Assembly: GCF_000010985.1 (NCBI RefSeq)
Contig: NC_013939.1
Span: forward strand, 1,827,501-1,891,500
Length of the DNA: 64,000 nucleotides
Source: Deferribacter desulfuricans SSM1
GTDB lineage: Bacteria; Chrysiogenota; Deferribacteres; Deferribacterales; Deferribacteraceae
Direction: 5' to 3'
This document shows, one piece after another, positions 1 to 64,000 of the stretch. A program made the position numbers and the translations under genes. The notes beneath the pieces were generated by a model. The model ran no database searches, was not told where the DNA came from, and worked only from the letters and a program-made list of their open reading frames with translations. How positions within the stretch are numbered: position 1 is the stretch's first letter; each line of letters begins with the position of its first letter.

Positions 1-386
1 TTTAACTGTGTTAAAGATTCCTCACCACTGAAATAAATAACTCTTTTTCCATGTTTGGATAATTTATCAGAGATTTGCAGCATAATTGTTGATTTACCTA
101 TACCAGGTTCTCCACCTATTAAAACTACGCCACCTTTTACAACCCCTCCACCTAAAACCTGATCAAACTCATTAATTCCGGTACTAAATCTTTCGGTTTC
201 AACACCTTCTATATCAGATATTCTCTTAATTTCTAATCCATTTCTTTTCTTTCTAATTTCACTTTTCGACTCTTCAATTTCTTCCACAAAGCTATTCCAG
301 CTACCACACTCACTGCACTTTCCAACCCATTTTGGTGTTTTATATCCGCAGACCTGACAGACAAAGGAAGTTTTACTCTTCTTCAT
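1..386 (-). CDS. radA: DNA repair protein RadA (partial, C-terminus outside window)
   Basis: Only about the first 128 residues are in the window; the frame runs off base 1. Read on the minus strand from ATG 386 it starts [14 protein letters not shown] and has the RadA C4 zinc finger (CQVCG, then CSECG about 14 residues later), then a Walker A motif [10 protein letters not shown], then a GEESLTQ stretch typical of RadA/Sms. RadA is a RecA-like ATPase that drives branch migration in recombination repair. Its start overlaps the ruvB stop by 14 bases, so it is the last visible gene of the leftward operon and is probably translationally coupled to ruvB, another branch-migration gene. The missing C-terminus should hold the Lon-like domain. 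Confidence 0.93.
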
Positions 387-1404
387 CCAAAAACTCTTCA
401 ATTGTCATCTGATACCCTTTAAAAGGGATATTCAAATGTTCATATGCAAGCGGTGTAACTACCCTACCTCTTGGAGTCTTTTTAATAAAACCTTTATAAA
501 TCAGATAAGGTTCTATCACATCCTCCAAAGTATCCTTCTCCTCAGAAAGGGTAGCTGACAAAGTTTCAATACCCACAGGCCCCCCGTTATACTTTTCAAT
601 AATTGCTAACAAAAAGTTTCTATCATTTATATCAAGTCCAGCACTATCTATTTCAAGACGATTTAGCCCAAAATCTGCAATCTCTTTAGTAACTACACCA
701 TCATTCATAACTTCTGCAAAGTCTCTAACTCTTCGCAATATTCTATGGGCTATCCTTGGTGTCCCACGACATCTTGAGGCAATAACCATCGCGGCACTAT
801 CATCAATTTCCACACCTAATACCTTCGCCCCTCTTAAAACTATCTGTTTAAGCTCATCAACATCATAAAAATCCAATCTAAATATCATTCCAAATCTATC
901 TCTAAGAGGTGAAGTTAGTAAACCTGCTCTTGTAGTCGCACCGATTAAAGTAAATTTTGGTAAATCGATTTTTATAGTCCTTGCAGCTGGCCCCTGACCT
1001 ATAATTATATCAAGTTTAAAATCCTCCATAGCAGGATACAGTATTTCCTCAACAGATGTATGTAATCTATGAATTTCATCAATAAACAAAACATCGCCTT
1101 CTGAAAGATTTGTCAGTATCGCAGCTAAATCACCTGGTTTTTCTATAGTAGGTCCACTAGTAGATTTTATGCTTACACCAAGCTCGTTTGCTATAATATT
1201 TGCTAAAGTAGTTTTCCCAAGCCCTGGAGGCCCATAAATAAGACAGTGATCTAACGGCTCTCCTCTCTTTTTAGCTGCTTCAACAAATATTTTCAGATTT
1301 TCTACAATCTTTTTCTGACCAACATACTCATCAAAACTATTTGGTCTAATATGGATTCCCTGAATATCCTCTTCTCTTCTTTCTGGATCAAACATTTCTC
1401 TCAT
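373..1404 (-). CDS. ruvB: Holliday junction branch migration helicase RuvB
   Basis: RuvB is the AAA+ motor that, with RuvA, migrates Holliday junctions. The 343-residue product has the usual length. Visible motifs are Walker [10 protein letters not shown] (about residues 58-66), Walker B with DEIH (about 109-112), sensor 1 GATTRAG, and the C-terminal winged-helix segment ending in the [11 protein letters not shown] region. The gene touches the upstream HD gene by one base (TAATG) and overlaps radA, placing two recombination genes side by side. ruvA and ruvC are not in the window. Identification is secure. Confidence 0.98.
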
Positions 1405-1961
1405 TAAACACCCAAGATATCAGCATTTTTGGACAAAGCTTCTATTAAAAAAGCGATATGCTCATCCAGATCCACACCTAACTCTTCTACCCCTTTATAG
1501 ATGTCCTCTCGATTTACACCCCTTGCAAACGATTTATCTTTTAATTTTTTCTTCACACTTTTAACTTTCACATTTGCTATTTTTTTATCTGGTCTTACAT
1601 AAGCACAGGCAAGTAAGAAACCTGAAAGCTCATCTACAGCAAAAAGTGTCTTAGCCATCAAAGTCTTTCTCTCAACACCAGTATAATCTGCATGACCTAA
1701 AATAGCCTCTATTATATCTTCTGGATACCCTCTTTCTTTTAGAATCTCTGCACCTTTATAGGGATGCTCCTCTTCAGAAGGGTATTTTTCATAGTCAAAA
1801 TCGTGAAGCAAACCCACAACTCCCCACTTTTCCACATCTTCACCAAATTTTTCTGCATAAGCTCTCATTGCAGTTTCTACAGCCAAAGCATGCTTTATAA
1901 GACTATCACTTTTAGTGTATTCTGTAAGCAGTTGATAAGCTTCCTCCCTACTCACATTCAT
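1404..1961 (-). CDS. HD-domain hydrolase-like protein
   Basis: A 185-residue cytosolic protein with an HD-type metal site: histidines near residue 24, the GLLHDFDYE motif near residue 50, an HP pair and ILGHADYTG later. This matches the small stand-alone HDIG-type proteins that are common in anaerobes and whose substrate is unknown. The C-terminal half ([20 protein letters not shown]) is characteristic of that subgroup. It overlaps lgt by 4 bases (ATGA) and ruvB by 1 base, so it is co-translated. I would not assign a substrate. Confidence 0.8.
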
Positions 1962-2914
1962 AAAATACCCCCTTTGTTTTTACCTTTATAAACCAAAACT
2001 GAACCTATAACAATCATAATAAGACTTGCAAGATGTGGTGCTCTCAAAAACCCTATCATCAAATCATCTGCTCTAAAACAAGTTACAAATCCTCTAATGA
2101 CCCCATAAAAGATAAGATACAATCCAGAAATCACACCTTTTCCAATATTTTTATCATCTTTCCAAAGTCTAACAAGGAAATAGCCACATATAAAATTTAA
2201 TATCATTTCATAAAAAAATGTGGGATGCACTGGTAATGTGCCAAAATCTTGATAAGCTGGGGGATTATATTTTGGAGAAAAACTAATCCCCCAAGGGACA
2301 TACTCTTTTAATTCATAAATTTTTCCTTGAAATTGAACCGTCAACGCACCCTTTTCTTTTATTAAATCCATCAATTTTGAAACTTCGACAGGATTGTTTT
2401 TCAAACCAAAGGTTTTTAAAACCGTACTCCAGAATTCAGGGAAAACATTTTTAACTTTAAATATAATCGATGGTGGAGTAATAGTAGGGACACCATGAGC
2501 TTCGCCATTTGCAAAATTACCAAATCTTCCAACCCCTTGAGATATTAATAAAAAAGGCAATACCATATCCCCATATTGAAAAATCCTTATCCCATATTTT
2601 TTACAGTATAAATAGGCAGCAATTATCCCACCTATTATACCTCCATGAATAGCAAGTCCACCATGCCATATTGCAATAATCTCTTTTGGATATCTACTGT
2701 AAAAATCCCACTTCAAAACTACATAATAAATTCTTGCACCTATAATAGCACCTATAAAAGTGATAATTATCAAATTTTCTATTAACTCCTTAGAGAAACC
2801 AAGCTTTTGCCCCTTTTTTTTGACAAAATATAAAGTCATTAAAATCCCAATCAAATACATTAAACTATAAACCCTGAGCTCAAATACACCTATTTTGAAT
2901 ATATACGGGAACAC
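1958..2914 (-). CDS. lgt: Prolipoprotein diacylglyceryl transferase
   Basis: Lgt transfers diacylglycerol from phosphatidylglycerol to the lipobox cysteine of prolipoproteins in the inner membrane. The sequence has several membrane helices, the HGGLAIHGGIIGG stretch and the family signature GRFGNFANGE, followed much later by HPTFFYE. At 318 residues it is longer than usual (about 260-290) because roughly 65 extra residues sit between the signature and HPTFFYE, probably in an external loop. The start is GTG, overlapping the EamA stop (TAGTG). It lies between permease genes and the HD/ruvB/radA genes of the same operon. Confidence 0.95.
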   Translation of the reverse strand: MFPYIFKIGVFELRVYSLMYLIGILMTLYFVKKKGQKLGFSKELIENLIIITFIGAIIGARIYYVVLKWDFYSRYPKEIIAIWHGGLAIHGGIIGGIIAAYLYCKKYGIRIFQYGDMVLPFLLISQGVGRFGNFANGEAHGVPTITPPSIIFKVKNVFPEFWSTVLKTFGLKNNPVEVSKLMDLIKEKGALTVQFQGKIYELKEYVPWGISFSPKYNPPAYQDFGTLPVHPTFFYEMILNFICGYFLVRLWKDDKNIGKGVISGLYLIFYGVIRGFVTCFRADDLMIGFLRAPHLASLIMIVIGSVLVYKGKNKGGIL

Positions 2915-3786
2915 TATTTTTCCCCCTTTCTTGAGCCAATTATTATTGCTACAAATATTAAAATTATTCCAATAAATTTAAACTTGTCAATAGTCTCACC
3001 AAAAAAGATATAAGCTAAAAATGAAGCTATAACAGGCTCACCAAGGGTGGTAAGAGAAACCACACTTGTTTTTATATACTTTAAAGCCCAATTAAAAGCT
3101 GTATGCCCCAAATTTTGCGATACCACAGCTAACAAGACCATAAAAATATACGATTTTACGCTGTAGCCAGTAAAAGGGATTTGCATCAGAATGGATGTTA
3201 TCAATAAAATTATAGCTGCAAAAGTATACACCAAAACTATGTAGCTCAAAATATCCATCTTTTCTCTTAGTTTGCTACCCACCATTAAATAAAAACTTAC
3301 AAAAAATGCCGATGATATTGCCAAAAAATCACCGATAAGTGCCTTTTCTCCAAAAGCAAAATCGGCATTCGAATCACCCAAAGCCAATATTGCTGATCCT
3401 ACTATTGCCAGGATAATGGCAATTATTATCTCTTTGCTCTGCTTCTCCTTCAAAATGATATAGGATAACACCGCCACAAATATAGGGCCAGTAGATAGTA
3501 AAACAACACTACTTGCAACTGAGGTATATTTTAATGATTGAAACCATGTAACAAAATGTAAAGCTAAAAATAATCCACCAGCAAAACCATAAATAAAATC
3601 CGCTTTTTGAAAATCAAACCTTTTACCACCTTTTCTAAAATAGATGATATTTAAAATGGTGGAAGCAATTACAAGCCTATATGTTGCTATCATTATTGAA
3701 GGGACATCTTCACAAAACCTTACAAAAATAGCAGCAAATGAAACAGATATTATACCAAATAGTAAGACAATATAAACCCTAATCAT
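2914..3786 (-). CDS. EamA/DMT-superfamily permease
   Basis: A 290-residue protein made of about ten hydrophobic helices in two five-helix repeats, as expected for EamA (drug/metabolite transporter) permeases. The repeat ends carry the typical FGE-type motif (ALGDSN in the first half, FLAYIFFGETIDKFKFIG in the second). Such proteins export amino acids or other metabolites; the substrate cannot be read from the sequence. Its ATG overlaps the preceding EamA gene by 8 bases, and it is the third of three consecutive but divergent EamA genes. Confidence 0.85.
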   Translation of the reverse strand: MIRVYIVLLFGIISVSFAAIFVRFCEDVPSIMIATYRLVIASTILNIIYFRKGGKRFDFQKADFIYGFAGGLFLALHFVTWFQSLKYTSVASSVVLLSTGPIFVAVLSYIILKEKQSKEIIIAIILAIVGSAILALGDSNADFAFGEKALIGDFLAISSAFFVSFYLMVGSKLREKMDILSYIVLVYTFAAIILLITSILMQIPFTGYSVKSYIFMVLLAVVSQNLGHTAFNWALKYIKTSVVSLTTLGEPVIASFLAYIFFGETIDKFKFIGIILIFVAIIIGSRKGEK

Positions 3787-4681
3787 TTATTCCTCTATTA
3801 AAATATTTTCTCAATAAAAATGGGCCTACTTCAGAAATTATTATTGAAAGTAAAATAAGAAATGAACCAATATATTGCTTAAAGGCAAGTATCTCAGCCC
3901 CTATTAGATAACCAAAAAATGCAGCTGAAACAGGCTCAAAAGTAAATATCAAAGCAGCCTTTGTGGGTGTAGTATATTTTTGCATCAATATTTGAATGAA
4001 AAAAGCCACTACAGTAGCAAAAACGCCTGTTAATATAAACGCAAATATCAGCTCTCCATTAAAAGTAATATCAAATAAGTTTTCTTTAAACAGAAGTGAA
4101 AAAAGAAAAGATAAAACAAAAATCACTAAAAACTGAATAAAAGTTAAAATAACCACATCATACTTTTTCGAATATATATCTATCAAAATTATGTGTATAG
4201 CGATAAAAAAAGCATTTAGAATTAAAAATACAATCCCTATATTAAACTCCGCAACTTCCCCATAAAAAGATATCATATATAGACCACTCAAAGCAAAAAT
4301 TACACCTATTATAGAGGTGATTCTAGGGACTTGTTTCAAAAAGATCACACTTAAAATTGGGACAAATATAACATATAAACCAGTTAAAAAACCTGCAATT
4401 GAAGCAAGCGTATATTTTAAACCTATTGTTTGAAAAGCAAAAACAGCAAAAAGTGTCAAACCCAAAAACAGACCAGGGACAAACGAATCTCTCAGTTTAT
4501 CCACCCTTTTAAACACAAAAAAAAGCATAATTATCGTTGCTAACCCAAATCTAATTGTTAAAAAACTAAAGACATTTACATCTTCTATGGCTTCTTTAAT
4601 GATAACAAATGTAGAACCCCATATAAGACTTATAAAAATAAGTGATATATCAGCAATATACTCTCTTAACTTTTCTCTCAT
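3779..4681 (-). CDS. EamA/DMT-superfamily permease
   Basis: A 300-residue, roughly ten-helix inner-membrane permease. The N-terminal EamA half holds LIWGSTFVIIKEAIEDV, a sequence typical of the family, and the C-terminal half holds EPVSAAFFGYLIGAEIL, the conserved second-repeat motif. Substrate unknown. It overlaps the upstream EamA gene by 32 bases and the downstream one by 8 bases, so all three should be made from one transcript. Similarity among the three is at fold and motif level only, so they are old paralogues rather than a recent duplication. Confidence 0.85.
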   Translation of the reverse strand: MREKLREYIADISLIFISLIWGSTFVIIKEAIEDVNVFSFLTIRFGLATIIMLFFVFKRVDKLRDSFVPGLFLGLTLFAVFAFQTIGLKYTLASIAGFLTGLYVIFVPILSVIFLKQVPRITSIIGVIFALSGLYMISFYGEVAEFNIGIVFLILNAFFIAIHIILIDIYSKKYDVVILTFIQFLVIFVLSFLFSLLFKENLFDITFNGELIFAFILTGVFATVVAFFIQILMQKYTTPTKAALIFTFEPVSAAFFGYLIGAEILAFKQYIGSFLILLSIIISEVGPFLLRKYFNRGIND

Positions 4682-5549
4682 AAATTATCCTGTAACTATT
4701 TGGCAATATAATACCAAAAACTAACAAAATTCCACCAATAAACTGAAACAGCCCTATCTTTTCTTTAAATAACATAAATGATATCAATAAAGTAGCAAAA
4801 GGCTCAATTGATGAAAATATGGAAACATAGCTACTTCCTATAAGCTGTATAGCTTTATAAAGCAATATAATCCCCAAAGATGTTGGAATTAAACCTAACA
4901 AGAAAAGAAAAGGTAAATCTTTTATCGCGATAGTTCCTATGTCGTTAAAACCAAATACCATATAAAAAAACAGAGCAAACAAAAGCACATAAAAAGTAAA
5001 TGTATAGTAGTTGAGTTTAGTTAAAACCTTTTGTACAGTCAAAAGATAGCATGTAAAAGTTAACATTGCCAAAATTCCCATCGATACATTGATTAATGGA
5101 ATATTAAAATTTATTACATCATAAAAAATAAACAAAATTCCTAATCCTATTATAATAAGAGCAAAAACAGATATTTTATCAATTCTATTTTTGTATACTA
5201 TTGCAGCTAAAATTGTAACAGTAAAAGGGTACATATAGAGTATAAATGAAGTCATTGAAGCTCCAATGAGCTTTACAGATAAGAAAAAAAATGTAGCTTG
5301 TAAACCATATAGAACAAAGCCAACAATAAAACATAATAAAAGATTCTGTTTTGATATTTTCAAAATGTTTCTATCCTTTATCAAAATGTAAAGTAAAAAA
5401 ATTATTGTGCCAAATAAAAACCTGTAGAACAATAATGTGTTTGTATTATAACCTTTCAAATACCCGATTTTTGCAAAAATTGCTAAAGTGGCAAAACAAA
5501 AAGAGGAAATTATCGCCAATAAGCTCCCTTTAAAAAACACTGAGTGCAT
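4650..5549 (-). CDS. EamA/DMT-superfamily permease (first gene of leftward operon)
   Basis: A 299-residue, roughly ten-helix permease with two EamA repeats; the second repeat contains SSIEPFATLLISFMLFKEKIG. An AAAGGAG Shine-Dalgarno sequence lies about 10 bases before ATG 5549. As the first gene after the 5.55-5.92 kb non-coding stretch, it is the likely head of the operon EamA-EamA-EamA-lgt-HD-ruvB-radA. Its 3' end overlaps the next EamA gene by 32 bases. Substrate unknown. Confidence 0.85.
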   Translation of the reverse strand: MHSVFFKGSLLAIISSFCFATLAIFAKIGYLKGYNTNTLLFYRFLFGTIIFLLYILIKDRNILKISKQNLLLCFIVGFVLYGLQATFFFLSVKLIGASMTSFILYMYPFTVTILAAIVYKNRIDKISVFALIIIGLGILFIFYDVINFNIPLINVSMGILAMLTFTCYLLTVQKVLTKLNYYTFTFYVLLFALFFYMVFGFNDIGTIAIKDLPFLFLLGLIPTSLGIILLYKAIQLIGSSYVSIFSSIEPFATLLISFMLFKEKIGLFQFIGGILLVFGIILPNSYRIIYERKVKRVYC

Positions 5550-5666
5550 AAAGATATTTACTCCTTTTTGACATTTTTATATATTATTAATTTTTATTTT
5601 ACAACTACATAATTACAATGTAAGTTTTTTTACAAAATACCAAATAAATGAAAATTTAATAATTTT

Positions 5667-5724
5667 GAGATTACTTCGGAACAAAAGTATCTTGCAATGC
5701 CTTGGAAATTTGTAATTGCAAGTT
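5667..5724. repeat. Decayed copy of the GAAGCAATCT palindromic repeat
   Basis: From 5667 the sequence GAGATTACTTCGG, then CTTGCAATGCC and, after a short gap, TTTGTAATTGCAAG follows the order of the intact copies near 59.8 kb (GAGATTGCTTCG, CTCGCAATGAC, TTTGTCATTGCGA). About 25 of the first 35 positions match by eye. The right terminal arm (GAAGCAATCT) is missing, so this looks like an old, half-eroded copy. The flank AATTTT before it is also shared with the copy near 17.5 kb. Confidence 0.55.
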
Positions 5725-5864
5725 TTAGATATACAATTTCAAAAAACTATATATTAAAAAATAAAATTCACACCCATAATGATTGTTCATTTATTTTAAA
5801 ACAATATATTTCAATATAAGCAATATAACTTATTTTAAATTAACTAAATTTTTTACATTAAAAC

Positions 5865-5893
5865 TTGACACTTTTATAATATCAAATTAAAAT
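5865..5893 (+). promoter_or_regulatory. Sigma-70-type promoter of pta-ackA
   Basis: TTGACA at 5865-5870, a 17-base spacer and TAAAAT at 5888-5893 lie upstream of pta. A strong AAAGGAGG ribosome site follows at 5912-5919, 5 bases before the ATG. Confidence 0.7.
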
Positions 5894-5924
5894 AAAATAT
5901 AATTTTATTTCAAAGGAGGCAGTT

Positions 5925-6899
5925 ATGAGCTTAATGCAAAATTATTGGGAAAAAGCTAAAGAACTTCAAAAAACTATTGTACTACCAGAAGGAAACGATG
6001 AAAGGACTATCGAAGCTGCAAACACACTGCTTGAAAACAAATTGGCCAAAGTAATCGTTTTAGGCAACGAAAATGAGTTAAAAGATAAATTAAAACCTGG
6101 CATTGAAATTATCAACCCAGAAACATCAAGCTATCTACAAGAATTTGCTCAAACTTATTACGAAAAAAGGAAAAACAAAGGGATAACAAAAGAAGAAGCT
6201 TTAGAAACCATGAAAGATGTAAACTATTTTGGATGTATGCTTGTTGAAAAAGGGTATGCTGATGGGGCTGTGACAGGTGCCTGCCATACAACTGCTGATG
6301 TTTTAAGGGCTGCCATCAGAGTAATAGGGACAAAACCTGGTATGAATACTGTTTCAAGCTGCTTTATTATGGTTACTCCAAAAAAAGAGTTTGGTAAAGA
6401 TGGAGCGATCCTTTTTGCAGATTGTGCAGTGAATCCTAACCCTGATGCTAGAGTACTTGCAGAAATAGCTGTAGCTACTGCTGATAGTTGCAAAGCTTTT
6501 CTTGGAGAAGAGCCAAGGATAGCAATGCTTAGTTTTTCCACAAAAGGGAGTGCAAGCCACCCTGATGTAGATAAAGTGGTAAAAGCTACAGAAATAGTTA
6601 AAGAGCTTGCTCCAGATTTAAAAGTTGATGGTGAGCTTCAAGTTGATGCTGCATTGGTAAAAGCGGTAGGTGAGAGAAAAGCACCAGGTAGTTCTGTAGC
6701 TGGAAGTGCAAATGTTTTAATCTTTCCTGATTTGGATGCAGGAAATATTGCATACAAGTTAGTTGAAAGAATTGCATCAGCAGAGGCAATCGGTCCAATT
6801 ATCCAAGGTTTAAAGAAACCAGTTAACGATTTATCAAGAGGATGTAAATATATGGATATAGTAAATGTAGCTGTAATAACATCACTACAGGCAAATTAA
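5925..6899 (+). CDS. pta: Phosphate acetyltransferase
   Basis: Pta interconverts acetyl-CoA and acetyl phosphate. The 324-residue product is the short form that consists only of the PTA_PTB catalytic domain. It opens with [17 protein letters not shown] and contains [16 protein letters not shown]-like and [12 protein letters not shown] motifs and the C-terminal [17 protein letters not shown] segment, all typical. ackA follows after 14 bases, so the pair converts acetyl-CoA to acetate with ATP formation, or runs in reverse for acetate activation. It has a good promoter and Shine-Dalgarno sequence. Confidence 0.97.
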
Positions 6900-6913
6900 A
6901 TAGGGGGCAAAAT

Positions 6914-8161
6914 ATGAAAATTTTAGCTTTAAATTGTGGTAGCTCATCAGTAAAATATCAGCTTTTTGACTGGGATAATAATAAACTTCTTGCGAAAGGA
7001 GTTGTAGAAAGAGTTGGTATCGGTGATTCTTTTATTGTTCATGAAGTCCCAGGAAGAGATACTCTTAGAGAAGAATATGAGTGTCATGACCACAACACTG
7101 CTATTAATCTAGTAGTTCATACTCTCACAAGCGAAGAAAAAGGTGTTGTATCTGATATAAAAGAAATATCGGCTGTTGGGCACAGAGTTGTTCATGGTGG
7201 TGAAAAATTTAAAAGGAGTACTCTAATTGACGATGAGGTTATAAAAGCGATAGAAGAAGTCCAACACCTTGCTCCATTACACAATCCACCAAATCTTGCT
7301 GGGATAAGGGCTGCTCAAAAAGTATTACCTGATGTGCCACATGTGGCAATTTTCGATACAGCCTTTCATCAAACTATGCCAAGACATGCGTACTTATACG
7401 CTGTACCTTATGAATGGTATGAAAAATATGGTGTTAGAAGATACGGATTTCATGGCACCAGCCATTTGTATGTATCTAAAAGAGCAGCAGTTCTTTTAGG
7501 TAAAGACCCTAGAGAGTGCAACATCATAACCATGCACATAGGAAACGGTGTATCTCACACAGCTATTAAAAACGGTGTGTCCGTAGATACATCAATGGGT
7601 CTAACTCCGTTAGAAGGTGCTGTAATGGGTACCAGATGTGGAGATTTGGATCCAGCAATCCCTCTTTTTATGCAACAAATCTTAGAAATAGGGCCAAAAG
7701 AGATGGATACAACCCTCAATAAAAAGTCCGGAATTTTAGGACTTACAGGTAAATACACTGACAGAAGGGATGTATTAGAAGGTGCTGAGCAAGGTGATGA
7801 GCGCTGTAAAATAGCATTAGAAGTTGAAGCTTACAGATTGAAAAAGTACATAGGTGCCTATATGGCAGTATTGGGCAGAGTTGATGCGATAGTATTTACT
7901 GCCGGTGTTGGAGAAAACGCTGGAATTATCAGGCAAATGGCTCTTGAAGGATTGGAAGAGCTTGGAATAAAAATTGATAAAGAAAAAAATTTAAAGACTA
8001 GAAGTAAAGATGGTGAAACAGAAATTTCAACTCCAGATTCTAAAGTAAAAGTATTTGTTATCCCTACAAATGAAGAACGAGTTTTCATAGAAGATGTTGT
8101 TGCTATTTTAAACGGAACTTATAAGGAACACACAGAGTATCCATACACTTTCTTAAAGTAA
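6914..8161 (+). CDS. ackA: Acetate kinase
   Basis: AckA transfers phosphate between acetyl phosphate and ADP. The 415-residue product has the N-terminal NCGSSSVKYQLFD motif, HRVVHGGEKF, FDTAFHQTMP, GFHGTSHLYVS and the C-terminal FTAGVGENAG motif, in the family order and at the usual length of about 400. It is preceded by a GGGGG ribosome site and ends just before a strong hairpin terminator. It is cotranscribed with pta. The next gene on the right is convergent. Confidence 0.97.
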   Translation: MKILALNCGSSSVKYQLFDWDNNKLLAKGVVERVGIGDSFIVHEVPGRDTLREEYECHDHNTAINLVVHTLTSEEKGVVSDIKEISAVGHRVVHGGEKFKRSTLIDDEVIKAIEEVQHLAPLHNPPNLAGIRAAQKVLPDVPHVAIFDTAFHQTMPRHAYLYAVPYEWYEKYGVRRYGFHGTSHLYVSKRAAVLLGKDPRECNIITMHIGNGVSHTAIKNGVSVDTSMGLTPLEGAVMGTRCGDLDPAIPLFMQQILEIGPKEMDTTLNKKSGILGLTGKYTDRRDVLEGAEQGDERCKIALEVEAYRLKKYIGAYMAVLGRVDAIVFTAGVGENAGIIRQMALEGLEELGIKIDKEKNLKTRSKDGETEISTPDSKVKVFVIPTNEERVFIEDVVAILNGTYKEHTEYPYTFLK

Positions 8162-8162
8162 T

Positions 8163-8187
8163 AAAGGGGGTGCTCCCCCTTTTTTTT
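8163..8187 (+). terminator. Rho-independent terminator after ackA
   Basis: AAAGGGGG, a TGCT loop and CCCCCTTT form an 8-bp stem followed by a run of T. The structure may also act on the convergent gene from the other side. Confidence 0.88.
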
Positions 8188-8190
8188 AAT

Positions 8191-8688
8191 TTATTCTACA
8201 AATTCAATCTTATGGTCTTTTTTTAGTTGCTGTATAAGTTCGTCGTATGTTTTTTTCCTTTTGATACTTAATAATTTTGCAAAAGCTTCATTTTTATTTG
8301 TTATACCATTTGATTTCATAAAGCTTTCAAGTTCTTTTTCTTCCACTTTTATTTTTCCATTTACCTTATCATCAATAAGATGCAACAAATATAAAGTATC
8401 AATATCCAAATTTGGATGAGAATGCTTTAATTTATTTATATCTTTTTCCTTGTAAATAGACCTTGCATAATTTAATAGCAGTTCTCTTTCTATATAAAAT
8501 TCAGCTAATTTTCTTCTTCCATCTTTACTTTTTAAATAATTATCATATTTTTTACCAGCTACCTTGTTTACATAATCCTTCAAATCAGCATCAGTGATTT
8601 CTTTACCATCAAAAACAGCAACAACATTTGCAAATACCACTGTTGACACAATAATAAACATAAAAATTAAAAACACCTTTTTTTTCAT
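8191..8688 (-). CDS. Exported SurA-N-like protein lacking a PPIase domain
   Basis: A 165-residue protein with an N-terminal signal peptide (MKKKVFLIFMFII... ending in VVFAN), then VVAVFDGKEITDADL, which resembles the start of the SurA/PrsA/peptidyl-prolyl isomerase N-terminal chaperone domain. The helical segment with LAEFYIERELLLNYAR also fits that domain. No parvulin domain follows, and the protein is far shorter than SurA. It may be a periplasmic chaperone fragment or helper. It sits alone between pta-ackA and the hao gene; any link to cytochrome maturation would be guesswork. Confidence 0.55.
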   Translation of the reverse strand: MKKKVFLIFMFIIVSTVVFANVVAVFDGKEITDADLKDYVNKVAGKKYDNYLKSKDGRRKLAEFYIERELLLNYARSIYKEKDINKLKHSHPNLDIDTLYLLHLIDDKVNGKIKVEEKELESFMKSNGITNKNEAFAKLLSIKRKKTYDELIQQLKKDHKIEFVE

Positions 8689-8713
8689 ACTGATACCATC
8701 CTTAAAATTCTTT

Positions 8714-8746
8714 TAAAAAAAGGGGAGCAATGCTCCCCTTTTTTAT
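8714..8746 (-). terminator. Terminator after the octaheme cytochrome gene
   Basis: GGGGAGCA and TGCTCCCC form a perfect 8-bp stem around one base (or a 6-bp stem with a 5-base loop), flanked by A-runs on the left and T-runs on the right. It can stop transcription in both directions; the natural client is the minus-strand hao gene that ends at its edge. Confidence 0.88.
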
Positions 8747-10341
8747 TATTTTATATCATTCATTGCTGGAGAAGGCAACCCTATATGAATCGCCTGATAA
8801 AGAGGAGAGTTTTTATCTTTTAGATTTAACTCTTTCGCTTTTCTCTTTTTATATTCTTGAAATACTTTGTGTTTACCAAATGTTTTACCTAGATACTTAT
8901 CTTTATTTTTGTATCTTTCTAACCATCTTTCCCACTCAGCTTTTGTTATAAACCCTTTCTTGTAAGCTTGTTCTACATTAGCCTTAACTTTTTCCCAGTA
9001 ATTTGGAATAATTTTGTAAAGTGCAGGAACAGAATACTGCTCTTCTGTGTAAAAACCGTATAATCCACCAGGGATATCATAAATCTTATATGTGAAGAAT
9101 TTAGTTGGACTATTGCTTTCATAAATTTTCTTAGCTTCCTCTACACCGTGCTCAGCACCCCAAGCTATCATCTCTTGTAAATTGTGCTGTAATTCCCAGA
9201 TTCCATGCCATTGAACATAGTCAGCAGCCTGCATTGCAGCACCCATTCTAAATCTTCTACCTTCATGATGCCATGAGTTATACATTAATTCAGAAGCTTT
9301 TGTATACCAACTTGCATTAATAACTGTATTAGAAAATTTCTTCTCTTTACCATCTACAGTTTTTGCTTTAAGTGGTTTTATGAGACCTTTCTTTTCATAC
9401 AGCTTTGCCCAGTAAACAAACTGTCTTCTTAATTCATTGTATTGAAGATTTACTAAATCATAAACGAGGAAATAGTCTTCCACAAAGTTTGGCGCATGGC
9501 AAGCTTTACATGTTGTTTTCATCCTATTTTGTTTCTCTTGCCAAGTCCCAAGTTTTTCTTCTTGCCATATAGTTCTATAACTCCATGGAGCTTGAGATTC
9601 CCACGATAATCTTTCACTTACATTATGAGTACTGTTTAATCCATTGATAGCATCCATATGACATGTTGTACAAACAGGGAAATCTAACGGAGTATCACCA
9701 GTTTTCTTAGTATTATAATCAAGGTTTAACTTCCCTTGAGCCATTCTTGTTGTAAAAATATTACCATGTTTTGACTCAATATAAATCTCAATTTGTGGAT
9801 GGTCGGGTCCTAAATGGCATTCACCACAGGTATATGGGTTATGTGCCTGAGCTAAATCAAACGTATGTTTTGAGTGACATACATCACACTCACCTACACT
9901 ACCATCTGGCCACATAGCAGAAACATTATGACACTGCTCACAACCCTGTTTTGTACCAATGATAGGTTCAAATACAGCTCTGTCTGCTGGTGCATAAAGC
10001 CAGAATGGATAAGCATGCTTACTCAAAGTGTTTTGTTCAACCTCTTCCTCGTGACATTTTGCACAATCTTTTGGAGTAGGATGAGTACCTACAAACTGAC
10101 CATAATGATTAATTGCGTCAAAATCACCCTGCTCAGCTTCATGACAATCAAGACAGCCAACACCATTTTTAGCATGAGCACTTTCTGCCCACTGATCGTG
10201 AACTTTTGTGGCGACATTCATATCCTGGTGACAAGAGATACATTTTGCACTGTCAGCATCAACCTGAATACCTTTGATTTCAAGAGCGAATGCACTTGAA
10301 GCTAATAAAAACATCGATAAAACAACTAATAACTTACGCAT
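8746..10341 (-). CDS. hao: Octaheme hydroxylamine oxidoreductase-family cytochrome c
   Basis: A 531-residue exported cytochrome with a signal peptide (MRKLLVVLSMFLLASSAFA) and eight CXXCH sites: CISCH, CLDCH, CAKCH, CEQCH, CDVCH, CGECH, CTTCH and CKACH. Heme number, length and the helical C-terminal half with the WHHEGRRFRMGAA and DYVQWHG stretches place it in the HAO family. In nitrate-ammonifying bacteria without NrfA, such proteins are proposed to reduce nitrite or hydroxylamine to ammonium. Placement beside nap genes supports that here. A GTG at 10347 is in frame but lies inside the AGGAGGTG ribosome site, so the ATG at 10341, 5 bases after it, was chosen. Direction of catalysis is inferred. 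Confidence 0.9.
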   Translation of the reverse strand: MRKLLVVLSMFLLASSAFALEIKGIQVDADSAKCISCHQDMNVATKVHDQWAESAHAKNGVGCLDCHEAEQGDFDAINHYGQFVGTHPTPKDCAKCHEEEVEQNTLSKHAYPFWLYAPADRAVFEPIIGTKQGCEQCHNVSAMWPDGSVGECDVCHSKHTFDLAQAHNPYTCGECHLGPDHPQIEIYIESKHGNIFTTRMAQGKLNLDYNTKKTGDTPLDFPVCTTCHMDAINGLNSTHNVSERLSWESQAPWSYRTIWQEEKLGTWQEKQNRMKTTCKACHAPNFVEDYFLVYDLVNLQYNELRRQFVYWAKLYEKKGLIKPLKAKTVDGKEKKFSNTVINASWYTKASELMYNSWHHEGRRFRMGAAMQAADYVQWHGIWELQHNLQEMIAWGAEHGVEEAKKIYESNSPTKFFTYKIYDIPGGLYGFYTEEQYSVPALYKIIPNYWEKVKANVEQAYKKGFITKAEWERWLERYKNKDKYLGKTFGKHKVFQEYKKRKAKELNLKDKNSPLYQAIHIGLPSPAMNDIK

Positions 10342-10418
10342 AGACACCTCCTAACAAATTGTATTAGAAGGATACACCACCAAATTTAAATATATAGTAA
10401 AAGTTCTCATTTTCATGT

Positions 10419-10450
10419 AAATTTTGTAAATATTATTCTTTACAAATTTT
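10419..10450. promoter_or_regulatory. Inverted repeat between hao and napM, candidate operator
   Basis: Two 12-base arms (10419-10430 and 10439-10450) are inverted repeats with one mismatch around an 8-base spacer; the core is TGTAAA-N8-TTTACA. It is in the 185-base gap between the divergent hao and napM genes, so one bound regulator could control both. It does not match the FNR/DNR consensus TTGAT-N4-ATCAA. The OmpR-type regulator encoded downstream of napH is a candidate ligand, although those usually bind direct repeats. Confidence 0.5.
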
Positions 10451-10526
10451 AAACCCACTTAACTAATATTAAAAACTTTTTACTTCCTTCATGTCAAAAT
10501 ATAACTAGAAAATTGTGGAGGTGCTC

Positions 10527-10880
10527 ATGAAAACAAAAATTTTTATTTTAACAATTTTTTTAGCAATCTTTCTAATAGCATTAAACGGTCTTGCTGATCA
10601 ACACCCGGAAGACATGGGTAATTCTACTTGTATTAGCTGTCACAAAGATGTTACTCCAGATGTTGTTAAACAGTGGGAAGAAAGTGCACACGGTTTAATT
10701 GATGTGGAATGTGGTGTTTGCCATGGAGATGCAAATAATTTCAAAGCTAAACCTACCGACGAAACTTGTCTAGGCTGTCACTCGACTCAGGTTGAAAATA
10801 ACATGGCTAAAGATAGAGCATGTTCAAGCTGTCATATTGCTCACAACTTTACCATTCATAAAGTTCATCAGTATAAATAG
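10527..10880 (+). CDS. napM: Periplasmic tetraheme cytochrome c, NapM-like
   Basis: A 117-residue exported protein: signal peptide followed by four CXXCH sites (CISCH, CGVCH, CLGCH, CSSCH). Small tetraheme NapM proteins precede napA in deep-branching and epsilonproteobacterial-type nap clusters and are thought to pass electrons to NapA in place of NapB/NapC. An in-frame GTG lies at 10515 within the GTGGAGGTG ribosome site; the ATG at 10527, 5 bases after GGAGG, is the better start. napA follows after 9 bases. The assignment to NapM rests on context plus heme count. Confidence 0.82.
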   Translation: MKTKIFILTIFLAIFLIALNGLADQHPEDMGNSTCISCHKDVTPDVVKQWEESAHGLIDVECGVCHGDANNFKAKPTDETCLGCHSTQVENNMAKDRACSSCHIAHNFTIHKVHQYK

Positions 10881-10889
10881 GAGGTCATT

Positions 10890-13277
10890 ATGTCATTAAG
10901 TAGAAGAGATTTTATTAAACTTTCCATAGCATCAGCAACTGCTGCATCAATAGGCTTGTCCTTGCCAAAGCAAGCTGAATCAAAAGAAATCGTAGATAAA
11001 TGGGTAAAAGGTACTTGTAGATTTTGTGGTACTGGATGTGGAGTTTATGTTGGTGTAAAAGATGGGAAGGTGGTTGCTATCAAAGGGAATCCTGACGCAA
11101 AAACTAACTTTGGTTTCCTATGTATAAAAGGTTTTCTTGCATACAAATGTATGTATCATCCAGACAGATTAAAATATCCAATGATTCGACAAAAAAATGG
11201 AAGATTTAAAAAAGTATCTTGGGACGAAGCTTTAGATTATGTGGTCAAAAAATTTAAATATTACCACAAAAAATATGGTAAAGACTCTGTTGCATATTAC
11301 GGTTCAGGACAATGTACAACAGAGGAAAGCTACACATTTAACAAGCTGTGGAAGGGCGGTTTTAGAAGCAATATGGTAGAAGGTAACCCAAGACTGTGTA
11401 TGGCTAGTGCAGTAGGTGGTTATATTACTACTTTTGGCTCAGATGAACCGGTTGGTAGTTATGCTGATATAGAAAGTGCAAAATGCATATTTTTAGTTGG
11501 TTCTAACACCAGTGAATGCCACCCAATTATTTTTAGACGTATAATGAGACACAAAATGAGAAATCCTGAAGTCAAAGTAATAGTATGTGAGCCAAGAAAA
11601 ACAAATACTGCAAAAATAGCAGATTTATGGCTACCAGTTGACCCAGGTACTGACCTTGCTATATTCCACTCAATGGCAAGAGAGATTATTAAAAACAACT
11701 GGCATGATAAGAAATTTATTGATGAACATACAAGAATCACTGATGGTAAAAATGTTTATACTTTTGACAAGTATGTAGAATTTTTAGAGCAATTTACACC
11801 AGAAACTGTTGAAAAACTTTCAAGATGTCCTGCAGAAAATATCAGAAAAGCTGCAAAATGGTTTGCCACAAGTGGTGCATCCATGACACTTTGGACCATG
11901 GGTTTAAATCAAAGAACACGAGGTGTATGGGCAAATAACCTGATTCACAACTTACACCTTATTACTGGAAATATCTGTAAGCCTGGAGCTGATTCATTCT
12001 CATTGACAGGGCAACCAAATGCCTGTGGTGGTGTTAGAGAAACTGGTTCACTTGCTCATTTATTACCAGGCACTAAACCTGTAAAAAATAAAAAATGGCG
12101 TACACATGTAGAAAAGGTATGGGGGCTTAAACCAGGAACAATTGATCCAAAACCTGGTTTTCACACAATTAAAATGTTTGGAGCTTTAGGTGGTGAAAAA
12201 GATCCAAATAAACCAATAAAAGCTATGTTGACATCAACTACAAATCCAGCGCAGTCATTACCAAATTTAAATAAATATATAAAAGGGATGAAAGATGCAT
12301 TTTTAGTAGTACTTGATATTTTTCCAACAAAAACCACACAGCTTGCTGATGTAGTTTTACCTGCTGCATTTCTTTATGAAAAAGGAGGAGTTTTCGGATG
12401 TAGTGAAAGAAGAAGTCAGCTTACCGAAAAAGCAGTAAACCCACCTGGTGAAGCAAAGGCAGATATATGGATTGCAGCTCAAATCGCTAAAAGAATGGGG
12501 TTTGAAAAGCTAATACCATGGAATATGGACGATTCTATGAAAGCCAATGAAATGGCTTGGACCGATTATATTACCGTTACTAAAGATACAGACCACAGCC
12601 TATGGGGCGCGACATACGATAGATTGAAAAAAGAAAAAGCTGGTATCCAGTGGCCTTGCCCATATCCAGGGCATCCTGGGACATACAAACGTTATGTTCG
12701 TGGTATGGATCCAATGTTTGAACACGAAGAATTTAAAAAATTCTTTGGGAAAAAAATACCAAAAGATGCAAAAATCTATTTCTATATGGATAAAAAAGGT
12801 GAAGGGAAAGCGAACATCTGGCTTAGACCTTACAAAGGGCCTGCAGAAGTACCTGATGCAGAATACCCATTTTATCTAACCACTGGTAGAGTAATTGCTC
12901 ACTGGCATACCGGTACAATGACAATGAGAATACCTGAAATAGCAAGAAGTTACCCTTATGCATATGTGGAAATACACCCAGATGATGCTAAAAAATATAA
13001 TATTTTTGAAGGGGATTTAGTTGAAATCGTTAGTAGAAGAGGTAAAGCGATATTACCTGCAAGAATTACTAAAAATTCCCTTCCTGGAATCCTATTCGTA
13101 CCATGGTTTGACCAAGAAATCAGTAGAATGATAAACTTCGTATGTAATGACGCAGTGGATCCAGGCTCTAAAGAACCTGAATTCAAAATTGCAGCTGTAA
13201 AAATAAGAAAACATACTGGTGCTACAAAACTTACTGAAAAAGTAATCATTTCTGATATAAACTCTAACTATTATTAA
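10890..13277 (+). CDS. napA: Periplasmic nitrate reductase, catalytic subunit NapA
   Basis: NapA reduces nitrate to nitrite in the periplasm with a bis-MGD molybdenum site. The 795-residue product starts with a twin-arginine signal (SRRDFIKLS), followed by the [4Fe-4S] ligands CRFCGTGCG and CIKG, and the Mo-ligand cysteine in NPRLCMASAV, followed by TFGSDEPVGSYADIE, a stretch close to classical NapA. The C-terminal molydopterin-binding domain has TGRVIAHWHTGTMTMR. Order napM-napA-napD-napG-napH supports Nap rather than another DMSO-reductase family enzyme. A GGAGG ribosome site precedes the ATG. A hairpin lies directly after the stop. Confidence 0.95.
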   Translation: MSLSRRDFIKLSIASATAASIGLSLPKQAESKEIVDKWVKGTCRFCGTGCGVYVGVKDGKVVAIKGNPDAKTNFGFLCIKGFLAYKCMYHPDRLKYPMIRQKNGRFKKVSWDEALDYVVKKFKYYHKKYGKDSVAYYGSGQCTTEESYTFNKLWKGGFRSNMVEGNPRLCMASAVGGYITTFGSDEPVGSYADIESAKCIFLVGSNTSECHPIIFRRIMRHKMRNPEVKVIVCEPRKTNTAKIADLWLPVDPGTDLAIFHSMAREIIKNNWHDKKFIDEHTRITDGKNVYTFDKYVEFLEQFTPETVEKLSRCPAENIRKAAKWFATSGASMTLWTMGLNQRTRGVWANNLIHNLHLITGNICKPGADSFSLTGQPNACGGVRETGSLAHLLPGTKPVKNKKWRTHVEKVWGLKPGTIDPKPGFHTIKMFGALGGEKDPNKPIKAMLTSTTNPAQSLPNLNKYIKGMKDAFLVVLDIFPTKTTQLADVVLPAAFLYEKGGVFGCSERRSQLTEKAVNPPGEAKADIWIAAQIAKRMGFEKLIPWNMDDSMKANEMAWTDYITVTKDTDHSLWGATYDRLKKEKAGIQWPCPYPGHPGTYKRYVRGMDPMFEHEEFKKFFGKKIPKDAKIYFYMDKKGEGKANIWLRPYKGPAEVPDAEYPFYLTTGRVIAHWHTGTMTMRIPEIARSYPYAYVEIHPDDAKKYNIFEGDLVEIVSRRGKAILPARITKNSLPGILFVPWFDQEISRMINFVCNDAVDPGSKEPEFKIAAVKIRKHTGATKLTEKVIISDINSNYY

Positions 13278-13280
13278 TAA

Positions 13281-13310
13281 TAGGGCTCTTACAGAGCCCT
13301 ATTTTTCTTT
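13281..13310 (+). terminator. Hairpin between napA and napD, internal terminator or attenuator
   Basis: TAGGGCTCT, loop TAC and AGAGCCCTA form a 9-bp stem followed by TTTTTCTTT. It looks like an intrinsic terminator yet sits inside the nap operon, only 12 bases before the napD start. Partial readthrough would give more NapM/NapA than NapD/G/H; it may alternatively protect the 3' end of napMA mRNA. Confidence 0.8.
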
Positions 13311-13321
13311 AAGGGGGTAAT

Positions 13322-13639
13322 ATGTTATATTGCGGTTGCATAATTTTTATTAAAGATGGAAACTTTGAAGCTGTAAAAGAGTCAATATATAAATATAAAG
13401 AGATATCACTTTTTACAAAAAGTGATGATAATAAAATGATTGTTGCAACAATTGAAGCAGAATCGGATAAAGAAATTGAAAGGATAATAAACGAACTCAA
13501 ACAAAATGAGTATATTATAGATATTTCCCCACACTATTTACACTTTGAAGAAGAAGTAGAAAGATTGATTAAAACAGGAGAAAAGCCTGACTTAACAGGT
13601 TTTTCAAAAAGTGAGAGAAGAAAAATAACCAATGGATAA
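13322..13639 (+). CDS. napD: NapD-like chaperone for NapA maturation
   Basis: NapD binds the twin-arginine signal of NapA and delays export until the cofactor is in place. This 105-residue cytosolic protein has the family layout: an N-terminal beta strand CGCIIFIKDGNFEAV, a central KMIVATIEAESDKEIERII and a strand EYIIDISPHYLHFEEE, which resembles the ferredoxin-like fold of NapD. Sequence identity with classical NapD is low to the eye, and context carries part of the call. It is preceded by an AAGGGGG ribosome site and overlaps napG by 8 bases. Confidence 0.8.
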   Translation: MLYCGCIIFIKDGNFEAVKESIYKYKEISLFTKSDDNKMIVATIEAESDKEIERIINELKQNEYIIDISPHYLHFEEEVERLIKTGEKPDLTGFSKSERRKITNG

Positions 13640-14393
13640 AAAAAAGCTACAAAAATTTTTTAATACTAATCCATTTAAAGGGTTTTTTAAGAAAAACAGG
13701 CTTAGACCACCTGGTGCTGTTGAAGAACCAAAATTTATGGAATTATGTATAAGATGTGCAAGGTGTATAGAAGTATGCCCTTATGATTCCATAAAAAGAG
13801 CTGATATTTTTGAAAGACTACAAATAGGTACACCATATATTTTTGCAGAAGAAAAAGGGTGTTATCTCTGTATGAAATGTCCATCAGTATGTCCAACAGG
13901 AGCACTTGATAACAACCTTAAAGAGCCTGAAAAGGTCGAGATGGGTATAGCAGTAATAAACCAAGAAACTTGCCTAAATTTTAAATATTATCTTGATGAA
14001 GAAAAAGGGGTAACAGAAGAAGGTTTACTTTGTAGCTTTTGCTATGATTCATGTCCATTAAGAGATAGAGCTATCGTTATGGAACATTTTATACTACCCG
14101 TTATTACAGATGAATGTGTTGGTTGCGGTGTTTGCACTGAAAAATGCCCCACTACACCCAAGTCTGTAAATATAATCCCAAAAGGGATGGAACAAAAAGA
14201 ATTAGCTGGTTTTTATTATCGAAAATTAAGGATAAATGCTCAAAAAAAATCATCAAAAATCAAAGAGGAATACGAAAACAAAACTGAATCAGAAGTTAAG
14301 AAAAAAGAGAACATCTCATCTTTTGGGGTAAAACCAGAATTTAAAAATAACTTTGAGCCGATGGATACTATAGACGAATGGGAAGAACAATGA
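13632..14393 (+). CDS. napG: NapG-like polyferredoxin without a Tat signal
   Basis: A 253-residue protein with four [4Fe-4S] motifs: CIRCARCIEVCP, CYLCMKCPSVCP, a CLNF...CSFCYDSCP group and CVGCGVCTEKCP. The RLRPPGA stretch before the first cluster and the CLNF motif match NapG, which with NapH takes electrons from menaquinol. Classical NapG carries a twin-arginine signal before RLRPPGA; here only about 24 residues with no RR pair and no hydrophobic core precede it. The C-terminal 55 residues are lysine- and glutamate-rich and unlike NapG. It overlaps napD (8 bases) and napH (ATGA). Confidence 0.85.
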   Translation: MDKKKLQKFFNTNPFKGFFKKNRLRPPGAVEEPKFMELCIRCARCIEVCPYDSIKRADIFERLQIGTPYIFAEEKGCYLCMKCPSVCPTGALDNNLKEPEKVEMGIAVINQETCLNFKYYLDEEKGVTEEGLLCSFCYDSCPLRDRAIVMEHFILPVITDECVGCGVCTEKCPTTPKSVNIIPKGMEQKELAGFYYRKLRINAQKKSSKIKEEYENKTESEVKKKENISSFGVKPEFKNNFEPMDTIDEWEEQ

Positions 14394-15199
14394 AAAAATC
14401 AAAATTACGCTTATATCGTAGATTTTCCCAAATTTTAACATTTTTAATAATGATTATAATACCTTTGCTAAATATATATGGGATAAACTTTATAAAAGGT
14501 ACCTTCTACTCTCTTGATGTTGGTGATATTGCTGTTGCAGATCCAATAGCTATTTTTCAAGCGTTTTTTGTATCAAAGAAGTTTGTTCTTTCGATGGTTA
14601 TCTCAGTGATAATCCCCATAATGTTAGTCTTAATTCTTGGTAGAGTATGGTGTAGCTGGATGTGCCCATATCACTTTCTAACTGAACTAATAAATAACTT
14701 TCGAAAAATTTTTTTTAAAAATAGTAAATGGAAAGTTAGACATAAAAAAATATCAAAAGTAAATCTTTTTAGATTTGGATTTCTTATTATTGGAATTTTT
14801 TTGACAGGGATTGCTGGTATCCCATTATTAAATCTTATTTCAGCACCAGGAATTATCTCTTCTCAAACATTAGTTTTAATAAAATTTCATTACTTTACTT
14901 TTGAAATCATTTTTATATTAATTCTTTTAATATTAGAATTTATATTGGGAAATTTTTTTTGGTGTCGATATTTCTGTCCAACTGGAACATTTTTGTCAAT
15001 TTTTAGAACCAAAAAAGGGTTAAAAGTTGAAAAAATAAGGGAAAATTGCTCAAATTGTTTAAGTTGTATTAAAAATTGCCCAATGGGGATAAACCCTATG
15101 ACAGATGGAGAAAACTATCTTTGTCACAACTGTGGGGATTGTATTTCAGTTTGCCCTGATAATAAAGCCGAAGATACATTGAAATTTACATTTAAATAA
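14390..15199 (+). CDS. napH: NapH-like membrane ferredoxin (quinol oxidation for Nap)
   Basis: NapH is the membrane partner of NapG and oxidises menaquinol. The product of about 269 residues has an N-terminal hydrophobic helix, a further three or so helices, the two conserved CXXXCP motifs (RVWCSWMCPYHF and FFWCRYFCPTGTF) and two C-terminal [4Fe-4S] motifs (CSNCLSCIKNCP and CHNCGDCISVCP). An in-frame ATG lies 12 bases upstream at 14378, but ATG 14390 overlaps the napG stop as ATGA and starts MKKSKLRLYRR, so I prefer it. With no napC in the cluster, NapGH is the likely quinol route. Confidence 0.92.
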   Translation: MKKSKLRLYRRFSQILTFLIMIIIPLLNIYGINFIKGTFYSLDVGDIAVADPIAIFQAFFVSKKFVLSMVISVIIPIMLVLILGRVWCSWMCPYHFLTELINNFRKIFFKNSKWKVRHKKISKVNLFRFGFLIIGIFLTGIAGIPLLNLISAPGIISSQTLVLIKFHYFTFEIIFILILLILEFILGNFFWCRYFCPTGTFLSIFRTKKGLKVEKIRENCSNCLSCIKNCPMGINPMTDGENYLCHNCGDCISVCPDNKAEDTLKFTFK

Positions 15200-15202
15200 A
15201 TA

Positions 15203-15229
15203 TTGATTTAGTTTTATTAATCTTATAAA
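15203..15229 (+). promoter_or_regulatory. Candidate promoter giving a leaderless response-regulator mRNA
   Basis: TTGATT at 15203-15208 and TATAAA at 15224-15229 (15-base spacer) lie just before the gene. The -10 ends 8 bases before ATG 15238 and there is no Shine-Dalgarno sequence, so transcription could begin at or next to the start codon. The spacer is short and the call is tentative. Confidence 0.4.
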
Positions 15230-15237
15230 ATTACATT

Positions 15238-15939
15238 ATGCAGTATAAAGTTTTGATTATTGATGATGACTATGAGATTTTAGAAATATTAAAACTCTTC
15301 TTAGAAATTGAAAACTTTGATGTGGTAACAACTCAAAGTGGATTAAATGCTCTTAATTTGATTAAAAATAATCAATACGACCTAATTTTACTTGATTTAG
15401 GACTTCCAGATATAAACGGTGAACACATCTGTAAAAAGATAAGAGAAATGAGTGAAACACCTATAATAATTATTACAGCCAAAGAATCGGTATCAAACAA
15501 AGTGTTGTGCTTTGAGTATGGGTGCGATGATTACATTATTAAACCTTTTGAAAAAATGGAACTATTAGCAAGAATAAAAGCAATATTAAGGCGAAGTAAT
15601 AAAATAAAATCTTCAAACGATAATAACATAATTATAACCCCACCTTTTGAAATAAACCTTGAAGAAGGCTACTGCAAAAAAGATGGTGAAAAGATAGATT
15701 TAACTGCCAAAGAGTTGGAAATACTATCATATTTGGTTAAAAATGCAGGAAAAAATTTAAAACGGGATCAGATTATTAAACATGTGTGGGGTGATGATTC
15801 ACTCTATAAATGGTCAAGGTCTCTCGATGTTCATATTCAGCATATTAGACAAAAGATTGAGTTAAATCCTAAAAAACCAAAATTTATTAAAACAATCCCA
15901 GGCATTGGTTATAAATTTGATATAAACTCTTCACAATGA
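15238..15939 (+). CDS. OmpR/PhoB-family response regulator linked to nap
   Basis: A 233-residue two-domain regulator. The receiver domain has the acidic pair DDD near residue 10, the phosphorylated aspartate in LILLDLGLPD (about residue 53), the threonine in IIIITAKE and the lysine in YIIKPFE. The C-terminal winged-helix DNA-binding domain holds LTAKELEILSYLVKNAG and ends with FIKTIPGIGYKFD. The kinase gene overlaps its stop (ATGA), so the pair is one system. It starts 38 bases after napH with no terminator between, so it may be read both from the nap transcript and from its own promoter. Nap/hao control is inferred from position. Confidence 0.92.
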   Translation: MQYKVLIIDDDYEILEILKLFLEIENFDVVTTQSGLNALNLIKNNQYDLILLDLGLPDINGEHICKKIREMSETPIIIITAKESVSNKVLCFEYGCDDYIIKPFEKMELLARIKAILRRSNKIKSSNDNNIIITPPFEINLEEGYCKKDGEKIDLTAKELEILSYLVKNAGKNLKRDQIIKHVWGDDSLYKWSRSLDVHIQHIRQKIELNPKKPKFIKTIPGIGYKFDINSSQ

Positions 15940-17465
15940 AGCTCACACTTAAGATTATAATAATACTCAATATAACCACGCTAATTATATTAATCCCTTT
16001 TTTCATGATACTTTGGCACAATCAGAAAATTTTGATAATGAGACAAGCCCATATTCAAGCCAAAACATTATTTGATATGATTGTTATTACAAGACAATGG
16101 GTTGCAGAAAATAGGGATGAAATAAAACCTGTACCTGCTGTTGCTACAAAGCAACTCTCAAAATATGCAAGCAAATTTGCGGATTTTAGATTTCATATAA
16201 CAAGTGATAATTTAGTAAATCCTGCAAACAAACCTGATGCTTTTGAAAAATATGCATTAGAAAAATTTAAAAATGGTGTAAAAGAGGTTTATCGAATAGA
16301 AAAATCTCCAAATAATCAATTAGTTTACAGATATATGGCACCTCTTTACATAAATAAATCTTGTTTAAAGTGCCACCATTATCAGGGTTACAAAGTTGGT
16401 GACTTAAGAGGTGGAATTTCTGTTTATGTCCCCATAGACAATATGATTACAACATTAAGGCAAAACCAAAAATCAACTCTCTTTTTGGTGATAACTGCTT
16501 ACTTTTTATTAAATTTTGTTTTGATAATATTACTAAGAAAAACAGTATTAAAGCCAATTAAAATTTTAGAAATAGGAACTAAGGCTATCGAAAATAAAGA
16601 TTTTTCACATAAAATTATGATAGATACCAAAGATGAATTTTCACAGTTAGCAAAAGCATTCAACATAATGATCGAAAAAATATCTGAACATGAAGACGAT
16701 TTAAAAACAAAAATCAAACATGCAGTTAGTCAGTATGCAGTTGCATTAGAACAATTAAAAGAATCTAATGAAAACTTAAAAAGATTAGCAAACTTTAAAT
16801 CTGATATAATAGATTCTTTGGCACATGAAGTAAGAACTCCCCTTACAAAAATCATATCTTGTATTGAGATAATAACTACAAATAAGGATAATGGTAAAAA
16901 TATAGATAAATATCTCGAAATCATCATAAGAAACTCAAAAATATTAAAAGATTTGTTTGACAAGATCCTTCTCCTCAATAAACTTGAATATTCAAAATAC
17001 GAATTAAATAATCAAGAAATAGATATTGAAAGTCTTATCAAATATGTTTTATCAAAGTTCAAGTTAGAAATTGAAACAAAAAACCTCAAAGTACATCTAA
17101 ATATTAAAGAAAAAAAATACTTGTGTGACCCAACACTTCTTGAAATCTTAATTTCCAACCTAATTTCTAACGCTATAAAATATAATAAAGATAATGGAGA
17201 AATCTTTATCGATATTTTTACTAATGATAATAAATTAATAATCAAGATAAAAGATACAGGTATCGGAATTGATAACACTGAAATAAGTGAAGTTTTCAAA
17301 AGATTTTATCGTTCAAAAAGCATAAGAAAGTTGTATTCAGGGACTGGTTTAGGACTCAGTCTTGTCAAAAGAATACTTGATAACCTAAAAGGCGGAATCC
17401 AAATTCAGTCTGAAAAAGATAAATTTACAGAAGTCACTGTATATCTTCCTAAAAAGAATAAATAA
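15936..17465 (+). CDS. Sensor histidine kinase with a periplasmic c-type heme (Tll0287-like) domain
   Basis: A 509-residue membrane kinase. Helix 1 is at about residues 5-28, helix 2 at about 180-205. Between them is a DUF3365/Tll0287-like sensor domain: TRQWVAENRDE, FRFHITSDNLVNPANKPD, and a CLKCH heme-c motif before GDLRGGISVYVPI. HAMP follows (about 205-260), then HisKA with SLAHEVRTPLTK (phospho-accepting H) and an HATPase domain with NAIKYN, DTGIGI and GTGLGLSLV. Tll0287-like domains have a PAS fold and bind heme c. Together with its regulator and the adjacent nap and hao genes it probably senses redox state, NO or another nitrogen oxide; the ligand is not known. Confidence 0.92.
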   Translation: MKLTLKIIIILNITTLIILIPFFMILWHNQKILIMRQAHIQAKTLFDMIVITRQWVAENRDEIKPVPAVATKQLSKYASKFADFRFHITSDNLVNPANKPDAFEKYALEKFKNGVKEVYRIEKSPNNQLVYRYMAPLYINKSCLKCHHYQGYKVGDLRGGISVYVPIDNMITTLRQNQKSTLFLVITAYFLLNFVLIILLRKTVLKPIKILEIGTKAIENKDFSHKIMIDTKDEFSQLAKAFNIMIEKISEHEDDLKTKIKHAVSQYAVALEQLKESNENLKRLANFKSDIIDSLAHEVRTPLTKIISCIEIITTNKDNGKNIDKYLEIIIRNSKILKDLFDKILLLNKLEYSKYELNNQEIDIESLIKYVLSKFKLEIETKNLKVHLNIKEKKYLCDPTLLEILISNLISNAIKYNKDNGEIFIDIFTNDNKLIIKIKDTGIGIDNTEISEVFKRFYRSKSIRKLYSGTGLGLSLVKRILDNLKGGIQIQSEKDKFTEVTVYLPKKNK

Positions 17466-17526
17466 CTAAGTTGTAATAAAGAGGCTGCTACACAAGAGTC
17501 TAATTTTTTGAAATCAATTTAATTTT

Positions 17527-17599
17527 GAGATTGCTTGGCTAACGCTCGCAATAACCAAATTCCTAGTCTTTGCGAGGAGCAAATGCGACGAAGCAATCT
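17527..17599. repeat. Palindromic repeat, GAAGCAATCT family
   Basis: AGATTGCTT at 17528-17536 is the inverted repeat of AAGCAATCT at 17591-17599, with an inner TAACGCTCGCAATAACC and CTTTGCGAGGAGC making partial further pairing. The same ends and inner blocks occur at 59.8 kb and, eroded, at 5.7 kb. It fills the gap between the kinase gene and csoR (17466-17641), where no gene is seen. It resembles REP/MITE-like short elements that occur in many bacterial genomes. Confidence 0.8.
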
Positions 17600-17641
17600 G
17601 GGGAGTTAAAGCATATATCTTTGTGCAACACCCTTAATAAA

Positions 17642-17914
17642 TTATATCACTTTGCTAAGATACTCTATGATTTCTCCAAGCTCTTTTAATTTTGTATCAA
17701 TATCTTCTGTATCTTTAGAATTTATAGCATTTTTAACACAGCTTCCAAGATGAGCATTTAATATTTTTACATTTGCCTTTTTTAATAGCGAAATTGAAGC
17801 AAGTATCTGTTTTGAAATATCTATGCAGTATTTTCCATCTTCCACCATTTTTATAACTGCTTCTACCTGTCCTTTTGCAGTTTTCAAATATTGTAGAGCC
17901 TCTTCTCTTCCCAC
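17642..17914 (-). CDS. csoR: CsoR-family copper-sensing repressor
   Basis: A 90-residue all-helical protein of the CsoR/RcnR (DUF156) family. The Cu(I) ligand set Cys-His-Cys is visible: YCID near residue 40, then HLGSC with H and C near 65 and 69. That pattern is the copper type rather than the RcnR nickel/cobalt or FrmR type. CsoR releases DNA when Cu(I) binds. The start is GTG at 17914, four bases after AGGAGG. It follows the CopZ-like gene; no copper ATPase gene is near. Confidence 0.88.
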   Translation of the reverse strand: MGREEALQYLKTAKGQVEAVIKMVEDGKYCIDISKQILASISLLKKANVKILNAHLGSCVKNAINSKDTEDIDTKLKELGEIIEYLSKVI

Positions 17915-17930
17915 AATACCTCCTTTTAAT

Positions 17931-17952
17931 AAGCGGAGACAACTCTCCGCTT
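17931..17952 (-). other. Hairpin between copZ-like gene and csoR
   Basis: AAGCGGAGA, loop CAAC and TCTCCGCTT form a perfect 9-bp stem just after the CopZ-like stop. On the minus strand it is followed by TATTAAAAGGAGG, not a T-run, so it is more likely an mRNA stability or processing element than a full terminator. Confidence 0.6.
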
Positions 17953-17955
17953 TAA

Positions 17956-18171
17956 TTATAAATCTTTAATCTCTTTTACTTCATATCCAGCTTCGTCAAT
18001 TGCATTAACCAAATCATCATTATTAATATTTTCACCGCTCACTACCGCTTTCCCAATTTCAACATTTTCCACAGTAATACCATTCAATGATTCAAGCTCC
18101 TTTTTTACATGCATTACACAGTGATTACAAGACATTTCTATAAGTATTCTTATTTGAATGCCAATTGGCAT
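17956..18171 (-). CDS. Heavy-metal-associated (HMA) domain protein, CopZ-like
   Basis: A 71-residue single HMA domain with the metal-binding motif MSCNHC near residues 13-18 and the ferredoxin-like strand order (IRILIEMSC, KKELESLNGITVENVEI, AVVSGENINNDDLVNAIDEAGYEV). Such proteins carry Cu(I) to ATPases or regulators. The usual glycine before MXCXXC is replaced by glutamate. No good Shine-Dalgarno sequence precedes ATG 18171, and the first codons form a perfect palindrome, so the start could be wrong. It is cotranscribed with csoR 41 bases downstream. Confidence 0.82.
   Translation of the reverse strand: MPIGIQIRILIEMSCNHCVMHVKKELESLNGITVENVEIGKAVVSGENINNDDLVNAIDEAGYEVKEIKDL
18158..18171. 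promoter_or_regulatory. Perfect 14-bp palindrome over the CopZ-like start
   Basis: ATGCCAATTGGCAT is a perfect palindrome that coincides with the predicted first codons of the CopZ-like gene. It could be an operator, in which case the true start may differ. It does not look like the G/C-tract operators known for CsoR. Confidence 0.4.
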
Positions 18172-18254
18172 AAATATTAACAGTAATATTTAAATTTTTT
18201 ATGAATAAATCAGTAAAATGTGCTATAATGTATTATATCTTATGGAGGTTAACT

Positions 18255-18764
18255 ATGAAGATTAAATTATTATTAATTTTATTTATAACATTATTCGCAA
18301 TAAATATCTTTGCAGGCTCACTAACTTATTCTCCTGATGATAAATCTTACTCAATTTCTTTTCCCATAAGCTGGCTCATTTTTGAGCAGGACAATGGTAA
18401 TACTATGTTAGCTTTAGCACCAGAAAAAAAAGGTGACCCTTTTAGAGAAACAGTATTGGTCACTAAAGAATATGTTGGTAATAATACAAACATTGAGTTT
18501 TATCTCTTTAATGCTCTAAAAAATATTAAAAATAAATATCCAAGCTTTGTAAAAGAGGGTGAGAAAAATATAATAATAGACAATATATATGCAAAGGAGA
18601 TAAAATACTCCGTAGAAGAAAACGGTGTGAGAGTAAACGCAAAATTGATAATTGTTTTTACAAGGGGTAACGCTTTAAAATTTTTCTTCTTATCTGACCA
18701 AAAAGATAGTAAAAATTTTAAAAATATCTTTGACGAAATTCAAAAAAGCATAAAATTAAGATAA
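18255..18764 (+). CDS. Exported hypothetical protein, PsbP/DUF1795-like
   Basis: A 169-residue protein with a signal peptide (MKIKLLLILFITLFAINIFAG). The mature part opens with SLTYSPDDKSYSISFPISWLIFE, which resembles small secreted proteins with a PsbP-like fold (substrate-free beta sheet with a SFP.sW motif), and ends with a helical FKNIFDEIQKSIKL. I cannot name a function. A longer in-frame start at 18201 exists, but ATG 18255 follows GGAGG by 7 bases and leads directly into the signal peptide. Divergent from copZ-csoR, convergent with the nitronate monooxygenase gene. Confidence 0.75.
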   Translation: MKIKLLLILFITLFAINIFAGSLTYSPDDKSYSISFPISWLIFEQDNGNTMLALAPEKKGDPFRETVLVTKEYVGNNTNIEFYLFNALKNIKNKYPSFVKEGEKNIIIDNIYAKEIKYSVEENGVRVNAKLIIVFTRGNALKFFFLSDQKDSKNFKNIFDEIQKSIKLR

Positions 18765-18768
18765 TAAA

Positions 18769-18790
18769 AAAGGGGGAAATCCCCCTTTAT
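18769..18790. terminator. Bidirectional terminator between convergent genes
   Basis: AAAGGGGG, loop AAAT and CCCCCTTT form an 8-bp stem flanked by A and T runs, between the stops of the hypothetical gene and the nitronate monooxygenase gene. Confidence 0.85.
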
Positions 18791-19762
18791 TTATGAAAAA
18801 ATATTTTTCAATCTTTGATTTATTATCTCTTCAGCTTCTTTAACTATATTATCAATCAATTCTTTAACAGTAGGAACATCATTTATCAAACCAACAATCT
18901 GTCCACATGCAAAAAGAGCACTTTCACAATCTCCAGTCTTAATAGCTTCTAACCCTCTTAATCCACTCAATAATGGCGCAAGTTCTTGTAATGTAGCTCC
19001 ATTATTTTCCATCTCCAAAACTTTTTCAGCGTGCTTATTCCTTAGCACTCTAACTGTATTTTTCAAGCTACGCTCAACAAGCATTGTATCAGTTTCCTTT
19101 GCCTCAATTAATCTCTTCTTGATATTTTCATGAACAGGTGCTTCTTTTGTTGCTACAAACCGAGTCCCCATATTTACACCTTCAGCTCCAAGAGCAAGTG
19201 CCGCAACAAGTCCACGACCATCACCGAAACCACCAGATGCAATCACAGGTATATCAAGCTCATCTACTGCTCTTGGGATCAAAATTAAACTTGTTACATC
19301 ATCTTCTCCAGGGTGCCCTGCACATTCAAACCCATCAATACTCACAAAATCACAACCTATTTTCTGAGCTTTTAAAGCATGTCTTACCGAAGTACATTTA
19401 TGAATAACCGTTATACCATTACTTTTAAGCTTATCCATATAAGGTTCAGGATTTCTTCCTGCTGTTTCAATAATTTTAATCCCTTTATCGATAATGACAT
19501 CAATATAAGCATCATAATTTACAGGTCTTAATGTTGGCAAAAATGTTAAATTTACACCAAAAGGTTTATCAGTTAAACTTTTTGCTTTATCAATTTCAGC
19601 AGCTAACTTTTCTGGTGTATCAAATGATAAAGCAGTAATTATACCAAGTCCACCTGCATTTGACACTGCACTTGCAAGCTCTGCAGTAGAAATCCACATC
19701 ATACCGCCTTGAATAATTGGATATTCAATACCTAATTTTTCAGTAACTTTTGTGTTAAGCAT
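18791..19762 (-). CDS. Nitronate monooxygenase / FabK-like FMN oxidoreductase
   Basis: A 323-residue TIM-barrel flavoprotein of the 2-nitropropane dioxygenase family. Visible marks are YPIIQGGMMWIS at the start, NAGGLGIITA, the active-site region FECAGHPGEDD with histidine, and the FMN-phosphate site IASGGFGDGRGL plus LGAEGVNMGTRFVATKE. The family includes nitronate monooxygenases and the enoyl-ACP reductase FabK, and these are hard to separate by eye. It follows the SCP2 gene by 9 bases, downstream of the beta-oxidation operon, so a role in lipid or CoA metabolism is possible. Confidence 0.85.
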   Translation of the reverse strand: MLNTKVTEKLGIEYPIIQGGMMWISTAELASAVSNAGGLGIITALSFDTPEKLAAEIDKAKSLTDKPFGVNLTFLPTLRPVNYDAYIDVIIDKGIKIIETAGRNPEPYMDKLKSNGITVIHKCTSVRHALKAQKIGCDFVSIDGFECAGHPGEDDVTSLILIPRAVDELDIPVIASGGFGDGRGLVAALALGAEGVNMGTRFVATKEAPVHENIKKRLIEAKETDTMLVERSLKNTVRVLRNKHAEKVLEMENNGATLQELAPLLSGLRGLEAIKTGDCESALFACGQIVGLINDVPTVKELIDNIVKEAEEIINQRLKNIFS

Positions 19763-19771
19763 CCTTCCTCC

Positions 19772-20071
19772 TTATTTTCCACAAGCCTTTAAGAAATTTT
19801 GTAATATTTCAGGATTATTTGTCTTTAGCTCACCACTGAAAATCTCTTTCATTCCAGGCTTATAATTTTCATACCAGATTTTTTTAAAAAGATTTGAACT
19901 TATCTTACAAACACAATCAGCATTATCAACTGTTTTCCCATCATGCACTTCAAGCTTATCTAAATCAGCAACTACTGTTTTTTTTATGGATTCATCTACA
20001 ATAAAATATATTGTAGTTTTCTCACTCATACCTTTATAATTTTGGATTGCTTCATTAAGTATATTTTCCAT
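19772..20071 (-). CDS. SCP2 sterol/lipid-carrier domain protein
   Basis: A 99-residue single-domain protein. The pattern ADCVCKISSNLFKKIWYENYKPGMKEIFSGELKTNNPEIL follows the SCP2 domain (a residue run around the hydrophobic tunnel, then the FxSGxLK motif). Stand-alone SCP2 proteins bind fatty acyl-CoA or lipids. An in-frame ATG at 20086 lies before the GGGGGAG ribosome site, so ATG 20071 was chosen. Its place between the etf genes and the FMN oxidoreductase fits acyl-chain handling. A terminator separates it from etfA. Confidence 0.72.
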   Translation of the reverse strand: MENILNEAIQNYKGMSEKTTIYFIVDESIKKTVVADLDKLEVHDGKTVDNADCVCKISSNLFKKIWYENYKPGMKEIFSGELKTNNPEILQNFLKACGK

Positions 20072-20098
20072 TAATAACTCCCCCATATTTTAAATTTA

Positions 20099-20123
20099 AA
20101 AAAGGGGGCTTTAGCCCCTTTAG
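20099..20123 (-). terminator. Terminator after etfA
   Basis: GGGGCT and AGCCCC pair around two T, extended by AAA/TTT with one bulged G. On the minus strand it follows the etfA stop by about 24 bases and ends in a T-run, so it closes the beta-oxidation/etf transcript before the SCP2 gene. Confidence 0.82.
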
Positions 20124-20146
20124 TTTGTTTAAATCTTTACAATATT

Positions 20147-21067
20147 TTATTTCATAGATTTGATTTTTTCTGTTAAAGCTGGAACAAATTGCATAACATC
20201 AGCTACAACCAATACATCAGCTACTTCACCGATTGGAGCATCTTTATCAGTATTAATTGCTAATACAAACTCAGATTTTTTCATACCAGCCAAATGCTGG
20301 ATAGCACCAGAAATACCGCAAGCAACATAAAGCTTAGGAGCAACTGTCTGACCAGTTGTACCAACCTGTCTAGAATGATCTACCCAACCAGCATCTACTA
20401 CTGGACGGCTTGCACCAAGCTCCCCACCAAGAGCTTTAGCAAGCTCTTCAATCACAGGGATATTATCTGGTTTTCCTACGCCTCTACCTGCACTTACAAT
20501 AATCTCAGCCTTTGTTAAATCTACACTTTTAGCTTCAGCTTCTTCATACCCAACAAACCCCAAAGCTGAATCAGCAGTATCTAATGTTAATTCTTCAACC
20601 TCTGGTTCACCATTTGGCTCAGCAGGTTGAAAAGCACCAGCCTGTATAGTCAAAACACCTTTTCCAGTTGCTGGCTTTACAAATCTTCTCAACTTAGCAT
20701 TACAAGCTGGAACTACAAAAGTTCCATCAACAACATCTACTATTTCAGATACCTGACCAATTTTTAAACTAGCAGCAACCCTTGGAGCTAAATCCCAACC
20801 ATATGATGAATGAACAAAAACAACATAATCAGGATTTTCTTTTTCAACAACTTGCAATATTAAATTTTTATGAACATCTGGGTTGTATTCCCCATACTTA
20901 TTCGCATCAGCCAAATACAATTTACCAGCCACTTTAGGTAAGTTATCATTATAACCTGCTGCAAACCATACCTTTTCTGCTCCAAGCTTATCTGCAAAAG
21001 TAGCCAACTCATAAGTTGACTCTAAAAGTTCTTTTTCTCTATATTCAGCAACAAGTAATACTTTCAT
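20147..21067 (-). CDS. etfA: Electron transfer flavoprotein, alpha subunit
   Basis: EtfA binds FAD and, with EtfB, carries electrons from acyl-CoA dehydrogenase to the membrane ETF:quinone oxidoreductase. The 306-residue product has the C-terminal FAD domain with SAGRGVGKPDN, GASRPVVDAGW and RQVGTTGQTVAPKLYVACGISGAIQH, all diagnostic. It starts 12 bases after etfB. The N-terminal domain is normal and there is no fused ferredoxin, so it is an ordinary non-bifurcating-looking pair, although bifurcation cannot be excluded by eye. Confidence 0.96.
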   Translation of the reverse strand: MKVLLVAEYREKELLESTYELATFADKLGAEKVWFAAGYNDNLPKVAGKLYLADANKYGEYNPDVHKNLILQVVEKENPDYVVFVHSSYGWDLAPRVAASLKIGQVSEIVDVVDGTFVVPACNAKLRRFVKPATGKGVLTIQAGAFQPAEPNGEPEVEELTLDTADSALGFVGYEEAEAKSVDLTKAEIIVSAGRGVGKPDNIPVIEELAKALGGELGASRPVVDAGWVDHSRQVGTTGQTVAPKLYVACGISGAIQHLAGMKKSEFVLAINTDKDAPIGEVADVLVVADVMQFVPALTEKIKSMK

Positions 21068-21079
21068 CTCAGCCCTCCT

Positions 21080-21850
21080 TTATAAAACTGAAGTTTTCTC
21101 TTTTAAAATCTGAACAGTTTTTTCAACTAAGTCTGCAATATCCCCTTCTAAAATAAGTGCACCACCCTTCTTCTCAGGATAATCCACTTTCACAGTTTCC
21201 ACCAATGCCTCATCTTTCAAAAATTCACTTACATCATGTGTAAGAAGCTCTTTCTTCTTAGCTTTCATAATATTTGGTAGAGTTGGGTATCTTGGTTCAT
21301 TTAAACCTAATTGACATGTAAAGAGTGCTGGGAGTTTTACTTTTACAATTGCTTTCTTACCACCCTCAAGTTCCCTTTTAGCTGTTACAACACCATCAGC
21401 ATACTCAAAACCAACAATAGTTGTAACAGCAGGAATACCTAATAATTCAGCCAAAATTACGCCAAACTGTCCACTACCTCTATCTTGAGATTGCATCCCA
21501 GTAAAAATAATATCAAAACCTTTATCTTTAGCAAATTCGTATACTATATTTGCTTTTTGATATGGGTCTTTTTTATAATCTTCATCATCTTTGATGTGAA
21601 CACCTCTATCACAACCCATTGCCAATGCTTTTTTGATTGCCTCTTTTACCCTTTCTGGACCAATAGACAAAACTGTGATATCAGCATCTTTTACCTGCTC
21701 TTTTAGTCTTACTGCCTGTTCAACAGCATATTCATCATATTCATTCATACGATAAGCTAAATCTGTCTGATCATACCATTTACCTTCACTATCAACTTTA
21801 AACTTTGATTCCATATCAGGAACCTGCTTAATACATACAAGAATTTTCAT
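21080..21850 (-). CDS. etfB: Electron transfer flavoprotein, beta subunit
   Basis: EtfB is the AMP/FAD-binding small subunit of ETF. The 256-residue product starts MKILVCIKQVPD and has RMNEYDEYAVEQAVRLKE, the ALAMGCDRGVHIKD segment and FTGMQSQDRGSGQFGVILAELLGIP, all conserved. An AGGAGGTAAG ribosome site precedes it. It lies 214 bases downstream of the ETF:menaquinone oxidoreductase gene; a large palindromic element fills that gap, so etfBA may be transcribed both by readthrough and from a local promoter. Confidence 0.96.
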   Translation of the reverse strand: MKILVCIKQVPDMESKFKVDSEGKWYDQTDLAYRMNEYDEYAVEQAVRLKEQVKDADITVLSIGPERVKEAIKKALAMGCDRGVHIKDDEDYKKDPYQKANIVYEFAKDKGFDIIFTGMQSQDRGSGQFGVILAELLGIPAVTTIVGFEYADGVVTAKRELEGGKKAIVKVKLPALFTCQLGLNEPRYPTLPNIMKAKKKELLTHDVSEFLKDEALVETVKVDYPEKKGGALILEGDIADLVEKTVQILKEKTSVL

Positions 21851-21894
21851 CCTTACCTCCTTCTATTTACTCTTATTTCCATAATAACTACCTC

Positions 21895-22040
21895 TCATAA
21901 TTACAGAATAAAAACATTTTTCGGGTTCAGGTTTCCAAAAAATCGCCAAGGACGACGATTTTTAAGAAACCTGCCTCGCAGTGGCACTGGACGTGCCACG
22001 AGAATAAGAAAAATGTTTTTGTTCTGTTTCTATCATAATT
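21895..22040. mobile_element. MITE-like or structured element with three-way-junction fold and 8-bp flanking repeats
   Basis: Outer arms at 21904-21922 and 22008-22026 pair over 19 bp with a single T-G wobble. Inside are two more hairpins: one with CAGGTTT/AAACCTG (21928-21934, 21967-21973) and AAAAATCG/CGATTTTT (21938-21945, 21956-21963), and one with GTGGCAC, loop TGGAC, GTGCCAC (21981-21999). TCATAATT occurs on both sides (21895-21902 and 22033-22040) like a target-site duplication, although five extra bases separate the right arm from its copy. No ORF. It lies between the ETF:menaquinone oxidoreductase gene and etfB. Confidence 0.6.
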
Positions 22041-22064
22041 CTAAACATCACCCACTTTTAATTA

Positions 22065-24053
22065 TTAGCTTTCTAATCTTTCTACTAATAATTCTGCCAA
22101 ATCCCTTGGTTTAAGTTTTTCATCAAGTTCAGCCATTTTTACGCCATCTTCAAACATTGTAAGACAGAATGGACAGTTTGAAACAAGCATATTTGCACCA
22201 GTTTCTTCCGCCATTTTAACCCTTTTTACACTAATCTTTTCACCTATGCTCTCTTCAGCGATTATTCTACCACCACCAGCACCACAACAGAAACTTTCTA
22301 ACCTGTTTTTACTCATCTCTTTTATATTTCCACCAGCTGCTTTTAAAACCTCTCTTGGCTCTTCAAAGATATCCATGTATCTTCCGATATAGCAAGAATC
22401 GTGGTATGTACATTCGAATGAAACTGGTTTAATTTTAAGTTTACCATCGTTGATTAATCTTCTTAAAAATGTTGTATAATGCTCAACTTCAATATCAAAT
22501 CCTAAGTCTTTGTAATCTCTACCCAATGTATTGAAGCAGTGAGGGCATGTAGTAACTATTTTCTTCACATTATAACTTTTAATAGTTTCAATATTCTCCA
22601 TGGCAACCATTTGATACAGATACTCATTACCCATCTTTCTTACTGGTTCGCCACAACATTTCTCTTCTTTTCCTAAAATACCAACTTTTATGCCCGCAGC
22701 ATTACAAAGCTTTATAAAACTTTTTGCAACCTGCTGATTCCTTTTATCAAATGATGCATAACAACCAACAAAATATAAGATATCCACATCAGAATCTTCG
22801 CTCATTACTTTAACATCTAAACCTTCAGCCCAATCCCCTCTAGAAGCAAAACCAAGCCCCATTGGGTTACCATTTACTTCCACATTGTTCATAGCCATCA
22901 TTACTTCTTCACCAGGAAATTCACCCTCCATCAAAACAAGGTTTCTTCTCATCTCAATAATCTTATTGACATGCTCATTATTGGCTGGACAAATCTCCTG
23001 ACAAGCACGACAAGTTGTACATGACCAGATAACATCTGTGGAAATCTTTTCTATTACGTTTGTTTCAGCACCATTAACAGCCGCTTCGCCAATATCCAAA
23101 ATTAATTTCATAGGGCTCAAAGGTTTACCAGTGTTGTATGCTGGACATCTATCCTGACATCTTTTACATTTAGTGCAGGCATCAGAATCAAAAATATCCT
23201 TCCATGTAAACTCATTTACCTTTGAAACACCAAAACTTTCTGCCTCTTCATTTTCTAAATCGATAGTATCAATACTCCCTTTTTGTCTAAAATCATTAAA
23301 AAAGTAGTTAGCACTAGTAGTAAATATATGTCTAAATTTTATATATGGGATAGATGCTATAAAACCGAAAGCTAAAAACATATGAATCCACCAAAGCCCT
23401 ATATGTAAGGAAAGGAGTGAGGATTCATTCATCCCGCTAAACATTTTAGCAACCATCAATCCGATTGGAGACCATACAGCTAATGATGGATTTACTTTCA
23501 ATTCTGTAGCAGCCATTCTAACCCCTTCTATCAGAAAACCTGTAATTAGAATGGCAAAAAGTAATCCATGCATAATATAATCATCTTTTGAAGTTTCCAA
23601 ACCTTCTGGTTTTACGAAAAATCTTCTTACAAAGAGTCCTATCATCATTAAAATAGCTATTAACCCAGCAATATCTAAAGTGAGTGAAAATAACTTGTAA
23701 AAAGCACCCTTTAAAAATTTAATACCTAAAAGCGGGTGCAATATATCTGCTTGTAAAAATACCAATGTTGTACCAATGGTAAGGAGTAAAAATCCCCAGA
23801 AAAATAGAGCATGTGCTATACCAGGGCCAGGAACTCTTAAAACTTTAATCTGCCCAATCACGTTTTTAAGCATAAATTGGAATCTTTCAGCTTTATTATC
23901 AAACCTGTTTAAAGGTCTCCCAATTTTGTATAATTCTAATCTTTTCTTAAAACCGTAAACAAGTATCCCTATTGCAATAATAGCAAATAAGTACATAGGG
24001 ATTAAAACGCCATGCCCAACATTCCAATATATTTCTCTCGTTGCTTCAAACAT
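22065..24053 (-). CDS. Membrane ETF:(methyl)menaquinone oxidoreductase, cytochrome b/HdrD-like iron-sulfur protein
   Basis: A 662-residue fusion. The first 270 residues hold about six membrane helices of the NarI-like cytochrome b type with conserved histidines. Two [4Fe-4S] motifs follow, CTKCKRCQDRCP and CTTCRACQEICP, and then two CCG-type cysteine domains as in HdrD (KCCGEPVRKMG and FCCGAGGGR). This architecture is the EMO family, which passes electrons from reduced ETF to menaquinone in beta-oxidising anaerobes. Its position between acyl-CoA dehydrogenase and etfBA supports this. It replaces the single-chain FAD ETF-QO of proteobacteria. Confidence 0.9.
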   Translation of the reverse strand: MFEATREIYWNVGHGVLIPMYLFAIIAIGILVYGFKKRLELYKIGRPLNRFDNKAERFQFMLKNVIGQIKVLRVPGPGIAHALFFWGFLLLTIGTTLVFLQADILHPLLGIKFLKGAFYKLFSLTLDIAGLIAILMMIGLFVRRFFVKPEGLETSKDDYIMHGLLFAILITGFLIEGVRMAATELKVNPSLAVWSPIGLMVAKMFSGMNESSLLSLHIGLWWIHMFLAFGFIASIPYIKFRHIFTTSANYFFNDFRQKGSIDTIDLENEEAESFGVSKVNEFTWKDIFDSDACTKCKRCQDRCPAYNTGKPLSPMKLILDIGEAAVNGAETNVIEKISTDVIWSCTTCRACQEICPANNEHVNKIIEMRRNLVLMEGEFPGEEVMMAMNNVEVNGNPMGLGFASRGDWAEGLDVKVMSEDSDVDILYFVGCYASFDKRNQQVAKSFIKLCNAAGIKVGILGKEEKCCGEPVRKMGNEYLYQMVAMENIETIKSYNVKKIVTTCPHCFNTLGRDYKDLGFDIEVEHYTTFLRRLINDGKLKIKPVSFECTYHDSCYIGRYMDIFEEPREVLKAAGGNIKEMSKNRLESFCCGAGGGRIIAEESIGEKISVKRVKMAEETGANMLVSNCPFCLTMFEDGVKMAELDEKLKPRDLAELLVERLES

Positions 24054-24063
24054 TTATCACCCC

Positions 24064-25203
24064 TTATTTTAAGAGCATTTTAGAAATTACGATTCTTTGA
24101 ACCTCATTTGTTCCTTCATAAATCTCAGTAATTTTTGCATCCCTAAACATTCTTTCCACTTCGTATTCGCAGATATAACCATAGCCACCATGTATTTGAA
24201 CAGCTTCTTTAGTCACAAATGTAGCTGTTTCAGATGCATACATTTTTGCCATTGCAGACTCTATCGCATTAGTTTTCTTCATATCCTTCAGCCATGCTGC
24301 TTTATAAGTAATCAGTTTGCTTGCCTCAATTCTTGTTGCCATATCAGCAAGCTTAAATTGAATAGCCTGAAAAGCAGCCAAAGGCTTGCCAAACTGTTTT
24401 CTCTCCTGAACATAACTCAAACATTTTTCAAATGCACCCTCAGCTATACCTAAGGCCTGAGCAGCAATACCTATTCTACCACCATTTAATGTTTCCATAG
24501 CAATCTTAAATCCATCACCTTCATTTCCTAAAAGATTCTCTTTTGGTATTTTCACATTATCAAGTGCAAATGCTGTAGTATAACTACCTCTAATTCCTAA
24601 CTTTTCCTCATTTTTAAGAATCTCAACACCTTCACTTTCCAAATCTAAAATAAATGCAGACAATCCTTTATGTTTTAGATTTTTATCTTTTGTAGCAAAA
24701 AGGACGCTTATTCCTCTAAATGCACCGTTAGTAATAAATATTTTACTTCCATTTACTACATAATGGTCACCTTCATCTCTGTATGTGGTAGATATATTAG
24801 CAACATCACTACCTGCTTCTGGCTCTGTTAGCATAATACAACCAATTCTTTCTCCGGTTGCCAAAGGTGGTAAATATTTTTTCTTCTGTTCTTCATTTCC
24901 AAACTGTAAAATTGGGTCTGCAGCAAGTGATGTATGTGCAGAAATCATTACACCTGTAGATGCACAAGCTTTTGAAACCTCTTCCACAGTCATAATATAA
25001 GAGAAATAATCTAATCCAGCTCCACCGTATTCTTCAGGTATATAAGTTCCTAAAAATCCCATTTCCCCTATCTTTTTTACTAAATCTGCTGGAATCTCAT
25101 GATTTTTATCAATATCAGCAGCAATTGGAGCTATTTCATTTTTTACAAAATCTCTTAATGTGTCCTGCAATACTTTGTGGTCTTGTGTTAATTCAAAATT
25201 CAT
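24064..25203 (-). CDS. Acyl-CoA dehydrogenase
   Basis: A 379-residue flavoenzyme of the ACAD family that oxidises acyl-CoA to enoyl-CoA and hands electrons to ETF. Visible motifs are CIMLTEPEAGSDVA (FAD/substrate site), the RKQFGKPLAAFQAIQ helix, QIHGGYGYICEYEVERMFRDAK and the catalytic base glutamate in EIYEGTNEVQR near the C-terminus, the short-chain position. It is probably a short-chain or branched-chain enzyme, but chain length cannot be fixed here. It is cotranscribed, 15 bases after crotonase and 10 bases before the menaquinone oxidoreductase gene. Confidence 0.95.
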   Translation of the reverse strand: MNFELTQDHKVLQDTLRDFVKNEIAPIAADIDKNHEIPADLVKKIGEMGFLGTYIPEEYGGAGLDYFSYIMTVEEVSKACASTGVMISAHTSLAADPILQFGNEEQKKKYLPPLATGERIGCIMLTEPEAGSDVANISTTYRDEGDHYVVNGSKIFITNGAFRGISVLFATKDKNLKHKGLSAFILDLESEGVEILKNEEKLGIRGSYTTAFALDNVKIPKENLLGNEGDGFKIAMETLNGGRIGIAAQALGIAEGAFEKCLSYVQERKQFGKPLAAFQAIQFKLADMATRIEASKLITYKAAWLKDMKKTNAIESAMAKMYASETATFVTKEAVQIHGGYGYICEYEVERMFRDAKITEIYEGTNEVQRIVISKMLLK

Positions 25204-25218
25204 AATATTCCTCCCAAT

Positions 25219-26004
25219 TTATTTTCCTTTAAATTCTGCTTTTCTTTTCTCAACAAAAGCCTTCATCCCTTCTTTTTGGTCTTCAGTGCTAAAAAGGATA
25301 CCAAACAAAGAAGCTTCCAAATCTAACGCTTCTGAAAGTGGCAAATTAACTCCTGTCAAGATAGCTTTTTTTGCATATGCAACACCTATTGGGCCATTTG
25401 AAGCGATTTTATTAGCAGTTTCCATAACACTATTTATCAACATCTCTTTATCTTCAAACACTTCCACTACAGCACCAATCTCTTTAGCTTTTTGTGCATC
25501 AATCATTTTACCTGTAAAAATAAGCTCGTTTGCTATTTTTTCTCCACAAACTCTAACCAAATTCTGAGTGCCACCAAAGCCAGGCATAATTCCTAAAGTA
25601 ACTTCAGGAAATCCAAATTTTGCATTTTTTGATGCATATATGATATCACACGCCAAAGCCAACTCAAAACCACCACCTAATGCATAACCATTAACTGCAG
25701 CAATAACAGGTTTTGACATATTTCTTACAAATCTTATTAAAGCATGCCCTTTTTTAGCAAAAGATTCAGCTTCGATAGCATTCATATTTGCCATCTCTTT
25801 GATATCAGCACCAGCAACAAATGCCTTTTCACAATCACCAGTAACAACAACCACCTTTACATCACTGTTATTTTCTAATTCATAAAAAGCACATTCTAAC
25901 TCTTTTAAAACCTCGCTGTTTAAAGCGTTTAAAACCTTTGGCCTGCTAACTGTCAAAAGTGCCACACTATCTTTTATTTCTACTTTTAAATTGTTATATT
26001 CCAT
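25219..26004 (-). CDS. Enoyl-CoA hydratase (crotonase family)
   Basis: A 261-residue crotonase-fold enzyme that hydrates enoyl-CoA. Motifs include AFVAGADIKEMANM (oxyanion hole), KPVIAAVNGYALGGGFELALACDI and the second catalytic glutamate region FPEVTLGIMPGFGGTQNLVR. An upstream in-frame start at 26058 would overlap the hydroxyacyl-CoA dehydrogenase gene by 44 bases; ATG 26004 follows GGGAGG by 6 bases and gives the usual length, so it is preferred. It is part of the beta-oxidation operon. Confidence 0.94.
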   Translation of the reverse strand: MEYNNLKVEIKDSVALLTVSRPKVLNALNSEVLKELECAFYELENNSDVKVVVVTGDCEKAFVAGADIKEMANMNAIEAESFAKKGHALIRFVRNMSKPVIAAVNGYALGGGFELALACDIIYASKNAKFGFPEVTLGIMPGFGGTQNLVRVCGEKIANELIFTGKMIDAQKAKEIGAVVEVFEDKEMLINSVMETANKIASNGPIGVAYAKKAILTGVNLPLSEALDLEASLFGILFSTEDQKEGMKAFVEKRKAEFKGK

Positions 26005-26014
26005 AACATCCTCC

Positions 26015-26860
26015 CTACTTTGTATAATCGTAAAATCCTCTCCCAGTTTTCCTCCCAAGCCTACCTGATCTAACCATATTCACAAGCAATGGGCATGGCC
26101 TGTATTTATCATACTTAAATTCATTGTATAAAACTTCCATTATTGCCAAAACAGTATCAAGCCCTATAAAATCTGCCAGCTCAAATGGCCCCATTGGCTG
26201 ATTTGTACCTAGCTTCATAGCCTTGTCTATATCCTCAATGGATGCAACACCCTCAAAATGAGCAAAAATAGCTTCATTTATCATTGGGATTAAAATACGA
26301 TTCACTATAAACCCGGCATAATCTGAAGCTACAGCGACCTCTTTCCCAAGCGACTTTGCCAACTCCACAGTTTTATTAAAAGTATCATCATCTGTTGCAA
26401 GCCCTTTTATTATTTCAACCAATTTCATAACAGGAACAGGGTTCATAAAATGCATACCGATAACCTTTTCAGGTCTTTTAGTAACTGCTGCAATTTTAGT
26501 TATTGAAATCGATGATGTATTTGTAGCCAAAATAGTATTTTGGTCTGTAATTTCATCAAGCTTTCTAAATAAATCAAGCTTTATATCTTCATTTTCAGTT
26601 GCTGCCTCTATTACAAACTCAGCATCTTTAATATCTTCAAGTGATTCAATTGTTTTAATATTTGATAAAAATTCAGCAATTCTACTCTCTTCAAAAACAC
26701 CTTTTTTTGCCTGTCTCATCATATTTTTTTCAATATTTACAAGAGCCTTTTTCAACTGTTCATTACTCACATCGTAAAGATAAACCTCATTACCATGCTG
26801 AGATAATACATGGGCAATACCCGAGCCCATCTGTCCTGCACCAATAACCCCAACTTTCAT
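26015..26860 (-). CDS. 3-hydroxyacyl-CoA (3-hydroxybutyryl-CoA) dehydrogenase
   Basis: A 281-residue NAD-dependent enzyme. The N-terminal Rossmann motif is VGVIGAGQMGSGIAHVLSQ, followed by EAATENEDIK, LATNTSSISITKIA, MHFMNPVPVMKLVEII with the catalytic histidine, and the C-terminal dimer domain with GFIVNRILIPMINEA and GTNQPMGPFELADFIGLD. Length matches single-function Hbd enzymes rather than FadB. The ATG at 26860 directly follows the thiolase stop; an in-frame TTG five codons earlier overlaps thiolase and is less likely. Confidence 0.95.
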   Translation of the reverse strand: MKVGVIGAGQMGSGIAHVLSQHGNEVYLYDVSNEQLKKALVNIEKNMMRQAKKGVFEESRIAEFLSNIKTIESLEDIKDAEFVIEAATENEDIKLDLFRKLDEITDQNTILATNTSSISITKIAAVTKRPEKVIGMHFMNPVPVMKLVEIIKGLATDDDTFNKTVELAKSLGKEVAVASDYAGFIVNRILIPMINEAIFAHFEGVASIEDIDKAMKLGTNQPMGPFELADFIGLDTVLAIMEVLYNEFKYDKYRPCPLLVNMVRSGRLGRKTGRGFYDYTK

Positions 26861-26861
26861 C

Positions 26862-28037
26862 TTACACCCTCTCAAAAATTGCGCTTACTGCCTCACCACC
26901 ACCTATACAAAGTGTAGCAAGGCCATATTTAGCATTTCTTCTTTGCATCTCCTTTAAAAGGGTTACAGCCAATCTCCCACCACTTGCGCCAACTGGATGG
27001 CCAATAGAAACAGCGCCACCATTTACATTAACTTTATCAAGTGGTAAATTTAATTTTTTAACAGCAAACAGTACCACAGCAGCAAAGGCTTCATTAATTT
27101 CAAAAAGGTCTATATCGTCCAATTTTAGCCCTGCCTTTTCACATACTTTTTCGATAGCACCTACTGGTGCTAAAGAAAACTCGTCTGGATGAATACTATT
27201 TGTAGCATATGCAACAAGTCTTCCAATTGGCTTTAAATTATATTTTTTTACAGCATCTTCACTAGCAAGGAGCAGACACGCTGCACCATCATTTATTGTA
27301 GAAGCATTGCCTGCAGTTATTGTACCATCTTTAACAAAAACAGGCCTTAACTGTCTAAGCTTCTCAAAATTTACTCTAAAAGGTTCTTCATCCTTATCTA
27401 CAACTATGTCCCCTTTTTTAGTTTTTTTAACTACAGGAACAACCTCTTCATCAAAAATACCAGATTCAACAGCTTTTTGAGATAATTTATATGACCTTTC
27501 TGCATAGTCATCCTGCTCTTCTCTAGTTACACCTACCTTTTTAATCGTTTCTTCAGTAAGCTCACCCATATGTCTTTTTGTATAAGGGTCTAATAAAGCA
27601 TCATAAATCATCAGATCTACAACTTCATTATTCCCCATCCTATACCCATATCTTGCTTGTAACAAAGCGTAAGGAGCCATAGACATATTTTCCATGCCAC
27701 CAACAATTGCTAAATCTGAATCACCAAGCATTATTGATTGAGCCCCAAGCATCAAAGCTTTTAAACCGCTACCGCACACTTTATTGATAGTCATAGCATG
27801 CACTTTATCAAGCAAACCAGCATATCTCATAGCCTGTCTTGCAGGTGCCTGTCCAAAACCACCCGTAAGAACCTGGCCTAATATTACCTCATCAATGTCA
27901 TCAGGCTTAACTTCAGTTTTCTCTAAAAGTTTTTTAATAACATCAGCAGCCAAAACTGCAGGATGGACATCAGATAAACTCCCTCCAAAAGATCCAAAAG
28001 GTGTTCTCAATCCCTCAACAACAAACACGTCTCTCAT
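26862..28037 (-). CDS. Acetyl-CoA acetyltransferase (thiolase)
   Basis: A 391-residue type II thiolase. The nucleophilic cysteine is in INKVCGSGLKALM, the GHPVGASGGR histidine and the second cysteine in LCIGGGEA are both present, and SMAPYALLQARYGYRMG is conserved. It cleaves or forms acetoacyl-CoA and so completes beta-oxidation. An in-frame TTG at 28049 lies inside the GAGGTG ribosome site; ATG 28037 is preferred. It heads the operon thiolase, hydroxyacyl-CoA dehydrogenase, crotonase, acyl-CoA dehydrogenase, EMO, etfB, etfA, with a LiuR-like palindrome 42 bases upstream. Confidence 0.95.
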   Translation of the reverse strand: MRDVFVVEGLRTPFGSFGGSLSDVHPAVLAADVIKKLLEKTEVKPDDIDEVILGQVLTGGFGQAPARQAMRYAGLLDKVHAMTINKVCGSGLKALMLGAQSIMLGDSDLAIVGGMENMSMAPYALLQARYGYRMGNNEVVDLMIYDALLDPYTKRHMGELTEETIKKVGVTREEQDDYAERSYKLSQKAVESGIFDEEVVPVVKKTKKGDIVVDKDEEPFRVNFEKLRQLRPVFVKDGTITAGNASTINDGAACLLLASEDAVKKYNLKPIGRLVAYATNSIHPDEFSLAPVGAIEKVCEKAGLKLDDIDLFEINEAFAAVVLFAVKKLNLPLDKVNVNGGAVSIGHPVGASGGRLAVTLLKEMQRRNAKYGLATLCIGGGEAVSAIFERV

Positions 28038-28078
28038 ATCACACCTCAAAATAGAATTTTATTATCTTATAAATGTAT

Positions 28079-28094
28079 TTTACGTAAATGTCAA
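28079..28094. promoter_or_regulatory. LiuR-like operator before the beta-oxidation operon
   Basis: TTTACGTAAATGTCAA fits, with one mismatch, the 16-bp palindrome TTTACGTWWACGTMAA that I recall for LiuR, the MerR-type regulator of branched-chain and fatty acid catabolism in proteobacteria. It lies 42 bases before the thiolase start and faces the divergent MerR gene. Confidence 0.6.
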
Positions 28095-28239
28095 GCTGTC
28101 TATAACATTATATTAAATATTTTGAACTAAAATTCACGATTAAACAATAAATCTGTTTTATTTATATAAAAACAAGGCTTTAATATCTTCAAAAATCAAT
28201 TTTCTTGACAAAATGCTGTTTTAGTATTATTGAATAAAT

Positions 28240-28255
28240 AACTAATTAACGTAAA
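28240..28255. promoter_or_regulatory. Half-conserved LiuR-like site before merR
   Basis: The right half TTAACGTAAA at 28246-28255 matches the same palindrome exactly, while the left half (AACTAA) is degenerate. It is 12 bases before the MerR start, next to its ribosome site, which would suit autorepression. A TTGACA -35 candidate is at 28205-28210, but I find no convincing -10 at normal spacing. Confidence 0.4.
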
Positions 28256-28266
28256 GGTGAAGTAAG

Positions 28267-28683
28267 ATGAAAATAAATGGTGAAACTCATTATCAAATAG
28301 GTGAAGTTGCTGAAATGTTGGGTACAACAACCAGAACAATTAGATATTATGAGGAAATAGGTTTACTCACTCCACCAAAACGATTGGACGGTGGAATAAG
28401 AATCTACACAAAAGATGATATAATCAAACTAAAGTTTATCTTAAAATTAAAAGAGCTGGGTATAACACTAAAAGAGATGCAAGAATTGGCTAGTATATAT
28501 AGAGTCCATCAAACACCTGAGAAAATTGTACCAAGGCTAATAGAGATTTTGGACTCCCATATTGAGAAAATAGATGATAAGATAGCAAAGCTGGCATCAC
28601 TTAGAAAAGATATCGTAGAGTACAAAGCAAAAGTTTTAGATGCAATGAAAAAAGAAAATGGAGGAAACGATGAAAAAGCTTAG
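28267..28683 (+). CDS. MerR-family regulator, LiuR-like
   Basis: A 138-residue regulator with an N-terminal MerR winged helix (YQIGEVAEMLGTTTRTIRYYEEIGLL...GGIRIYTKDDI) and a long dimerisation coiled coil (LIEILDSHIEKIDDKIAKLASLRKDI). There is no metal-binding cysteine pattern. MerR regulators of this non-metal type, such as LiuR, control acyl-CoA catabolism genes. Divergence from the beta-oxidation operon and the palindrome between them support that role. Its 3' end overlaps the next gene by 14 bases. Confidence 0.85.
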   Translation: MKINGETHYQIGEVAEMLGTTTRTIRYYEEIGLLTPPKRLDGGIRIYTKDDIIKLKFILKLKELGITLKEMQELASIYRVHQTPEKIVPRLIEILDSHIEKIDDKIAKLASLRKDIVEYKAKVLDAMKKENGGNDEKA

Positions 28684-29221
28684 TATCATATTACTATTAC
28701 TTGTTTTAATAGCCCCTGTTGGTTATTCAAAAGTTGTAAAAGGGGTAAATATCCCAGACACATATCAATATTTTGGGAAAAATTTAGTTTTAAACGGAAC
28801 TGGTTTTAGAAAAAAATTTTTCATCAAGGTTTACATCGGTGCTCTTTATCTAGAGCAAAAAACTGATGATGCTAACGCCGTAATCTCTGCACCAACAAAA
28901 GTTGTTAAAATGCACTTTTTATACAAAAAGGTTAAAGCTTCACAAATGAAGGATGCTTTCAAAGAAAGTTTTGAAAAAATAGATGAAAATTTATTAAAAG
29001 AAAGTGCTGTGCAAGAATTTCTAAATGCTGTTAGTTTCGATGTTGTTAAAGGTGACGAAGTAGATTTAATTATTGATAACGATATGGTTACAGTTCTAAA
29101 GAATGGTGATAAAATAGGGGATTTTAAATCTAAATCATTAGCAGACGCTTTAATAAAGATTTATGTGGGTGATGAACCTGCTGATAGTGGGTTAAAGGAA
29201 GGTTTATTGGGGAAAGAGTAG
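28670..29221 (+). CDS. Exported chalcone isomerase-like protein
   Basis: A 183-residue protein with a signal peptide (MKKLSIILLLLVLIAPVGYS) and a body that fits the bacterial chalcone isomerase-like domain (Chalcone_3 type): VKGVNIPDTYQYFGKNLVLNGTGFRKKF, KVYIGALYLEQKT, MHFLYKKVKASQM and a late GDFKSKSLADALIKIYVGDEPADSGLK. Bacterial members are thought to bind fatty acids rather than isomerise chalcones. ATG 28670 after GGAGG is chosen over an in-frame start 12 bases earlier. Placement between the LiuR-like gene and a thioesterase fits a lipid-related job. Confidence 0.78.
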   Translation: MKKLSIILLLLVLIAPVGYSKVVKGVNIPDTYQYFGKNLVLNGTGFRKKFFIKVYIGALYLEQKTDDANAVISAPTKVVKMHFLYKKVKASQMKDAFKESFEKIDENLLKESAVQEFLNAVSFDVVKGDEVDLIIDNDMVTVLKNGDKIGDFKSKSLADALIKIYVGDEPADSGLKEGLLGKE

Positions 29222-29608
29222 ATGAAAGTAACAGTTGAAGTAGAAGTTAGATATGGAGACCTTGACACATATGGTCATGTAAATAATGTAATGTTTTTTA
29301 GATATTTTGAAGTAGCAAGGACAAAAGCTTTTAAAAAAGATTTCTTAGAATTAATGAAAGATGGTGTATTCATACTGGTTGTTAAAGCTGAATGTGAATA
29401 TAAAAAACCTATAAATTTCATTGATAAGGTTTATGTTACAATGGAAGTTATAGATATCGGCAATACAAGTTTTACAATTTCATATACCTTACATGACAAC
29501 AATGGTACAATCTTTGCTATAGGAAAAACTGTTATGGTAACATATGATAACAAAACAAACAAACCGATAAAAATTCCTGAAAAGTTTCTTAAAATTATAA
29601 AAGGTTAA
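29222..29608 (+). CDS. Acyl-CoA thioesterase, 4HBT hotdog family
   Basis: A 128-residue hotdog-fold protein. It begins with the family signature EVRYGDLDTYGHVNNVMFFRYFEVAR, in which the aspartate acts as catalytic residue in 4-hydroxybenzoyl-CoA thioesterase-type enzymes. The rest fits YbgC/FadM-like acyl-CoA thioesterases. It starts directly at the stop of the chalcone isomerase-like gene (TAGATG), so merR, the CHI-like gene and this gene form one operon. Substrate is probably a short- or medium-chain acyl-CoA, by context. Confidence 0.87.
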   Translation: MKVTVEVEVRYGDLDTYGHVNNVMFFRYFEVARTKAFKKDFLELMKDGVFILVVKAECEYKKPINFIDKVYVTMEVIDIGNTSFTISYTLHDNNGTIFAIGKTVMVTYDNKTNKPIKIPEKFLKIIKG

Positions 29609-29639
29609 GAGGTTAACCCTCTTAACCTACCTTTTTTAC
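29603..29639 (+). terminator. Terminator after the thioesterase gene
   Basis: GGTTAAGAGG (29603-29612) and CCTCTTAACC (29618-29627) form a perfect 10-bp stem with a 5-base loop that includes the thioesterase stop codon, followed by CTTTTTT. Confidence 0.82.
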
Positions 29640-30328
29640 CCCCATAGTTTATAAAGCACGTCAATTATTGGAATAAAAAAAAGCGAAGGTAGCATATTTG
29701 CTGTTTTGATTTTAGTAATTCCTAACATATTAAGGCCAATTCCCAAAATTATAATACCCCCAACTACTGATATACCATTAATATAGATTTCATCGTTTAA
29801 CAAAAAGGTTAATTTAAAAGCTATTAATGATAACGCTCCCTGATAAATAAAAATAACTATAATAGAAAAAAACACACCAATTCCAAAAGTAGAAGCCAAT
29901 ATAATTGATGTAACACCATCCAATAAACTTTTGACGTATAACACAGAAGGATCATTATTCAATCCATCTTTAATAGCACCAACAATGGTCATAGAACCCA
30001 CACAAAAAAGCACAGAAGCAGACACAAACCCCAACACAAAACTACCAGAATCAGACTTCACTTTACTTTTTATATATTCAGCAAAATTCTCAATCATCTT
30101 TTCTATATCTATTATCTCACCAATTAAAGTCCCTAAGACTATAGCAAATAAAGCCATCAAAAAATCATGATCAGTAAAAGCCATTTTTATACCCAAGACA
30201 ACAACAGCCAAACCAAGCCCTTTCATAATAGAATCTTTTATTTCGGATTTTATATTTTTACCAATCGTTACTCCAATAATACTCCCTACTGCTACGGTAA
30301 AAGTGTTAACGATAGTCCCGGTTATCAT
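29636..30328 (-). CDS. DUF554 family membrane protein
   Basis: A 230-residue inner-membrane protein with about six or seven helices. The start ITGTIVNTFTVAVGSIIGVTIGKNI, the GLAVVVLGIKMA segment and the FCVGSMTIVGAIKDGLNND motif identify DUF554 (YdfK/YqgA-like). It may be a transporter; no function is established. Its ATG overlaps the PLD gene stop by 4 bases, so it belongs to the leftward operon YjbQ-DHH-engB-PLD-DUF554. Confidence 0.87.
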   Translation of the reverse strand: MITGTIVNTFTVAVGSIIGVTIGKNIKSEIKDSIMKGLGLAVVVLGIKMAFTDHDFLMALFAIVLGTLIGEIIDIEKMIENFAEYIKSKVKSDSGSFVLGFVSASVLFCVGSMTIVGAIKDGLNNDPSVLYVKSLLDGVTSIILASTFGIGVFFSIIVIFIYQGALSLIAFKLTFLLNDEIYINGISVVGGIIILGIGLNMLGITKIKTANMLPSLFFIPIIDVLYKLWG

Positions 30329-30894
30329 TGTATCCCCTTGATATATTTAATAGCTTCATTAGCAACATCTGCTGACTCAATTCTAACACTTGTTTCATTA
30401 TTATATTTAAGTGCGCTATGTGTATAATTATGACTACCGATATAAACTATCCTCTTATCAATCACCATCAATTTTGAGTGTAATCTTCTTTTTGGTGAAT
30501 CAAACCTAACCACAGCACCCCTTCTCTTTAATTCTTCAGCAGTATCCATATTAAATTCTGTAGTTATATCGTCTTTTTTCCCTTTATCAAAAACCACATA
30601 TACCTTAACTCCTTTATCCAAAGCATCATATAGTGCCTCTTCAATTAAATTTGATAAATTAAATTTGTAATCGTCTGTTTTAAACATATAGATAGCTATG
30701 TAAATATTTTTTTTAGCATTCTCAATATCTTGAATCATAGGTTTTAACAATTTATCATCAGCTAAAAAAGTTACTTTGCCCTCAAATCGTTCAGGTTGTG
30801 CAACAATATTATTTACAAAAATAAAAGCTAAAACAATCAAACCAATTAAAAACTTATAAAGATGCTTTTTCTTTAATAATTCCCCATAACTCAT
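30325..30894 (-). CDS. Membrane-anchored phospholipase D-like nuclease
   Basis: A 189-residue protein with an N-terminal helix (FLIGLIVLAFIFVNNIV) and one PLD active site, RLHSKLMVIDKRIVYIGSHN (HxKx4D then GSxN). A single HKD motif and small size are typical of Nuc-type endonucleases, which act as dimers. The ATG at 30894 lies within engB, after GAGG; the coding regions overlap by 41 bases in different frames. Longer in-frame starts would go further into engB. It is probably a periplasmic or outer-face nuclease; the substrate is unknown. Confidence 0.83.
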   Translation of the reverse strand: MSYGELLKKKHLYKFLIGLIVLAFIFVNNIVAQPERFEGKVTFLADDKLLKPMIQDIENAKKNIYIAIYMFKTDDYKFNLSNLIEEALYDALDKGVKVYVVFDKGKKDDITTEFNMDTAEELKRRGAVVRFDSPKRRLHSKLMVIDKRIVYIGSHNYTHSALKYNNETSVRIESADVANEAIKYIKGIQ

Positions 30895-31429
30895 CTTTAC
30901 CTCGTCTGGTGACACTCGAAAAAAGAACATAATCACCAAGTCCATCACCAAATTCTTTTTTTATGATAGCCAACTGTTTTTGTATCTTATTATTTGACAA
31001 TTTGTCGCATTTTGTAAAAGCGACAATGGTGGGTACATTATATGCCATAAACCATTCATACATTAATTTATCATCATTTGTAGGCCCAACCCTTATATCA
31101 ATTATCAAAACTACAGCTTTTAATTGAGACCTTTTTGTCAAATAGGTTTCTATCATCACTTTCCAAAGCTCTCTATCTTTTTTAGAAACCTTAGCATATC
31201 CATAGCCGGGCAAATCCACAAATATCAATTCATCATTTATGTTAAAGAAATTAATAGTTCTTGTTTTCCCAGGTTTTTGGCTGACTTTTACAAGCTTCTT
31301 TCTATTTACAAGAGTATTTATCATAGAAGATTTGCCAACATTACTTCTGCCAACAAAAGCAATTTCCGGCAAATCGGTATCTGGATAATCTTTTTCATAT
31401 ACTGCAGATTTAATATACTCAGCTTTCAT
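30854..31429 (-). CDS. engB: Ribosome biogenesis GTPase EngB (YsxC/YihA)
   Basis: A 191-residue GTPase needed for 50S subunit assembly. Motifs: G1 GRSNVGKSS, G2 region GKTRTINFF, G3 DLPGYGYA, G4 TKCDK and G5 SSVTRRG. The ATG 31429 overlaps the DHH gene stop (ATGA); a longer in-frame start at 31465 exists but lacks support. The 3' end overlaps the PLD gene by 41 bases. Confidence 0.95.
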   Translation of the reverse strand: MKAEYIKSAVYEKDYPDTDLPEIAFVGRSNVGKSSMINTLVNRKKLVKVSQKPGKTRTINFFNINDELIFVDLPGYGYAKVSKKDRELWKVMIETYLTKRSQLKAVVLIIDIRVGPTNDDKLMYEWFMAYNVPTIVAFTKCDKLSNNKIQKQLAIIKKEFGDGLGDYVLFSSVTRRGKDELWGIIKEKASL

Positions 31430-32274
31430 AAAACCCCAACCTCTTTTAAAAAATTCTCTAAACAAAAATCAAATCCCGTAGAAAAACCCGCAGCATTCTT
31501 ATGACCACCGCCACCATTTGCCACAGCAATTTTTGCAACATCAACATCTTTTCTAGACCTAAGCGAAATTTTACCCTTTTGAATATTTATTATGAAAACG
31601 TAAGCATAACCTTTTTCATTTATCAAAAAATGGCCTAATTCAGAGTTATACTGTTCTGCAAAAACTACACCAAATTTTCTACCTTCTTTATCAAAAAATT
31701 CTCTCACTGTAGTTGAAACATTCTCAATATACTTTTGTTGCCTTTCATTCTCAATATTAAGTACAAAAATCTCCTTTTCATCTAAATCTACAGAAGGTTT
31801 TTTCAAAAACCTCTCAACAAAATTATCAAAACCGTATAAATAAAACAGTTTATTTAAATCAAGGCTCCTATTATCTTTTAAAAGCCATAAATCATAATCA
31901 TTTACTAATCTAACAAGCTCATAATACTCTTTTAGATTTATATTCCCCAATTGTTCTAAATACTCTAAAGTTAAAAGGGTTCCACATTTTCCTATTTCAT
32001 GATAAACATTGTCATATTTTTTAAAATTCTCACTTGTTTTGTGATGGTCGATTAAAATAATCTCTTTTTCATCCCTTATTTTTTCAAAAATATTTAAAGA
32101 TGGAGATACATCTGTTATAAATATCTTTTCATATCGCTGATAAGTTTCTAAAAGAAAGTTATCAATCTCATCATAATTCATCGAAAAATACTCAATCCTT
32201 TCACCATACACCTTTTTCATCAAAATAGCACAACCTGCACCATCCAAATCATTATGCGTAATATGCAAAAACAT
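31426..32274 (-). CDS. DHH/DHHA1 phosphoesterase
   Basis: A 282-residue protein with DHH motifs THNDLDGAG near the start, ITDVSPS, LIDHHKT (the DHH) and VNDYDLW, and a C-terminal DHHA1 domain with ANGGGGHKNAAGFS. Such proteins hydrolyse short oligoribonucleotides, cyclic dinucleotide products (pGpG, pApA) or pAp. The neighbouring region encodes c-di-GMP proteins, so a nanoRNase role is attractive, but the substrate is not proven. It follows yjbQ after 5 bases. Confidence 0.85.
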   Translation of the reverse strand: MFLHITHNDLDGAGCAILMKKVYGERIEYFSMNYDEIDNFLLETYQRYEKIFITDVSPSLNIFEKIRDEKEIILIDHHKTSENFKKYDNVYHEIGKCGTLLTLEYLEQLGNINLKEYYELVRLVNDYDLWLLKDNRSLDLNKLFYLYGFDNFVERFLKKPSVDLDEKEIFVLNIENERQQKYIENVSTTVREFFDKEGRKFGVVFAEQYNSELGHFLINEKGYAYVFIINIQKGKISLRSRKDVDVAKIAVANGGGGHKNAAGFSTGFDFCLENFLKEVGVL

Positions 32275-32279
32275 TTAAA

Positions 32280-32699
32280 CTACTCCCCTATTATTTTAAT
32301 CAAAACCCTTTTTCTCCTCTGACCATCAAATTCTCCATAAAATATCTGCTCCCATGGGCCAAAATCAAGTTTTCCATTTGTTATTGCTACTACAACTTCC
32401 CTACCCATAACTTGCCTTTTCAAATGTGCATCACCATTATCTTCGCCAGTTAAATTATGTTTATATCTTGATATTGGCTCATGTGGAGCCAACTCTTCAA
32501 GCCATCTTTTATAATCCTCGTGTAACCCTCTCTCATCATCATTTATAAATACACTAGCAGTAATATGCATAGCATTTACAAGACAAAGCCCCTCTTTCAC
32601 ACCACTTTCATCAACAGCTTTTTGTACTTCATCTGTAATATTAATAAATTCCACTCTATTTTTTGTATTAAACCAAAGTTCTTTCCTATAGCTCTTCAT
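32280..32699 (-). CDS. YjbQ/UPF0047 family protein
   Basis: A 139-residue protein of the UPF0047 (YjbQ) family. Diagnostic stretches are [18 protein letters not shown], the [35 protein letters not shown] region and the [11 protein letters not shown] end. The family has been linked to thiamine-phosphate metabolism in some bacteria, without firm assignment. ATG 32699 follows GGAGGAAGG; an in-frame TTG 12 bases earlier is part of that ribosome site. It heads the operon running left to DUF554. Confidence 0.9.
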
Positions 32700-32792
32700 A
32701 CCTTCCTCCAAACCAGCAAAATTATCTCAACAATTTAATACAATTTTTTAAGAAAACAAGGTCAAGTTATAGAAACTAAAGAAATTATAAGA

Positions 32793-32812
32793 AAGGGGGA
32801 AGCCCCCCTTAA
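32793..32812 (-). terminator. Terminator after the TRAP permease gene
   Basis: AAGGGGG and CCCCCTT pair around a 4-base loop about 8 bases beyond the TRAP permease stop. On the minus strand the 3' side is TTTCTTATAATTTC, a moderate T-rich tail. Confidence 0.75.
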
Positions 32813-32817
32813 ATAGA

Positions 32818-34845
32818 TTAAACGAGTTTTTCTCTTAACTTTTGCTCTATCAATACTAAAAAGAAAAGAGCTAAACCGGGTATATACATATAATATTTAT
32901 ATTCTGGACCAAGTGGTAAGTAATGCAATAATATTTCAGGATTAAATAGTATGAGCGCTGCTACTAACAAAAATGGAATTTCAAACCATTTATTTTTTGT
33001 AATGAGCCATCCTTGAATCACACTTGTAAAAGCGAATGCTGCAAAAACAGCCATAACAAATATCAAAATTCCCAACGGCCAGCTATACACCTGATGAAGT
33101 ATTAAATCAGGATTAAATACAAACATAAATGGTATAATCGCTGTTCTCATATCGTATAAGAAACCCTGCAAACCTGTTGGAATCGGCTCTGAGTCAGCCA
33201 GAGCAGCCGCAGCATATGATGCGAGTCCCACAGGCGGGGTATCATCAGCCAATATACCAAAATAGAAGCAGAATAAGTGAGCTGCCATAAGAGGGACAAA
33301 GAACCCATAACTTGCCCCAACCTCAACAATAATTGGTGCTGTCAATGACGCCATAACAATATATGTAGCAGTAGTAGGAAGCCCCATACCAAGAAGCAAA
33401 CTTGCAATAGCTGTAATAACAAGTAACAAGAATATATTACCCTGAGCAAGATTCTCAACTATCTCAGTAATCATACTACCGATTCCTGTATTTACAAGCC
33501 CAACAATTATTCCTGCTGAAGCAGTCGCAAGTGCAACAGATATCATATTTCTTGAGCCACCAACAAAACCTGATTTAATAATTGATATTGCACTTTTCAA
33601 CCAATGGTCATTTTCTCCTCTTTTAAATTTTACAAACTCTTGAATAAAGATAATGACAGCTAATACAATAATTGCTCTAAATGCAGCAAGTTCTGGTGAA
33701 TGTCTCAAAACAACAAGCTCATAAACCAACATACCAATAGGAATAAGATAGTGTAAACCATTTCTAAGTGTTTTCTTAAAATCTGGAAGCTGCTCTTTTG
33801 GCAAACCTTTTAGCCCTAACTTACTTGCTTCAAGATGGGTAACAAAAAAAAGGGCAAAATAAGAAACAAATGCAGGAATTGCAGCAGCCTTAACTACCTC
33901 GATATAAGGTACATTCACATACTCTGCAATAATAAATGCAGCTGCACCCATAATCGGTGGCATGAGCTGCCCATCAGTACTTGCTGCTACCTCAGTAGCT
34001 GCCGCTTTCTTAGCTGGATAACCAACACTTTTCATAAGAGGAATAGTAAACGTACCAGTAGTCACAATATTTGCAATACTTGAGCCTGATACAAGTCCTG
34101 TTAAAGCACTTGAAACAATGGCAGCTTTAGCGGGTCCACCTTTATATTTACCAAGTAATGATACAGCTAAATCAATGAAAAATTTACCTGCACCAGCTCT
34201 ATCGAGCATCGATCCTAAGAGTACAAAAAGATACACTATTGAAGCTGAAACACCTAAAGGTATACCATATATCCCTTCAGTAGATAGCGAAAGCTGATTA
34301 ACATATTTGGTTAAAGTAACACCTTTATAGGCCAAAACATCAGGCATATATGGGCCGAAAAATGCATAAAGTGAAAAGACTATGGCAATGAATGACAAAG
34401 CAGGACCAATGGATCTCCTTGTAGCCTCAAGTAAAACCACAATTAATAACAAACCAAAAATAACATCTCTAGGTAAAGGACTACCTGCTCGCATTGCAAT
34501 ACCGTTGTAATCGATCACAATATATAAAGCTGAAACAACTCCTAAGATTGCAAAGATATAGTCTATCAAAGGTATTTTATCTGTTACACTCAAAAAGCGT
34601 AAAACGCGCTTTGGTTTTTTAAAGAAAGGGATTGATAAAAATACTAAGGCCATAGCAAAAGCAAGATGAATAGCTCTCACATATGTACTGTTTAAAATTA
34701 GGAAACTCGCTAATGCCAACTGGAAGAATGCCCAACCAACTGCAATTGTATCAAAGATTAATCTTTCATGAGGCCTAAACTCTCTTAATTCCCCTGTTTC
34801 CTCTTTGAGTATCTCTTCTGCTTTTTTTATATTTTCTGAGTTCAT
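32818..34845 (-). CDS. TRAP transporter fused permease (DctQM, TAXI type)
   Basis: A 675-residue membrane protein with a cytosolic N-terminus, about four DctQ-like helices and then the DctM domain with twelve or more helices. Recognisable stretches are VSGSSIANIVTTGTFTIPLMKSVGYPAKKAAATEVAAS and LLLGMGLPTTATYIVMASL, the family's repeated glycine-rich core. Fused QM permeases of this size pair with TAXI binding proteins, and one is encoded directly upstream. Substrate is unknown (carboxylates and amino acids are typical for the class). A strong hairpin separates it from the binding-protein gene. Confidence 0.92.
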   Translation of the reverse strand: MNSENIKKAEEILKEETGELREFRPHERLIFDTIAVGWAFFQLALASFLILNSTYVRAIHLAFAMALVFLSIPFFKKPKRVLRFLSVTDKIPLIDYIFAILGVVSALYIVIDYNGIAMRAGSPLPRDVIFGLLLIVVLLEATRRSIGPALSFIAIVFSLYAFFGPYMPDVLAYKGVTLTKYVNQLSLSTEGIYGIPLGVSASIVYLFVLLGSMLDRAGAGKFFIDLAVSLLGKYKGGPAKAAIVSSALTGLVSGSSIANIVTTGTFTIPLMKSVGYPAKKAAATEVAASTDGQLMPPIMGAAAFIIAEYVNVPYIEVVKAAAIPAFVSYFALFFVTHLEASKLGLKGLPKEQLPDFKKTLRNGLHYLIPIGMLVYELVVLRHSPELAAFRAIIVLAVIIFIQEFVKFKRGENDHWLKSAISIIKSGFVGGSRNMISVALATASAGIIVGLVNTGIGSMITEIVENLAQGNIFLLLVITAIASLLLGMGLPTTATYIVMASLTAPIIVEVGASYGFFVPLMAAHLFCFYFGILADDTPPVGLASYAAAALADSEPIPTGLQGFLYDMRTAIIPFMFVFNPDLILHQVYSWPLGILIFVMAVFAAFAFTSVIQGWLITKNKWFEIPFLLVAALILFNPEILLHYLPLGPEYKYYMYIPGLALFFLVLIEQKLREKLV

Positions 34846-34876
34846 ATTACCCCCATATATGACTGATAAACATAAA

Positions 34877-34907
34877 AAATAGGAGAGGGGGGTACCCTCT
34901 CCTATTT
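34877..34907 (-). terminator. Hairpin between TAXI binding-protein and permease genes
   Basis: A 13-bp perfect stem (34877-34889 with 34895-34907) with a 5-base loop, ending in ATTT/TATGTT on the minus strand. It is in the 89-base gap after the binding-protein gene and likely causes partial termination or 3'-end protection, giving excess binding protein over permease. Confidence 0.8.
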
Positions 34908-34934
34908 ACTGATAATTTATTTGTTTATCACAAA

Positions 34935-35930
34935 TTATTGAATAAGATCTTTTCTTATGTACTTGATTAAGCCAGATTCTTTATAGTACTTCAAAGCACC
35001 TCTGTGAATAGGAGCTGTTAAACCTTGAAGCATATTCTCTTTTGTAAGTACAGTGTAAGCTGGGTGTAATTTTTTAAATTTATCAAAATTTTCAAAAACT
35101 TCTTTTGTTATTGCATAAACAATTTTTGGATCTACTTTTCTTGAAGTAATAAATGTAGCTTTTACACCAACACTTGGAACATCTTCTTTGTTAACTGCAT
35201 TTGGATAAAATTTCACAGGGATTACTGATTTTGCATAGTAAGGATATTTTGTTACAAGCTTCTCAGCACCCTCTCCTGCTATAGGAACAAGTTTAACTTT
35301 AATTCTACCTGAAGTAGCCTCTTTAATATTACCATTTGGATGGCCAACAGTGTAGAAGAAAGCATCTATTCTTTCGTCTTGCAATAATCCAGGTGCTTCA
35401 ACTGCTTTAGCGTATTCTGCTTGGATATCATTTTCAGATAAACCATAAGCAGTTAAAACGTCTTTTGAGTTTTGAAGCTGACCAGAACCTGGGTTACCAA
35501 TATTTACTCTTTTACCTTTTAAATCAGCAGGTGAATTAATACCAGCATCTGCTCTAGCAATTAAAGTGATGGATTCTGGATGGATAGAGAATACAGATCT
35601 CAAATCTTTTTGAGGACCTTTATCTTTCCACTCAGCAAGACCATGCCATGCCTGATACTGTCTGTCAGACTGCGCAATACCGAACTCTAAATCACCGCTT
35701 AAAACTGCGTTGATATTGTAAACTGAACCACCAGTTGATTCAACTGTTACCTTAAGACCATAAACTTTAGACTTCTTGTTAACTATTCTACCAATTGCAC
35801 CACCTGTAGGGTAGTAAACCCCAGTTACCCCACCTGTACCAATAGTAACGAATTTCATCCTACTAAACGCATCAGGTGAAACGGACACAACAAATAACAG
35901 AATAGCAATTAGTGATAAAAACTTCTTCAT
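34935..35930 (-). CDS. TAXI-family TRAP solute-binding protein
   Basis: A 331-residue exported protein: signal peptide MKKFLSLIAILLFVVSVSPDAFS, then the TAXI signature FVTIGTGGVTGVYYPTGGAIGRIV. Further family marks are ESTGGSVYNINAVLSGDLEFGIAQSD and GKRVNIGNPGSGQLQN. It binds substrate in the periplasm and delivers it to the fused QM permease downstream. An AGGAGG ribosome site and a good promoter precede it. Confidence 0.93.
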   Translation of the reverse strand: MKKFLSLIAILLFVVSVSPDAFSRMKFVTIGTGGVTGVYYPTGGAIGRIVNKKSKVYGLKVTVESTGGSVYNINAVLSGDLEFGIAQSDRQYQAWHGLAEWKDKGPQKDLRSVFSIHPESITLIARADAGINSPADLKGKRVNIGNPGSGQLQNSKDVLTAYGLSENDIQAEYAKAVEAPGLLQDERIDAFFYTVGHPNGNIKEATSGRIKVKLVPIAGEGAEKLVTKYPYYAKSVIPVKFYPNAVNKEDVPSVGVKATFITSRKVDPKIVYAITKEVFENFDKFKKLHPAYTVLTKENMLQGLTAPIHRGALKYYKESGLIKYIRKDLIQ

Positions 35931-35956
35931 ATTTTACCTCCTTGGAATTTTGTTTC

Positions 35957-35984
35957 AATATACATAATTATGTTTGATTGTCAA
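35957..35984 (-). promoter_or_regulatory. Promoter of the TRAP transporter operon
   Basis: On the minus strand TTGACA (35984-35979), a 16-base spacer and TATATT (35962-35957) precede the binding-protein gene by about 27 bases. Confidence 0.65.
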
Positions 35985-36121
35985 GATTATGTTCACAATA
36001 AGTAAAATGAACTTCGTTCAGTATTTCAAACAATTTTTATTTATTAAGGTTATTAAATCTATTTTTCAAACAAAATAAGTTAATCTTTACTTTTTAAAAT
36101 ATTTTGTTAGATTTTTTTAAT

Positions 36122-37930
36122 ATGAAAAAATTTGACTTTAATACAATACCAGAAAAACCAGGCGTATACATTTTTTTGGATAAAAACTCTACCCCTTTAT
36201 ACATAGGAAAAGCCAAAAATCTAAGGAATCGAGTTAAATCGTATTTTACAAACAATCTTAATTTAAAAACTGAAATAATGGTGCAAAAAGCATTTGATAT
36301 TAAATATATTATCACTAAAAACGAAGTCGAAGCATTACTTTTAGAAGCAAATCTGATAAAAAAAGAGAAACCAAAATATAATATTTTACTTAAAGATTCT
36401 AAGTCTTATCCTTATTTAGAAATTACTGCGCATGAATATCCAAAAATTAAAATAAGTAGGAAAATCTCCTCAGATTCAACATATTTAGGTCCATTTGTAA
36501 ATGTGAGTGATTTAAGAGAAATATTGAGAGAACTTTTAAAGCTTTTCCCAATAAGAACTTGCTCTGAACAGACCTTTAAAAAAGGGAAATCCTGTATTAA
36601 CTATCAAATTAAAAGGTGTACTGCACCTTGTGAAGGTTTAATAAGCAAAGAAGAATATATGTCGCTAGTAGATAATATCATAAGTGTATTTAAAGGAAAA
36701 ACTAAAAATCTATTAGAATATTTTGAAGAGAAAATGATTCTACACTCTAAAAAGTTGGAATTTGAAAAAGCTGCTGAATACAGAGATAAAATAAATGGTC
36801 TAAAAAAATTAAGTTTAAATCAGCATATAGTTTATAAAACAGACGCAAATATTGATATTCTTTATTTTAAAACAATTTATGAGCAATACTCAGGTCTCTT
36901 AATCATTTTTATCAGGAACGGTAAAATAATAGGAGTAGATAGGGAGATTTTTAATTCGCAGATTTATCAAGATGATATCCCGGGTTTCATAATACAGTTT
37001 TATACAAAAAATAAGATTTTGCCTGAAAAAATATCTATTATAATAAACAATAACTATTTTACTGACAGACTGTTAGAAGACACATTAAAAGAGTTTAAAA
37101 AAAATATTAAATTAACAAAATCTATCAAAAAAGATATTTTAGATTTTGCTGATAAAAATCTTCAAATATTTTTTGAAACAGAACTTTCAAAAAAAATTAA
37201 AAGTAAAGACTTATTTGAACATCTTGCTAAAAAATGCCATTTACCAAACGATATTAATACTATTGAGTGTATAGACATTTCTCATCTTTACGGGAAAAAT
37301 ACAGTTGGTGTTTCTATTTTTTTTGAAAACGGTTCTTTCAATAAAAATAGATACAGAAGATATAAAATAAAATCTGCCAACAATGATGATTTCTTAGCAA
37401 TTCATGAGATTTTTAGGCGAAAAGCCTTAAATATTATGAAAAATAAAGAGGAACAAGCTGATTTATATATTATAGATGGAGGAAAAGGGCAGTTACAAAG
37501 TGCCATTAGAGCATTTAAAGAACAAAATATACAGGCAAATTTCATCTCAATTGCTAAAGGAAGAAGCAAAGATGAGCCTAACAACAATCTTTCCAAAGAG
37601 GAAGTTTATATCCCAGGCAGAAAAAATCCGATTAATTTTAAAAAGGATGACCCAGTGTTGCTTTTGATTCAAAAATTAAGAGATGAAGCACATAGATTTG
37701 CTATAGAATACCAAAGAAAACTTGCCTTAAAAGACCTAACATCATCCCCACTTTTACAAATTAAAGGGGTTGGAGAAAAAACTATAAAAAAAGTTTTAAA
37801 AGAATTTCCAGATATTTATACAAATAGCAACATAACAAGCGAAGAGCTCTCTAAAAAATGTAAGATTTCAAAAAAGGTTGCAGAAGATATTGTCAATTTT
37901 TTACGAACTTTTCAAGGCAACAGCAGTTAA
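36122..37930 (+). CDS. uvrC: UvrABC excinuclease subunit C
   Basis: UvrC makes both incisions in nucleotide excision repair. The 602-residue product has the N-terminal GIY-YIG nuclease domain (PEKPGVYIFLD, PLYIGKAKNLRNRVKSYF), the ECxxA-like CINYQIKRCTAPC stretch, a UVR helix pair (KKLEFEKAAEYRDKI), the RNase H-like C-terminal nuclease domain (IECIDISHLYGKNTVG, IIDGGKGQL) and two helix-hairpin-helix motifs at the end. ATG 36122 starts MKKFDFNTIPEKPGVYIF; an in-frame TTG at 36104 is possible. No Shine-Dalgarno sequence is visible. The 3' end overlaps the convergent peptidase gene by 30 bases. Confidence 0.96.
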   Translation: MKKFDFNTIPEKPGVYIFLDKNSTPLYIGKAKNLRNRVKSYFTNNLNLKTEIMVQKAFDIKYIITKNEVEALLLEANLIKKEKPKYNILLKDSKSYPYLEITAHEYPKIKISRKISSDSTYLGPFVNVSDLREILRELLKLFPIRTCSEQTFKKGKSCINYQIKRCTAPCEGLISKEEYMSLVDNIISVFKGKTKNLLEYFEEKMILHSKKLEFEKAAEYRDKINGLKKLSLNQHIVYKTDANIDILYFKTIYEQYSGLLIIFIRNGKIIGVDREIFNSQIYQDDIPGFIIQFYTKNKILPEKISIIINNNYFTDRLLEDTLKEFKKNIKLTKSIKKDILDFADKNLQIFFETELSKKIKSKDLFEHLAKKCHLPNDINTIECIDISHLYGKNTVGVSIFFENGSFNKNRYRRYKIKSANNDDFLAIHEIFRRKALNIMKNKEEQADLYIIDGGKGQLQSAIRAFKEQNIQANFISIAKGRSKDEPNNNLSKEEVYIPGRKNPINFKKDDPVLLLIQKLRDEAHRFAIEYQRKLALKDLTSSPLLQIKGVGEKTIKKVLKEFPDIYTNSNITSEELSKKCKISKKVAEDIVNFLRTFQGNSS

Positions 37931-39019
37931 AAATATCCTTTCACTAACAGAGTCTTTTATAATAAATTCCTTATCGCTATGATCATTCCCACCTAAAGGA
38001 CCAAATCCATCCAGTACAGGGACACCACATGCTGATATAAAATTTGCATCGGATACACCATTTCTAAATTCATTTTTCAAATTTATTCCATAGTTTGAAA
38101 ACTGCTCTTTTAACTTATTAAAAAATTTCATATTATCATTCTCATCCATACATGGTCTTTCACTTGTCTTAATCATTTCAAATTTAACACCTTTAATATA
38201 GCTTTTATTAGCTATATCCAAAATCTTTTTGGCCAAATAATCTCCATCCTCTTTGCAACTATACCTGATATCAATCATAATCTCTGCATAATCTGGCACA
38301 GTATTCGCACCTATACCCCCAGCAACTTTACCCACATTGCAAGAAATCCTCTTTTTGATGTCATTTAGGTTTTCAAAATCAATTATTCTATGAGCAATAT
38401 CCAAGATTGCTGATTTTTTACCTTTTATGATAAAAGCAGCATGCCCTGCTTCCCCTTTTGAAAAGGCTTTTAAACCAATTTTACCTTTTCTACCTGTAAC
38501 AACTTCCCCATTTTCTCCTGCACCCTCAAAAACAATAGCGCAATTTGCACCTTTTGCATATTTTTCAATCAAAGTTTTAGATTTTAAAGAACCAATCTCT
38601 TCATCAGAATTTATCAAAAACTTTATATTTAAATTATTTAATTCACCAATAAAATGTAGAAATTTCAGCGCATATAAAGCTACAACTAAACCACCCTTCA
38701 TATCGTATGTGCCAGGCCCTTTTACAACGTCACCTTCAAACAAAATTTTTTGAAATTTAGAGTCTTCAGGAAAAACTGTATCCATATGCCCCATGAGTAA
38801 AATATAATCTTTCCCACTAGAGCTATTTTCCAGCAATAAACAGTTATTTTCTAAAAATTTATACGATAGAAAATTAGCTTTTTTGCTAAAAATATTTAAA
38901 CACTTTTTAATCCCTTTTTCGTTAAAACTATAACTGTTTGTCTCTACTAAGTCTGTGAGGAGTCTGAATATTTCAGACTCCTCATTTTTATAAAAATTTA
39001 TAAACTGCTGTTTAATCAT
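37901..39019 (-). CDS. M20 family zinc peptidase/deacylase
   Basis: A 372-residue M20 metallopeptidase, nearest in layout to carboxypeptidase G2/ArgE-type enzymes. Zinc ligands appear in MGHMDTV (about H78, with D80), GTYDMKGG (D106), SDEEIGS (catalytic E140, ligand E141) and GGNDHSDKEF near the C-terminus; a lid domain with IKGKKSAIL and ISCNVGKVAGGIGANTVP sits between. ATG 39019 overlaps the KamA-like stop by 8 bases after AGGAAA. As last gene of the GntR/ATP-grasp/KamA-like operon it may hydrolyse or trim the pathway product, or regenerate substrate. Confidence 0.85.
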   Translation of the reverse strand: MIKQQFINFYKNEESEIFRLLTDLVETNSYSFNEKGIKKCLNIFSKKANFLSYKFLENNCLLLENSSSGKDYILLMGHMDTVFPEDSKFQKILFEGDVVKGPGTYDMKGGLVVALYALKFLHFIGELNNLNIKFLINSDEEIGSLKSKTLIEKYAKGANCAIVFEGAGENGEVVTGRKGKIGLKAFSKGEAGHAAFIIKGKKSAILDIAHRIIDFENLNDIKKRISCNVGKVAGGIGANTVPDYAEIMIDIRYSCKEDGDYLAKKILDIANKSYIKGVKFEMIKTSERPCMDENDNMKFFNKLKEQFSNYGINLKNEFRNGVSDANFISACGVPVLDGFGPLGGNDHSDKEFIIKDSVSERIFLTAVALKSS

Positions 39020-40571
39020 AGTATTTCCTAAAAGCGAACTGTTTGTCATTTTTATATGTTTCAGGATCTGCATCTGGATATTTTACAATCTCACCACTCC
39101 ATGGCTTTCTCAAAATAATATTTCCATCCTCAGCAAACTCTACAACATTTGTTCTATGCAATGGTATTTTACCACCTGCTGTAGCAATATACCTTGGGAT
39201 GGCATCTCCTGAGATATTTCCATACATCCCTTCTATAATATCCTGCCCAACCTGCACAGGCACTCTCATATGGGCAAATTGTGGATTTCTATAACTGCAG
39301 TTAAACACGTAATATGGTCTTACATAAGCTTCCTGTATTGTTTCGCAAAGCTTCCACATTTTTACCTTTGAGTCATTTATCCCTCTTAATAGAACTGCTT
39401 GATTTAAAACTGCTGAAACTCTCTTGGAAATCTGTTTAAATACCTCTTTGGATATAGGTGTTATTTCCTGAGCTGTATTTATCTGAGTAACAACGCGCAA
39501 TGGTTTTTTATCGTTACTTTCTTCTAAAATATCTAAAAGCTCTTGATCAACCCTCTGTGGTGTTGTAACTGGTATCCTTGTCCCCAATCTTTTCATCTTT
39601 ACATGATCAATTTTATCCAGCTCTTCCAATATCCATCTAATCAAAGAGTTAGGCAATACAAATGCATCACCACCAGTTACAAGTACATCTCTGATGTTTT
39701 TATTATTTTTAATATATTCTAAAGCTTCCAAATATGCTTTTTTGTTATAAATTCTGTCTTTTTTGCCAATATGAGCAATTCTTAAGCAGTGAGTGCAATA
39801 CATCGCACACATATTTGTAGATTTGATCGTAACTACTCTTGGGTAAAACTGATCTATCAATCTTGCTGGAGAATGGTCAGCAGCTACAGGTGGAATCTCT
39901 ACACCCACATTATCTACCATCTCTCCGGTAGGTACTGATTGGAGCAATACCGGGTCATTGATATTTCCAGGCATTATCAAACTTGCATAATATGGTGTAA
40001 GTCTCATTCTATAATGCTTTGTAACTCTCAATACATCAGTTATAGCCTTTTCAGGTAAATCAATTATTTTAGAAAGCGTTTCCACATCCTCTATGGCAAA
40101 TTTTAACTGACCTGTGTAGCTGTTCCAATCTTTATCTGTCATACCAAGTGTTTCCATAATCCTTTTCTTATTTTCAACAATTTTATCCCATAATTCTATT
40201 CCACTTGGCGCTTCAATATCTTTTTTAGCAAGATATTCTTCAACCCTCTTATTTGCTTCCTCAACAATTGGAATAGCTTTTAAAACTCTACCGCCTACTG
40301 TCACACCATGCTCATCTATATTTTTATGTTTATCAGCAAGCTCTAATAACTCTTCCCTATTAAAGCCAAAAGACTCTGCGCTAATCCCATCTTTTTCATT
40401 TAACAAAAGAAGCTTTCTAAAAAGCTCTACTATTGGTGCTGTGAGTTCTTCACTTTTCGCTTTTTGATATAACTCATTAATCTCATCTCTTAAAAAGTTA
40501 TAAACCTCTTTTTTTTCACCACTAAATATTTTGTCAAACAACTCTTTTGTTAAAGCATCTCCATAATCCAT
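39012..40571 (-). CDS. KamA-family radical SAM PLP aminomutase-like enzyme, non-lysine type
   Basis: A 519-residue protein, about 100 longer than lysine 2,3-aminomutase because of an extra N-terminal domain. The radical SAM cysteines are C255, C259 and C262 (CAMYCTHC), TGGDAF follows, and the likely PLP lysine is K468 in AGGKIPL. In lysine 2,3-aminomutase the substrate side-chain amine is held by two aspartates, in QCD and VDAPGGGGK; here the same positions read NCS (S426) and IATAGGK (three residues shorter), so both are lost. Glutamate 2,3-aminomutase also changes these two positions, so the true substrate may be glutamate or another amino acid. It lies 11 bases after the ATP-grasp gene. 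Confidence 0.82.
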   Translation of the reverse strand: MDYGDALTKELFDKIFSGEKKEVYNFLRDEINELYQKAKSEELTAPIVELFRKLLLLNEKDGISAESFGFNREELLELADKHKNIDEHGVTVGGRVLKAIPIVEEANKRVEEYLAKKDIEAPSGIELWDKIVENKKRIMETLGMTDKDWNSYTGQLKFAIEDVETLSKIIDLPEKAITDVLRVTKHYRMRLTPYYASLIMPGNINDPVLLQSVPTGEMVDNVGVEIPPVAADHSPARLIDQFYPRVVTIKSTNMCAMYCTHCLRIAHIGKKDRIYNKKAYLEALEYIKNNKNIRDVLVTGGDAFVLPNSLIRWILEELDKIDHVKMKRLGTRIPVTTPQRVDQELLDILEESNDKKPLRVVTQINTAQEITPISKEVFKQISKRVSAVLNQAVLLRGINDSKVKMWKLCETIQEAYVRPYYVFNCSYRNPQFAHMRVPVQVGQDIIEGMYGNISGDAIPRYIATAGGKIPLHRTNVVEFAEDGNIILRKPWSGEIVKYPDADPETYKNDKQFAFRKYYD

Positions 40572-40582
40572 TACTCTACCTC

Positions 40583-41968
40583 CTAAAGTATAAAAATTGT
40601 ATTTTCTACTAGTTTTTTACCAAACTCTATACCCTCAAGCATCTCTTCTCTTGTCGTTGCCACTGAAACAATTCTGGCCAAAAAAGTACCTGTAGTAATA
40701 ATAAAATCGTTACCAATATGCTCCATCACCACATAGTCTTTTTTTAACTTCCCTTTTGCCACTTTTCTAAAAATTTCCCTTTCATCTTTAAATTGAGGGA
40801 TATAACCATCAGTTACCGTATTTGTTGGGACTTTAAAATTATAAGTACCCCAATGAATCTCGTTGCAATCACGTTTTTCAATAACATTTTCAGGGAATTT
40901 CTCATATAATACTGCATGTAATTCCAATTCTGGTAGGTTTGGGCTACCTTCAGGCAAACAGTTTTCAAGTGTACAACAAAACTCCAATGTTGTTCCCTGT
41001 TTTCTTGCATTTATTTCCACAAAAAATACATTTTCATCATCGTCTACAATGTAATCACAACCAAAAATACCTCTGTAACCATATTTTCCTAAAATTCTAC
41101 CTATTTTTTTTGTATAATCATAAAGTTGATCTTGAACCTTTTCTGGTAATATGGATGGGTAAGTTGAACCTGTAAACTTTGTACCATCAACTATTCTTTG
41201 ATCTGCCACTCCAGCAATGTATACATCATTTTCATTTCCCACTACCCCTAAAACAGTGGGGTCGTATTTATGAGGGATATATCTCGAAATAAGATAATTG
41301 GTATCAAACCCTTTAAATTTTTCATAAAGTTCCCTTTTTGTGTAAGAAATTATACTGTTTGCACCACCTGCACTATATTCTAAAGTCACAAAGATACCAT
41401 CAACCCATTTATCCCTTAGACTTTCCGTTTCATCTACCAGTTGAGTAAAGCTGTTGCAAATTTTATGCTCTACAACTGGGATTTCATTTTTCAAAAGAGT
41501 ATATTGAAATATTTTATTATTAAACTTTTCAACCAAAAATGGATCTGGTCCTATTAGTTTTACTTTTTCGTGCTCTATTAAAGTCAAATAAGGAGAGCTT
41601 TCAAACATATACACATAAAGCTCTTCCTGATTTTCTAATATCTTATGTATCATATTGTGCACATACTCATTGTGGGAAACAGCAGTATAAAACTCCCTTG
41701 AAGTAATTCTTGAGCTTATCTTTCTCTTGTTAGTGGATTTCTTTTGATAAGCTTCAACTATTGGATTTATTACAATTATATTTTCATAATCGTACTGCTC
41801 AAAAACATCTGGAACAATGGCAAAAAACTCCACTTCCCTTTCAGGTTTTAATTTAGAGAGAGCTTCTGCAAAGAAAGTATTTATACCATAAGATTTTAGC
41901 TCACCCACATAAACAAAATAATACTTATCTGGATTGTAGTCAAAATTAGTAAATAATATATGCTCCAT
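40583..41968 (-). CDS. ATP-grasp ligase, uncharacterised subfamily
   Basis: A 461-residue ATP-grasp enzyme. The N-terminal 130 residues are a pre-grasp-like domain with repeated aromatic residues. The ATP lid has LEYSAGGANSII (about residues 196-208), later GKYGYRGIFGCDYIVDDDENVFFVEINARKQGTT gives the Mg-binding aspartate/glutamate/asparagine set (about 312-333). ATP-grasp ligases join a carboxylate to an amine or thiol through an acyl phosphate. It lies between its GntR regulator (9 bases) and the KamA-like gene (11 bases), so ligation of an amino or beta-amino acid is likely, but neither substrate is known. Confidence 0.82.
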   Translation of the reverse strand: MEHILFTNFDYNPDKYYFVYVGELKSYGINTFFAEALSKLKPEREVEFFAIVPDVFEQYDYENIIVINPIVEAYQKKSTNKRKISSRITSREFYTAVSHNEYVHNMIHKILENQEELYVYMFESSPYLTLIEHEKVKLIGPDPFLVEKFNNKIFQYTLLKNEIPVVEHKICNSFTQLVDETESLRDKWVDGIFVTLEYSAGGANSIISYTKRELYEKFKGFDTNYLISRYIPHKYDPTVLGVVGNENDVYIAGVADQRIVDGTKFTGSTYPSILPEKVQDQLYDYTKKIGRILGKYGYRGIFGCDYIVDDDENVFFVEINARKQGTTLEFCCTLENCLPEGSPNLPELELHAVLYEKFPENVIEKRDCNEIHWGTYNFKVPTNTVTDGYIPQFKDEREIFRKVAKGKLKKDYVVMEHIGNDFIITTGTFLARIVSVATTREEMLEGIEFGKKLVENTIFIL

Positions 41969-41977
41969 ATCAACCTC

Positions 41978-42619
41978 TCATTGAGCTCTAAGAGCTATTT
42001 TTTGTCCTGTTTCCAGATAATGCTCTCTAATGACTTCTTCCACTAACTTTTTATTATCACTCTTTATCGAATTGATAATTTTAATATGCCTTTTTTTAAT
42101 TTCGTTTGGTGTATAAATGACTCCCCAATTTTGGGAAAATAAAACATGCGATCTAAAGCTTAATCTTTTAGTCTCATAAACTAACAACTCATTTTCACAT
42201 TTAGTAAATAGAAGCTCATGAAATTTATCACCAATATCAATCAATACAGAGTTATCATCAGCTTTAGCTGCCCGGTACATCTGTTTTACATAATCATCTA
42301 AAATATCCAAGTCTTCATCGCTGATTTTAAACATAGCATCAGCAACAGCATAACCTTCTAAAACTCCTCTTGTTGTATAAATATTTATTATCTCTTTTGG
42401 AGTAAGTTTTCTAAGAAATGTTCCTTTATGAGGCTTATACTCTAAAATCCTTTCAGCTATAAGTTCTCTAAAAGCTTCCCTTACTGGTGCTCTACTGATA
42501 TTTAACATAGCAGCAATACTGCTTTCTCTTATCTGGTCACCTGGGTTGAACTCTCTTTTTAGTATCATTTCAAAAATAAACTTTTTAACTTTATCTTTGT
42601 ATGTTTCCCTGTCAAACAT
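41978..42619 (-). CDS. GntR-family (FCD) regulator of the ATP-grasp/KamA-like operon
   Basis: A 213-residue regulator: N-terminal GntR winged helix (FNPGDQIRESSIAAMLNISRAPVREAFRELIAERILEYKPHKGTF) and a C-terminal FCD helical ligand domain with the usual metal/acid-binding residues (D near 81, H in KFHELLF, RHIKII and REHYLETG). FCD proteins usually respond to organic or amino acids. An AAAGGTGG ribosome site precedes ATG 42619 and a perfect palindrome lies just beyond. As first gene it probably represses its own operon. Confidence 0.88.
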   Translation of the reverse strand: MFDRETYKDKVKKFIFEMILKREFNPGDQIRESSIAAMLNISRAPVREAFRELIAERILEYKPHKGTFLRKLTPKEIINIYTTRGVLEGYAVADAMFKISDEDLDILDDYVKQMYRAAKADDNSVLIDIGDKFHELLFTKCENELLVYETKRLSFRSHVLFSQNWGVIYTPNEIKKRHIKIINSIKSDNKKLVEEVIREHYLETGQKIALRAQ

Positions 42620-42643
42620 ACAACCACCTTTCGCCGACAGTCG

Positions 42644-42655
42644 ATTGTCGACAAT
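42644..42655. promoter_or_regulatory. GntR/FCD operator palindrome
   Basis: ATTGTCGACAAT is a perfect 12-bp palindrome of the TTGTnnACAA form favoured by FCD-type GntR regulators, 25 bases before the GntR start. A second overlapping inverted repeat CGACA-N6-TGTCG covers 42635-42650. Confidence 0.65.
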
Positions 42656-42683
42656 ATCTATGGTATTTAAAAAAAAATGTCAA
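42655..42683 (-). promoter_or_regulatory. Promoter of the GntR/ATP-grasp/KamA-like operon
   Basis: On the minus strand TTGACA (42683-42678) is followed after 17 bases by TAGATA (42660-42655). The -35 is perfect but the -10 is weak. The operator palindrome starts at the -10, as expected for repression by blocking RNA polymerase. Confidence 0.5.
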
Positions 42684-42780
42684 CAATTTTTTAATTTAAA
42701 TTTATATCTTTTTGTGATTTCTCTCTCATTTGACTAAAGACAATATCAAGCTATACGCAAAAATAGAAAACTTACATTAT

Positions 42781-45573
42781 TTATCCACAAATGAGAGGAA
42801 CTATTTTGTCTAATGGCAAAGGCTTGGAAAAATAATACCCTTGCACATAATCACAACCTAATGATTTTAGTATCTCAAACTGCTCTTTTGTTTCAACACC
42901 TTCTGCAATCGTTTTTAAGCCTAAATTTTGAGCAAGTTGAATAATTGTTTTTACTATTGCTTTTGTTCTAAAGCAGCTTTCCAGCTTTTGAGTGAAAGAC
43001 ATATCAATTTTAATAATATCTGCAGGTATTCTTTCCATATAACTTAAAGAAGAATAACCTGTGCCAAAATCATCAATTTCTATTTTAAAACCACTTTCTT
43101 TTACTTTGTTTAAAATATTTATTATCTTTTCATTATCCTCAGCAAAAACTCGCTCTGTAATTTCAATATTTATATTATTTCTCATATGTTCTGGTATAAT
43201 TTTAACGTATTTTTCTATTAAGCCTTTTTTAAACGAATTTACACTCACATTTATCGAAATTTCATAATTTTTATCAGAAAAATTCATCTTATTTAAATAA
43301 TCAATAATCATTTGAAATAAATGAGTTTCAAATTCCTCCAATAGGTGTGAGTTTTCAACAAGGTCAATAAACACATTAGGATAAATAACCCCTTTTTCTG
43401 GATGATTAATCCTAATCAACGCTTCAAAACCTATTATATCCAAATCTTTAACATTATATATGGGCTGCAAATGAAAAACAAACCATCTATTTTTTATTGC
43501 ATCTAAAACAAGCTGTAAGGTATTATAATGTTGAGAAATTCTTTTATTTATTTCTTCATTGTAAATTCTAAAAGTGTTAGCCCCTTCCTTTTTTGCGAGC
43601 TTTGCAGAAAGCTCTGCCTTACTTAAAGCATCTTCTACGTCTAAATCACTTAGAATTTTTACTCCAACATTTATATCAATCTTAATCTTTAAATCGTCCC
43701 TTATTTTCATAGGATTTGCATTTATCTCAAACAATTTATCTAAAATATGAGTTAATTCTTCTTCTTTATTAATCATCAGAAAAATTGCAAATTCGTCACT
43801 GCTCACCCTTGCCACTATGTCTGTGTTATAAAATGTGCTTTTTAAAGTCTCACCATATTTTTTCAATAACTCATCACAGGTTTTAAACCCATAAACCTCA
43901 TTTAAATAAGAAAAGGAATGAATATCAATTAAACAAATGACTTTTACACCCTTTAACATGCCGAATTTTTCTATTGCTTTTTTAGTCTCCAAAATAAAAC
44001 CTTTTCTGTTATATAAATTCGTTAGCGTATCAAAATACTTAAATCTTTTAATCTCTTCTTCTAAAGTAACTTCTTTTGTAATATCCTTTGCAATTGATAC
44101 AAACTTTGTTACTTTGCCATCTATTTTTATAGGAACAATTGTATGATCTAACTGAAAAAACTCACCATTTTTCTTCTTGTTAATTACGACCCCGTTAAAC
44201 ACTTCTCCATTTAATATTGTGTCCCATAATCTTTTATAAAATTCACTATCATACAAACCAGATTTAAAAATTGATGGGGTTTTGCCAATTATTTCATCTT
44301 TACTATAACCAGAAATAATTTCAAAAGCTTTGTTTATATATTCAATCTTCCCATTTATATCTGTAATCATAACCCAGTCATGGGAGTTTTCTATTGCTTT
44401 ATAGAGATACTCTTTAAATTCTAATTCGTCCAGTTTAACTAAAAAATCTGAAATATCTTCTTGTAAACTTTTTAGTGCTTCAACCACTTTTTCATTAAAA
44501 TAATAAGGTTCACCTGCGTACATATTTACCACATATTTATATTCATCTTCGTATTTAATAGGGATAGCGCAAGAAGAAAAAAATCGCCTTTTTACCATCT
44601 CATCTCGCCATAAAAGAACAGCAGGATTTTCTTTTGTGTTTGGGTTTACTGAGATGTTCCCTCGTTTTATAGAACTGATAGTTGGCCCTTTCGAAATCTC
44701 TGGATCATTTAGTTTTAGTTTTAATACTTTTATATAACCTTCATTATATCCACTATAAAAAATAGGATAAACGCCATCTTTTTTTACTTCTCCAATCCAG
44801 GCAAATCTGATATCAGGCAAAGATACTAAAAAATCACAAATCCCTTTAAATAAATCTTTTTTAAATTTTATCTTGCTAAAAATTTTATTCAAACCCAACT
44901 GAATCCTGTTCACATCGTTTAGATATTTTTCTTCGGTAACATCTAAAAATATCATACACCCAGCTTTATCCCCTAAAAAATCAATTGTTGAATCGTATAG
45001 ATTTAAATATTTATAAAAGCCGCTTTTAGCTAAAAAAGGGATGTGAGAAAAATGCTGCTCAATATTTTTCCCTTTTTGTCTTAAAATACTCAAATACTTA
45101 ATAGATTCCTTAGCGTAGTCATGAAAAAAAGTTGATAATCTTTTTTCTTTCACTTCTTTAAAAGAGTAACCTGTAATATATTCAAACCCTTTATCAACAA
45201 ACTTGATTTTATCATCTTGATATATAATTAATCCAATGTATTTGTTATTAATTAAGCCATTAACAATACCTACCAATTCACTCTCAGCAACTATTAAAAA
45301 CTCCACAGTCTCTATTTCAGATTCATCTCTTTTTAATAAACTTGAATACAATATTAAATTTGTTTCAGATGGTAGTTGATATATGAAATATGTTAAATCA
45401 CCAGATAACATTTTTTTATAATTATTTATTATTTCTTTGTTATTGTTAATTAAATCAATATCAGGTTTTTCATCAAAATTACAAAAAATATGCTTTATCT
45501 TGATAAAAAATTTTTCATCATCTTTAAAAGAAATTCTTTTCAGTAAATTGCAAAACATTAACTTTTTAAACAT
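42781..45573 (-). CDS. PAS-GAF-PAS-GGDEF-EAL c-di-GMP phosphodiesterase
   Basis: A 930-residue soluble signalling protein. By eye: a unique N-terminus, PAS at about 110-215, a GAF-like domain at about 225-385 (with SSCAIPIKYEDEYKYVVNMY), PAS at about 390-505, GGDEF at about 510-660 and EAL at about 680-925. The GGDEF signature is degenerate (ARVSSDEF), so cyclase activity is unlikely. The EAL domain keeps the catalytic set: FEALIRI, NVSVNSF, EITERV, DDFGTGYSSL, KIDMSF, AEGVET and the QGYYF glutamine. It should hydrolyse c-di-GMP. It shares the GAF/PAS part with the protein encoded at 49.3-52.7 kb. Confidence 0.88.
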   Translation of the reverse strand: MFKKLMFCNLLKRISFKDDEKFFIKIKHIFCNFDEKPDIDLINNNKEIINNYKKMLSGDLTYFIYQLPSETNLILYSSLLKRDESEIETVEFLIVAESELVGIVNGLINNKYIGLIIYQDDKIKFVDKGFEYITGYSFKEVKEKRLSTFFHDYAKESIKYLSILRQKGKNIEQHFSHIPFLAKSGFYKYLNLYDSTIDFLGDKAGCMIFLDVTEEKYLNDVNRIQLGLNKIFSKIKFKKDLFKGICDFLVSLPDIRFAWIGEVKKDGVYPIFYSGYNEGYIKVLKLKLNDPEISKGPTISSIKRGNISVNPNTKENPAVLLWRDEMVKRRFFSSCAIPIKYEDEYKYVVNMYAGEPYYFNEKVVEALKSLQEDISDFLVKLDELEFKEYLYKAIENSHDWVMITDINGKIEYINKAFEIISGYSKDEIIGKTPSIFKSGLYDSEFYKRLWDTILNGEVFNGVVINKKKNGEFFQLDHTIVPIKIDGKVTKFVSIAKDITKEVTLEEEIKRFKYFDTLTNLYNRKGFILETKKAIEKFGMLKGVKVICLIDIHSFSYLNEVYGFKTCDELLKKYGETLKSTFYNTDIVARVSSDEFAIFLMINKEEELTHILDKLFEINANPMKIRDDLKIKIDINVGVKILSDLDVEDALSKAELSAKLAKKEGANTFRIYNEEINKRISQHYNTLQLVLDAIKNRWFVFHLQPIYNVKDLDIIGFEALIRINHPEKGVIYPNVFIDLVENSHLLEEFETHLFQMIIDYLNKMNFSDKNYEISINVSVNSFKKGLIEKYVKIIPEHMRNNINIEITERVFAEDNEKIINILNKVKESGFKIEIDDFGTGYSSLSYMERIPADIIKIDMSFTQKLESCFRTKAIVKTIIQLAQNLGLKTIAEGVETKEQFEILKSLGCDYVQGYYFSKPLPLDKIVPLICG

Positions 45574-45863
45574 AAATAACTATAGAATAAAAGGATAAAA
45601 TTTGTCAATTTATAGTTGAAACGTATAATGTAATTTATTATAAATAGATCCCCATTATGTAACTGATTTTGAAAGATACACAAAAATAAATCATGCCAAT
45701 CAGAAACTGGAGCCTTTTCCAGCTAAATTTTAAAGGAAAGCTCGACAAAAATTAAATTAAAACTTATATTAATGCAATTAAAAGTATCTTTGATAATATA
45801 AAATTTACACTTCTTTAAGAAATATATAATATTGGGATAAGGTATCATGTGAGTTAAACAAAA
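45574..45863. other. Intergenic region before the membrane GGDEF gene
   Basis: A 290-base AT-rich gap between divergent genes. It contains a small hairpin CTGGA/TCCAG near 45704-45719 and, before the GGDEF gene, TTTACA (45804-45809) and TATAAT (45825-45830) at a short 15-base spacing. I looked for a c-di-GMP riboswitch and found no GEMM-type core. No gene seen. Confidence 0.5.
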
Positions 45864-46949
45864 ATGGTTGAAAAATTTGAGTATTTGGATGTAACAAATT
45901 TAGTTAATGAAAAAATTCTAAAATTAACATCTGTAATAGGTGTACTGCTGTTTTATTCATTTGGGATATTAGATGTTTTATTATATCCACAATTTAAATA
46001 TCTTTTTTTGAAATTTAGGTTTTTATTTATAGGTATCCCAATTTCAATTTGTTTTATTATATTGCTTTTGAAAAATAATATAAAAGTTAAAATAATCGCT
46101 TTTTCAATAATTGCTATTCTGGTAAGTATTAATATTTGTGCCGTAATTTTTATTTCTAAGGATATTAATCAGTTTTACTATACTGGTTTAGTATTTTTAA
46201 TTCTTTATGTTACAAACATATCAAATTTGCCGTTTAAGTATAATATCTTTACAGTTATTATTATTAATTTGGTATTTATTGTATTTTCAATTGTATTTCC
46301 ATTTACAAATAAATATGTTTTAATAAATGATGTCATTGGCTTATTTTTTGTTTCTTTTGCAGGTTTATTTTCTAATTATATTATAGATTACTATAGACTT
46401 AGAGATTTAGAACTTAAAATAAAGAATGAAATAGAAATTGCTGATTTATATCATAAAAGTACGCATGATAAATTAACAAATTTAAAAAATAAATATATCT
46501 TTAAACAACTTTTTGAACAATCGTGGGAAAATGCTAAGAGGGATAGAAAACCTATTTCTATTTTAATGATAGATATCGATGATTTCAAAAAATATAATGA
46601 TAATTATGGTCATATTGCTGGTGATAATGTTTTGAAAAAAATTGCACTTATATTACAAGAAAATGTTAAGCGAAATAATGATGTTGTTGCAAGATTTGGA
46701 GGTGAAGAATTTATTATTATGTTATATGATACAGATGAATATGGTGCAAAGATGATAGCGAATAATATTCTTAAAAATATAAATAAAACAAACATAAAAC
46801 ATGATTATGCTACATTTGGAAGAGTAACTGTAAGTATAGGTTGTTCAACCATCATACCAAAAGATAATTTAAACCCTAATGACTTAATTATAATTGCAGA
46901 TGAAGCCTTATATAAAGCAAAGAAAGAAGGCAAGAATAAGGTGATTTAA
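45864..46949 (+). CDS. Membrane diguanylate cyclase (GGDEF)
   Basis: A 361-residue protein with six hydrophobic helices in the first 185 residues and a GGDEF domain at about 200-361. The catalytic signature is RFGGEEF (active form), the Mg-binding aspartate is in ILMIDIDDFKKYND and the substrate-binding HDKLTNLKN and YGHIAGDNVL motifs are kept. An inhibitory I-site RNND lies five residues before GGEEF, so product feedback is expected. There is no clear Shine-Dalgarno sequence before ATG 45864; a start-stop AUGUGA precedes it. It is a lone gene, divergent from the EAL protein gene. Confidence 0.9.
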   Translation: MVEKFEYLDVTNLVNEKILKLTSVIGVLLFYSFGILDVLLYPQFKYLFLKFRFLFIGIPISICFIILLLKNNIKVKIIAFSIIAILVSINICAVIFISKDINQFYYTGLVFLILYVTNISNLPFKYNIFTVIIINLVFIVFSIVFPFTNKYVLINDVIGLFFVSFAGLFSNYIIDYYRLRDLELKIKNEIEIADLYHKSTHDKLTNLKNKYIFKQLFEQSWENAKRDRKPISILMIDIDDFKKYNDNYGHIAGDNVLKKIALILQENVKRNNDVVARFGGEEFIIMLYDTDEYGAKMIANNILKNINKTNIKHDYATFGRVTVSIGCSTIIPKDNLNPNDLIIIADEALYKAKKEGKNKVI

Positions 46950-47002
46950 AAAATGTAATATTCACAATACCATATCAATTTAGTTATCTTTTGGTTATTT
47001 TC

Positions 47003-49162
47003 TTATACTTTAAATTTATTAAGAAGCTGATTTAATTGTTTTATATTGGATATCATTTCCTCTGTTAAACTAATTAAGTTATCTAAAAGTTCTGTGTCAG
47101 ATTCAATACTTGTTTTGACTGATTGGACAGAATCATTGGCGGAATTAATAGCGTAGGTTTGTTCTTCTATTGACTGGGAAATGATTTCACTAGCATCATT
47201 AACAGCTAACATAAGGTTATAAATTTTATCAAAAACCTCATTTACATTTGAAATTTCTTTTGTACCCTGGTTTACACTATCAATTGAAACATTCATTTGA
47301 TTATTAGCATTTAAAGTATCTTTTCTCAATTTACCAATTATTTCTTCAACATCTTCAATAGATTTTTGTGTTTTTTCTGCAAGTTTTCTTACTTCATCTG
47401 CAACAACTGCAAAACCTCTACCATGATCACCTGCTCTTGCTGCTTCAATTGCAGCATTGAGCGCTAAAAGATTTGTTTGATCAGCTATTTCTTTAATTAC
47501 ATTTAAAATTTCACCTATTTCATCAGATGATTTATTGAGGTTGCCAAACATACTAGATAATTCTTTAACGTTATTGTCAATTTGATTCATATGGTTAACA
47601 GCATTGCCTACAAATAATTTACCATTTTCAGTTTCTTTAAGAAGATTCTTTATATTTTCTGTGTTTTGTTCAATTCTACTTTTTACTTCATTAGAAGTTA
47701 CACTCATTTCCTCCATTGCGCTTGCTGTAGATGTTATAGCATCTTTCTGAGATTGGAATGAAGTTGAAAAATTTTCACTATATTTTTCTAATGTGTGGCT
47801 TAATTCATCCAGGTTCTTTGTCCCAGTTTTAACATCAACTATTAATTTCCTTAAGTTATTTACAAATTTATTAAATGAATGTGCAACTTCTGCAACAACA
47901 TCCTTACCATTTATTTCTAAATTCTTAGTTAAATCACCTTCACCTTTTGATAATTCATTTAAACTATCTCCTAAAATTCTTAATCTTTTTACAAGACTAT
48001 TTGTTATAATAAATCCTATTACCATTGTTAGTATTAAGATAAGTAATGCAGTAATTACAATCTTTACTATTGCATTGTTGACTTCTTTTCTCTTTTCATT
48101 TTCTTTTTTAACAATTAGTTTCATAATGTCATCAATATATTCACCTGTCCCAATTATCCAATTCCATTGCTCAAATCTCTTAACGTATGATAGTTTAGGT
48201 TGTGGTTTTTTATTACCTGGTTTTGGCCATTTATACCTAACAAATCCATCTCCTGATTTTTGAGTCACTTTAACCATTGCAACAAACAAATTTTCATTTC
48301 CATCGGCAACATTATATTTAGGGTTATCGAGAATTTTCCCATTTAATTGTTTTGCGATAGGATGCATTATCATTTTTGGATATGGTAAATCTGTAGAGTT
48401 AACCCAAAAATAACCAGAGCCATTGTTATAGCGCATTTTCGCTATATAATTCAAAACCTGTTTCTTTACTTGTTCTTCAACATCATCAACATAAATACCA
48501 GTACCAATTATCCATCCCCAGGGTTTAAAAAGTTTCACATAAGAAAGCTTAGGTTGTGGTTTATCTTTTCCTGGCTTTGGCCAAAGATAATCTACGAAAC
48601 CTTCCCCTTTTTCTCTGCAAATTTCTGCCATAGCAGTAAATAAGTTTTTATTTTTACCTAAAGCAACATTATATTTGGGATTATCGAGAATTTTTCCGTT
48701 TAGTTGTTTTGCGATTGGATGCATAATCATTTTTGGATATGGCAAATCATCGCTATTTACCCAGAAATAACCAACACCTTTGTCGTATCTCAATTTTGAA
48801 AGAGCTATTAAAGCATTTGATTTCGCAGTTGATTCTGATATTTCACCATTCTTATATTTTTTATATTCATTTTCAACTATATTATAAGCTAAATCAATCA
48901 CATTTTTTAATCTTTTACCGTAATTCTTTTTAATATAATCGATATTTTTAGTATCTTTATAACTTTGATTAACTACTTCATAAACAATATTTACATAATT
49001 CTTAAGTTTATTTTTTACTTTTTCTATCTGTTCTTTTTCATAATTTTTAATAAACTTTTTATAAGAATTTAGATTTGAAGTAATCATAATAGTAGATATA
49101 ACAACAGTATTTAGGAACACCAAAATAAAAATTAGTAACAATATTTTTGTTCTAAATTTCAT
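47003..49162 (-). CDS. Methyl-accepting chemotaxis protein with duplicated single-Cache domain
   Basis: A 719-residue chemoreceptor. An N-terminal helix (about 8-28) is followed by two nearly identical sensor units at about 121-227 and 241-346, each with [30 protein letters not shown], and [17 protein letters not shown], as in sCache_2 domains. Helix two is at about 366-390, HAMP at about 390-445 and the signalling hairpin at about 480-715 with [18 protein letters not shown], the highly conserved tip. Near-identity of the units shows a recent internal duplication. The ligand is probably a small organic acid, as for many sCache_2 receptors. No che genes lie nearby. Confidence 0.93.
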
Positions 49163-49272
49163 TATTAACCTCTTAACTTATACTATAACAATGTAAGTTT
49201 TTATCACTATAGTACTCACGGTTCAAGTTGTTTTTGCTTTAGATGGAATTTTATTCTGATGTATGAAAATAA

Positions 49273-49301
49273 TTAACATTTAAAAAATATTATGTTATAA
49301 A
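49273..49301 (+). promoter_or_regulatory. Promoter giving a leaderless mRNA for the PAS/GAF-EAL gene
   Basis: TTAACA (49273-49278), a 17-base spacer and TATAAA (49296-49301) are followed 7 bases later by ATG 49309. There is no Shine-Dalgarno sequence, so transcription would begin at the start codon. Confidence 0.5.
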
Positions 49302-49308
49302 TACGTTT

Positions 49309-52300
49309 ATGTTATTTAACTTGATAAGAGAAAAAATAGAAGATTTGTTAGAAAGTAAGAATATAGGAATCCTTTTATTAGATAAAGAATTCAATATTAA
49401 ACTTTATAATAACGAGATAAAAGAGTTATTTAATGTCCAAAATTCAATTAAGGGCAATAAAATAACAGATTATTTATCTGTTAAAGAGGAAGCAATACTC
49501 TTAAACAATAAAAAATTCATAGATAAAATTTATTTAAGAGTAAGTACTAAAAATCAAAAACGCATTTTATCAGGATATTTCTTACATTCACCAAATAATG
49601 AAGAATATTTAATCTTCCTATTCCGTAAATTTAAAATCACAAATGAACATCTATTAGAAGCTACAAAAGAAATAAATAAGATCTTATTAAGAACTAATTC
49701 TGAAAAGGAGTTATTTGATGAGCTGATTGATATTTTAGCCTATAAATTAAATTGTCAGGTTATAACTATAACAACAAAACAAGGCAAATATTTAAAACCA
49801 ATATTACATTTTAATAAAAACATCAAAGATGATACAGCAAAAGGTGTAAAAGTTTCTATAGATGAAAGAATTCCTGAAGGTCGGGGTACAGCGTCTGTTG
49901 CCTATAGAACAAATGAGATTATAGTTAATGAATTTACTTTTAATAATGAGAATATGTATATTTGGTTGATTGAACAGTTAAAGAGAGGAGTTATATCCAG
50001 TTGTGCAATTCCGATAAAATTTCAGGATAGTGTAAGATATATTTTATTAATATATTCTCATATACCTTATTTTTTTGATAAAAGAGTTTTAAATATTTTA
50101 TATGATTTAAAAAGTAATATCGAGTTTACTCTTTCACAAATTGCAAAAAATCAGTTTTTAAACTTTTTATCAATTGCTGCAAATAAAGCCTATGAATGGT
50201 ATCTTGTAACTGACTCTGAAGGGAAAATCATTTATGTTAATAATGCTGTTGAATTAATTTCAGGCTATTCAAGAGAAGAATTAATTGGTAAAAAGCCTAA
50301 TATATTTAAATCAGGAGAGGTACCGCATCATGTTTATAAAAATTTATGGTTAGATGTAAAGTCAAGTAAAGAGTTTGAGTATACTTTTATTAATAAAAGA
50401 AAAGATGGCAAGCTATTTTATTTAAAAAGTGTAATTGTTCCCATATTAGAAAATAATAAAGTTATCCGTATAGTTAATATTGCAAGAGATATAACTGAAG
50501 AAGTTTATCAAAAGAAAAAATATGAAAGACTTAATGATGCGTATAATTTATTGTCATATGTCAATAGATTGATAGTCAGAGCGTCTGACATAAACGAATT
50601 ATTTGATAACTTATTAAATGTTTCTACAACTTTGGGCAAAGATAGCTATGGGTTAATATTAAAATTTTATGGCGATTATTTAAGGCCAACTTATTACTCA
50701 AAAAATATTGATGATACGGCAAAGAAATACTTAGAAAAAATTTTGTCAGGAAGAAAACCTGAAAACTATTGCAGTATGATTAGAAGTATAAAGAAAAAAC
50801 AGATCGCCTTTGAAAATGATGTCAAATCTAACGATGAACTGGTTGTTTTTAAACCAATATATGAAAAATATGATATAAACTCTTGTTGTTTTTTACCGAT
50901 TATTGAAAAAGATGAAGTTGTTGGCAGTATTGTTATACTTGCTCAAGAAAAAGATTTTTTTCAGGATGAAATATTATTGCTGTTTTATGAAGTTGTTAAA
51001 GATTTATCATTTGCAATCAACAGAATAGAAACTGAAAAATGGTTTAAAACGATTAATTTTGCATTAAATAATTCTTTTGATTTTGTTGTGATTATGGATG
51101 AAGACTTTCATATTTTATACATAAATGATTCCACTGCAAAAATATTCGGATGGGATAAAGAGGATATAATTGGTAAACATCACTCAATATTTTCTTCAAA
51201 AACTCATACGAAAGAGTTTGCAAAAAACTTTTATAAGACTTTACAATCAGGTAATGTTTTTTCTGACTTTATCGTTTATAAAACTGCAGATGGTAAATTA
51301 ATTGAGTCTTATACAGTTATCACTCCTTATTTTGTAAAAGGTGAAATAAAATATTATATAGCAATAGGTAAGGATGTTAGTGAACAGTTGAAACTAAAAA
51401 AAGAGATTGAAAAGCTAACTAAATATTCTCCAATTACAGGGTTGCCTCTAAAAGATTATTTTATTGAAATTGTAAATAACTATTTAAGTGAAGTAAAAAA
51501 AGAAAACAAAACAGCTTTGGTGTTGCTGGAACCTGTAAATATTTACGCGGCAAGTCATATATTGACTAAAGAGGAAGTTGAAAAACTTCTTAATGTTATA
51601 AAATCAAGATTAGAATCTTCAGTTAAATCAACAGATATATTAGGGATGTTTCAGGAAAATATCTTTGGTCTTTTAATGAAAAATATAAGATTAAAGGAAG
51701 ATATTTTCTCAATAATGGATAGAGTCTTCAAGGAGTTAGAAGAAGAATATGTGATAGATAATAAAACAGTTAAGCTGGAATTTTATAGTGGTATAACTTT
51801 TTATCCAGATAATGGTAACAATGCAGAAAGGCTATTAAAAAACTCTTTTATAGCTTTAAAAGAAGGGCAACAGCTAAACAAAAAAATTAACTTTTTTGAT
51901 AAGTTTCAGGAAGAAAAACTTGTTCATTCATTTAATATTTTCAAAAAATTACATGAAGCATTCAAAAATAATGAATTTGTACCTTTTTTTCAACCATATG
52001 TTGATTCTAAAACGTTATCGATAGAAGGTGCAGAATTACTATTAAGATGGCAAAAAGATGGTGAGATAATACCACCTGGAAAGTTTATCCATGTTCTTGA
52101 ACATTCTCATCTTATCGGAGATGTAGAAATTAAGATGGTTGAACACGTTTTAGAAGTATTAAATAATAGATTGAGCAAAAAACTAAAGATAGTACCCATC
52201 TCTATAAATATTTCTCCATTAAGTTTCAGTAGTGATGTTTTCCTTGAAAAATTTAATACTTTATTATCTTCAAATAAAAATTTAGCTAAGTATATAATAA

Positions 52301-52689
52301 TTGAAATAGTTGAACGCTTATTTATTAATGACTTTGAAAAAATGAATAACTTGTTAACTAGTTTAAAAGAATTAGGAATACAATTTTCTTTAGATGATTT
52401 TGGTACAGGGTATTCATCATTAAATTATATTTCAAATTTACCAATAGATAAAATCAAAATAGATATAACATTTACAAGAAATATCGAATTCGATAAAAAA
52501 GTGTTGTCATTGGTCAAGACTATAAAATCATTTGCTGATGAATTAGGTTTGAAAACTATTGCAGAGGGAGTTGAAAACGAAAATCAATTAAACATTTTAA
52601 AAAGATTAAAAATAAATCAGTTACAAGGATATTTATTTTATAAGCCTATGGATGAAATCAGTTTTTGGAATTTATTTGATTCATATTAA
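49309..52689 (+). CDS. PAS/GAF multi-sensor c-di-GMP phosphodiesterase (EAL)
   Basis: A 1126-residue soluble protein. Estimated order: PAS-like N-terminus (10-110), GAF (115-280, with SSCAIPIKFQD), PAS (285-405), GAF (420-570), PAS (575-700), degenerate GGDEF (705-860) and EAL (870-1115). The GGDEF signature is gone (GMFQENIFGLL), so this part has no cyclase activity. EAL keeps GAELLLRW (ELL in place of EAL), NISPLSF, EIVERL, DDFGTGYSS, KIDITF, AEGVENE and LQGYLF, so phosphodiesterase activity is likely. It resembles the protein at 42.8-45.6 kb. No membrane helix. Confidence 0.88.
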   Translation: MLFNLIREKIEDLLESKNIGILLLDKEFNIKLYNNEIKELFNVQNSIKGNKITDYLSVKEEAILLNNKKFIDKIYLRVSTKNQKRILSGYFLHSPNNEEYLIFLFRKFKITNEHLLEATKEINKILLRTNSEKELFDELIDILAYKLNCQVITITTKQGKYLKPILHFNKNIKDDTAKGVKVSIDERIPEGRGTASVAYRTNEIIVNEFTFNNENMYIWLIEQLKRGVISSCAIPIKFQDSVRYILLIYSHIPYFFDKRVLNILYDLKSNIEFTLSQIAKNQFLNFLSIAANKAYEWYLVTDSEGKIIYVNNAVELISGYSREELIGKKPNIFKSGEVPHHVYKNLWLDVKSSKEFEYTFINKRKDGKLFYLKSVIVPILENNKVIRIVNIARDITEEVYQKKKYERLNDAYNLLSYVNRLIVRASDINELFDNLLNVSTTLGKDSYGLILKFYGDYLRPTYYSKNIDDTAKKYLEKILSGRKPENYCSMIRSIKKKQIAFENDVKSNDELVVFKPIYEKYDINSCCFLPIIEKDEVVGSIVILAQEKDFFQDEILLLFYEVVKDLSFAINRIETEKWFKTINFALNNSFDFVVIMDEDFHILYINDSTAKIFGWDKEDIIGKHHSIFSSKTHTKEFAKNFYKTLQSGNVFSDFIVYKTADGKLIESYTVITPYFVKGEIKYYIAIGKDVSEQLKLKKEIEKLTKYSPITGLPLKDYFIEIVNNYLSEVKKENKTALVLLEPVNIYAASHILTKEEVEKLLNVIKSRLESSVKSTDILGMFQENIFGLLMKNIRLKEDIFSIMDRVFKELEEEYVIDNKTVKLEFYSGITFYPDNGNNAERLLKNSFIALKEGQQLNKKINFFDKFQEEKLVHSFNIFKKLHEAFKNNEFVPFFQPYVDSKTLSIEGAELLLRWQKDGEIIPPGKFIHVLEHSHLIGDVEIKMVEHVLEVLNNRLSKKLKIVPISINISPLSFSSDVFLEKFNTLLSSNKNLAKYIIIEIVERLFINDFEKMNNLLTSLKELGIQFSLDDFGTGYSSLNYISNLPIDKIKIDITFTRNIEFDKKVLSLVKTIKSFADELGLKTIAEGVENENQLNILKRLKINQLQGYLFYKPMDEISFWNLFDSY

Positions 52690-52803
52690 CAATTAGTTGC
52701 ATAACTATAATATTTTAACATTAAATACAATTATTATGCTATCTAAAATTTACTTTTTCACACCCTTAATTAATATTTTTCATAATTGATTAAGTAGAAA
52801 AAA

Positions 52804-55365
52804 TCAGATTACTTCCATTAAAGAGAATTTGATTTTATCAATAAATGTCTGTTCTGTAATTTTATGATAATTTTTGTCTGTTACATAAAAAGAGTCTACA
52901 ACTCTATCCACATCCGTAGAAATTTTTGCCTTTTGCACATTGATTCCTAAGTCTTCAAAAACAGACAATATCTTATACAACAGCCCAATTTTATCCTCAG
53001 TAAAAACATCAATCACAGTATAATTTGATGATATTTCATTATCAAATTCCACTTTCTTTTTAATCTCTTTAGGTATCTTTTTCTTAAAAAATGGGGTAGA
53101 TGCCCTTTTAATCAAATCCTCAACTGAGGTTTTATTTGTAACAACTTCTTTAATAGTTACTGCTATTTTATCCCCTTTTTTCAATAAATTATTAGTTGAA
53201 TCACTAGAAGAAACTACCTGAATAGTATCAATAACAATATTATTGTCAAAAGTAAAAATCTGAGCTCCCAAAATATTTAGGCCATAATAAGCAAAAACAC
53301 CTGATAACTTTTTTAACAACCCTAAAAAGTCATAAGTGCAGATATTAAACTCAAGACAATTTAAATCGTCTCTAACGTAAAAATCGGTTAAAACTTTAAC
53401 ATCAGGATTAAGTTTTTTAATCATATTAAGATGTCTTATAATATGTTTAACCTTATAGGTAAAAATATATTCTGAATCCAGTTTATCTATGAAACCTTTT
53501 ATTATATCATCAGAAATTCGCTCAAATAGTTTTTTTCTTTTTAATTCTACAATTTTATTATATTCACTTATAATAGACTCTTTCTCCAAAGCTGCTTTAG
53601 ATTTTAAATACAACTCTGTCAAAAGAGAGCTCTTCCACTCATTAAACAAATCACCACCAACCGCATTCATATCAGCATAAGTCAACAGATAAAGAAGATG
53701 CAGCTCATCTTCATTGTTTAGATAATTTGTAAAATACTCAATAACTTCAATATCATGCAAATCCCTTCTTTGTGCTATATGACTCATCAACAGATGTTGT
53801 TCCACCATATTGGATACAGTGTCAATATCATCTGGATGCATACCCAATCTCTTACAAATAGTTTGAGACATTTTAGCTCCCACAACTGAATGGTTAAAAC
53901 CTTGCCCCTTACCAATATCATGCAACAAAATAGATAACGCCAAAAGGTCTTTTCTTTTTAATCTTTTGTAAGCATCTATATAATTCTTATTACGAGGATT
54001 TGCATTTGTTATCAAATCATCAATAAATTTTAGAGCCAAAATCGTATGCTCATCCACAGTGTAGTGGTGGTATAAATCATATTGAACTCTACAAATAATC
54101 TCTTTAAACTCAGGAATAATACTCTCTAACACTCCTGTATTTAACATATTTTTTGTAATCTTGTAGGAATAAGGGAAACTTGAAATAACCTTAAGAAATA
54201 GCTTGCCATACTTTTTTAAGTAGTTTTCATCTATTAAATATAGATTATTTCGAATTATATTGATAAGTTTATCAGAAAGTTTTAAAGACCTTACTGCAGC
54301 GATATAAAAAACATTTATCAGCAACTCGTGATTTTTTTCAAAAATATCTGGATGCTCAGCAGTCAAATTATTATTGTACTGAATAAGTCCATAACCAAGT
54401 TTTCTTATGGTAGCCTTTTTATGAGTTTTATTATAGACTATCTCCTGTAGCCCTTTATTGATTACTTTTTTTGTAATTTGTGAAATATTACGAGCATGAC
54501 CATAATAATCTCTTAAAAAATGCTCCACATTTAATGACATAGATGTGGTAATATAACCAAGCTCTGACGCAATATCCTTTTGAGCTTCTATCGTTAAAAT
54601 ATCGAATTTTCTGTTAAAATAGTAATGTAACTCATTTCTCACTTTAAAAATAAACTCCACACCTTTCATCAATAAATCATAATCTTCTATTGTGATAATA
54701 TCTTTTTTTATTAAAGTGTTAAGACTTGCACCATTAAAAAGTATTCTGTTAATCCAACAGATAAAATTAAAATCCCTAATCCCACCATGCCCTTCTTTTA
54801 AATTTGGCTCTAATTTATATACAGAATCGCGATATTTTTCCCCCCTCTTCATTGCAGCATTTATATGCTCTAACAAAAATTTCATTTTACCTTTCTCTAT
54901 AATATAAGAATTTACTGTTTTTACATACTCTTCAAATAGCAAGTTATTACCTTCAATAAATTTATAATCAATAAGCGCAGTTTTCTCAGTGGTATCTAGT
55001 TTATTTGTTTGTTTAATCTCTTTAAATGATTTTATCTGAATTGCGGGATTAATATTTATATCCCATAAAAGAGTAGAGAATTTTGATATAGCATCCTTTT
55101 CTTTACTTTTTAAACTATCTTTATGTAACAACAAAATATCTATATCTGAAAAAGGGGACATCTGTTCCCTTGCAAAACTACCAAGCGAAATAAAAGTTAT
55201 ATTATCTAAAGGAAAATCTGTCAACTTCAAAGCATATTTAATGGTGTCATAAGATAACTCAGAAATTTTAAAAAGTAACTGCCAGGAAGTAGGATACTTT
55301 TTCCTACTCTCTTTAATATCGTTCCATCTATTCCAATAAAAATTTTTTAATTCATCTTTAATCAT
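52804..55365 (-). CDS. glnD: PII uridylyltransferase / uridylyl-removing enzyme GlnD
   Basis: GlnD senses glutamine and modifies the PII signal protein. The 853-residue product has the nucleotidyltransferase site SLGSFAREQMSPFSDIDILLLH (DxD), a GlnD-specific linker with REGHGGIRDF-like sequence EGHGGIRDFNF, the HD domain with HHYTVDEHT and LHDIGKG, and two C-terminal ACT domains (about 690-770 and 790-853). Length is close to the family norm (about 890). No glnB, amtB or glnA is in the window. It starts immediately after the FliL-like stop, so the two are coupled. Confidence 0.95.
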   Translation of the reverse strand: MIKDELKNFYWNRWNDIKESRKKYPTSWQLLFKISELSYDTIKYALKLTDFPLDNITFISLGSFAREQMSPFSDIDILLLHKDSLKSKEKDAISKFSTLLWDININPAIQIKSFKEIKQTNKLDTTEKTALIDYKFIEGNNLLFEEYVKTVNSYIIEKGKMKFLLEHINAAMKRGEKYRDSVYKLEPNLKEGHGGIRDFNFICWINRILFNGASLNTLIKKDIITIEDYDLLMKGVEFIFKVRNELHYYFNRKFDILTIEAQKDIASELGYITTSMSLNVEHFLRDYYGHARNISQITKKVINKGLQEIVYNKTHKKATIRKLGYGLIQYNNNLTAEHPDIFEKNHELLINVFYIAAVRSLKLSDKLINIIRNNLYLIDENYLKKYGKLFLKVISSFPYSYKITKNMLNTGVLESIIPEFKEIICRVQYDLYHHYTVDEHTILALKFIDDLITNANPRNKNYIDAYKRLKRKDLLALSILLHDIGKGQGFNHSVVGAKMSQTICKRLGMHPDDIDTVSNMVEQHLLMSHIAQRRDLHDIEVIEYFTNYLNNEDELHLLYLLTYADMNAVGGDLFNEWKSSLLTELYLKSKAALEKESIISEYNKIVELKRKKLFERISDDIIKGFIDKLDSEYIFTYKVKHIIRHLNMIKKLNPDVKVLTDFYVRDDLNCLEFNICTYDFLGLLKKLSGVFAYYGLNILGAQIFTFDNNIVIDTIQVVSSSDSTNNLLKKGDKIAVTIKEVVTNKTSVEDLIKRASTPFFKKKIPKEIKKKVEFDNEISSNYTVIDVFTEDKIGLLYKILSVFEDLGINVQKAKISTDVDRVVDSFYVTDKNYHKITEQTFIDKIKFSLMEVI

Positions 55366-55833
55366 TTAACTAAATACCATATTATGGAAATAAATTTCTT
55401 TGATGGTTCCTTCACCATATTTTAGCTCTAAAACTTTTTTTATCTGCCTTTTCAAAAACTTTTTACCATTTTCAGTTACTAAATCAGAAATTTTAAAGGT
55501 TGTCAAAATATCAGCAATAGCCATAGCTGTTTGTTTATTATTTTTAGCCAATATCTTTGCTACTTTTTTATTTTCAGTAACAATATATAAATCTAACTTT
55601 ATATGTCTATTGTTTAAATCGGCACTAGTAGCTACCACATTTTCTACAAAAACTCCATAATCATCCCCAATTTTCATCTCTTTTACATTATACTTTTCAA
55701 ATACACTCTTCTTTTGAAACCTAATATTCGATACAACGGACTTAAAAGAGATGTTAAAATAACTTTTTATAAATAAGAGAACTACAATAATCAGAAAAAT
55801 TACTGATAAGATAATAATAATAATTTTTTTCAT
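55366..55833 (-). CDS. FliL-like membrane protein
   Basis: A 155-residue protein with one N-terminal helix (IIIIILSVIFLIIVVLLF) and an external domain. The C-terminal end ISDLVTENGKKFLKRQIKKVLELKYGEGTIKEIYFHNMVFS matches the FliL pattern (a TxEGKxxLxxxI run, then VxxVYFxxFV). FliL binds flagellar stators, but no flagellar gene is near and its partner here is glnD. It may be a FliL homologue recruited elsewhere. Confidence in the family is moderate. Confidence 0.6.
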   Translation of the reverse strand: MKKIIIIILSVIFLIIVVLLFIKSYFNISFKSVVSNIRFQKKSVFEKYNVKEMKIGDDYGVFVENVVATSADLNNRHIKLDLYIVTENKKVAKILAKNNKQTAMAIADILTTFKISDLVTENGKKFLKRQIKKVLELKYGEGTIKEIYFHNMVFS

Positions 55834-55861
55834 ACTACAAATAATAGCATAAAAATATACA

Positions 55862-55885
55862 AAAAAAAAGCGCCTTTACAGGCGC
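55862..55885 (-). terminator. Orphan intrinsic terminator on the minus strand, upstream of the FliL-like gene
   Basis: GCGCCT, loop TTAC and AGGCGC form a 6-bp stem; on the minus strand it is followed by nine T, while on the plus strand no T-run follows. It lies 28 bases before the FliL-like start, and no gene to its right reads leftwards. It could be an attenuator in the FliL-like/glnD leader or the end of a small leftward RNA. Confidence 0.75.
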
Positions 55886-55900
55886 AAATGCTACTTTATA

Positions 55901-55928
55901 TTGACAACCTACAGGGGACATTTATATT
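55901..55928 (+). promoter_or_regulatory. Promoter of mtaB with a direct repeat
   Basis: TTGACA at 55901-55906, a 16-base spacer and TATATT at 55923-55928. A 10-base direct repeat TTTATATTGA (55895-55904 and 55921-55930) overlaps both promoter boxes and may be a regulator site. Confidence 0.6.
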
Positions 55929-55963
55929 GATACCTCAAAAATAAAATAGTTCATGAGGAATTG

Positions 55964-57199
55964 ATGATTAAAATATATATTCACACTTTTGGATGCAAAG
56001 TAAATCTATCTGAAAGTGAAAACATTAAGCTTGAAGGAAGTCAAAAAGGTTTTTTATTCGTTGATAATATTGAAGAAGCTGATGTTGTTGTAATAAATAG
56101 TTGTGCAGTTACAGAGTTGGCAGAAAAAAAATGTAACGACTTCATTAAAAAAATAAAAAAGAGATATAATATAAAAGTCCTTGTTACAGGTTGTTATGCC
56201 TTAATACTCTCAAAAGAGATAAAAAGCTATATAGATTTTGTCTTGGATAACGAAAAGAAAGAATCACTTGTCGAATTTCTTTCTAACACATTTCAACTAA
56301 ATGATTATAAACAAACTTCAAAACCAAAATTAAAAACTAGAGCTTTCCTAAAAATTCAAGATGGTTGTGATGCGTTTTGTACATATTGCATCATCCCTTT
56401 TTTAAGAGGGAAACCTAAATCTAAACCTATTGAAAAAGTTATAAAAGAAATAGATGACCTTGTTAATCTTAATTATAAAGAAATAGTTTTAGTAGGAATA
56501 CATATAGGTAAATATGGTATAGATCACAATACAACTCTGAAAAATCTTTTAAAAGAAATTATTAAACAATACCAAAATAAAAATATAAGGTTTAGGTTGT
56601 CATCGTTGGATGTGGATGAAATTGATGATGAACTTATAGATATTGTAGAACACTCCAATGGTCTAATCTGTAATCATTTCCATATTGCACTACAAAATGG
56701 CTCAAATAAAATATTACAACTTATGAAAAGAAGGCATACAGCTGAAGACTTCATTGATATTTGTAACAAAATTAAATCAAAAATAGCTGATTGCACAATA
56801 GGCACAGATGTAATTGTGGGTTTTCCTGAAGAAACAGATGAAGATTTTGAGTCTACTATTAATGTATTAAATAAGGCAAATGTGGATTATTTACACGTAT
56901 TTAGCTATTCTAAAAGAGAAGGAACTTTAGCAAGTAAAATGAAAAATCAGATCCCAGAAAACATAAAAAAAGAGCGTGCAAAAATGCTTCGAAAAATTGG
57001 TAAAAAGTTAAAATTAAATTCAGAACTTAAAATGATTGGTAAAACTGCAAAAATATTATTAGAGAAAAATGGTGGTGGACATATTTCAAATTACCACTAT
57101 GTAAAAATCGTTAATGATAATTTAGAAGTGAACAATTTTTATAATATAAAAATCCTAAAAAGAGAAAAAAATAGACTTATAGGAGGTTTAGTTGAGTAA
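55964..57199 (+). CDS. mtaB: tRNA t6A37 methylthiotransferase MtaB
   Basis: A 411-residue radical SAM methylthiotransferase that makes ms2t6A at tRNA position 37. The N-terminal UPF0004 domain carries cysteines in TFGCKVNLSES, NSCAVTELAEKKC and VTGCYA for the second iron-sulfur cluster; the radical SAM motif is CDAFCTYC in DGCDAFCTYCIIPFLRG. A C-terminal TRAM-like segment ends in KREKNRLIGGL. The FGCKVN and CAVT forms favour MtaB over MiaB. ATG 55964 follows GAGG by 6 bases; an in-frame TTG at 55961 is less likely. It overlaps the next gene by 8 bases. Confidence 0.93.
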   Translation: MIKIYIHTFGCKVNLSESENIKLEGSQKGFLFVDNIEEADVVVINSCAVTELAEKKCNDFIKKIKKRYNIKVLVTGCYALILSKEIKSYIDFVLDNEKKESLVEFLSNTFQLNDYKQTSKPKLKTRAFLKIQDGCDAFCTYCIIPFLRGKPKSKPIEKVIKEIDDLVNLNYKEIVLVGIHIGKYGIDHNTTLKNLLKEIIKQYQNKNIRFRLSSLDVDEIDDELIDIVEHSNGLICNHFHIALQNGSNKILQLMKRRHTAEDFIDICNKIKSKIADCTIGTDVIVGFPEETDEDFESTINVLNKANVDYLHVFSYSKREGTLASKMKNQIPENIKKERAKMLRKIGKKLKLNSELKMIGKTAKILLEKNGGGHISNYHYVKIVNDNLEVNNFYNIKILKREKNRLIGGLVE

Positions 57200-58886
57200 A
57201 GAAAAGTTAATTATAATAGGTGGTGTTGCTGCAGGTGCAAGTGCTGCAGCAAAAGCAAGAAGAACTAATGAGTTTATTGATATTACAATTTATGAAAAAA
57301 CAGCAAACGTTTCTTATGCAAACTGTGGACTACCTTTTTACATTGCTGGAATAATTAATAACAGAAAAAATCTGCTATTACACACACCAAAAAGTTTAGG
57401 TAAAAGATTTAACTTAAATATTTTTACTAAACACGAAGTTATCGATATTGACCCAAAAAGTAAAACAGTTTTAGTAAAAAGTGGAGATAACACTTTTGAA
57501 GACAAATTTGACAAACTTATCATTGCTACAGGTGCCAAAACAGTTATACCTAAAATAAAAGGGATTGAACAAACACCTTTTTTCCAAATGAAAACTGTGG
57601 AAGATGTGGACCAAATCAAAGAATTTATTGAAAAAAACAACCCAAAATCAGCCATAATTATAGGGGGAGGGTATATTGGTGTTGAAATAGCTGAAGCTCT
57701 TTATCACTCAAATATAAAAGCAACAATAATTGAAGCTCAAAAACATATCTTACCAAATTATTCCCATGAAATAGTTTTAGCTATTGAAGACAAAATGAAA
57801 GAAGTTGGAGTCAATATACATACAGAAAAGTTTGTTGAAGAAGTAAGCTATGATAATAAACATTACAAAGTAATATTAAACGATGGAACCATATTACATT
57901 CTGATATGCTTTTCGTAGCTACAGGGGTAGCACCAAATATAGAACTTGCTAAAAAAGCAGGGATAACTTTAGGTGAAACTGGTGCAATAAAAACAAATGA
58001 ATATATGCAAACAAATTATGACTTTATTTATGCGGCTGGTGATGCTGTAGAAAAATTTCATATAGTATCAAAACAGTATGTTTTTTTACCATTAGCTGGC
58101 CCTGCAAATAGAGAAGGTAGAGTAGCTGGTTGTAATGCTGCTGGAGGGATGTTGCAAAATCCTGGAGTACTTGGCACAAGTGTTGTTGGCTTTCTCGATA
58201 AAATTGTCGCAAAAACAGGTTTAAGTTTTGATGAAGCCATAGCAGCTGGTTTTGATGCCGATTTTGTTTATACAGAAGATCCCGATCACGCTGAATATTA
58301 TCCTGGTTATAAATACATTTTTATGAAAACAGTTTTTGATAAAAGAACAAAAAAAGTATTGGGTGTAGAAGCTAGCGGAAGTTATGCTACGGTTAGAAAA
58401 GTTGATGCAATTGCGTCAGCTATATATGGAGATTTAACAATCTACGATCTTGAAAATATAGATTTCTGTTATGCCCCACCATTTGGCTCGGCAAGGGACA
58501 ATATTAATAAAGCCGGTTTTGTCGCAGCAAACCAAGATAGAGGAGAAGGATTTGGCATTAAACCTCAAGAATTTATTGAAATCTATAATAAAGATTGCTC
58601 AATTCAAATAATTGACGTAAGAACAAAGTTGGAATATAAAGCTTACAGATTTGAAAAAGCAAAAAATATATACGTAAATGATATTAGGAGCCATCTATCA
58701 GAAATTGATAAAGGAAGACCTGTTTATATATATTGTGCAGTTGGTTTTAGGGGATATTTAGCAACAAGATTTTTAAGAAACTTGGGGTATGAAGCATTTA
58801 ATATTATTGGTGGTATTGAGGCAATAAATAGAATAAAAAGATTTAACTTTGTAGGAGGGTCCAATGGATGTTGTTTTAAAAACTGA
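57192..58886 (+). CDS. CoA-disulfide reductase with C-terminal rhodanese domain
   Basis: A 564-residue flavoprotein. The FAD motif [15 protein letters not shown] opens it, the redox cysteine is C45 in YANCGLPFY (single cysteine, as in CoA-disulfide reductases and NADH/persulfide oxidoreductases), and [15 protein letters not shown] binds NAD(P)H. The C-terminal 100 residues are a rhodanese domain with cysteine about 515 in YCAVGFRG. CoADR-rhodanese fusions are linked to CoA-persulfide or polysulfide reduction. The start is TTG 57192, 6 bases after GGAGG. The tail ends with vicinal cysteines (NGCCFKN), in the 23 bases overlapping purC. Confidence 0.92.
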
Positions 58887-59742
58887 AATACCTGAATTAA
58901 AATTAATAGGTAGAGGTAAGGTAAGAGATATTTACGATTTAGGAAACTATTTATTGATAGTTACAACTGACAGGATATCAGCATTTGATGTTATTTTACC
59001 TAATGGGATCCCATATAAAGGTTATGTGCTAACTCAACTTTCAAAATTTTGGTTTGAAAAAACATCTCACATTGTAAAAAACCATCTTATAACAACAGAT
59101 ATTGAAGAGATGCCAGAAATCTGTAAAAAATACAGAAATATTTTAGAAGGCAGAAGTATGCTTGTAGAAAAGGCTAAACCATACCCTGTAGAATGTGTTG
59201 TTAGAGGTTATATTACAGGTTCTGGCTGGAAAGATTATCAAAAAACTGGTGAAGTATGCGGTATTAAACTACCAAAAAATTTAAAAGAATCGCAAAAGTT
59301 AGAACCACCATTGTTTACTCCTGCTACAAAAGCAGAAATCGGTGAGCATGACGAAAACATCTCATTTGAGCAAATGGTTCTAATGGTAGGTCAAAAAACA
59401 GCTGAAAAGTTGAGAGATTATGCAATTAAAATATACACATATTGTGCAAAAATAGCAGAAGAAAAAGGGATTATCATTGCTGATACAAAAATGGAGTTTG
59501 GCAATAAAGATGGTGAAATCATTTTAATAGATGAACTGCTTACCCCTGATTCTTCTAGATTTTGGTTTAAAGAAAAATATAAAGTGGGTGAACCCCAAGA
59601 GAGCATGGATAAACAGTTTGTTAGAAACTATCTTGAAACTTTAGACTGGGATAAAAAAGCTCCAGGGCCTGAGTTACCAAAAGAGATTATAGAGCAAACA
59701 TCAAAAAGATATTTAGAAATAATGGAGATCTTAACAAAATAG
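58864..59742 (+). CDS. purC: Phosphoribosylaminoimidazole-succinocarboxamide synthase
   Basis: PurC joins CAIR and aspartate in purine synthesis. The 292-residue product is the longer form: [39 protein letters not shown] at the start, [32 protein letters not shown] in the middle and [12 protein letters not shown] with KQFVRNYLE at the end. The ATG follows GGAGGG by 4 bases and lies inside the previous gene (23-base overlap). No other pur gene is close. Confidence 0.97.
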
Positions 59743-59784
59743 GGGTATTACACAATAGTATGATTGTTGAAAATTAGCATGATT

Positions 59785-59863
59785 ATGAGATTGCTTCGTC
59801 GCTAAAGCTCCTCGCAATGACGAAAACCTGTTTGTCATTGCGAACGAAGTGAAGCAATCTCAT
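59785..59863. repeat. Palindromic repeat, GAAGCAATCT family (copy 1 of a tandem pair)
   Basis: ATGAGATTGCTTC (59785-59797) and GAAGCAATCTCAT (59851-59863) are perfect inverted repeats. Inner blocks CTCGCAATGAC and GTCATTGCGAA also pair, so the whole 79 bases can fold into a long hairpin. It lies between purC and the convergent transglycosylase gene. Confidence 0.88.
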
Positions 59864-59879
59864 GATTAAACGTCGTATG

Positions 59880-59955
59880 TGAGATCGCTTCGTCAGCTTA
59901 CGCTTCCTCGCGATGACTGTTTCGCTGCTATTGCGAGCGTTAGCGAAGCAATCTA
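59880..59955. repeat. Palindromic repeat, GAAGCAATCT family (copy 2 of a tandem pair)
   Basis: TGAGATCGCTTCG near 59880 and GCGAAGCAATCT ending at 59953 are imperfect inverted repeats, with CCTCGCGATGAC and CTATTGCGAGCG as inner arms. It begins 16 bases after the first copy. The pair fills most of the 258-base gap 59743-60000, where no gene is seen. Confidence 0.85.
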
Positions 59956-59976
59956 TGAATATTGTCTATAATTCGT

Positions 59977-59992
59977 GGGGTGCTGGCGCCCC
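59977..59992. terminator. Possible weak terminator between purC and the transglycosylase gene
   Basis: GGGGTGC and GCGCCCC pair with one T-G wobble around a 2-base loop, 8 bases beyond the minus-strand stop of the transglycosylase gene. Neither side has a proper T-run. Confidence 0.35.
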
Positions 59993-60000
59993 TTTCAAAT

Positions 60001-61566
60001 TTAATTAGGGATAATCAGATATTTTCCAGGTATTAGCTGAGTTGTTCTAAGTTTGTTTCTCTTTTTAATCTTCTCTACTGAGGTATTAAATCTATTTGCT
60101 ATACTCCAAAGTGTGTCACCCTTTTTTATTTTATATTTTCTATATCTGACTATTCTCTCTGATTTAGAAATAATAATAGGATCTCCAGGCCTAATTAATC
60201 TTGGATTAATCCCTTTATTAAGCTTCATCAACTGCCCAACCGTCAATCCATATTTATGAGCTATACCATAAAAAGTATCCCCTCTTCTTACAATATAAAC
60301 TCTTGGAATGACAGCGTTTATATCGTTTGAAAAGTTTTGCATAGCCAGTGATTTTTCATATTTTTTTATAGGGATAAATATTGGACCAGAAAAAAGGATA
60401 TAATCATAGTAAAGTTTATTTAATTTTTTTATCGATTTTTTAGAAACACGGAATTTCTTTGCAATTCTTGCAATACTCTCTTTTCTCTTAGCATAGTATA
60501 TTTTTACCTGCAAGAGCTCCTCTGGACTCATGCTAGCTATCTTCTTTTCTAAATAATTTTTTGTACCATAAGGGATTCTTAATTCAAAACCATCATTGGG
60601 TGGGGTAATAGGTTTTTTTAGTGCAGGGTTTAACTCCTTTAAAGTTTCAAAATTGGTATCAAGCAAATCAGCTATAACATACAAATTTACAGGCTGACTT
60701 AACTTAATTTTATCATAAATTAAAGGTTCTGTCTCAGGTGGTTCAAAACCATACTTTAAATAGTTTTTATATATCACCGTGAGCGCAATAAATTTAGGCA
60801 CATAATCTTTAGTCTCTCTTTTTAGATATCTATATCTGGCAAGTTTAAAAAAATCTTTTGTCTTATACCTTTGAGTTGCTTTTAAAACCTTATAGAAACC
60901 TGCATTATATGCAGCAATCGCAAGGTACCAATCACCAAAATATACATATAAATATTTTAAATATTTTGCTGCTGCAACAGTTGCCTTTTCAAAATCTCTT
61001 CTCTCATCAAGCCAAAAGTTATTTCTTAACCCATATATCTTACCTGTTGAGTTCATAAACTGCCACATTCCACCTGCGCCAGCCCAAGAATATGCATATA
61101 CATCAAAGCCACTCTCTGCAAATGGCAAACATGCCAAATCAGTAGGTAACCCCATCCTTCTAAAAATATCCTTTACGATATAAATATACTTATTTGCATT
61201 ATTGAGCCATCTTTGAAAAGTAGTAGGATACAATTTTGTATATCTTTTAATAAAGAATTTTACTCTATCATTTATCACAATTGGAATATCGTAATTTTTT
61301 TGATTAAATGTCTCAGAGTCCATATTAAGCGCTAATTCTTTGTCAAAGAGATCAGAATAATCAATATTCAACTCAGGGGTATATAAACTAAATAACTTTT
61401 CATCCAAATCAGGTAAAATTTTCTTTTTTACCAAAGGTTGTTCTAAGATTTTGAGGTTAGTACTCTCTTTAGATTTTACTTCTTTATTTATTTCCCCTTT
61501 AAAATCTATATAAGAACATGAAGTTGCTATTAAAAATACAAAAATAATATAAACTAATTTTCTCAT
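60001..61566 (-). CDS. MltD-like lytic transglycosylase lipoprotein with LysM domains
   Basis: A 521-residue envelope protein. The signal ends in IATSC, a plausible lipobox with C17. The SLT domain has the catalytic glutamate in CLPFAESGFDVYAYSWAGAGGMWQF (about residue 150) and later AAYNAGFYKV, as in MltD. The C-terminal half holds at least two good LysM modules (VYIVRRGDTFYGIAHKYGLT and YKIKKGDTLWSIANRFNTS) that bind peptidoglycan; a weaker one precedes them (RKESIARIAKKFRVS). It cleaves murein glycan strands. It is the last gene of a five-gene leftward operon. Confidence 0.9.
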   Translation of the reverse strand: MRKLVYIIFVFLIATSCSYIDFKGEINKEVKSKESTNLKILEQPLVKKKILPDLDEKLFSLYTPELNIDYSDLFDKELALNMDSETFNQKNYDIPIVINDRVKFFIKRYTKLYPTTFQRWLNNANKYIYIVKDIFRRMGLPTDLACLPFAESGFDVYAYSWAGAGGMWQFMNSTGKIYGLRNNFWLDERRDFEKATVAAAKYLKYLYVYFGDWYLAIAAYNAGFYKVLKATQRYKTKDFFKLARYRYLKRETKDYVPKFIALTVIYKNYLKYGFEPPETEPLIYDKIKLSQPVNLYVIADLLDTNFETLKELNPALKKPITPPNDGFELRIPYGTKNYLEKKIASMSPEELLQVKIYYAKRKESIARIAKKFRVSKKSIKKLNKLYYDYILFSGPIFIPIKKYEKSLAMQNFSNDINAVIPRVYIVRRGDTFYGIAHKYGLTVGQLMKLNKGINPRLIRPGDPIIISKSERIVRYRKYKIKKGDTLWSIANRFNTSVEKIKKRNKLRTTQLIPGKYLIIPN

Positions 61567-61587
61567 ATCAAAATCCTAAACTAAAAA

Positions 61588-62370
61588 CTAAAACCTTTCA
61601 ATCATTTTATTTACACCATTTGCTACAATTTTGTATTTATGATTTATAAATTTAACAACCTCTTTTTGTAAATGCCTATCCATATATTTATGGTACTTGC
61701 AAAAAAATTTCTTTAATGATAGCAATCTATAAAATTCTATATTTTTAACGGAGCTACTCAAATGATTATCTAAAAAATATCTTTTTACAATTAACGGATA
61801 GTCCAAATAACCTATTTCAAAAAACAGTGCAACCCTGAGCCATAAATCATAATCTTCAGCTATCTTCATCCACTCATCAAAATAACCCGTCTTGTTAAAA
61901 ACATTCCTTTTGGCTACAAAGCTTGAAGGGCTTATTCTACAATGGTCTAAAATTTTAGTCAAAATATAGCCACCATATTTTTTATGCTTATATCCCTGGT
62001 TGATAAAATTACCATTTTTGTACCAAAATTCATTAGTGTGAGATACTGCGAAGCCGTTATTATTCATAAATTCTAATTGCATTTCAAGTTTTCTCGGAAG
62101 CCAAATGTCATCAGAATCTAAAAATGCTATATACTCCCCTTTCGAAACAGTTATCCCAAAATTTCTTGCAGCACTTACCCCCCTATTTTTCTCTAATCTA
62201 AAAAATCTAATTAAGTCCAAATATGGGTATATTTTCGATTTTATATCAATTTCAGAGCCATCATCCACAACTATTATTTCAAAATTTTTATAAGTTTGCC
62301 ATAAAACAGATTCAATGGCATCTTTTAAAGAGTTAACTCTATCTTTGACAGGGATAATAACAGAAATCAT
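61588..62370 (-). CDS. Family 2 glycosyltransferase
   Basis: A 260-residue GT-A enzyme: ISVIIPVKDRVNSLKDAIESVLWQTYKNFEIIVVDDGS at the start, NRGVSAARNFGI, and the metal-binding FLDSDDIWLP. A downstream EDYDLWLRVA gives the probable catalytic base. Acceptor and sugar are unknown; such genes usually act in surface polysaccharide synthesis. It starts 7 bases after the Lrp-family gene and is 21 bases before the transglycosylase gene. Confidence 0.9.
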   Translation of the reverse strand: MISVIIPVKDRVNSLKDAIESVLWQTYKNFEIIVVDDGSEIDIKSKIYPYLDLIRFFRLEKNRGVSAARNFGITVSKGEYIAFLDSDDIWLPRKLEMQLEFMNNNGFAVSHTNEFWYKNGNFINQGYKHKKYGGYILTKILDHCRISPSSFVAKRNVFNKTGYFDEWMKIAEDYDLWLRVALFFEIGYLDYPLIVKRYFLDNHLSSSVKNIEFYRLLSLKKFFCKYHKYMDRHLQKEVVKFINHKYKIVANGVNKMIERF

Positions 62371-62377
62371 AACATAG

Positions 62378-62830
62378 TTAAATATTTCTCATTCTATCCA
62401 TTATGGTTGAAAATACCAAAATTGTATTTGTTTGTCTTACTCCATTAATATTTCTTATTTTTTTAATAAGTTTAGATAACGTTTCAGTATTTCTTGTGAT
62501 AACCTTTAACAGCATAGTAAAATCACCTGTAACATGATGGCATTCAACTATATCATCATCAAAATTTGATAGCATAACTTCAAAATCTTCGATATGCTGA
62601 GCATTATCAATTGATATACCTATAAATGCAAGGATATCATAACCGAGAGCTTTGTAGTTTATTTTAGTAGTATACTGCTCAATAATCCCTTCTTTTTCTA
62701 ACTTTTTAATCCTCTCGATAACTGAAGGTGGCTTCATCCCTACAGCTTTAGAGATATCCGCATAAGAAGTCCTACCATCTTCAATTAAAATATTTATTAT
62801 CTTTTTATCTGTTTCATCAATATGCTTCAT
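62378..62830 (-). CDS. Lrp/AsnC-family transcriptional regulator
   Basis: A 150-residue regulator with the N-terminal helix-turn-helix IDETDKKIINILIEDGRTSYADISKAVGMKPPSVIERIKKLEKEGII and a RAM domain (ILAFIGISID, CHHVTGDFTMLLKV, NGVRQTNTILV) that binds amino acids and forms octamers. Effector and targets are unknown. It is 3 bases after nth and 7 before the glycosyltransferase gene, an unusual operon place for an Lrp protein. Confidence 0.93.
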   Translation of the reverse strand: MKHIDETDKKIINILIEDGRTSYADISKAVGMKPPSVIERIKKLEKEGIIEQYTTKINYKALGYDILAFIGISIDNAQHIEDFEVMLSNFDDDIVECHHVTGDFTMLLKVITRNTETLSKLIKKIRNINGVRQTNTILVFSTIMDRMRNI

Positions 62831-62833
62831 TTC

Positions 62834-63496
62834 TTACCTCCATCTATCTACATTTATTTTATCACACTTATCATAAAGTATGCAAGCTGAGCATAAAGGT
62901 GATATAGGCTTGCAAATATGCTGACCATAACTCACAAGAATTTCGTTCCACTTCTTCCACATATGTTTTGGCAATATTTTCCTAAGATCCATTTCTGTTT
63001 GCTCTGGTGTTTTAGTTTTTACTACACCAAGCCTATTACATATTCTGTGGACATGAGTATCAACACAAATCCCCTCTTTATCAAACCCTTCAACCAACAC
63101 AAGATTTGCTGTTTTCCTCCCCACACCTTTAATTTTTAAAAGCTCCTCTAGCGAATCAGGGACTCTACCTTCATACTTTTCTATTAACGTTTTAGAAACT
63201 TCTTTTAAAACTTTTACTTTTTTTCTATAAAAACCAGCTGGATATAGTATTTTTTCCAACTCTTCATCTTCCATTTTTAAAAGTTTATTAGGTGTATCAG
63301 CTACTTCAAATAACTTTTTTGAAACCTCTAACGTAACCTCATCTTTGGTTCTAAGAGAAATTAAACAACTCACTAAAACCTTAAAAGGATCTCTACCATT
63401 TTTCTCAGCAATTTTAGTGACTGATGGACTTTTAAGATTTTCATAAGCTTTCAATAATAAATCATATATTTCTTTAATATCATTCCTGTTCTTCAA
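62834..63496 (-). CDS. nth: Endonuclease III
   Basis: A 220-residue base-excision repair glycosylase/AP lyase for oxidised pyrimidines. The helix-hairpin-helix [20 protein letters not shown] with catalytic lysine, the catalytic aspartate in [14 protein letters not shown], and the C-terminal [4Fe-4S] motif C-x6-C-x2-C-x5-C ([19 protein letters not shown]) are all present. It overlaps the small upstream gene by 17 bases. Confidence 0.96.
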
Positions 63497-63731
63497 GAAG
63501 TTCCCTCATTTTAGGTTTTATATGAATTTCACTTAAATCAAATTTTTTTAATGATTGAGCAATAATATTCAATTTATATTCTGTTGAGGCTTTTTTATCT
63601 ATTATGATATAATAATTTTCGTTTACTCTACACAATCCACCTCGGGCGTTTGTTTTTTCATATCTTATTTTAATACCCAATTTTGCAGCAAGTTCTTCAA
63701 AATCTTTTAATAACTTTTTCTTATCTTTCAT
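63480..63731 (-). CDS. Conserved hypothetical protein upstream of nth
   Basis: An 83-residue basic protein with no signal or membrane helix. It has an N-terminal helix ([18 protein letters not shown]), a short beta part ([27 protein letters not shown]) and a helix ([20 protein letters not shown]), ending in KPKMRELLE. The GGLCRVN...YYIIIDKK pattern suggests a small conserved family I recall near nth genes, without known function. It is the first gene of the operon ending in the transglycosylase. Confidence 0.75.
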
Positions 63732-63789
63732 TAACCCACCCTTGCTGATACTTTTATATTTTTTTCTTTGATTAAATCAACTAAAATAA

Positions 63790-63818
63790 TTGACATTTTA
63801 ACATTTTAAGTATTATAT
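63790..63818 (+). promoter_or_regulatory. Promoter of the SAM-riboswitch transcript
   Basis: TTGACA at 63790-63795, a 17-base spacer and TTATAT at 63813-63818 (or TATTAT at 63811-63816 with a 15-base spacer) lie before the riboswitch. Confidence 0.55.
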
Positions 63819-63829
63819 GTGTATATGTT

Positions 63830-63861
63830 TGCCAATCCTATCTGAATATGGTAGATTGGCA
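63830..63861 (+). other. Leader stem-loop before the SAM aptamer
   Basis: TGCCAATCCTA and TAGATTGGCA are inverted repeats with one bulged C and an 11-base loop. The hairpin ends 7 bases before P1 of the riboswitch. Confidence 0.5.
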
Positions 63862-63868
63862 AGATGAA

Positions 63869-63978
63869 CTCTTATCAAGAGTGGTGGAGGGAACGGGCCC
63901 TGTGAAGCCACAGCAACCGGTCAGCATTTTGCTGATGACAGGTGCTAAGTCCCGCCCTGAAAGAGGGGAAGATAAGAG
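63869..63978 (+). ncRNA. SAM-I (S-box) riboswitch aptamer
   Basis: The sequence has the S-box core: CTTATCAAGAG, GGAGGGA, CAGCAACC, GGTGCTAAGTCC and GAAGATAAG, in order. P1 is formed by CTCTTATC (63869-63876) and GATAAGAG (63971-63978). Ligand is S-adenosylmethionine; binding shuts off methionine or SAM genes. The regulated gene lies to the right, outside the window. Confidence 0.96.
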
Positions 63979-64000
63979 GTTGATGAATACAAGCCTCTTT
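63974..64000 (+). terminator. Expression-platform terminator of the SAM-I riboswitch (partial)
   Basis: AAGAGGTTG overlaps the 3' strand of P1 and pairs with CAAGCCTCTT (63990-63999) with one bulged G; a T follows at the window edge. This fits a terminator whose left arm is shared with P1 and its flank. The T-run itself is cut off. Confidence 0.65.

Follow-up and report, generated by a model that had tools for sequence, protein, structure and literature searches.

To our knowledge, few bacterial pathways to beta-amino acids are known. In the osmolyte system for N-acetylglutaminylglutamine amide (NAGGN), an amide-forming ATP-grasp enzyme and a dedicated peptidase are encoded in one cluster, and the product is a glutamine dipeptide solute. 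Beta-amino acids are attractive as inert solutes since they are excluded from protein synthesis. Several of them, including beta-glutamate and beta-glutamine, are static compatible solutes (PMC1224877). Methanohalophilus portucalensis obtains the solute beta-glutamine through a glutamine synthetase that amidates beta-glutamate in an ATP-dependent reaction, and early labelling work on methanogens spoke against an aminomutase origin of beta-glutamate (PMC1224877).

The window, a stretch of 64,000 nucleotides from the deep-sea vent bacterium Deferribacter desulfuricans SSM1 (NC_013939.1, positions 1,827,501 to 1,891,500), contains a four-gene operon whose enzymes are of known kinds and whose combination is recurrent and new. 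The genes and their control sites are located as follows:

37901-39019, minus strand: M20 metallo-amidohydrolase, carboxypeptidase-G2-like (372 aa; PF01546, 1e-22)
39012-40571, minus strand: KamA-like radical SAM aminomutase (519 aa; NCBIfam and alignment to lysine 2,3-aminomutase, LAM, 2a5h)
40583-41968, minus strand: ATP-grasp carboxylate-amine ligase (461 aa; PF02655, 2.5e-6)
41978-42619, minus strand: GntR/FCD-family transcriptional regulator (213 aa; PF00392, 8e-15; PF07729, 7e-15)
42644-42655, minus strand: perfect operator palindrome ATTGTCGACAAT, also present in L033 and, slightly altered, in L011
42655-42683, minus strand: promoter-like site, read directly (TTGACA 42683-42678, spacer of 17, TAGATA 42660-42655)

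The regulator and ligase genes are separated by 9 bases and the ligase and KamA genes by 11, and the KamA and M20 genes overlap by 8 bases, exactly as the first-pass annotation of this DNA had described. Its family assignments agree with Pfam and NCBIfam (GntR plus FCD, ATP-grasp_3, radical SAM with a KamA-type core, and Peptidase_M20). The range that it had given, 39012-42683, covers the regulator, ligase and KamA genes but leaves the body of the M20 gene (37901-39011) outside. None of the curated equivalog models fitted any of the four operon proteins. The operon is flanked by uvrC (plus strand, 36104-37930) on one side and by a PAS/GGDEF/EAL gene on the other; the ends of uvrC and the M20 gene share 30 bases (37901-37930) in tail-to-tail orientation. 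The four-gene operon is real and not an artefact, and its genes almost certainly form one functional unit.

The single promoter and single palindrome proposed earlier were both located. The palindrome shares one base with the -10 box and extends downstream, where a conserved TCGAC half comes next, and the exact 12-mer ATTGTCGACAAT has one copy in the whole genome. In a second Deferribacter genome (L033), the regulator gene is preceded by an identical promoter layout and operator. In a Desulfohalobiaceae metagenome-assembled genome (MAG) from another phylum (L011), the promoter layout is kept and the operator is nearly identical (TATTGTCGACATTCGAC). With this conservation, the two sites are no chance match. 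Regulator orthologues lead the same operon in both (74% in L033 and 52% in L011), and autorepression of the operon by the regulator would be the natural reading. Among the loci seen, those with an FCD regulator beside the cassette were limited to Deferribacter and a single Desulfohalobiaceae MAG. The regulator, which had been counted as part of the gene combination, thus lies outside the conserved core; of the four families proposed to occur together, the ATP-grasp, KamA and M20 families do recur as a unit.

The ligase exceeded the gathering score of PF02655, and its K152, D305, E318, N320 and R322 were invariant in the ligase alignment. It belongs to no named family. The nearest named amino-acid ligases were BesA (score 34, cut-off 750) and LdmS (score 29, cut-off 475), and it is a member of neither. 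Its reaction is very probably the formation of an amide bond. The M20 protein has PF01546 and PF07687 domains, and its metal-ligand motifs (HMD, D, DEE, E, H) are present as GHMDTV, YDMKGG, SDEEIGS, FEGAG and NDHSDK. The closest solved structures were those of carboxypeptidase G2 (E ~1e-29), an enzyme that cleaves off C-terminal glutamate. The M20 gene adjoins that of KamA in most cassettes.

The operon KamA passed the model of the broad KamA subfamily (TIGR00238; 233.7 bits, cut-off 199.2). Its best curated model was that of glutamate 2,3-aminomutase (TIGR04368; 349 bits, below the cut-off of 650). The lysine, arginine and EpmB models came behind it, and the scores against AblA (284 bits, cut-off 525) and EpmB (180 bits, cut-off 369) were also below their cut-offs. 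The cluster cysteines C255, C259 and C262, as well as R264 and the PLP lysine K468, are present, and in an alignment with 2a5h the cassette KamA proteins keep C125/C129/C132, the carboxylate arginine R134 and K337 of LAM. Aminomutase chemistry can be predicted for the operon KamA with high confidence. The lysine-binding D293 and D330 of LAM are replaced, by Ser/Thr in the clade of the operon KamA (window clade) and by Lys/Thr in a sister clade (L028, L029 and L060-L063) that has the same ligase and M20 families. A lysine at the D293 position is a mark of the Clostridioides difficile glutamate 2,3-aminomutase (Eam), and two sister-clade members scored 605 and 632 bits on TIGR04368 (cut-off 650). 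In the tree, the window and sister clades grouped together against the lysine and arginine enzymes (support 100/99). We give about an even chance to glutamate or a glutamyl compound as the substrate.

The window clade carries a nearly invariant signature (FNCSYRNPQF / IATAGGKIPLH), approximately 100 extra amino acids at the N terminus and a shifted arginine directly ahead of the cluster motif. By these residues, the window-type aminomutase is a new subtype with its own active-site signature. The branch leading to this clade is very long (6.35 changes per site), so that a change of substrate is conceivable. The amino acid used by the operon KamA could also differ because it scored 349 bits against the cut-off of 650 and does not have the lysine of the sister clade. 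AlphaFold models of the ligase and KamA, built from 3 and 5 sequences, were too poor to use (pLDDT 47 and 59, respectively). Within the poor KamA model the extra N-terminal region was confidently helical, and a Foldseek search with this model returned LAM (2a5h) as the sole match above noise.

The ligase was sampled in genomes of Deferribacterota and Desulfobacterota, and in other phyla by one contig pattern scan. Among 51 Deferribacterota genomes, a high-scoring ligase occurred only in the two Deferribacter genomes, as did the window-type KamA, the subtype of the D. desulfuricans operon KamA. The remaining KamA proteins of this phylum had 30-40% identity, over the core only. The ligase was present in 8/395 genomes of the phylum Desulfobacterota, in 21 of the 340 genomes of the class of G051 and in 5 of the 13 genomes of the order of G188. 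Most mapped loci had the ATP-grasp, KamA and M20 genes adjacent, and many separate branches of the ligase and KamA trees carried the cassette. A search of viral contigs found nothing, and no ligase relative was found in a search of plasmids.

The first-pass annotation had named a lack of co-occurrence in other genomes as contrary to its proposal, and no such lack was found. The ligase was present in 17 of the 20 genomes with a window-type KamA of at least 65% identity (Fisher p 3e-22, 340 genomes sampled; genomes of one class are kin, so this value overstates their independence). The ligase and aminomutase of L029 and L060 form a single open reading frame (926 and 934 codons), which links the KamA-like protein to ligase chemistry. 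The window-type KamA also occurred without the ligase, in G461, G637 and G736. The ligase family in turn occurred without KamA in G548 and G666, with lone copies in G330, G266 and G444. Neither step therefore strictly requires the other.

Several loci showed variations. The KamA frame at L083:1164-2702 is intact except that TAG replaces a conserved tryptophan codon, either a point mutation or a sequencing error. At L012:6001-6462, ligase residues 1-69 are fused in frame to KamA residues 429-516, either by an internal deletion or by a collapse in the assembly; another ligase copy lies on contig C132 of the same genome. In L065, L068, L071 and L074, a ligase paralogue without KamA adjoins a RimK-like ATP-grasp protein (~294 aa), and in G051 and G702 this KamA-less paralogue is a second ligase copy alongside the KamA-linked one; the pair is possibly a two-ligase system. 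A gene for a UbiE-type methyltransferase lies immediately upstream of the ligase gene in two related loci (L079:9151-9882 and L081:9371-10024), where the product may be methylated. On a Rhizobium plasmid (L092:2538-5146) and a Sinorhizobium plasmid (L098:5965-8424), a KamA gene adjoins an ATP-grasp gene, and the Rhizobium pair lies near nifA and electron-transfer flavoprotein genes. We rejected the pair on the rhizobial symbiosis plasmids as the same system, with a ligase identity of 26% over 104 residues and D/C at the KamA substrate positions; by these sequence differences, the rhizobial pairing of KamA and ligase is an independent one.

TAXI-TRAP genes are common. A TAXI-TRAP binding protein and permease were encoded near nine of the loci, in approximately four independent arrangements, and such a glutamate-type importer often adjoins the cassette in the Desulfobacterota relatives. 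All nine binding proteins kept Y45, S75, Q93, H123 and E125 of VcGluP (PDB 8S4J). VcGluP binds glutamate, and loss of Y45 and Q93 lowers its affinity 213- and 990-fold, respectively (PMC11574862). No importer gene was found in the Deferribacter operon. Of the window-type KamA genes without the ligase, the one in L101 has a C45 hydrolase, M20 and a TRAP importer of the DctP type as neighbours. The one in L102 lies with a gamma-glutamyltransferase and with an ABC importer of the peptide type, the binding protein of which weakly matches GsiB and DppA, and the one in L100 lies with a TAXI binding protein. With such importers and gamma-glutamyl or C45 hydrolases as neighbours, KamA also belongs to apparent scavenging operons. 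All these neighbours fit glutamate or glutamyl compounds, as well as makers and scavengers of one molecule. At L010:4173-6626 and L012:6583-10175, the cassette is adjoined by two further genes, one of them glutamine-synthetase-like (436-440 aa) and the other a second KamA (357 aa). This second KamA has Glu at the D293 position of LAM and comes closest to the model of arginine 2,3-aminomutase, below its cut-off; in L012 the unit includes an M20 gene. These extra genes look like a second beta-amino-acid ligation unit.

In the ligase tree, the Deferribacter copy grouped with L011 (100/100) among Desulfobacterota sequences. Identity between Deferribacter and Desulfohalobiaceae was 68% for the ligase and 72% for KamA, compared with 37% for UvrC, and within the genus Deferribacter it was 82-84% for ligase and KamA and 59% for UvrC. 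The complete operon, together with its regulation, was probably acquired by transfer from Desulfobacterota and then kept; UvrC is a single reference protein and thus a thin yardstick, which makes the transfer likely but does not prove it. At L033:11757-12770, a transposase-like gene sits between the operon and uvrC.

The reading that we prefer, with about as much confidence as doubt, is that the operon makes and turns over an amide or dipeptide of the beta-glutamate type. The KamA-like enzyme, with SAM, a 4Fe-4S cluster and PLP, would shift the amino group from the alpha to the beta carbon of an amino acid, with glutamate as the most likely candidate. The ATP-grasp enzyme would then use ATP to couple a carboxylate to an amine, and the product would be a dipeptide or amide that contains beta-glutamate; we infer both this order of the two steps and the partner in the ligation. 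The carboxypeptidase-G2-like M20 enzyme would hydrolyse the amide once the compound is no longer needed. Bound to the palindrome at the -10 box, the FCD regulator would repress its own gene along with the rest of the operon, and it would release the DNA upon binding an organic acid, for which the substrate and the product are conceivable candidates. Among the earlier proposals, an amide of a rearranged amino acid paired with its hydrolase emerged as the best supported, and the amino acid, which had been left general, is now indicated to be glutamate.

The most likely role of the product would be that of a metabolically inert compatible solute, an assignment that we make tentatively and with somewhat less than even confidence. 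The widest salt range among four tabulated Deferribacter species, 18-96 g/l NaCl, is that of D. desulfuricans (PMC13186404), which is compatible with a solute role. No salt-stress genes were tied to the Deferribacter operon itself. A broader and more doubtful reading, to which we give perhaps one chance in three, is an undescribed pathway in which a radical SAM aminomutase and an ATP-grasp ligase, fused into one protein in some species, yield a new class of beta-amino-acid dipeptides or amides serving as compatible solutes. The aminomutase would then represent a new substrate class, with a glutamyl peptide in place of a free amino acid as its possible substrate, and there would be dedicated producers and scavengers of the product among anaerobic bacteria. 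A literature search that covered papers other than subscription ones returned none on an operon of KamA and ATP-grasp genes, which is weak evidence. If true, the cassette would account for the supply of beta-amino-acid amides in sulfate-reducer relatives and vent bacteria. For enzyme work, glutamate is a substrate that can be tested, and the aminomutase subtype has a distinct active-site signature.

Four other explanations were weighed against beta-glutamate amide synthesis. The same enzyme logic could operate on another amino acid if the window-type KamA had changed its substrate to glutamine, to a neutral or aromatic amino acid, or to a glutamyl dipeptide first made by the ATP-grasp enzyme; the product would still be a beta-amino-acid amide. 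The length of the branch between the window and glutamate-like clades, the new and nearly invariant NCSYRNPQF motif with its loss of the substrate-position lysine, and the shifted arginine would all fit such a change. We consider it rather unlikely, given that the ligase and M20 families common to both clades, together with neighbours of the glutamate type, point to an identical or closely similar amino acid. It is less likely still that the operon is a scavenging or catabolic unit, in which an imported amide is split by M20, KamA runs towards the alpha-amino acid, and the ligase serves salvage or re-synthesis. The importers and hydrolases around ligase-less KamA relatives, and the TAXI importers adjoining some full cassettes, are what such a unit would have, but the presence of the ligase in 17/20 genomes and its fusion to KamA in two others fit synthesis, and the Deferribacter operon is without an importer gene.

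A signalling molecule or natural-product precursor, instead of a bulk solute, would agree with the patchy, horizontally moved distribution, the dedicated FCD regulator and the GGDEF-EAL gene next to the Deferribacter operon. We regard this as improbable, as no export, resistance or tailoring genes were found beside that operon and as the built-in hydrolase and the glutamate-type importers of the relatives fit bulk metabolism better. The plain N-acetyl-beta-lysine route and an EF-P-modifying EpmB share a superfamily with the operon KamA and are otherwise contradicted by the missing Asp293 and Asp330, by scores that fall well short of the cut-offs for AblA and EpmB and, for beta-lysine, by a ligase partner in place of an acetyltransferase. 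In addition, ablB (TIGR03827) was absent from the D. desulfuricans genome in a search in which the positive controls matched. The first-pass annotation had already set the beta-lysine route aside, and the aspartates and ablB bear it out; both candidates were rejected and retain a negligible probability.

The proposed beta-glutamate amide synthesis can finally be compared with the known systems. The operon ligase is weakly similar to BesA and LdmS, in the ATP-grasp core only. Like the LAM/abl pathway, the operon combines an aminomutase with a second enzyme that would mask a charged group to give a beta-amino-acid solute; unlike it, the operon has neither lysine-binding aspartates nor an acetyltransferase, and its second enzyme is of the ATP-grasp type and accompanied by a dedicated hydrolase. 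With the NAGGN system, the operon shares an ATP-grasp enzyme and a peptidase in one cluster; the NAGGN system is not known to include a radical SAM aminomutase, and the operon is without an asparagine-synthase-like amidotransferase or acetyltransferase. The beta-glutamine route of M. portucalensis has a parallel in the glutamine-synthetase-like gene beside the second KamA of L010 and L012, and differs from the operon in using a glutamine synthetase where an ATP-grasp ligase is found here. With glutamate 2,3-aminomutase (TIGR04368; C. difficile Eam), the operon KamA shares the cluster, the carboxylate arginine and the PLP lysine, and it differs in the Ser at the D293 position, the extra N-terminal residues and the ligase and hydrolase encoded in its operon. 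The clade with the same ligase comes near the cut-off of this model and has a lysine at the D293 position, as Eam does.
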